Below are positions 1 through 64,000 of a stretch of 64,000 bases of DNA, piece by piece. The position numbers and the translations under genes were made by a program. Every line of letters starts with the position of its first letter. Within the stretch, counting starts at the first letter, position 1. Below the pieces are notes generated by a model. It saw nothing but the letters and a program-made list of their open reading frames with translations. It was not told where the DNA came from and did not search any database. Where the stretch lies: positions 62,001 through 126,000 of the forward strand of contig JAVLUZ010000652.1 of the NCBI GenBank assembly GCA_036768485.1. The letters run 5' to 3'. Source of the stretch: Mermis nigrescens (Eukaryota; Nematoda; Enoplea; Mermithida; Mermithidae).

Positions 1-1415
1 TTACAATGTATAAACATTGACACCTAGTGGACATCCATGAAAAAGTAAAACAGTTATAACGTATATGATAAAAACAAAAAATACTAAGATCAGATAAACT
101 CACTGGCTAGATCGCCGTTCTAATAAATGATAAATGGAGGGTTAAAAATAACTGCGAATTAGTGAAGTAATGATAATTTTTAATTATTTCTAGCTTTTTA
201 ATCCTCTTGTGTTTTTGGTCCTTCGTAGTCCTGTAAATTTATCCTTCAAAAACAAACTAACACACTAAGCTTCCTGTATAAAAATTACAATTCAAAGTCT
301 GTTTTGAATGAATTTATCGATTTGTTTTAGATATTTCGATAACATTACTTATTTATCATTTACGAGCGCATGCAGGATCCGAATTTGAGAATCTATCTTA
401 CAAATTATAATTTTTGATGATTAATATAAAATCAACAGATAGATGTCAGTTCCCCAAAAACGTCATTTTTCAACGTTTTTTGTCTAGGTTTTATAAATTA
501 GATAAAAAACCGTTAAAAATGGAAAAATTCAGTAATATCATTCTTGGGCCATCCAACTTTTGATTGTGGCCTGTTGAATTCTAAAGGTTCAGACGCCAGA
601 TCCTACTGCCAATAATTTTCACGTTTGCCTAACTGCATAGAAAATGCCACTAAATTAAAATCAATTATTAAAATCAATTCAACGTTTCTAGTGTAATAGA
701 AAAGATTTAGAGTTGTAAAAAAATATTTGAAAAACCCAAGAAAGTTTCACAAATAATTAATAGAAAATCGATAGAAACTTGCACAAAAACGTGCATATGA
801 ATTTAGATAGAAAGTTTTAATTTCTTTAGCCAATTTTTAAGAATGTATTGGCGAAAGAATTGTTATAAATCTGCCGTGAACGATAGATTAATAAAATTCG
901 GAATAAATCGGATGAGGTGTAAACTGAATTGAATTATTATGTAAATAGAGTAATTATACAATTTTCGGCTCATGTTTTGACAAAAATAAATTTTTAAACT
1001 ATTTGAGGAATCGCTAATAAGTAACATATTTATTTTTGAATAATTTAAACAAAGAATTTCAATTTCAATAATTTCGTTAATAATTTTCACTTACTTGAGC
1101 AAACGCACCATGAAACACTAAAAAGCAAGCACCAAAAGTGTGAGGCACTGGTATTTTGACGCACGAATCTGAATAGGTTTAATTACAAAAAAATTAAAAT
1201 TATCATTAATTAAATATTTTTTATGCATGTCTTTAAGATTCGAAAATAATAGATTATCGATTGGTCAATCATTGTTTATGATCATAATCAGTCAATCACG
1301 TTGGTTTTAGCGGCCTAGCAAGACCATAAAAACAGGATAAGAAATTTTAGGAATTATTTTTATTATTTTTTGTATTTATACTAGATATTGAGGCCAATTC
1401 ATCTTAAAAAGCTCT
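1..1415. other. No recognisable gene
   Basis: AT-rich DNA with no protein-like frame and no obvious repeat shared with the rest of the window. Confidence 0.5.
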
Positions 1416-1423
1416 CTTACTAC

Positions 1424-1885
1424 TAGTGTTGTAAAAGTTATCTTTATCTTTATCTTTTTGGCAAGATGAAGATAAAGATAAAGATATCATCATCTTTATC
1501 TTGACGTTTTCTATATTTTGTCGTTATCTTTCTCTTTATCTTTTGAAAAAATCACAGGCTATCTTTGTCTTTATCTTAACCCTTTTGATGGGAATTTATC
1601 TTGCTAAAAAAGATAAAGTATGTACATAAGTTAGCAAGTGATCCAAAATGTAGGTTTGACGTGAAATACATTCGGACGCATTCAAATTTTACTGTAATAC
1701 AAGAAAAACAGAAAACGATTTTTTAAGCCCTATGGCGTGCGGCCCAAACTAATGCCCGTTATCGACCTAAGTAGGCGGGAGTGATCCCGATCTAAGCAGG
1801 AGAACTACGACTAGAATCCACGTTAATCTATGTCTAAGCCAAGGAAAAATATAGAAGTTTGAAAAGATCAATGATGTTGCGCTAG
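1424..1885 (+). mobile_element. AAGATA-rich non-autonomous hAT-like element, 5' part
   Basis: Starts TAGTGTTGTAAAAG, then alternating runs of TATCTT and AAGATA that can fold back. It continues through the same unique segment (TTGACGTGAAATACATTC to about AAGTTTGAAAAGATC) seen in the complete copy at 15983-16862. The possible target duplication (CTTACTAC, 1416-1423) is not found on the right, so this copy is truncated near 1885. Confidence 0.65.
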
Positions 1886-1950
1886 TGCTGCACACTTTGC
1901 AAATTTTACCACCCGGTTACCCGGAACCCGGTAGTACCTTAGATGGAAGA
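1886..1950 (+). mobile_element. Possible hAT terminus with TACCCGG motifs
   Basis: TAGTGCTGCACACTTTGC followed by CACCCGGTTACCCGGAACCCGG. A related stretch at about 31531-31625 begins TAGTGCTGCAAACT and also carries repeated TACCCGG. TAGTGCTG-like ends followed by ACCCGG runs are common in hAT non-autonomous elements. No matching right end was seen. Confidence 0.35.
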
Positions 1951-2379
1951 GAATGCGGTGAACATCGTTTATTTACGCTTGATAGTGAGATCTACGGCAA
2001 AGTGATATCAATCAGTAAAATTATCGAAAAATTAATGCAACATTGAAAAGAATCGAGGCTTTCATCTGAAGAATCCGTATGCATTTAATGAAATTTAAGT
2101 CATTTCCATAATTCAAAGCAAAAAATCATTGAACCATTTTAAGCAAGAAAAAACATTGACGAAAAGCAATTTTGAAGTCAACAGGAAATGATAATTTATT
2201 CAAAAACAAGTCTGTCTGGAGCTGACTGCAGAGGCGTACCCAGAATTTTTGGTTCGGAGGGGGCATAAACAAAAATTTTTTAAACTACTTTCGCATTAAA
2301 TACCAGTAACGTTATGTATAGTAAAACTGAGTTTTTCGACCTTTAGTAGTGTAACCTTGCTAATTTATGGGTTTCTGAC

Positions 2380-2900
2380 GATCAAAAATACAGTGTAAAG
2401 CGGTGCGAAAAGCCGAAAATTTTTGGAATTCCTATCGTTTCCATGTAGAATATACGGCCTTTCTATTGACAAACAGTTCGGGGTTCATAATTGACGCAAA
2501 GTGCCAAGAAATTTCGTCATTTTTAACCGCCCTTAACATTTTATAGCTCTGTGAATACTAATCGTCTGACAGAGCAGAAAATTATCAAATTTGTACAAAA
2601 CATTTTTCACAATTCAAGCTTCTAACAAGAAAACTGCGAATTACTAACTTTGCCTGAGGATATTTTGGGTGATTCAGGCTTTTAAACGCATTGCAAAAGC
2701 TTTACAAAAAGGAAGAACAGTAACTGGCGGTGCTATGCGCCTGAAAATTTTGACGTTTTTGCACATTAAGCTCAATTTATACCGCTTAAATCATACAAAA
2801 CAGACAAATTGATGCCAGCGCGAAACGCCGGAAATTTTTAGAAATTCCTAACCCTTTTACCTGGCTTGTTCTCCCTAAAATCTCGTTTCACTCGAAAACG
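2380..2900. repeat. Degenerate GCGC-box tandem repeat
   Basis: Repeated units containing GCGCGAAACGCCGGAAATTTT or variants followed by TTTTGACGTTTTT and AAGCTCAATTT, roughly every 110-130 bp. Related blocks occur at 3830-3960, 6190-6250, 32040-33400 and 60400-61300. Confidence 0.5.
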
Positions 2901-3132
2901 GCTGCGGGACGTCTGGGGTGGCGAGCGGGGTCCGGGGCAGAGTCATGGAAAATTTTGTAAAAGAAACATTCTAATGTTAAATAGTAACGTTAAAATTTTC
3001 GCAAAATCGGCCAAACCTGGGCTCTAAAGCTAGCTTAAAAAGACTTAAAATTGATGAACTCCAACATTGCACAAAACTTCTGAGCTGGAATGCATTTTTC
3101 GACCTCTGATAATTACATAGCGCAGCAACGGG

Positions 3133-3415
3133 TCGCTGCCACACCTTGGCGTGGGGGAGGGTTTGGGGGGTATGCACCCCCCAAGTAACCAAAATACCCC
3201 CCCTTCAGAAATCAAAATACCCCCCCCAGAATTCAAATTTTGAGAATTTTTTCGTTTTTTTCGCAATGTTTCGATGGCAATGGATGGTGCTTGATGAGAA
3301 ACTTCGAAAAATGGTGTTTTTATCGCCGTACCACCATTTTTAAGGCCATTTCCGACCTCCAAAAAATCTTGCAGCCCCTAGAATTTTCTTGCTGCCCACG
3401 TATGGTCGTTGCCAA
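3133..3415 (+). mobile_element. R1 MITE-like repeat
   Basis: Runs from GGTCGCTGCCACACCTTGG through CCCCCCCAGAATTCAAATTT, the shared core (GCAATGTTTCGATGGCAATGG ... TGATGAGAAAC ... CACCATTTTTAAGG) to TTGCTGCCCACGTATGGTCG. Six other good copies occur in the window in both orientations. Confidence 0.65.
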
Positions 3416-3419
3416 TAAG

Positions 3420-5400
3420 ATATAGAAAGATGTATCAATGAAAATTTTGTTCTTACAGTTTTAAGGCCTATTTGTGACCTTCTAATTAACAAAATGCAGT
3501 TCAGAGAACAAAAAATGCGCAAAAACATAAGAAAATTTGGCCATTCCTTTTATTTAAGATAGGATTATATGTCCTTCTAAAGAAAGACAAACGAAACAAA
3601 GAATAGACAAACTGGTACGCGAAAGACAAACAAAGCAGAGAATAGACAAAGTGGTACGCAATCATTTTAGCACTTCTACTATTATGCTCAACAAGCATGC
3701 GCAGATTCATTCAACGAACAAATAAAGCATTAAATTACTGAAGTGATGTGAAATGCTAGATTATTTTAGCTGATTTGAGCTTTTAAATTCATTGGATCTA
3801 TATAGCAATAAATAATAATGACTCAGCGCGAAGCGCCGGAAAATTATGACGTTTATGCCTTTTTGAACTCAGTTTTCTGGACACACATTATTGCAAAAAC
3901 GAAATCGACAATATTTCTGAAAAATTTCGGGGTAGGGCTACGCCTATGGCTGACTGCATTAAGGGACATAGATAGGCTTTGAACCAGGTCTAATTAAAGC
4001 ATTTGCGCGCACGATATTAATAAAAGTAGTAGTTTAAATTTATATAATGGTCACAGAAGTGGATGCATCAGAAAAAAGCGTCGCTAGCAGATAATTTCTT
4101 GTTCAAATCTGTTTACAATAGAGAATAAGAAGAATTTGGCACAAATAATTAAATATAACTACAGAGCTGAATAATGGAATTTTCCTAGACCGTGTGCCCG
4201 ATATATTGTGACAATAGGATGATAACTTTTTTGCTTTTTGCTAATTTCACCACATCATGAGCGAAGTAATAGAACAAGTGTTTCTGAAGTTAAGTGATGC
4301 GCTTTATTATAATACGCTTTAACGTGATCGATTCAAGTGATTCGAATACACATTCACGACATTTTAGTGAAGTTTTTATTCCCATCTGCATATGCCAAAA
4401 AGATCGTTAAAAGCGAATACGATACAGCGTATCACTTTTCAGTAATAGCAGGACGTGTCATAGGCACACATGAGCGTAGAGGGGGTCTGGTTGTATGCAT
4501 CCTTCGCAGAAGTTAAAAAACTCTATTTGCAGATTACTGTAGACCTCAGAATTATATTTTTAATAAGATTTTTAACAATTTTTCGCAATTTCAACCACCA
4601 GAATTTTCTTGCTGCCCAAACGAAATCTGGGGAATCTGGTTAGCGAAGCGGACAAACATCGCGAATAAAAGTTCGGCCAATATTGCGCCGGTATCGTTAA
4701 GGTATTCTGAATTAAGTAAATTTTGGAAGTAGGAATAAAAAATGAGCAATGTTCGAGGGAAATATGGCAAAATAAAATTTAAAACGAATAAAACTAACAA
4801 ATTTTCTCCAAAAATTGTTGTGATTAAAAACTGTGCGGTAATATGGTTTTTTTATGATATTTAGCATGTACGCCATTTTTTGGGCCATTTTGACTCAAAA
4901 TCTTTTTTCATATTTTAAGCCTTCCCCTAACCGGCTGTATTGTGCTATGGTTCCCCAGTCTGAATGAGTCCAGCTTTTGGAAAATGCATAGCGGCTGTGC
5001 ACTTCGAATTTTTATGAAGGAAATGATTCAAGGCGACGTACAATTAATTAATGAACTAGCTACATTGCCAAAATTCCATCATGGACAATTATTTAATTTT
5101 TTGCAATCTTTTATCGTAGACGGACGAAGCATGATGAGAAAAGTCGTCTAACAATTTTTTAAGCGCACTGTCAATTTCATAGCTTCGTAAATTCAAGCCT
5201 TACCCGTCTGCAGTTGTACTCCGATTTTGGCGGATTAAATTCAGGAAATAATAGGTTCAGCACTTAGAATAAGCATTCAAGCCGTATGTCAATCTATAAA
5301 AGCCAACCTATTAAACTCGCTAAAATGTTGCTGCAAAAAAGTAAAATAAAAGATAGAATACCGAAAAATACCTTTCGCTAAAGAATTTTTTATATTCGAG
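3420..5400. other. Repeat-derived DNA without an identified gene
   Basis: Contains a GCGC-box unit near 3830 and a partial R1-like tail near 4590-4620. Apart from the open segment at 4942-5151 nothing protein-like was recognised. Confidence 0.4.
4942..5151 (+). other. Unassigned open segment of 69 codons
   Basis: An open frame of unusually balanced composition (SLNESSFWKMHSG, DVQLINELATLPKF, FNFLQSFIVDG) in otherwise AT-rich repeat DNA. No family was recognised with confidence. It lies just 5' (by coordinate) of the gene 2 first exon and on the opposite strand. It may be an exon of another gene, a retro-copy or chance. Confidence 0.25.
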
Positions 5401-5423
5401 ACATGTGTATGTATGTAGCTCAC

Positions 5424-5489
5424 TTGTGCCATTGGAACGCCGCAAAACACGCTAAATGCAAAAAAGGATAACATTAACCTTCCATTCAT
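5424..5489 (-). CDS. First exon of a second, paralogous secreted protease gene (gene 2, partial)
   Basis: 22 codons starting MNGRLMLSF and ending VPMAQ, then donor CAA/GTGAGC in phase 0. It is the same length, splice phase and pattern as the first exon at 56764-56829, and about two thirds of residues are identical. It encodes a signal peptide. No PAN or protease exon on this strand was found between 5423 and 1, so the remaining exons should lie left of the window. That the rest encodes a protease is an inference from paralogy. Confidence 0.7.
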
Positions 5490-5585
5490 CTTAATTATGT
5501 GAAAACAATGTACATGCTTCTTTGAAAACGATACCAACCGAGCATTTTAGCGATTTACCCTTAATTTACATATTTATTTACTGAA
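5490..5585 (-). promoter_or_regulatory. Putative core promoter and 5' UTR of gene 2
   Basis: Shares with the gene 1 upstream region a TATA-like AATAAATATG block and, nearer the ATG, the block GGTATCGTTTTCAAAGAAGCAT. The order and approximate distance to the start codon are the same. Confidence 0.45.
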
Positions 5586-5589
5586 CTTT

Positions 5590-6599
5590 TTTCAAGAGAC
5601 GCGGAAGAAGGCGGTAAATAAAGCTCAAACTAGCAGATGTTTATTTTTTGAATAAAAAATTAAATACCCGGATTCAAAATACATCAATAAGAATCAATGG
5701 TACACCAACGAGCCGACGCAAACAAGATGAACGTGAAGAAATAGTTTCTTCCTTAAACATTATAGAAAATGTTTCGAAAAGTACAGAAAAAATTTTAATT
5801 CATTTCTGAGAATCTTCCAAGTTACGGGGGTATCCTTAAAATTCCTAGGATCCAAAGACCATGGGGCAAATTTGAGGGATGCGAACAGCTGTCGCCCTCT
5901 CCCATCGGTCGAAAAAATTGGTGGGATAAAGGATTGATTTGTACCAAGCTTGCAATGATTTCCACTCTCCTACCATCGCAATTTTTCAAATAATTGCTTT
6001 TTAGTACATTTATTCACTTTTTTGGCGGTCTGGTAGCCATACTTTTGTAGTTTTCTTTAATTTTTAGCTTAAGTTTAAAAAATGTTACGTTTAACCTTAA
6101 TTGCTCTGAAAGGCTTTGCTCTTAATGCACAAACGAGAAATAACGAAAATAATTTAAATCTCTGAAAGTCCTTCATTAAAAATTTCACCAATTTTCCGGC
6201 GTTTCGCGCCGGGTTTCAGCTAAACCTAAAGAAATTTAAGAACTTTTCGCACTAAATCGCTCAAATTTGGAAATGTTCCGCGTAATTTGAGCACCAAAAA
6301 TCATTTTGACTAGAAATAGACAACATTAAACGGCAAAAAACACCAATCTGCGCATGAATCAGTTTTTAGACCTATTTTTTACTGTTTTGGACAAAGTTGG
6401 GTTACCGCCCGCGCCCTTCCCCTTAGAAAATCCTAGATTTGCTACTGCTGCAAAGATCTACGCCAATGTCTGACTGGAAGCCTTGTTCTAGCTTATATAG
6501 GAGATAAGATTTTTGTGACTCGTACGAAGATTGTTAGGGAGGGCTAAAGTAAAGCGATGTTGGTAGTTGTATTAAACCTATACTTCACTTTTAATTTAT
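5590..6599. other. Upstream region of gene 2, no other gene seen
   Basis: AT-rich, with a short GCGC-box unit (CCGGCGTTTCGCGCCGG near 6195-6215). No protein homology recognised. Confidence 0.4.
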
Positions 6600-6870
6600 A
6601 TTAATGTATATAATTTGATTGAATATAGTAAAATTTACCTTTTTGCAGACGATGTAAAAATCTCTGGTCCGTCTTTTGATTATCATTTAATACAAAAAGA
6701 CCTGGATAATATTTATACTCGGTCTATTAATTGGCAGCTTCCTATTGCTACGGAAAAATATACAGTCTTACATTTTGGTAAGAATAATCCAAAAACTTTA
6801 TTCTTTGAATAATATAACTATTCCGAATGAAATTAATTCTGTTCGTGATCTAGGTGTTTATATTTCCCAT
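6600..6870 (+). pseudogene. CR1/Jockey-like reverse transcriptase fragment, left half
   Basis: Encodes KIYLFADDVKISG, with the reverse-transcriptase ADD core, then TRSINWQLPIATEKYTVLHF and, after a change of frame near 6800, VRDLGVYISH, all typical of the palm and thumb of CR1/Jockey-type elements. It is 5'-truncated near 6600 and interrupted at 6870 by element X1. The other half resumes at 10145. Confidence 0.85.
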
Positions 6871-7685
6871 AGCAAAGAAAAATGCTCCGATGGAACAAAA
6901 AAGGGGAATATACTTGGGATTGTGAATTATCGAGGATGTAAAAGGAGGGGACTAGGAAAAATCTCCCTATGTTATATGCCAAAAATCGCAAAATATGTTA
7001 AAAATCCTACTTTCTCTAAACAATGCAAAAAATCGAAGTATATTCTGCGGCCTTTGAAAAATGTAAAAGTTTAGTAAACAATTGTTGTAGACATGTGTAA
7101 AAGAGTATCTACATAAGGTCTGTTGCACGTCAGCTTCCGTGTTTCCTACTGCTTTGAACCAACAATATCATCGATTGTCTTGAATGCATCGATACGTACT
7201 ATTTCATTCAATTCGCTTAGCTACTGCATTGCTAATTCGCTGCTTTTTTCAATCAATTTTTTGGTAATTTGAATATTGCTTGCACTTTGACACTTAGAAT
7301 GGCTGTATCTGCTAAGTGACATGCTTAGTAATAATGAAATACGAACAACTTAATTATGATTTGTTAACAGCATTTCACTTTCAGTCACATTATTAAGCAA
7401 ATCAAAGTTAAATGAAGTCTGCAAAAAGTTGCATTACGTAATATGCTTTTAAGATATTATGTCAATGAGAGAAAATTATTTTAAAATAATACGTTATTTC
7501 AGAGACCGCAGAATATACTTCGATTTTTTGCATTGTCTAGAGAAAGTAGGATTTTTAACATATTTTGCGATTTTTGGCATATAACATAGGGAGATTTTTC
7601 CTAGTCCCCTCCTTTTACATCCTCGATAATTCACAATCCCAAGTATATTCCCCTTTTTTGTTCCATCGGAGCATTTTTCTTTGCT
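6871..7685. repeat. X1 foldback module with 182-bp inverted repeats
   Basis: Left arm 6871-7052 and right arm 7504-7685 are near-perfect reverse complements. Transcripts of this module could form a hairpin about 180 bp long. The 451-bp core (7053-7503) is the reverse complement of the core in X2. Confidence 0.85.
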
Positions 7686-10144
7686 AGTACCCTACTTTTA
7701 ATTAGCAAGATTTGGAAATACAATACTATATTTTATTTACTGTGCGGTTCTTCTAATAATTGAATGATTTAAACTTTACAAAGCTACTAGTTGTAGAAGA
7801 AACAAACATTCTGATTAGTAATTCTTATGTTACGTAGAACATCCTGTAAAGAAATATGCTTCCAAAACTTTCTAGAGCTAAACTTAATTTATATTTTAAA
7901 CTTTACACAAGAGTGCAAAGAATTTTAGTGGGATTAATAATTTCGATATTGCTCTGATATAAAGCTCAGCATTTTTTAAGAAATGAAACCTCTATAATGT
8001 TCTAAGAACATATTAACATTAGGTGTTAATCACTTTACACTACTCTTCATACGCCCTTAGCAGACGTATCACATCTGTTTCCGTATATATTTTACGACTT
8101 TAGGGAAAAAATAAGTTACTGTGAGGCTCTAGAACGAAGCTTATTATATAGTGTGAACTTTACACTAGCAACGAGTGTAAAGCAGATTTTAGTCGGATAG
8201 ACACAGATGTAAACCATTTTACATCACTGTTGAGTGTAAACAAGCGCGCCCAGCTGACGTCCCTTATTTAATCCCATGTAAATTTTCAGATTTCGGCAAA
8301 ACATTTAGGTTTTTGCAAAGCTCTAGAACGAAGATAAACCACTTTACATCACTGTTGAGTGTAAACAAACGCGCCCAGCTGACGTCCCTTATTCGATTCC
8401 ATGTAAATTTTCAGATTTCGACAAAAAATTGAGGTTTTTGCTAAGCTCTAAAACGAAGATTAATTAGCAGTGTAAACTTTACACAACCGCCTAGTGTAAA
8501 GAGGATTTTATGCCGATTTGTAAATCTGATATTACTCGGATATTATTATCAACATTTATGAAAAAATTGCATGTCTACAATGGTCTCAGGACAAATGAAT
8601 AATGAGTGTAAACTACTTTACAACACTGTTGGATGTAAACAAACGCGTCTACGTGACGTCTCACATTTGATTCTTTGAAAATTTCTAGACTCCAGGAAAA
8701 ATTAGGTTTCTGGAATGCTCAAAAATGAAGATAAATACATATGTAGTGTAAACTTCACGTAAACACCTAGTGTAAAGAAGATTTTGGTCAGATTCGTAAT
8801 TTTGATATTGTTCCGATATTACGATTAATATTAATGAAAAAAATTAAGTCTCCATAATGTCCTATGGGCAAACTAACAATAGGTGTAAACCACTTTACAA
8901 CACTGTAGAGTGTAAACATATGCGCCAGACTGGCATATCAAATTTGCTTCCTGGTCCATTTCTAGACTTGATAATCGTGTCCCTGACTCATAACCGGAGA
9001 AGTAGGCAGAAAAAACAAGACAGAAACGCATTTTAAACACCAAATTTTTGACTTTACACTCGCTGAATATTAATGTATAGACAATTTGCTTTGACATGCA
9101 CCCGATATAAAGCACTTTATTTTTATTCTATTGGACTTATCCCGACTTCTGGACGGAGAAAGTGGCGAACAAAAAACGCAACAAAAACGTATTTTCCATC
9201 ATTTAGAACACTGTAAACTTTAAAATTCCGTACCGAACTCCCCATTGAGTTTAAAGAAATTCGGTTTGGTACAATTTTTAGCTTTTAAATCGTAGTACAT
9301 TCCTGTGTGCCAAAATTCTCTTGCAAAAATTATTTGGTATGATTTATTAATCAAAATTCGGAAAAAACGTGTTTTTCCGCCCATTTTTTACCTCTGATTT
9401 CGAACTTTACACCCCCATAAATAACTCAATATTGCGTTATTTTAAATGCGGTTTGCTGCGATGTGTAGTCTCTGAAAGGCACTTTATTACTGCCGTATTC
9501 AATTTACCCTGACATCAAAAGCGGAAAAATTTGGCAGAGAAATCTTAGTTAAAATCCGTTTTTTACACCATCAGCTAGAGTGTAAACTTTAAAACCCAGG
9601 ATCTAACTCACCATAAAGCGTAAAAGACTTTGCTTATATGCAGAATGTAGCCCTTGATCCGCTCTATATTTCTGTCAGAAAACATTTCAAAAAACTTATA
9701 ACCGGAGTTAGTATCAGACATAAGCAGGTTGAAAACTCGACCAAAATGTGCTTTTTCACCCACAGATTTTCGCACTCTTTACACTCCCATTCGAGAACTA
9801 ATGCGAATTTCAACAAACGAAAAAAAGTCATTTTGGAGCATCCCTTCCTCTACAAATCTGTACCATTAATTTATTTGAGGAGTCAATACTGAGTTGTCCA
9901 CATGCCGTCTAAAAAACCTCCCAAAATTCATCCTATGTTGTAACGTTACACAAAAACTTTACTCCTTCCTTACACAGCCAGTTTTGAGTTTCAAGAAAAA
10001 CAAAAAAATACGGGCAGCGAATTTTTTCATTATCTATCTTTTAAAAAAACCGCACCTTCCAGAAGTGTCCCGTTATAGCTGTAGGGGGTGCACAGGTGTT
10101 AGGGGTACCCAAGTATATTATAGGTACGCGCTAACGCGCTACCT
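6871..10144 (+). mobile_element. Element X, copy 1 (complete, nested in CR1)
   Basis: Begins AGCAAAGAAAAATGCTCC and ends in the hairpin AGGTACGCGC-TAAC-GCGCTACCT (10122-10144, one bulged C). Left module: inverted repeats 6871-7052 and 7504-7685 (182 bp each) around a 451-bp core. Body 7686-10144 is non-coding, AT-rich, full of GTGTAAA/TTTACAC motifs, with a 125-bp tandem duplication around 8216-8460. Both flanks show AT at the junction (CCCAT / ATGATA). No transposase was found, so it must be non-autonomous; class unresolved. Confidence 0.75.
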
Positions 10145-10590
10145 ATGATAATCTTAATTGTAAACAGCATTTAGGTCGCATAAATGAAATAGCTGTTTCT
10201 CGTTGTTTGCTTATACATAAAACTTTTCTTTCTTGTGATAAAAGTATTTTAGTAAGTACTTATACTACTTATGTAAGACCCATGCTTGAATTTTCTGTTT
10301 CTGTATATAATCCATATTATGCTAACCATATAAATCGTCTAGAAAATGTTAAACGTAAATTTACTAAAAGTCCTTTAGTAGCTTATCTTATATTGAACGC
10401 CTGAAGCTTCTTGACCTACCTTATTTAGAACTTCGTCGTCTTAACATAAGTTTATGTTTCATGCATCAAATTGATAATGGTTTATCTTGTATTGATGCTA
10501 ATGAATTTTTTATTTTCAGTTCTAACATCAGGCCAGCTGAATATCGTTACAAGCGCATTTTACCAGTTGTTTGTTCCTATGCTCACCTTA
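10145..10590 (+). pseudogene. CR1/Jockey-like reverse transcriptase fragment, right half
   Basis: Directly continues the left half: DNLNCKQHLGRINEI, then TTYVRPMLEFSVSVYNPYY, RLENVKRKFTK, and after a lesion KLLDLPYLELRRL and MHQIDNGLSCID, the usual C-terminal region of such reverse transcriptases. Frameshifts and stops make it non-functional. Few or no residues are missing between the halves, so X1 inserted with little or no loss. Confidence 0.85.
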
Positions 10591-10690
10591 ACGATTGTAT
10601 CCCAACACGGCCACGTCTCAACACGGCCACCGTCCCAACATGGCCACCGTTCCAACAAAGCCACTGTCTCAACAAGGCCACTACCACTGT
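10591..10690 (+). repeat. GGCCACCGT minisatellite
   Basis: Tandem units of about 17-18 bp of the form CAACACGGCCACCGTCC. The reverse complement of the same array occurs at 14577-14727 on the other side of X2. Confidence 0.75.
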
Positions 10691-10834
10691 ATTTTAATTA
10701 GTTAAGTAGGTATTAATACTTAATTACAGGAAGGTAATTAGGCATGGATATATATGTGGCAGCAATTAAATTGATGACTAAAGTTAGTTTTTTACATGCA
10801 TTAATCATGCAGTTCAGGTTAGATAGAATACTTA

Positions 10835-13800
10835 AGCAAAGAAAAATGCTCCGATGGAACAAAAAAGGGAATATACTTGGGATTGTGTATTATCAAGGAT
10901 GTAAAAGGAGGGGACTAAGAATCTCCCTATGTTATATGCCAAAAATCGCAAAATATGTTAAAAATCAGACTTTCTCTAAATAATGCAAAAAATCGAAGTA
11001 TATTCCGCGGTCTCTGAAAAAACGTATTATTTTAAAATAATTTTCTCTGATTGACATAATATCTTAAAAGCATATTACGTAATGCAACTTTTTGCAGACT
11101 TCATTTAACTTTGATTTGCTTAATAATGTGACTGAAAGTGAAATGCTGTTAACAAATCATAATTAAGTTGTTCGTATTTCATTATTACTAAGCATGTCAC
11201 TTAGCAGATACAGCTATTCTAAGTGTCAAAGTGCAAGCAATATTCAAATTACCAAAAAATTGATTGAAAAAAGCAGCGAATTAGCAATGCAGTAGCTAAG
11301 CGAATTGGATGAAATAGTACATATCGATGCATTCAAGACAATCGATGATATTTTTGGTTCAAAGCAGTAGGAAACACGGAAGCTGACGTGCAACAGACCT
11401 TATGTAGATACTCTTTTACACATGTCTACAACAATTGTTTACTAAACTTTTACATTTTTCAAAGGCCGCAGAATATACTTCGATTTTCTGCATTGTTTAG
11501 AGAAAGTCGGATTTTTAACATATTTTGCGATTTTTGGCATATAACATAGGGAGATTCCTAGTCCCCTCCTTTTACATCCTCGATAATTCACAATCCCAAG
11601 TATATTCCCCTTTTTTGTTCCATCGTAGCATTTTTATTTGCTAGTACCCTACTTTTAATCAGAAAGATTTGGAAATACAATACTAGATTCCATTTACTGT
11701 GCGGTTCTTCTAATAATTGAATGGTTTAAACTTTACAAAGCTACTAGTTGTAGAAGAAACAAACATTCTGATTAGTAATTCTTATGTTACGTAGAACATC
11801 CTGTAAAGAAATATGCTTCCAAAACTTTCTAGAGCTAAACTTAATTTACATTTTAAACTTTACACAAGAGTGTGAAGAATTTTAGTGGGATTAATAATTT
11901 CGATATTGCTCTGATATAACGATCAGCATTTATTAAGAAATGAAACCTCTATAATGTTCTAAGAACAAATTAACATTAGGTGTTAATCACTTTACACTAC
12001 TCTTCATGCGCCCCTAGCAGACGTATCACATCTGTTTCCATAGATATTTTACGACTTTAGGGAAAAAATAAGTTACCGTGAGGCTCTAGAATGAAGCTTA
12101 TTATATAGTGTAAACTTTACACTAGCAACGAGTGTAAAGAAGATTTTAGTCGGATTTGTGAATTCGATATTACTCGGATATTACGATCAACATTCATGAA
12201 AAAATTATGTCTCCATAACGATTTAATGACAAATAGACACAGATGTAAACCACTTTACATCACTGTTGAGTGTAAACAAACGCGCCCAGCTGACGTCCCT
12301 TATTTGATTCCATGTAAATTTTCAGATTTCGGGAAAAAATTTAGGTTTTTGCAAAGCTCTAGAACGAAGATAAATCACTTTACATCACTGTTGAGTGTAA
12401 ACAAACGCGCCCAGCTGACGTCCCTTATTTGATTCCATGTAAATTTTCAGATTTCGGCAAAAAATTCAGGTTTTCGCAAAGCTCTAGAACGAAGATTGAT
12501 TAGCAGTGTAAACTTTACACAACCGCCTAGTGTAAAGAGGACTTTATTCCGATTTGTAAATCTGATATTACTCGGATATTATTATCAAAATTTATGAAAA
12601 AATTGCATGTCTACAATGGTCTGAGGACAAATAAACAATGAGTGTAAACTACTTCACATCACTGTTGGATGCAAACAAACACGCCTACGTGACGTCTCAC
12701 ATTTGATTCTTTGAAAATTTCTAGACTTCAGGAAAAAATTAGGTTTTTGGAATGCTCAAAAACGAAGATAAATACATTTGTAGTGTAAACTTCATGTAAA
12801 CACCTAAAGTAAAGAAGATTTTGGTCAGATTCGTAATTTTGATATTGTTCCGATATTACGATTAATATTTATAAAAAGATTAAGTCTCCATAATGTTCTA
12901 TGGGCAAACTAACAATAGGTGTAAACCACTGTACAACACTGTAGAGTGTAAACATACGCGCCAGACTGGCATATCAAATTTGGTTCCTGGTTCATTTCTT
13001 GACTTGATAATCGTGTCCCTGACTCATAACCGGAGAAGCAGGCAGAAAAAACAAGACAAAAACGCATTTTAAACACCAAATTTTTGACATTACACTCGCT
13101 AAATATTAATGTATACACAATTTGTTTTGACATGCACCCGATATAAAGCACTTTATTTTTATTCTATTGGACTTATCCCGACTGCTGGACGGAGAATGTG
13201 GCGAACAAAAACGTATTTTCCATCATTTAGAACACTGTAAACTTTAAAATTCCGTACCGAACTCCCCATTGAGTTTAAAGAAATTCGGTTTGGTACAATT
13301 TGTAGCTTTTAAATCGTAGTACATTCCTGTGTGCCAAAATTCTCTTCCAAAAATTATTTGGTATGATTTATTAATCAAAATTCGGAAAAAACGTGTTTTT
13401 TCGCCCATTTTTACCTCTGATTTCGAACTTTACACCCCCATAAATAACTCAATATTGCGTTTTTTAAATGCGGTTTGCTGCGATGTGTAGCCCCTGAGAG
13501 GCACTTTATTACTGCTGTATTCAACTCACCCTGACTCATAAGCGAGAAAATTTGGCAGAGAAATCTTAGTTAATATCCGTTTTTTTACACCATCCACTAG
13601 AGTGTAAACTTTAAACCCCAGGATCTAACTCACCATAGAGCATATAAGACTTTGTTTATATGCATAATGTAGCCCTTGATCCGCTCTACATTTCTGTCAG
13701 AAAACATTTTAAAAACTAATAACCGGAGTTGGTATCGGACATAAGCAGGTTGAAAACTCGACCAAAAAGTGCTTTTATCACCCCCAGATTTTCGCACTTT

Positions 13801-14167
13801 TTACACTGCCATTCGATAACTAATGCGAATTTCAAAAAACAAAAAAAGGTATATCTGTAGAATTCATCCCTCTATTATCTTGTGCTGTTCAATTCTTCAA
13901 GTCATCAATACTTAGTTGTCCACATGCCGCAGTAAAAAGGTCCCAAAATTTGTCCTATGTTATAACGTTACACAAAAACTTTACACCCTCTTTCCACAGT
14001 CAGTTTTAAGTTTCAAGAAAAACAAAAAAACATGGGCAGCGAATTTTTTTATTATCTTTCTTTTAAAAAAACCGCACCTTCCAGAAGTGTCCCGTTATAG
14101 CTGTAGGGGGGTGCACAGGTGTTAGGGGTACCCAAGTATATTATAGGTACGCGCTAACGCGCTACCT
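10835..14167 (+). mobile_element. Element X, copy 2 (complete)
   Basis: Same plan as copy 1: inverted repeats 10835-11012 and 11464-11642, core 11013-11463 (451 bp, inverted relative to copy 1), body 11643-14167 in the same orientation as copy 1, and 3' hairpin 14145-14167. A 125-bp tandem duplication starts near 12251. The body is highly similar to copy 1 but keeps a segment near 12155-12235 that copy 1 has lost. Confidence 0.75.
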
Positions 14168-14269
14168 AAGATGCACGTGATGCCTTTGTCTGCGTAATTC
14201 CAGCGGAGAAACTTACTACACAATAGAACAGCCTGACTAATTTGCCGCCTCGCTGAGGTAAAAATCTAC

Positions 14270-14727
14270 GTATTAAAACTTATCAATTACCTTATTATAC
14301 TATTAATACCTACTTGTGGATCCACGGATTCGGTGGCCATAGGTGAACAGCACCGAAATTATGGGGGGAGGTGCAAAATTTTTCAAAGGACAAAAAATGA
14401 TGATATGGCGAAGGTGACACAATTTTTAAACGTTTCTCATCGAGCACTATCCAGTGGCATCAAAAAATCTCGAAAAAAAGCAAAAAACATTTCAAAAATT
14501 AAATTCTGGGAGTATTCGAACTTTTAGGAAGGGAGAGTTCATACCCCCCAACCCCCTCCCCTCGACGCCCACGTGTGGTGGTGGCCTTGTTGAAATAGTG
14601 GCTTTGTTCGTACGGTGGCCGTGTTGGGACGGTGGCCGTGTAGGGACGGTGGTCACGTTGGTACGGTGGCCGTGTTGCGAATTTAGGTGGCCGTGTTGGG
14701 ACGGTGGCCGTGTTGGGACTGGTGGAG
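14270..14727 (-). repeat. Inverted copy of the sequence flanking X2 on its left, with minisatellite
   Basis: The segment containing AATACCTACTT (near 14306-14316) and the GTGGCCGTGTTGGGACG array (14577-14727) are reverse complements of 10591-10745. X2 therefore lies between two inverted flanks. An R1 repeat sits inside the right flank. Confidence 0.65.
14361..14580 (-). mobile_element. R1 MITE-like repeat
   Basis: Reverse-oriented copy with GTTTCTCATCGAGCACTATCC and CATCAAAAAATCTCGAAAAA, ending in a C-rich block and CCCACGTGTGG. Confidence 0.65.
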
Positions 14728-15004
14728 TTTCACACTCCGTGATGTGTACGTCCTTTTGCTGAGTTGCTATTTAATCATTTATTCGTATTTTTACCTCATT
14801 TCGCGTATTATTTCTGGACAAAAAATATTTTCTTGTTCTTGCCTTGCAAGCCTTTTAACGAAGAAGCATTAAATTCATTACTGTTTTCGCGTTTTGCACC
14901 AGCGCATAAAATAAAACATAAGTAATGAAACAGTAATCGCTTAGCTGAACTCATTCAATTAATGCGAGTAGGGAAATTGAGAGGTCTAGACCAAAGGTGG
15001 GAAC

Positions 15005-15225
15005 ACCAAAATTCTGGCGGGCGTATTTTTTCAAAGGCCGAAAAATGGTCTTAAATATCACGATACGGCGAAAAAACACCATTTTTCACTGTTTCTCATC
15101 GAGCACTATTCCATTGACACCTAAAAATTCCGAAAAAAGCAAAAAAATTAAAAAATCTGGGTTATTCGATTTTTCGGGGGTAGGTACATAATCCCAAACC
15201 CTCCTCGTACGCCGACATTTGGTCT
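15005..15225 (-). mobile_element. R1 MITE-like repeat
   Basis: CCAAAATTCTGGCGGG at the left, the core TTTTTCACTGTTTCTCATCG, then GTACGCCGACATTTGGTC at the right. Reverse orientation. Confidence 0.6.
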
Positions 15226-15227
15226 AG

Positions 15228-15415
15228 ACACTAGGAAAAAAATTGAAAAATTTCAAAGAAATGAGGTAAAATGAAGGCAAATAATATAAAAAAGTTTCCT
15301 CAAAAGTGTTTGAAATTGACCACAGAAACTTTTCACTAGCATACTTTTAACGCTATACGGGTTGATGTCATTTTGGCCATAAAAGCTCAATCTTTGACTT
15401 CCCAGACCGGCCTTG
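15228..15415 (-). repeat. Repeat E, reverse-oriented copy
   Basis: Reverse complement contains TTTTGGCCAAAATGAC-like and AGCGTTAAAAG-like blocks also found at 33960-34260, 54084-54414 and 54963-55420. Confidence 0.45.
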
Positions 15416-15982
15416 CCTAGAATCTCAGCTCATTCATGAGCAGTTTTGATAACCCAAATTTTCCGATGTCTCGCGCCGAATGTTTTACTGTGATTTTCAT
15501 AAAATTATGACGACATACCCATATCGCAAGCATATCTACGAAATTGCTGAGAGTCGAATTTTTATTCTGAAGAATTGTGTACTTAGGCGCACGAAATTTC
15601 GTAGAAATCCAGTTTCTAGGAATCCAGTTTCTCAAAATTGACCAGAAAAGGGAGGGATTTGCAATCTAATTTTTTACTGCACTTTTGGCATAATTTTTAA
15701 AATTTTCAGCACTTCGCTCCGCTTAAAGTACAGGTAGACGTTCAACAAAAACCTGAAGCTTTATCAGGGAATATTATGTAATTTTAAACATGATGCAGGT
15801 TTCAGGCAGCTAGTGCAAAATATGCACAAAATGAAGTGTGCACTGGGTCGTCGTAGAGGCCTTAGGGAGAGGGTTTGGCAAGCAGGGGCATCATCTGAAT
15901 TCTTTAGGTTTTGGGTGTCAAAAATTGCGAGGAAAGGTCAATTTTATTCTGACGAGGTCTCTGGTCTTATGGGGGTACCCAC

Positions 15983-16862
15983 TAGTGTTGTAAAAGATAT
16001 CTTTATCTTTATCTTTTTAGCAAGATAAAGATAAAGATAAAGATATCATTATCTTTATCTTGACGATTTCTTTATTTTATCTTTATCTTTATCTTTTGGA
16101 AAAATCACAGGCCATCTTTATTTTTATCTTTATCTTTTTGATAGGAATTTATCTTGCTAAAAAAGATAAACTATGCACATAAGGTAGCACGTAATCCAAA
16201 ATGCAGGTTTGATGCGAAATACATTTAGACGCATTCAAGTTTTACTGTATTACAAGAACAGAAAGGAAAATGGTTGTTTAAACCCAACGGCGTGCAGCCC
16301 AAACTAATGCTAGTAGACCTAAGTAAGCGGGAGTGATACCGATCTGAGCGGGAGTACTACTACTAGCACCCACGTTAATCTAAGTCTAAGCCTAGGAAAA
16401 ATGAGAAGTTTGAAAAAATCAATAACTGTTGCCACTGTACTTTGTACAGGCGAACAGAGCAGGGCTGTGATGCTTGTGAAAAGAAAGAAGTGACTTGTTG
16501 TCAGCCAGTAGTAGTAGTACAGGATCAGTCAGATACTGCGGGTAAACCCCGAATCTACATTGATGTGTGCTTAATGCCCATCACCTCTTTGACCTCAGGG
16601 AGTTAGGGCATTCAGTTGTGTCTGCTTTGCATTACCCACTCTAGTTTATTGCACTTCACATGCATCATTCTCATAGGTCCAGGCAGGCGACCATATTTAC
16701 ACTTTATCTTTATCTTTATCTTTTTGGATCATTTATCTTGAAAATTATCTTTATCTTTATCTGTCTTAATTTTTTATCTTTATCTTTATCTTCTATATTT
16801 TAATATTTCAACTTTATCTTTATCTTTTATTTTGCAAAAAATCCTCATCTTTCACGACACTA
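15983..16862 (+). mobile_element. Complete non-autonomous hAT element with 8-bp target duplication
   Basis: Terminal inverted repeats TAGTGTTGTAAAAGAT and ATCTTTCACGACACTA bound 880 bp, flanked by identical GTACCCAC at 15975-15982 and 16863-16870. The 8-bp duplication and TAGNG ends fit the hAT superfamily. Both ends are dominated by TATCTT/AAGATA runs; the middle has no coding frame. Confidence 0.88.
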
Positions 16863-16879
16863 GTACCCACTCGTTTACG

Positions 16880-17080
16880 CATGTTTGCATCATAGGCGCA
16901 CGCTGCGCAGCATAGTCAATCTGGATCATAAGTGGGCAGGAACAAAATTCTTGGGGGAACGGGGTGAAATACTCAAAAAAGTACAAAAAATTAAATTTCG
17001 GGGGACTTGATTTGGGGGAGTCCGCCGGACTCTGGGGGTTTAGAGCCCCTCTATCGATCTCCACACCTATGTGTGGTCTG
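16880..17080 (-). repeat. R1-related degenerate repeat
   Basis: GGCAGGAACAAAATTCTTGGGG, AAAAAAGTACAAAAAATTAAAT and ATCTCCACACCTATGTGTGG resemble the ends of R1, but the core is lost. Confidence 0.4.
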
Positions 17081-17089
17081 AAATGATTA

Positions 17090-18360
17090 TACCCTAAATG
17101 AGCTTTGATAATAAAAGCTAGAGCAGCAAGAAAATTCTGGGCGATAGGCTGGGTGAAATCGCCAAGAACATCACTAAACAAAGAACTCCATATATCAGGA
17201 GTAATCTGCGGGGGTTTTTTAACTTCTTGGGTTGTAATAATTCTTCCCCCACACCAACGTGCTCATACGAATATGCACGCACGTATTTTTTTAAATTTTG
17301 ATTCTATTTTTGTTCGTCTAGCTCTAATTTAGTCTTAAAAAGTTTTCCTTGTGCCTGATGCTACGTCCTTTGTGCATTTTTGGGCTGACTGGAGCAGCTC
17401 CCGTGCAAAATTTGCTAGACACCAGTAAAATTATGCTTTTTCGAAATCTTCATTTTCAAGCAAATATTCTGACGATGCCCGTGGATAGAGCAAGAATTTC
17501 AAATAACATCATGTTTTTCGCTTTTCAGTGATCTTAAATTTCCCTAAATTTCGGTTATGCTTGCGTGCGATGTTTTTTGTTAAAGCAACGAATGCAAAGT
17601 TTAGGAATGGCCTGCTCAGACGATGAACCTGAATTTTTAGCATACGAAACAATATTGTTTTTTTCAGAAAGCTAAAAATGTGAGACTTGCTCTATATGGA
17701 AACTTTGCTGTAAAATGATTTACAGGAAAAATACGACAGTCTTGAGTTCATTTCAAATACATGGCTGTGCCTTCTTGCTGATACCTGTACATATTTTAAC
17801 TCTCGAGTTTATTTTCAAAAAATGACTCGGTTTTACAGGAAATATAATCGGACTGAATAGACAAAGAACACGGACAGGTGTAAGCGCGCCTAAATCAGCA
17901 TTCGAGAAATACTAATAAAAATTGCAAAATATAAAAAAGCCAAAGTTGTATCAATTTAAAAGTGTATAGCTATACAAACGATCTTAATTATTCGTCAGGA
18001 TAAATGATCAAAAACCAAATATGATTATTTGCTAAAAAAATTATTCAGAATTACATAAAAATGTATAAATTATAAGCATTCCCGAAATAATGTGTAAAGC
18101 GTATCTAAGTGCTTTACATGTGAATGCAGTAACAATTAGACAGTAGGAGGCTTTGAGATCTCTAGACCCCGAATAGAAAAATTGAAAATTCTCGGGAAAA
18201 ATTAGGTAAAATCATTACTCCATATATACGAAGACGAAAATTTCTCGCAGAGTTCCTTTTAATCTACCAGAAACTGCGGATGAACATGATTTTCCACGCT
18301 GTTCAGGCATTCCTGCCAATCATTTAAGATATTTTAAGTCAAAAAAAGCAATTTGTGTAA
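17090..18360. other. No recognisable gene
   Basis: AT-rich DNA. Open frames around 17105-17531 are short and show no family features. Confidence 0.45.
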
Positions 18361-18365
18361 CTTCC

Positions 18366-18625
18366 CAGGGGCCCGTTGCATAAAAACTACAAGCTACAAA
18401 ATACAAGCTACAAGTAAAACTCGCTACAAGTTACACAAGTAGGCGTTGCAGAAATACACGATACAAATTAAAAGCTACAAGTTAGATACATTTATACGAG
18501 CCCTACAACGGTCTTACAAGTCGTAAAATTGTATGGTTCAAGTGCTACCATTGTAACTGTAGATTAACATACACTGGTTCTATAAGTCTAAGAAGCGTGT
18601 TACAATTTCTACAATTGTAGTTACA
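18366..18625 (+). repeat. CTACAAG-rich repeat with GGGCCCGTTGCATAAAA end
   Basis: Begins GGGGCCCGTTGCATAAAA, a sequence type common at ends of animal DNA transposons, then many ACAAGCTACAAG-like units. The expected right end (reverse complement of GGGCCCGTTGC) was not seen. Confidence 0.4.
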
Positions 18626-18633
18626 AGCACTTG

Positions 18634-18880
18634 TGGGCGTGGGAGTTGAGGGAAGTATGTACCCTCCAGAAGGCGAAAACTCCACTCCAGAAACCAAATA
18701 TCCCCCCAGAATCAAATTTTTACAGTTTTTTATTTTTTTACGCAATTTTTTGATGCTAATGGATAGCGCTTGATGAGAAATGTTGAAAAATAATGTTTTT
18801 CGTCATACCACCATTTTTAAGACCATTTTTGGACTTTTGAAAAATCTTGCACCCCCAAAATTTTGATCCTGCCCGCTTAA
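18634..18880 (+). mobile_element. R1 MITE-like repeat
   Basis: C-rich start, CCCCCCAGAATCAAATTTTT, core GATGCTAATGGATAGCGCTTG and CATACCACCATTTTTAAGACC, ending AAAATTTTGATCCTGCCC. Confidence 0.65.
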
Positions 18881-19013
18881 GCTTACAAGTCGCATACGTG
18901 TGCGTCAAAAAGCTTGTCTCAGTCTAGCAACAATCACTACAATCTCACCCTACTCGCATTTGTTTCTCAAAAAATTTACAACGGAAAAAAGCAGACTATA
19001 ATCATACTTTACT

Positions 19014-21767
19014 AGCAAAGAAAAATGCTCCGATGGAACAAAAAAGATGAATATACTTGGAATTGTGGATTGTTACGTATGTAAAATGAGGGGACCAGGA
19101 AAAAGCTACCTAATGTCGCGAAATGTACTAATAATCATACTTTCTCTAAGCAACGCAAAATATCAAAATGTATTCTGTGGCCAACAGATTAAAATAAATA
19201 TTCAACTATAAAAATGATTGAAAAAGCAGCACGTCAGCTATGCAGTAGCTATGGGAACTGACATTGAGTAAGCTAACAGTCTTTCTAAGCCAATTGAATG
19301 AAATAGCAAACATCGATGGATCCAAGACAATTGAAGAAATTGTTAGTTCAAAAAAGTAGGAAATGCGTAAGTTGACTTGAAGAAGACTAAATGTGGGTAC
19401 ACTAGCATGCCCTTAACGATTGTGTGCACTAATCAATCGGCCTATGCTTTGCTTGCTATATTGCTCATAACAAAGTAAAACAACTTTAAATACAATACCA
19501 CTTAGTTTTCTATCAATTAGGATACGAAGATAGTCAACGCTGCTACTTGCCAGCAATTTGAATAAAAAGTAAACATTATAGATTTCGTTTATACACTCTT
19601 ATCTGAAACTTTGAAAATTAGAATCATACTTCGATTTTTTGCGTTGCTTAGAGAAAGTGTTATTTTTAGCAGATTTTGCGACTTTAAGTAGCTTTTTCCT
19701 AATTCCATCCTTTTACATCCTTAATAATCCACACTTCCAAGTTGATTAATTTTTTTGTTCCATCGGAGCATTTTACCCTGCTAGTACCCTACTTTTAATT
19801 AGCATGATTTGAGTACATGAGTCAGTAATACAGTAACATGCCACAATAATGACAGCAGTCCAAGAACGCGGAAAACAATATTGTTCTTAATATCAGCAAT
19901 ATCCTTTTTAAACAACACAACCTTACATCATTTAAACATATCAAAGTTTTTAAGGATAAACTTTACGCAAATATCAAGTGTAAGGAACACTAACGCTCAG
20001 ATTTGGAAGTAAAATAAAGTTGTAGTATAAACTACATATTAACAACAAATGAATTGTGCAAACTTTACACAACTACTATGTGTAGAGAAAACTAACAGTC
20101 AGATTCCCAATTCTGATTTTACGTTGAACATTTTGAAAAAAATTAAGCTTCCGTAAGGCTCTAGAACTAGAGTCAATGTGCAGTGTAAACTTTACACAAC
20201 CACAAAATATAAAAAGATTTTACTTGGATTTGTAATTCTAATATTACTCTGACATTACGATTAAGATTTATGGGCAAATTGAGACTTCACAATAACCCGA
20301 GAACAAATAAACATCAGTTGTAAGCTACTTCACACCACTGTTGAGTGTAAGCAAATGGGCTCAACTGGTGTCTCTTATTTGATTATCGGTACATTTTTAG
20401 ACTTTAGAAAAAATCAAGCTTCTGCAAGGCTCTGGAACTAAATTTAATGGGTAGTGTAAACTTCACAAAAACACACAGTGTGGAGAAAATTTCAGTCGGA
20501 TTCGTAATTCCGATATTACTCTGATTTAACGATCAATATTTATGAAAAAATTAAGACTACACAATGGCCCGAGGACAAATAAATATCAGATGTAAACCAC
20601 TTCACACCGCTGTTGATTGTAAACGAATTGGCGTATCACATTTGGTTTCTGATTAATTTTTAGACTTGAGATTATGTCCAGACTCATAACCCAGAAATTG
20701 GCAGAAAACACGTTCAAGTCCCCCATTTTTTGACTTTAAATCTACCGAAAAAGCTGAATATTGATGTAAAGAAACGCAATTCGCTGTGACGCGTACCCCT
20801 TAGAAAGCACCTGATTTTTATCCTATTCGACCTCGCCCGAGTTCTGAACAGAGAAAGTGGCGGACAAAATATGGACAAACACGTATTTTTAAATGTCCAC
20901 CACATTTGTGACCCTTTGATTGTAGTACGTTTGTATGTGTCAAACTTATGTTTCACAAAATATTTGATATGATTTACCAATCAATATATGAAAAAAACCT
21001 GTTTTTCACCCATTTTATACTAAAGATTTTGAGTTTTATACCCCCTTACCTAACTTAATATTATGTTTTTTTGAACGCGGCTTGCTTCGACGAGTAGCCC
21101 TTAGAAGCTACTTAATTTCTATTTCATTCAATTCATCCCAACTCATAACCGAAAAAGTTGGCAGAGAAATCTTGGACAAAATCTGTTTTTTTCCGCTCAT
21201 CCACTAAAGTATAAAGTTTAAAACCCTGGTACTAACTAGGTATTGATTGTAGAAAAGTTTGCTGCCAAGCACAAGATAGTGCCTGATCCGTAGTACATTT
21301 TTGTCAGAAAAAATTTCTCAAAACTCATAACCGGAATTGTTGGCAGACATAAACAAGTCGGAAACTCGACTAAAATGTGTCTATTCACCCCAGATTTTCG
21401 CACTCTTTTTACTCCCATTCGAGAACTAATGCGAGATTCGGAAAACAAAAAAGCGTCATCCACAGAATTCCTTCATCTACAAATCAATGCCATTAAATTG
21501 TTTGAAGAGTCAATACTGAGTTGTCCACAAGCCCGGTAAAAAAAACCCCGAAATTCACTATATGTAATAACGTTACGCCAAAACTTTACACCTTCTTTAC
21601 ACAGTCAGTTTTTAGTGTTAAGAAAAACAAAAGAAAAGAGACAGAGAATTTTTATGTCTTTCTTTTAAAAAAACTGCACCTTCCATATGTGTCCCATTAT
21701 AGCTGTAGGGGGTGCACAGGTGTTGGGGGTACCCAAGTATATTTAGGTACGCGCTAACGCGCTACCT
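19014..21767 (+). mobile_element. Element X, copy 3
   Basis: Begins with AGCAAAGAAAAATGCTCC after ACT, has a decayed foldback module (arms about 19014-19183 and 19621-19782), and a shortened body with GTGTAAACTTTACAC near 20181. Ends in hairpin AGGTACGCGCTAACGCGCTACCT at 21745-21767. More diverged than copies 1 and 2. Confidence 0.7.
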
Positions 21768-21854
21768 ATGCTTAAATACTTACCCTAAAATAAAATAGTA
21801 AACATAAATTTGGAGTTTTACAAAACGATAAATGAAGAAGCCAGCGGATTACTT

Positions 21855-22021
21855 AACCTAAATAGATGAATAAGTCAAATAAAGTTCATGGTCTTGCCAA
21901 AAGAATTAAAAAAATGAAAAAATCAGCATTCAGAGGATTTGAACCCATTATTCTTTGTCAAATCCATATGCGAGAACAGACACGTCAGCCACTTGCACGA
22001 ACTCAACATATCGGCAGATTT
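21855..22021 (-). mobile_element. tRNA-derived SINE, first part (interrupted)
   Basis: Reverse strand carries the A-box-like GTGCAAGTGGCTGACG and the B-box GGGTTCAAATCC. It matches the SINE at 27001-27250. The rest of the unit continues at 23128 after an inserted element. Confidence 0.65.
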
Positions 22022-23127
22022 CCAGGCCCGTAGCTAGGGGCGGTGCATGTGGTGCGGCCTCACCCCTTCTTCCCAAGGGTCATGTATTTGTCAAACTTAT
22101 TAATATCGCACTGCTAAGATTTTAGACACATTGTTGCAATAACTTATTAGTGTGCCTTATATCCTCATAACCAGACTTTATCTTTTGCATGAATGCAAGA
22201 TTATTTTTTAAAGTAGTACTTGCTTAGCAGCCAGGTATTATGCTTAATAAGCCTCTGTGATCTTGAGATAGCCAAAAATCTATAGTCTTTTTCATTAAAC
22301 TTTGTGGTTTTATTCGAAATTTTCATACAAGAATTAGGCTACAAAAGCGGTTTAAACTTTTGATGCAGTAATGCAGCTTGACACTGGCATGCGTCTCCAA
22401 GTGACTCGATATACTGTAGAATATCATATTAATTGTATTAGTTTAAAACACTTTTATAGTCACTTTTAATTTTTTCAAAAACCCTAAAGCTAAATAAAAC
22501 AAACTATAGTTTTGCGTTTCTAATATTTTATATATCCTGTCTGTGTAATCTTGAGAGACTTAAAATTCTTCTGTAGAAAAGAATCGTTTTCAGTGTACTA
22601 GCATAAGCATGAAATGTCAAAACGAATGTAACATTTCAGTTTTGCTAGGTATCATCATCCTCATTATTTCTTATTTAGGTGGGCAGCACTAAAATTCTCT
22701 GGGGAAGGAGGTGAAAAATTTTTTAAAGGTCAAAAAAATGGCCCTAAAAGCGGTCGTATGGTAAAAAAAAAACACCATTTTTCGATGTTTCTCATTGAGC
22801 ACTATCCAATGGCATCAAAAAATCGCTAAAAAAATTTTCAAAAATTTAATTCTGGGGGATGTATTGCAACTTTTGAGGGAGGTGAAAACTCCCCAAAAAA
22901 CCCCTCATGCCCGAGTGTGGTCGCAACCCCTTCCCTCAGAAAATCCTGGCTACGGGCCTGCGCTGTATTGTGGACAATAGATAAAAATCTGAAATAATTT
23001 CTATACTTCCAAACAACATCCTACACTTATCACGCTGCAGGTTTTTTAACATGGCGTGGCGACGTATTGGAACATATGATTAAGTGACTGTCTATCAATA
23101 CAATGCACGTTAACTGAGTCTCGCAGC
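22022..23127. mobile_element. Inserted DNA element with CAGGCCCGTAGC ends, splitting the SINE
   Basis: CAGGCCCGTAGCTAG near 22024 is mirrored by CTGGCTACGGGCCTG at 22945-22959. An R1 copy lies at 22681-22930. The interrupted SINE resumes at about 23128, where AGATTTC repeats the bases before 22024, so the insertion may extend 168 bp past the right inverted repeat. No coding region. Confidence 0.6.
22681..22930 (-). mobile_element. R1 MITE-like repeat inside the CAGGCCCG element
   Basis: GGGCAGCACTAAAATTCTCTGG, then the core TTTTTCGATGTTTCTCATTG and GGCATCAAAAAATCGC, ending GCCCGAGTGTGGTCGCAACC. This copy suggests that R1 is the internal part of a larger CAGGCCCG-ended element. Confidence 0.65.
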
Positions 23128-23240
23128 GAAGATTTCAGCTTGATCATACTATTTTGAAAAAAACACATCATTCTACTGATGTTTAAGAATAGTGCATCTA
23201 TATAAAAAATAATCATTTATTAAAGACGAGTCGAAAACCT
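23128..23240 (-). mobile_element. tRNA-derived SINE, second part
   Basis: Reverse complement of the left part of 27001-27110 (TTTAATAAATAATTATTTTTAT and AGTAGAATGATG blocks). Completes the unit broken at 22021. Confidence 0.6.
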
Positions 23241-24098
23241 CTCAATTAAGAAAAATCTGATCAAACAATATGAAATACGGAGCTATCTATCGGCATTAGA
23301 AAATAGATACATAATTCAAAGTTAACCTCTTCATACCTCAACAAACACTGGCTGTAGAAAAATTTAAAGGTCAGATTCGTTATTCTGACCTCACGGAGAA
23401 CATTTTTTGTTATATTCATAATCCACGACGCTTGGGGCGGAAAAAATTTTTTCAGTGTAAAGTTTACACCTGTACTAATAACGCAATATTGATTGTTAAG
23501 AAACAAAATAAATTTCGACGTGTAGCGCTTAGGACGGGGCACATTCTAAAGATAATTACCACGTTCTGTCTACTAAGTGGAGAATATGGCAGGAAAAAAA
23601 TGTTTCTTTGTCCCAGACTCTTCACAATAAACTGCCTCTATATTTAAAAACATTACTTTTTCGAAAAAATAAAAACAGGCACCCCTAGTTTTTATAAATG
23701 TCTACCTTTTGAAACCAATCAGACTGCATAGAATGTAAAACTGTCTTAGATATGCTTCTGCACATTAAAACAGTAAAAAAAACGTTTACTTTACACTCCT
23801 GTGCAACAACAACTGGGTGTAAAGAAATTTTAAGACCAGACTCGTAATCTACTAATCAGGAATAACATTTGAAAAACATTGGCCCTCCGACGATCATTTG
23901 AATTTTTGGTGCAAACTTTACACACTCACGACTAGCTCGGTATTGAGTGTAAACATGAGAAAAAATGAGGGTCCTAAGCTTTTTTATTATCTACCATTTA
24001 AAAAAACTGCACCTCCCAGATGAGTGCCGTTATAACTGTGAGGGGGGCATATGTTGGGGTACCCAAGTATATTATAGGTACGCGCTAACAAGCTGCCT
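23236..24098 (+). mobile_element. Element X, copy 4 (3' part)
   Basis: Body sequence with GCAGTGTAAAGTTTACACC-like palindrome near 23450 and end hairpin AGGTACGCGCTAACAAGCTGCCT at 24076-24098. Its left side is fused to the SINE, as in the copies at 25989 and 36513. Confidence 0.65.
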
Positions 24099-24104
24099 AT
24101 GATA

Positions 24105-24900
24105 TCAGAAAGCTCCTTCTATATTGACTTTTATTTACAGTGCAAATGCACATTTATTTAGTCCGATATTTTTTGATCGCGCATAATCATCCCTGTTTTT
24201 ACTAGCATTCTTATTTCGCCTTGTTAGCAGGAACAAAGATATTTTAGAAGAATACGTGTACATGTGATTTTTATATTATAACTCATTAATTTAAAACATT
24301 TTTTGTTTTCGCATATCGCTGAGAGAAAGATGTCAAATCGGTGTAATTTTTTGGGATTAACCATTAGAAGGTCGAACAATACTGCCGAAAGCTAGGAAGT
24401 TTTTTTTAAAGGATTCCTTTGCCGAAATAATTCAGAATTAGAGTAGGATACTAAAAAACTCAACAAAAGACGATGTTTTCAACGCATGTAGATCGTGGAA
24501 TTTAGGTCTGCTAGTGAAAAAGTTGAAATATCGCCCACACATCTCGAATCATAGTTGAAGCACGGAAGAAAAAGGAAGATTCAACTTGTCAATCTGCAAA
24601 TCGTCGATTCATTATAACTCCACTAAAGAAAGAACTCGCCAAAAATTTCAAACTCTATGTAATTTTTTTGCGATGACAACAGAGCGTAGTTTCGTACTGA
24701 ATAATTGATATATATACTTTTTTTTGTTTCGTGCTTGAATAATTGATCAACAATTTGAATTAATTTGAATTAATCCGATTCAAAAGGCGGAAACGTTCTA
24801 TTCATTGTTCTACTGCTCTGTGAACAAAGTGGAAGGCGAGGAGGAAAAATTCTCCTAAGTCTCCTAAGATCTGCGATTATTATTACTTCCTCTTCACTAC
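24105..24900. other. No recognisable gene
   Basis: AT-rich DNA between two X fragments; no protein-like frame. Confidence 0.4.
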
Positions 24901-24904
24901 TATT

Positions 24905-25665
24905 GGCAAAAGCTAAAGTCGTGAAATTTGCTAAAAATCTGATTTTCTCTGAGCAACGCGAAAAATTAAAGTCTATTCTGCGGCCTGCAGATTGAAATAA
25001 ACTATTGAACTGAAAAAATGATTAAAAAGCAGCAAGTCAGCTATGCAGTAGCTGTGGGAAAATAGATAGGAATAAACAAGGAGCGACTTTGCAAGCCAAT
25101 GGAATGAAATTGCAAACATCGATGCATCCAAGACAATCAAAGAAATCATTGGTTTGAAATTGGCAGACACAAACGAGGCCAAAATATATTTTTTACCCTC
25201 AGATTCTTTACACTCTTTACACTGCGCCACCGAAAATAAGTTATTTGAAAAAGAATTTAGAAAGTGTTTTTAGCTTACTCAACTGTATACATATAAAAAA
25301 ATCAGACTAAGTAGAATACAAAACTGAGCTAGAAAAGTCGTGTGATCGACCAAAATTTAAAAAAAAACTATGTCATAACGTTACAGTCAAACTTTACATG
25401 CTGTTTACACAACGGGTATAAAAGTAAAAACAAATTTAAAAAAGCTACATTGAACATTTTATTATCTATGTATCTTTTTAAAAAAACCGCCCAATACAGA
25501 AGTGTCCCCGTGCTGCAATAGGGGGTGGACAATAAATTTGCACCTCGCTGTTATGAGCATATAAGAAAAAAGAAGGCCAACTACATATATTTTAATTACA
25601 CGTGATATACATATCAGAAAAAAGAAGGTTAAGGATATTATAGGTATGCGCTAACGCACTACCTA
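24905..25665 (+). mobile_element. Element X, internally deleted copy
   Basis: Starts inside the left arm (CTAAAAATCTGATTTTCTC), keeps part of the core (AAAAGCAGCAAGTCAGCTATG), then jumps to the distal body (CCCTCAGATTCTTTACACTC) and ends with hairpin AGGTATGCGCTAACGCACTACCT (25643-25665). Confidence 0.6.
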
Positions 25666-25988
25666 TGATAAATTTATGCACTTATCGTTAAGCGGCGCAA
25701 GAATAGTGTAAAACAATCTATGGGTGCTTTATGTGAAACAATACCATGATAATTGCATAACGAATAACTATTTCATTGGTGCATAATTATAATCATATAA
25801 TAATTTTAATTTAATTTATAATTATTTATAGTTGTTAAATAATTAGAATTTTTGATAGGTGTATAATTCTGCTTTGTCCTAACACTCCTGTTACAAACAC
25901 GCAAAGGAGTAGACTTCTGAGATTGATCTTGTTCACAAATTTGGAACGATGTTACACATTTTTTGGATGTTTGTTTTGACCTTATGAT

Positions 25989-28900
25989 AGGTAGCGCGAT
26001 AGCGCAACCTATAATATACTTGCCATCCTTTTTTATATGTTTATCACAGCGAGTGTGAATTTTGTTTCCCCCCTCACAGCAACAACGGCACACACCTTGG
26101 AGGTGCAGTTTGTTTTAATCGATGATAATTAAAAAATTCGATTATGGTGTGTTCTTGTTGTTTAAACTCAATACCGAGTTAGCAATGAGTGTGTAAACTG
26201 TAAATCCGAAAAATCAAATAATTTGCGGCTTGCCAATTTATTTAAAATGTTGTGCCTGAGCTGTAGATTACGAATCTTACCTCAAAATTCCTTTACACTC
26301 AATGGTTGTTGCACAAAAATGTAAAGTATACGGGTTTTTTACTCTTTGCTTGTTTTCAGCTTATCTAAGTCAATTTGGGTTTGTGCTCAGTCCAATTAGT
26401 TTTATAATGCAGAGGATTACAAAATCTCGAGGAACAATTGTTTTTCTTTCTAACGCAATATTGTGTAAACTAGACAATATTTTACTGTTTTTATGTGTAG
26501 AAGCATATTTAACTCAGTTTTACATTCTAAGCAGTCTGATTGGTTTTGAAAGCTAGGGAAGTGGTTTTCATTTTTTTCGAAAAAGTAATATTTTCAAATT
26601 TAGAGGCGGTTTATTGTAAAGAGTCTGGGACAGAAAAATATTTTTTTCCTGTTATATTCTCACCTTAGTAGACAGAACGTGGTAATTATCTTTAAAATGT
26701 GCCTCGTCCTAAGCGCTAAACGTCAAAATTTATTTTGCTCCTTTACAATCAATATTGCGTTATTAGTGCAGGTGTAAACTTTACACTAAGAAATTTTTTT
26801 CCACCCAGAGCGTCGTGGATGATGAATTTAAAAAATGTTTTCTGTAAGGTCAGAATGACGAATCTGACCTTTAAACTTTTATATAGCCGGTGTTTGTTGA
26901 GGTATGAAGATGTGAACTTTGAATTATACATCTATTTTGTAATGCCGATAGATAACTCCGTATTGCATATTCTTCGATCAGATTTTTCTTATTTCAGAGG
27001 TTTTTGACTCGTCTTTAATAAATAATTATTTTTATTATCATAAATGCACTATTCTTACAGCTTCAGTAGAATGATGAATATTTTTCCAAATAGTATGATC
27101 TAGCTGAAATCCGCCGGTATGTTGAGTTGGTGCAGTGGCTGACGTATCCGTTCTCGCATATGGATTTAAAAAATAAACGATGGCTTCAAAGCTTCTGAGT
27201 AATGTTTTTTTTCATTTTTTAGATTCTTTTGGCAAAACCATGCACTTCATTTGACTTATTCATCTATTTAGGTTCTGCATATGACACTTTTTGTTTTTGA
27301 ATTTTGCTTTAGTTCTCGAATAGGAGTGTAATAAGTGCGAAAATCTGGAGGTGAAAAGACACATTTTAATCGAGTTTTCGACTTGTTTATGTCTGCTAAC
27401 AACTCCGCTTATGAATTATAAGAAATGTTTTCTGACTGAAGGGTACTACGGATCAAGGGCTATCTTGTGTTTGCCAGTAACTCTTTCTACAATCAATACA
27501 CAGTTAGTACCAGTGGTTTAAACTTTACACTCTAGTGGATGAGTAAAAAACAGATTTTGTCCAAGATTTCTCTGCCAACTTTTTCGGTTATGAGTTGAGA
27601 TAAATTTGATAAATATTAAATAAAGTTACTTCTAAGGGCAACCCGTCGAAGCAAATCGCGTTCAAAAAAACGTAATATTGAGTTGTTTATGGGGGTTTTA
27701 AAGTTCGAAATCTGAGGTGTAAAATGGGCGAAAAAACAGGTTTTTTTCGTATTTAAATTGGTAAATCATATCAAATATTTGCGGAACATAAGTTCGGCAC
27801 ATACAAACGTACTACAATTAAAGGGTTACAAACTGGCACGAAATGAATTTCAATTTTATTCGTCACTTTCTCTGATCAGAAGTCGGGCGAGGTTGAATAG
27901 GAAGAAAATAAAATACTTTCTAAGGGGTACGCATAAAAGCGAATTGCGTTTGTTTATATCAATATTTTGCTTTTTCGGGAGGTGTAAAGTCAAAAAATGG
28001 GGAGTTGAATGTGTTTTCTGGCATGATCTGGGTCATAAGTCTGGACATAATCTCAAGTCTAAATATGAACCAGAAACCAAATGTGATACGCCTTTTTGTT
28101 TGCACTCAACAGTGGTGTAAAGTGGTTTACATCTGATATTTATTTGTCCTCGGGCCATTGTGGAGATTCAATTTTTCCATAAATCTTTATTGTAATATCA
28201 GAGTAATATCAGAATTACGAAGCCTATTAAAATCTTCTTTACACTCTGGAGTTGTATTAAGTTTACACTGCATATTAACTTTACTTCTAGAGCCTTGCGG
28301 AAGCTTAATTTTTTCAAAAAGTTCTACGTAAAATCAGAATTTTGAATCTGACTGTTAGTTTTCTCTACACCTAATGTGTAGAGTTTGCACTATTTATTTG
28401 TTGTTAATGTGCAGTTTATACTACAACTTTATTTTACTTCCAAATATGAGCCTTATGGTTCCTTACACTTGATATTTGCGTGAAGTTTTTGCTAAAAAAC
28501 TTTGATCTGTTTAAATAATGTAAAGTTGTCTTGTTTAAAAAGGATAATGCTGATGTTAAGGACAATATTGTTTCCCGCGTTCATGGACTGCTGTCATTAT
28601 TGAGGTACGTTGCTATATGTGTTTACTGACTGATGTACTCAAATCATGCTAATTAAAATCAGAGTACTAGCAAAGAAAAATGCTCCGATGAAACAAAAAA
28701 GATGAATATATTATAGGAATTGTGGATTACTAAGGATGTAAAAGGAGGGTGCTAGGAAAAAGCTCACTAAAGTCGCAAAATCTGCTAAAAATCACACTTC
28801 TTCTATGCAACGCAAAGAATCGAAGTAAATTCTGCAGCCTCTAGAATCTGTCTTTTTTAAATAATTTTCAAAGTTTCAGATAAGAGTGCATAAACGAAAT

Positions 28901-29471
28901 TGTTGGCAAGTAGCAATGCTAACTAGCTTCGTATCCTGATTGATAGTAGACTAAGTGGTATTGTATTTGAAGTTGTTTCATTTTGTTATGAGCATTATAG
29001 CAAGCAGAGCAGGTTTTTTTAGATCATACAATCGTTACGGGCATGCTAGTGTACCTACATTTTCTCTGTTTCAAGTCGACCGACGCGTTTCCTACTTTTT
29101 GAACCATTAATTTCTTCAATTGTCTTGGATGCATATTTCATTCAATTGGCTTAGAAAGACTGTTAATTTACCCTATATCCTTTCCCATAGCTACTGCATA
29201 GCTAACGTGCTGCTTTTTCAATCATTTTTATGGTTAAATATTTATTTTAATTTGTTGGCCGCAAAATATACTTCGATTTTTGGCGTTGCTTAGGGAAAGT
29301 GTGATTTTTAGCAGATTTAGCGACTTTAGGTAGTTTTTTCCTGATTCCCTCCTTTTACATCCTTAATAATCCACAATTCCAGGTATATTTATCTTTTTTG
29401 TCCTATCGGAGCATTTTTCTTTTCTTTAAAAGTATATTCGTCTGTTTTCCCTCAGAGCATTTTTCTTTGCT
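25989..29471 (-). mobile_element. Element X, copy 5 (reverse, SINE-containing)
   Basis: Starts with reverse hairpin AGGTAGCGCGATAGCGCAACCT, body in reverse with GGTGTAAACTTTACAC near 26770, SINE at 27001-27250, more body, and the foldback module 28669-29471. The last arm has a small internal duplication, giving two AGCATTTTTCTTT ends (29410 and 29457). Confidence 0.68.
27001..27250 (+). mobile_element. tRNA-derived SINE
   Basis: GTTGGTGCAGTGGCTGACG (A-box-like, 27127-27143) and a decayed B box at 27182-27195, preceded by a 110-bp segment TTTTGACTCGTC... shared with two other copies. It lies at the same body position in all three X copies that carry it. Confidence 0.65.
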
Positions 29472-29474
29472 AGT

Positions 29475-30240
29475 TTGTATCTATTGAGGCATTTGACACA
29501 GCATATTCGTTTCGGATAATTTTGAACTGCAGAGGGCTATAGAAGCATGCTTTTAAACCATAAAGCTTTTATCTCAGAGGCATCGATAGTTTAGAATACA
29601 AATGAAATAAGTAGTGTTCCATGGCGGACTGCATTTAAAAGTAAAATTGGTTCAGACATTATATTGCACTCGGGAGTAGGTCTTTTGGGTTAAGAGCGTT
29701 TTGAAACCTCCTCGTAGTGTTAAAACGACATATAATAATAATCTGCACTTTACGAGTCAATTTGAAGTTATTTTAAATAAACAATTGAATTTTGTAGGAT
29801 ATAAGCCATAATTTTGCCTCATTTTTTTCAGAAAATTTCTCATTTTTTCTCGGGTGTATTTACTTCTGGTACAAATCAAATATGCGGACGTTTTAGAGAA
29901 ATTAGGAGAAAATTAGCTAAACTGACGGCCAAAAATGGATGATAATGAGAATTCTTTTGCAAAGTGGTTGCCATTGACCAGGAACTGTAGATTAATTTGA
30001 GTTTCGTGCTAACTTAGCATTTGTACTAGTTTTTAGAGGCTATATTTGGCTCAAAAAAGCTTTTTAGCTGTCTATCGCGGCCAGATAAGCTGTGCATCTA
30101 TGATACGACAAAACAACATCCATCCCTTACGAATCGAGTTCCCCACGCAATGCTTTAAAATATTTACTATTTGCATAAGCTTTGCTGTGTCAACGTTTTT
30201 AGAGACAGAGTCGGCAATTTTGTCAGACATAAGGAGATAA
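29475..30240. other. 3' flank of gene 1, no other gene seen
   Basis: AT-rich; includes a short E-like stretch near 29820-30050. Transcript end of gene 1 should lie here but no clear polyadenylation signal was identified. Confidence 0.4.
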
Positions 30241-56829
<26,589 letters not shown>

Positions 56830-56935
56830 CCTGATTGTGTGAAATCTATATGTATAAATGCTCGTTCGAAAACGCTACCTACTAACCTTTTCAAGCTACA
56901 AATCGTATATTTATTTTTTTATTTGAAAGAAGTGT
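56830..56935 (-). promoter_or_regulatory. Putative core promoter and 5' UTR of gene 1
   Basis: Directly upstream of the start codon. On the minus strand it has an AAATAAATATA TATA-like box roughly 85-90 nt before the ATG and then GGTAGCGTTTTCGAACGAGCAT. The corresponding DNA upstream of the second first exon (5490-5585) has AATAAATATG and GGTATCGTTTTCAAAGAAGCAT in the same order and spacing. Conservation between paralogues in otherwise unrelated flanks is the evidence; the start site itself is inferred. Confidence 0.5.
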
Positions 56936-56939
56936 AAGA

Positions 56940-57690
56940 AAATAATAGAGTACTAAAATAAGCAGCAGCTGTTTAATTTTCTATGATTAAAAAACATAAC
57001 TTGTGATACTTGTTTACAACTCAACAGGACATGTAGCGCATTGTTCGCTTGTGTTTGTAAAAGTTTTTTTAAAAGGATATATAAAAATTTGAAAAATCTC
57101 AAAAAAGCTGTTTTGCTTGAACCATGTTAGATGTACCTCGTAAATAGCTATAAGAATATTGCAATCAGATAATAGTTAATAATCAGTTGATTATTATTTC
57201 TCGAAAGTTTCTACTTTAAAATGACCAAAAACTGTGCAATATTGTATTTCTAACGGATATTTTAAAGTTTATTCAAGCTTTTTAGGTCATTTTGGCAAAA
57301 AAGCTCAATTTTTGACCTTCTCTAATATAATACTTTAATATTAAATACCTTCTCTAATATCATACTGTACATCCATATTTAATCTATTCTCTATACTGCC
57401 AACGCCGCACGTTGAGGTCAAACGGACTCATCCTCTGCTAAAACAAGGGGCAGTGGTCATAGAATAGCCGCACGTGATCAGCCAAAAAGGACTTTTTTGA
57501 GCTATATAAGAGGTGTAAAGTTATGCTTCAGCGCATAAGCATCTAACTCGTATTTGTAAATTATGGCTACTGTTTTTGCGAAGAGTTTCTATTGGTTACC
57601 TAACTCTCACCAGAAAATTGCCTTTTTTCATTCTGGAGTTCGATCATTGTGGCGCTGAATCGTAGTATATGCATATATGCACATCCAGGC
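56940..57690. other. Upstream of gene 1, no gene seen
   Basis: AT-rich, with an E-like fragment near 57275-57480. Confidence 0.4.
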
Positions 57691-57945
57691 CCGTATCCAG
57701 TACACGTGGGCGTAGGGGTGGTTCGAGAGGTATGCACCCCTGCCGCAGAAACCAAAATAACCCAGAATTCAATTCTTGAAATGGTTATTTTGGTTTTTTT
57801 CGCAATTTTTCGATGCCAATGGATAGTGCTCGATGAGAAACGTTGAAAAATGGTGTTTTTCGCCATACCACCATTTTTAGGACCATTTTTTTACCTTTTC
57901 ACACCCTCCATCCGGAATTTTGGTGCTGCATCTATGGTATCCAGG
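57684..57945 (+). mobile_element. R1 MITE-like repeat with CAGGCCCGTATCCAG start
   Basis: CCAGGCCCGTATCCAG, then GTATGCACCCCTGCCGC, the core TCGATGCCAATGGATAGTGC and CCATACCACCATTTTTAGG, ending TTTTGGTGCTGCATCTATGG. Its start supports R1 belonging to the CAGGCCCG-ended family. Confidence 0.68.
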
Positions 57946-57949
57946 GGTC

Positions 57950-60390
57950 AGCCAAGGAGGTGTGGGACGGTCTCATCATAAATTGGTCTATATCGCATAG
58001 AATTCGTCGGGATAGCTCGCAAAAACCGCATTTTAAGACGTTTTTTCGACATGCTCAACATAAAAAAATTCAAAATATTCAAAAATATTTTTTCAACTTG
58101 AAAAGCGCTATGAATCTGTTGGTTTTCGGTCGCGCCTGAGCCAAAATTATGGACAATACTTCAACGAAAATTTGATGATTTTATGTCAAAGACATGCGAT
58201 TTCGCCATCTTTTCGTGCTTTATCTTACCTACCAAAATTTTTCCTAGGTAAGGAGGGGAGGGGGACGACCGCCCCCGCCCCTTAATACAAAACCTGTGCA
58301 CATGCATAGTGTATATACATGCAAAGTGGGAACTTTAATTATATCGTCGAATTGATTCGTTAGTCAGTAGAAAAATCACGAGCACAAATAAACGTACAAG
58401 AATTTCGCCTGCACCTTTTAACAAATCGCGCAAAAGCATTAGGGCGCCGATTACCATATTTTCATCACGGAAAAAAGATTAGCTCTTATCCGGAGGTGAA
58501 AAGAAATAAGTATAATAAGTAGAAATGTTGCACTAGAAATAATCAGCATCGGTTCAGGCAGTGCGCAGTCGGCGAGCTTGCAATTTACTATTATCCGTTC
58601 CAATGTGGTAATGTTCAACTTCTTCGAAAATTAATGACCTTGTAAGCGGTGCCGTTTCTCGAGCCGACTTCATCTCCTCGCTTCCGGACGTTGAAGAGTA
58701 AGAAATAGTGTCACTTGGCTGATAAAAAATGATAAGAAGGTATGATTCCGTGTCGATTGCGACAAAAAGGCATAGTAAGCTTACTTACATGATCTTGGGG
58801 GTTTCAGCGGTTTTTCACCCTCCTCCCAGAATTCGAGATTTTTCGCAAGTTTCCGAAAATTTTCCAGAAAATTCGTCGAAAATGTCCTATTTTAATCGTT
58901 TTTAGCTATCTATTTGTTTGAAAGTGTCAAATTTATGGCGCCTCGATACTAATCTTCTGACTAATTTTGTTCGATTTCTTCGACTTTTTTAGATTTTTTG
59001 TGTTTTTATGCTCTAAAAAGGTAGAGCATCGTCAGAAACGCCGAGAAACGATGTTTCTGGCGCGTACTCACCATTTTCGACTCCAAAAACACACTTTAAA
59101 ATTTAAGCCTCTTCCCTCCCCAATCACCTAGAATCTTATGCTGTGCACGTACGATAATAAGCAACCAGTTGTTTGTTATCATTCGTGTAACAGTAGGATG
59201 GAAGATACTCCACTCAAACTTGATTGTTCCCTTCGCTGAAAGTCAAAATATTTTTGACCCCGATTTTCGGCCCTTTTTAGGGGACTTTTCAACCATTTTG
59301 GCCTAAAACTGGAGTTCATTCACCCCTCATCCTTCTACATAGCCGGGACCTCCAAATTTTAAGTCGTTACTTGAGCTTATTACAGACTCGCCTTCGGTTT
59401 CAATTTGTCTGGCTTAAGTCAGACCTAACCCGTGCATGGTCCGTAAATATAGGCAGCATTTACATAATAACTTTGCTGTCCGTAAGTTTAAGCATTGTTT
59501 TTAGGATTAAGCCTGACTCCGAATAAACTGAGATAGTTTTAAGCTAGACTAAAACCTGACCAGATAACCACAAACGCTGAAGTCAGAATTAAACTTGGCC
59601 TAAGCCTTAAGGTATTGAAACCAACTTCTTTTCAATTTCCTCTTTACATGCTTTGAGACAAGCCTTTCTTATGACTTCACACTTTTTCTACCACCCACTG
59701 CTACATTTTTACTGATTTCCAAAATACTTGATTTCCTATGTACGTTACGAAAAAGCAAAAGATTCAGGTAAAATATGCAATTTTTTCGGCTTAAGAGCGT
59801 TGAAAGCTCTGACCATGTCGCTCAACTGATTAAATTTTTTCTGAAAAATGTTTCATTCATCTTTAAATTATAATAAAGAAAGAGTAAAACCCTATATTGC
59901 TAGAAAGGTTAAAAAGTGCCATAATGTGAAAGGATTAGCCATTCATAATAATAGATAGTATTATAAAAAAGATAATTCGCCAAATGAAGACTGCTTCGAG
60001 CAGTGGCGGACTCGTAATTTTCAAAAAGGGGTGCGATACAATAACTTTTTCTCAAATTCGAGATAATATCTAGAGAAGTTTCTCAAAAAATTCGAAATTT
60101 CCGGAAATTTCGTACGTAGTGTTCTAATTTCGTTTACTTTAGCGAAAATCCGGATTCTTCAGAAATATAGGAAGGAAAACGTTTAGAAATTTGATTTAAT
60201 TTTCTAAAAATTTCAATAATTATTTCCTGTTTCGTTTGCTCTTAAGTTATTCTGTACAACAAAATCTTCAGAGAAGTCTTTGCACACGAGCGTGAAAAAT
60301 TTTACACAGGTAACCAGGCCCATATTCAGGGAAGGGGGGTAAAGGGTGAATTCCGCCCTACCTTGAATGTTTTTTCAAAAATTTTGTCCA
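57950..60390. other. Old repeat DNA, no gene recognised
   Basis: Contains weak R1/E-like fragments (58240-58290, 59270-59350) and a CCAGGCCCATATTCAGGG start near 60319. No protein-like frame. Confidence 0.4.
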
Positions 60391-60399
60391 TGAAACTGT

Positions 60400-61290
60400 A
60401 CTGGTTTTTGACGCTCCCCAGCGTTAAAATGCTCAAATTTACGGAGCTTCGCGCCATATTAATTTAACCAAAGTTACTCTTTTGCTACATATTTCAATCT
60501 TTTTCGAGATGAAATTCTTCACGAGATCATGTTTCTGGTATTTCTCTTCCTAAAAAAGGCACAATATTGAGCATAAAAGCACAAAGACATCCAAATTTTC
60601 TAGCGCTTTAGCCAGATATCATTCCTGCACTGCTAAATCTATAAAAATGAGCTAAAAAGAATAAAAATGTGAAAAAATTTCATGCGGTCCGTACTGGATA
60701 TAATTTCTATTGCTTACATTTGGAAAGCTACAAAATTGAGCTCAAAAGGAAAATATCGAAAATTTCCGGTGCTTCACGCCAGGCATTGCATATCTTCATT
60801 GAGAAATCAGAAATAGAGCTTAGAAGGACAAAAATGTTAAAATGTTCTGGCGCTCCGCTCCATATATACATAAACCGTATATTGTGTAACCTTAGAAAGC
60901 TAGAAAATCGAACATGAGTCGATATGTCAAAAAAAATTCCGGTACTTTGCGCCAGATTTTTTGTCGGTTAATACATAAAAGTGCTTATGAATGTATTAAT
61001 GGAAGAAGAAAAGTTTTTTCTTAGAAGGTTCCCCCCAAAGAAAAATTACAAATTCTGTGAGTGCATGTAAAAGTTCTCCAAAACAGATTTTTAGGGTACC
61101 ACTGAGGTAGAAAACATTACATTTTCCGCCAAATATATTGTTTATGTACACTTTTTGCATTCCGAATGGCTCTAAACCGCTCAAAATTAAGTTTGACAAT
61201 GAGGGCATGTCTAATTTTTCCGGCGCTTTGCGCCGGATTATTTTCTTTCTCTGTTGTTTTTGTTTAAAAAGTACAAAGATTAAGTAGAAA
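60400..61290. repeat. Degenerate GCGC-box tandem repeats
   Basis: Units containing TTTCCGGCGCTTTGCGCCGG or variants (about 60440, 60760, 60850, 60940, 61220) alternate with GAGCTCAAAAGGAAAAA and AAAGCTACAAAATTGAG. Confidence 0.5.
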
Positions 61291-61587
61291 AACATTAGTT
61301 GAGAAGTTTCTCATGACTTCGATGATGATAAATCAGTTGTGCAGACAATTCGAAGTTTGAACGGTTGATTTTGTATACATGATTATGAAATGAAGTGAAA
61401 ACTTTTCGAGATTTTTAAAAAAATTTTTATCGTCGTTGTATAGAGGTTGTCGAGAAACGTTCAAAAATGCCATTGTTTCCCCTATCGCCTAATGGTTCTC
61501 GAGATATCCGACTTCAAAGCTTCCGATTCTTTCGTGAAATGAAATGCGGAGCTGCATGTAGAATATATGTATATATAATTGTAAACT

Positions 61588-64000
61588 AGCAAAGAAAAAT
61601 GCTCCAATGGAACAAACAGGACGAATTTACTTGGAATTATGCATCATTAAGGACATAAAAGGAGCAGACTAGGGACAAGATTTCTATGTATGCCTGTGAA
61701 TGTTGTAAGAAACTACTAAGAAATTAAACTTGCGCTATAAATGCAAAAAATTTGAAGCATATTATGCGGCCTGCTGAAGGAAGTTGCACCTTCGAGGTAA
61801 ACATATATAACATGAAAAGCTTATTCCTAGAAAGGAAGCGATCACTGATAAAAAAACGGCATAATGTGCATTCTTTAGCTAGCATGCCACACACTGCTGT
61901 AGGGCAGCAATTAGAAGATGGTGTGTTTGTCATAATACATTTATGAAGCCACTGACAATTAAGTAAATGGTATATTGAAAGAGAAATTTGAGATTGATAA
62001 GTCACTGAATCGGATATTAAAGCACATCAAAGCTCCCTCATAATCTCTTTTTCTGAGCCAGTGAAAGATGTTTTCCGAAGTCAAATTTTTTTCAGAAGCC
62101 GCAGAATATACTTCGATTTTTTGCGTTTTTAGCGGAAGTCTAATTCGTACTTTTTGTTCCATCGAAGCATTTTTCTTTGCTAGAACCCCGCTTGTAATTA
62201 AGATGTTTTGGGTAAATCAGTAAGTAAACACATACGGTAACATGCCACAACAATGACAGCAGTCCAAGAACGCGGGAAACAACATTCTTCTGAACATCAG
62301 CATTAACTTTTTTAAACCAGACAACTTTACCTCATTCAAACATATCAAATGTTTTAAGCGTAAACTTTATATAACTACTGGGTGTAAAGAACACTTACAC
62401 TCAGATTCGTAATCCTGACGTCATATGAGATATTTTGAGAAAAATAAAGCTTTTGCAAGGCTCTGAAACTGAAGCTGATTTCCAGTGTGAACTTTACACA
62501 ACTACTGGGTGTATAGGAAATTTGAAGTCAGATTCGTAATCCTGACCTTACGGAACATATTTTGAAAAAGTTAACGTTTTGCAACATTCTGGAAGTAAAA
62601 TAAATTCGTAATGTAAACTATGCATTAGCGATAAATGAATAGTGCAAACTCTACACAATTACTGGGTGCAGAGAAAACTAACAGTCAGATTCGTAATTCT
62701 GATGTTACATAGAACATTTTGAAAAAGATTATGCTTCCGCTACGTTCTATTGCTGAAATTAATTTTTAGTGTAACCTTTTCGCAACCAACCTTTACGTAA
62801 AATAAGTTTTGGTCGGATTCGTAATTCTGATATTACTCTGATATTACAATTAATATTTCAGAAAAAATCAACTCTCTCACAATGGTCCGAATACAAATAA
62901 ATATTAGATGTAAACCATTTTACACCAATGTTGAATGTAAGAATACGCGCCAAACTGACGTATGACGTTTGACCTCCAATACATTTTTAGACTTGTTATC
63001 ATGTCCAGACTCATCACTGAAGAAGTTGGCAGAAAAAACAAGACAGAAACACGTTTAACACCCCCGATTTTAGACTTTACATACACCTTTCAAAAAAGCT
63101 CAATATTGGTATAAATAGACACGATTTGCTGTTACGTGTACGCCTTTAAAAGTGCCTTAGTTTTTTTCTATTCGACTCACTCCGACTGCTAAACGAAAAA
63201 AAGGGGAACAAAAAATGGACAATAACGTATTTTTTCACCATCCTCCTAATTGCGAACCTATTTGAGATATTAATTAATCTAAAAAGGGAAGGAAACGTAC
63301 ATTTTCGCCCAATGTTACACCCACGATCGCGAACTCTACACCTCGGGAAGTAAATCAATATTGAGTTTTTCGAATGCAGTTTGCTGCGACGTGTAACCCA
63401 TAAGGCGTACTTTATTTTTATTTAAATCACATGTCTTGACTTATAACCGGAGAAGTTGGCGGAGAAACCTAAGACAAAAACCTGTTTTTTACACCATTTA
63501 CCAGATTGTAAATTTTAAACCCGTGGATCTAAATCCGTATTTAGTGTAGAAAAGCTTGATGGTAAAGCGAAAGTAGCCCTTGTTTTGTAATACATTTCTA
63601 TGAGGAAAAATTTCTTTGTACTCATACCCAGAGTTGTTGGCAGACAAAAAGGCCAAAATGTGTTTTTTCACCCTCAGATTCTTTACACTCTTTACACTGC
63701 CACTCTGAAAACAAGTCACTATTCAAAAAATAAAAAATTGATTTTCTGCTTACTTAATTGTCTACAATTTTTAAAAAATTAGACTAAACAGAATGCAAAA
63801 CTGAGTTAGACAAGTCGAGCGTCCGACCAAAATTTAAAAAAATCCTATATGTTATAACAATACAGTAAAACTTTTCACTCTTTACACACCGTGTATTGAT
63901 TTAAAAAATCAAAAAATACCCGCACCAAATTTTTTTATTATATATCTTTAAAAAAACCGGATATCCCAGATATGTGCCATTAGAGCTGTAGGGGGTGCAC
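61588..64000 (+). mobile_element. Element X, copy 11 (runs off the window)
   Basis: Starts AGCAAAGAAAAATGCTCC after ACT, arms about 61588-61770 and 62097-62181 (right arm shortened), then body with many TTTACAC motifs. Ends at the window edge in GCTGTAGGGGGTGCAC, about 50 bp before the expected hairpin. Confidence 0.7.

Follow-up and report, generated by a model that had tools for sequence, protein, structure and literature searches.

The core near the 5' end of element X, an abundant non-coding mobile repeat of Mermis nigrescens, has flipped repeatedly but rarely, and its orientation has otherwise been inherited. Several of the flips belong to a single young family, and at least one belongs to an older family. 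The copies that drew attention to this lie in the window, the whole stretch of 64,000 nucleotides analysed here, which is part of a 524-Mb genome. Copies 1 and 2 are composed as follows, the core orientation of copy 1 being named p and the opposite one m.

6871..10149, + strand: complete copy 1 of element X, inserted into a LINE-like reading frame with no target duplication
6871..7059, + strand: copy 1 left (5') arm, starting with AGCAAAG at the element end
6907-6918: AATATACTTGGG, in the left arm of copy 1, inverted match of the element's 3' end
7060..7496, + strand: copy 1 core, orientation p
7497..7686, - strand: copy 1 right arm, repeating the left arm, outer end included, in inverted form
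7687..10107, + strand: copy 1 body, containing diverged tandem repeats
10108..10149, + strand: copy 1 3' end, made up of CCCAAGTATATT (10108-10119), a palindrome (10120-10146) and GAT
10835..11019, + strand: copy 2 left arm, carrying the 3-bp deletion of its subfamily
11020..11456, - strand: copy 2 core, orientation m, opposite to copy 1
11457..11643, - strand: copy 2 right arm
11644..14172, + strand: copy 2 body together with its 3' hairpin end

The bodies of the two copies, which start at 7687 and 11644, have the same orientation and are 92-96% identical, and the cores, lying between arms of about 185-190 bp, are 99% identical once one of them is flipped, as the initial annotation had proposed. 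Positions 6960-7599 and 10917-11556 are accordingly reverse complements with 98% identity over 640 nt. The arms are 98% complementary over 190 nt in copy 1 and 94% complementary over an ungapped 161-nt part in copy 2. Opposite cores in same-sense bodies at this level of identity are far beyond chance. The two cores are of equal size, as described before, at 437 bp each instead of the 451 bp given earlier, a length that goes with slightly shorter arms. The core of copy 2 also contains two adjacent substitutions of the copy 1 type, copy 1 being located a few kb away. Copies 1 and 2 are members of two sister subfamilies, distinguished in the arms by CT at two sites and by the 3-bp deletion, respectively. 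As each subfamily is nearly uniform in orientation, recurrence could not have been recognized from these two copies by themselves.

Searches of the genome gave 3653, 1745, 4716 and 3864 candidate copies, and 40 from each were scored. The orientation-blind sample of 40, retrieved with the body only, comprised 25 m, 14 p and one copy without a core (21, 13 and one among 35 when copies with shared flanks were counted once). On a tree of 53 bodies the orientation required at least five changes (bootstrap 5-6), two of which were forced by well supported branches alone, and a single clade for m was rejected (AU test, p = 0.00016). Five of the 48 inner branches of this tree were starred, and 17 of its 30 p rows had been retrieved with a p-core query. 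The tree omitted repeat fetches (L001-L008, L040, L041), copies with shared flanks (L020, L027, L038), a copy whose core was lost in an assembly gap (L029) and two copies with long branches (L035, L052); the latter two were present in an initial 48-row tree, on which six changes were needed and three were forced. Two pairs with shared flanks, L030/L066 and L061/L064, were retained, and all four copies are m. Orientation was strongly clustered by subfamily, as none of 500 shuffles gave a value as low. No flip was found among 11 CT-clade copies, among 14 separate insertions belonging to the deletion clade or among 21 copies of the copy-8 family, in which the left arm is truncated. The orientation also agreed within each of five pairs of copies sharing their flanks.

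Nearly identical bodies with opposite cores were found in three copies whose upstream flanks do not match and which are thus separate insertions. The bodies of L025 (p) and L022 (m) differ at 5 of 1999 sites, and their cores differ at only 1 of 436 sites after flipping. The bodies of L025 and L021 (m) differ at 2 of 1998 sites, whereas the cores of these two differ at 9 of 436 sites and by a gap, scattered along the core, an excess that weighs against the explanation favoured below. No site separated p from m among 55 young-family cores. A variant at alignment column 148 was present in 9 of 31 p cores, including that of L025, and in none of 24 m cores, being absent from L021 and L022; this pattern is explained equally well by new flips and by p and m sources that have coexisted for a long time. 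Some of the changes on the tree could be exchanges of a whole 5' module between copies.

The genome survey, the changes on the tree, the AU test and these nearly identical bodies upheld the proposal in the initial annotation that the core had been inverted repeatedly between the arms. The same annotation had named a contrary pattern, in which orientation follows two subfamilies with diagnostic changes; this describes copies 1 and 2 correctly, but was rejected for the whole family by the AU test and by L025, L021 and L022, which indicate recurrent flips. Its further idea of a natural inversion switch was not supported, as the longest open frame in the core of copy 1 has at most 51 codons, the young clades examined showed no flip and the five pairs with shared flanks agree. 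Nor is a regulatory switch supported.

The window also contains copies of an older family.

19011..21760, + strand: copy 3, core m, 3' limit approximate
27281..29425, - strand: copy 5, core m, 3' limit approximate
36764..38846, - strand: copy 6, core p, limits approximate
38854..40391, - strand: copy 7, core m, 5' end abutting a (TA)n tract, 3' limit approximate
43386..44590, - strand: copy 8, core p, comprising the 5' module, with a truncated left arm, and the initial part of the body

Pairwise alignment detected reverse-complement core matches for the pairs 1/2, 3/6, 3/8, 5/6, 5/8, 6/7 and 7/8, and same-sense matches for 3/5, 3/7, 5/7 and 6/8. The opposite cores of copies 6 and 8 versus 5 and 7, noted earlier, were thus confirmed, with copy 3 grouping with 5 and 7. 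The arrangement of copy 8 was the same in all 20 relatives fetched. The cores of copies 9 and 11, located between arms of the usual kind, had no clear match to any other core in these alignments. Older-family cores match young ones over only about 110-190 bp, indicating that each family needs its own inversion.

Substitutions in the arms that were private to a single copy were counted in 42 copies, and 105 were found in one arm and 3 in both. Another five variants occurred in both arms of one copy and recurred elsewhere in a single arm; counting them in raises the number in both arms to 8. L020, L036, L038 and L059-L068 were outside this count, and the left arms of L013 and L035 were unusable for it; a count with 45 copies gave 132 single-arm and 3 both-arm substitutions. 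In contrast, the subfamily variants (the two CT sites, the 3-bp deletion and site 44 in L016/L057) were present in both arms of most carriers. Fisher tests gave p values of approximately 2e-6 and 6e-6, which serve as a guide only because the 4 versus 0 for subfamily variants was entered by hand. As private variants are mostly in one arm and subfamily variants in both, the arms were matched before insertion and not after. The copy L045 has a p core and carries the 3-bp deletion in the left arm only, while its sister clade of 16 rows (support 99/96 and 98/94) has m cores and the deletion in both arms of 15 rows, the sixteenth having it in the left arm with a damaged right arm. This single copy suggests that the matching of the arms and a flip occurred on the same branch. 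Two substitutions on the core side of the arms move together with the core. The arms are too uniform for the place of the crossover to be located.

The structure of element X was compared with that of Helitron2/Helentron-like elements. In the available parts of the descriptions of HINE, DINE-1, Pearl and Cg_HINE (PMC4067079, PMC7492417, PMC5148889, PMC3627910), these elements have a short inverted match between the two ends, a hairpin before the 3' end, a 5' hairpin and tandem repeats, and are inserted without target duplication. Element X shares the end match (12 bp, the two motifs listed for copy 1), the hairpins, the tandem repeats and the lack of duplication. The palindrome between the 3' match and the 3' end was detected with at most six errors in 15 of the 21 rows that extend far enough to include it, and not at this threshold in L044, L047, L052, L056, L057 and L058. 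At copy 1, the one insertion tested, the joined flanks matched 40 scored places (346 candidates), 39 of them without a net gap and one with a 1-base difference, showing no target-site duplication. Other features depart from those accounts. The inverted match is set back from the end ACTAGC by about 39 nt, in contrast to 0-4 nt from the 5' end in HINEs, and element X is inserted into (TA)n or AT-rich targets, in contrast to TT; the 5' flank ended with TT in only 4 of 47 copies with a 5' end found among 56 rows scanned, TAT being the commonest triplet (13 of 47). The 5' stem of about 190 bp with a 437-nt loop also far exceeds the stem of about 7-12 bp described for Cg_HINE. The repeats of Cg_HINE are reported there in one orientation relative to the flanks with no exception, whereas the loop of element X occurs in both orientations among nearly identical copies. 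Inverted repeats at both element ends, as in Foldback or TIR elements, were not found, as the arms flank the 5' module only and the 3' end is a hairpin. Helitron_like_N had 32 matches in the genome, of which three places (L089-L091) were inspected for ends shared with an autonomous RepHel element. No ends of element X were found at L090 and the 9.9-kb L091. The locus L089, where a 3' end of element X lies beside a RepHel gene, was rejected as a partner because a copy of element X had been inserted into that gene.

Taken together, the data are best explained if element X is non-autonomous and Helitron2/Helentron-like, with a 5' hairpin that has become enlarged, and if its flips arose by strand switching between the arms during copying; we consider this somewhat probable. 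The two arms, extending from the element end and enclosing the loop, would pair when the element is single-stranded or under copying, and the growing strand may switch from arm to arm. A switch and return within the arms would make them match again, and a switch across the loop would leave it inverted. The same outcome would be expected from a crossover between the two arms, whether in a source element or in a circular intermediate. The flipping looks like an accident of hairpin copying rather than an on/off switch.

A much less likely origin of both the flips and the matching of the arms is homologous recombination in chromosomal copies, in which the two arms would undergo crossing-over and gene conversion with each other at any point following insertion. 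The long, nearly identical inverted arms are a good substrate for it, the core-side substitutions move as a crossover predicts, and the copy-1-type substitutions in the core of copy 2 look like conversion between neighbouring copies. However, the excess of one-arm private variants indicates that arms rarely convert after insertion, and young clades are uniform; the five shared-flank pairs also agree, but such pairs may be very recent duplicates. Arm recombination in source copies is possible. We regard as slightly less probable still that two old lineages with opposite cores swapped bodies or 5' modules, with only one or two true inversions per family. The clustering of orientation by subfamily and the restriction of the column-148 variant to p cores are consistent with this exchange, whereas no fixed difference distinguishes p from m cores within the young family and L045 has the arm deletion of m copies in spite of its p core.

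Parvovirus ends undergo flip-flop by hairpin transfer with an HUH-type Rep protein. A similar obligatory flip-flop in each round would agree with the finding of both loop orientations in a terminal palindrome, and a Helitron-type Rep is suggested by the 3' end together with the absence of target duplication. It predicts, however, flips in about half of new copies and was rejected by the uniform CT, deletion and copy-8 clades, making it very improbable here. It is hardly credible that the unit of arm, core and arm is a separate inverted-repeat transposon inserted beside the body in either direction, even though the arm ends coincide with the element end and copies 9 and 11 have cores unlike the others, since the unit lies at the same place in nearly identical bodies with opposite orientation and copy 1 was inserted without target duplication; the searches used queries of the body or of the unit plus body, by which solo units could be missed. 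Misassembly, placing the core in the wrong orientation between short arms, is disfavoured by the uniformity within young clades.

We tentatively propose, as a possibility short of an even chance, that transposition regularly proceeds via a 5' snap-back copying arm onto arm, so that new copies would be born with matched arms and a rare misresolution would flip the loop. If so, loop orientation would record errors of transposition intermediates that can be counted in a genome. Several invertebrates contain non-autonomous Helitron2-like elements as very common repeats, and the role of their 5' hairpin is only assumed in the part of the literature available to us (PMC3627910). Well over 1000 candidate copies with rare loop flips, and with arms matched before insertion and then diverging, may provide a natural record of 5'-end copying.

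Related rearrangements are described in the portions of other reports that we could consult. Among Helitron2-like elements, an inner part inverted relative to the ends is known for the transposase gene, in FoHeli4/5 versus FoHeli3 and a few others. In the literature searched, loop inversion was not found described for any non-coding Helitron-like element, which does not prove that such a report is absent. In yeast genes, template switching between inverted repeats is reported to homogenize the arms and to turn the spacer around, and in one case the two happened together (PMC8604942); those arms of about 7-16 bp and spacers of at most 70 bp lie in host genes, whereas the 190-bp arms and 437-nt loop of element X belong to a mobile element. 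Foldback/Galileo elements share long inverted repeats and tandem repeats with element X, and sequence exchange between repeats and copies has been proposed for them (PMC3573991). Unlike these, element X has inverted repeats at one end only and no target duplication at the one insertion tested; Galileo is, moreover, a P-superfamily element.

A Pfam search of four short peptides of the window and an Rfam search at gathering scores gave no hit, and a 23-base arm pattern matched no bacterial, archaeal or viral contig searched. The reading frame hit by copy 1 is taken here to be that of a LINE, and positions 54571-54936 presumably resemble a serine protease.

When aligned, the 437-bp cores of copy 1 and copy 2 of element X, the mobile repeat in the window, were 99% identical as reverse complements only, although the places and direction of the arms and body were unchanged. 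The two copies are laid out as follows.

6871-10149: element X copy 1, whole; left and right arms around the core, then a body of diverged tandem repeats, CCCAAGTATATT and a hairpin
10835-14172: element X copy 2, downstream of copy 1

The opposite cores reported for these copies in the initial annotation were confirmed, as was the opposition of copies 6 and 8 to copies 5 and 7, since pairwise core alignment gave copies 3, 5 and 7 the same sense, opposite to that of copies 6 and 8. Between families, 112-191 bp of the core matched, joining copy 1 with copies 6 and 8 and copy 2 with copies 3, 5 and 7. The cores of copies 9 (44968-45723) and 11 (61776-62085) could not be clearly matched with any other core in the window, although arms of the same kind enclosed them; judged from these two copies, the loop between the arms seems to be replaceable. 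Copies 8 and 9 together (43907-45990) resembled a single element in which two 5' hairpin modules are stacked, and the second arm was found upstream in 19 of 20 relatives examined. The core of copy 2 (11020-11456) carried two adjacent substitutions otherwise confined, among the cores read, to the copy-1 subfamily, which suggests local conversion from copy 1.

In most copies ACTAGCAAAG formed the 5' end, with flanks differing between copies, and the 3' end was present in 15 of the 21 rows long enough to include it. The left arm contained an inverted match of CCCAAGTATATT. The joined flanks of copy 1 matched the genome (524 Mb, 860 contigs) over 82-89 bases, without net gap at 39 of 40 scored places, indicating insertion without target duplication. 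Copy 1 split a LINE-like reverse transcriptase frame (6640-6870 and 10150-10420), of which many unsplit genomic copies exist. The 3' hairpin end, the subterminal inverted match and the lack of target duplication (copy 1) are features described for Helitron2/Helentron-like non-autonomous elements in PMC3627910, PMC5148889, PMC4067079 and PMC7492417. Element X is therefore classed as Helitron2/Helentron-like, short of HINE proper, because it differs from HINEs in two features, the place of the 5' inverted match and the target, and because no autonomous partner was found at the RepHel (Helitron transposase) places examined in the genome. RepHel genes do occur there (32 matches to Helitron_like_N), and one RepHel reading frame (L089:2349-3525) was interrupted by an X copy.

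The genome was surveyed with a 481-bp body stretch blind to the core, and the best 40 of 1745 candidates were scored for orientation relative to the body (p as in copy 1, m as in copy 2). These comprised 25 m, 14 p and one copy left coreless by an assembly gap; as five copy pairs had common upstream flanks, counting each once gave 35 insertions (21 m, 13 p, one without core). Among the same 40, the 12 copies nearest to copy 1 were all p, and the remaining 28 comprised 25 m, two p and one undetermined, so that orientation tracked subfamily closely. The nearest relatives of copy 1 carried CT at two arm sites, and those of copy 2 a 3-bp deletion. Orientation following subfamilies with diagnostic arm changes, the outcome that the initial annotation had set against flipping, was accordingly borne out in the close tracking and the arm marks, but not in the recurrent changes on the body tree.

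A p-core query had supplied a further 20 copies, 18 of them new, all p by selection. The body tree, built from 53 rows after removal of arms and core, required at least five orientation changes (five to six in bootstrap trees), of which two were forced by well supported branches alone, 5 of the 48 inner branches being starred. A single m clade was rejected (AU test, p = 0.00016). Between the genomic copies L025 (p) and L022 (m), 5 of 1999 body sites were different, and once one core was flipped a single mismatch remained in 436 core sites. Against L021 (m), the body of L025 differed at only 2 of 1998 sites plus three gaps, yet its core at 9 of 436, an excess over the body; the L021 core had eight scattered substitutions and one insertion. 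No site among 55 cores showed a fixed difference between p and m. Both orientations also occurred in the older family (copies 3, 5, 6, 7 and 8), where the small counts gave two changes, one forced, on an eight-row core tree. The core has been inverted repeatedly, as initially proposed.

No inversion was seen inside the young clades: there was no flip among 11 orientation-blind copies and one from the p query in the CT clade (copy-1 subfamily), nor among 16 rows, representing 14 separate insertions, in the deletion clade that includes copy 2. The absence of flips in 25 cases excludes flipping in half of new copies, and the rate per copy is probably below about 12%. In the copy-8 family, the 20 of 40 matches examined were all oriented as copy 8, with the left arm truncated, and the rows may not be separate insertions.

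Substitutions private to one of 42 copies lay in a single arm in 105 cases and in both arms in three, whereas most carriers of a subfamily-level variant had it in both arms. It therefore seems that the arms match when a new copy arises and diverge later. Arm matching would seem to be re-established before insertion. The copy L045 (p) had the 3-bp deletion in its left arm only, and its sister clade of 16 rows was m, 15 with the deletion in both arms and one (L036) with it in the left arm and a damaged right arm. On the simplest reading of this single copy, the homogenization of the arms and the inversion of the loop would fall on one branch and may have been a single event. The same pair of outcomes is described for short inverted repeats in yeast in PMC8604942, where template switching is the process.

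The pattern observed is repeated inversion, none of it inside young clades, with arms matched for subfamily but not for private variants. We somewhat favor a cause in which the arms would pair while the element is copied and the strand would switch from one paired arm to the other. Exchange of whole 5' modules between copies, for which column 148 of the core alignment speaks, may be the source of part of the orientation changes, though it is improbable as the main one; the pairs with shared flanks and the L021 core raised its weight and slightly lowered that of strand switching. Crossing-over between the arms of a source copy may also flip the core. The 'natural inversion switch' of the initial annotation, in the sense of a biological role, was not supported, as the copy 1 core had no frame longer than 51 codons, unrelated cores lay between like arms (copies 9 and 11), and copy pairs with common flanks agreed in orientation.

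The window is approximately 65% A+T, with long (TA)n tracts besides the LINE-like frame, a combination that suggests an invertebrate genome, and many X copies had (TA)n flanks. Across one tract (40387-40690), copy 7 faced with its 5' end the 3' end of a second X copy, resembling head-to-tail insertion. Truncation on the 5' side, in or at the arm, was seen in L013, L025, L035 and at 50977-51130, some of these directly abutting (TA)n. On the - strand, open stretches at 46608-47000 and 51651-52043 resembled each other; the translated motif SIAYLVA is repeated in both, and they are probably one minisatellite occurring twice.
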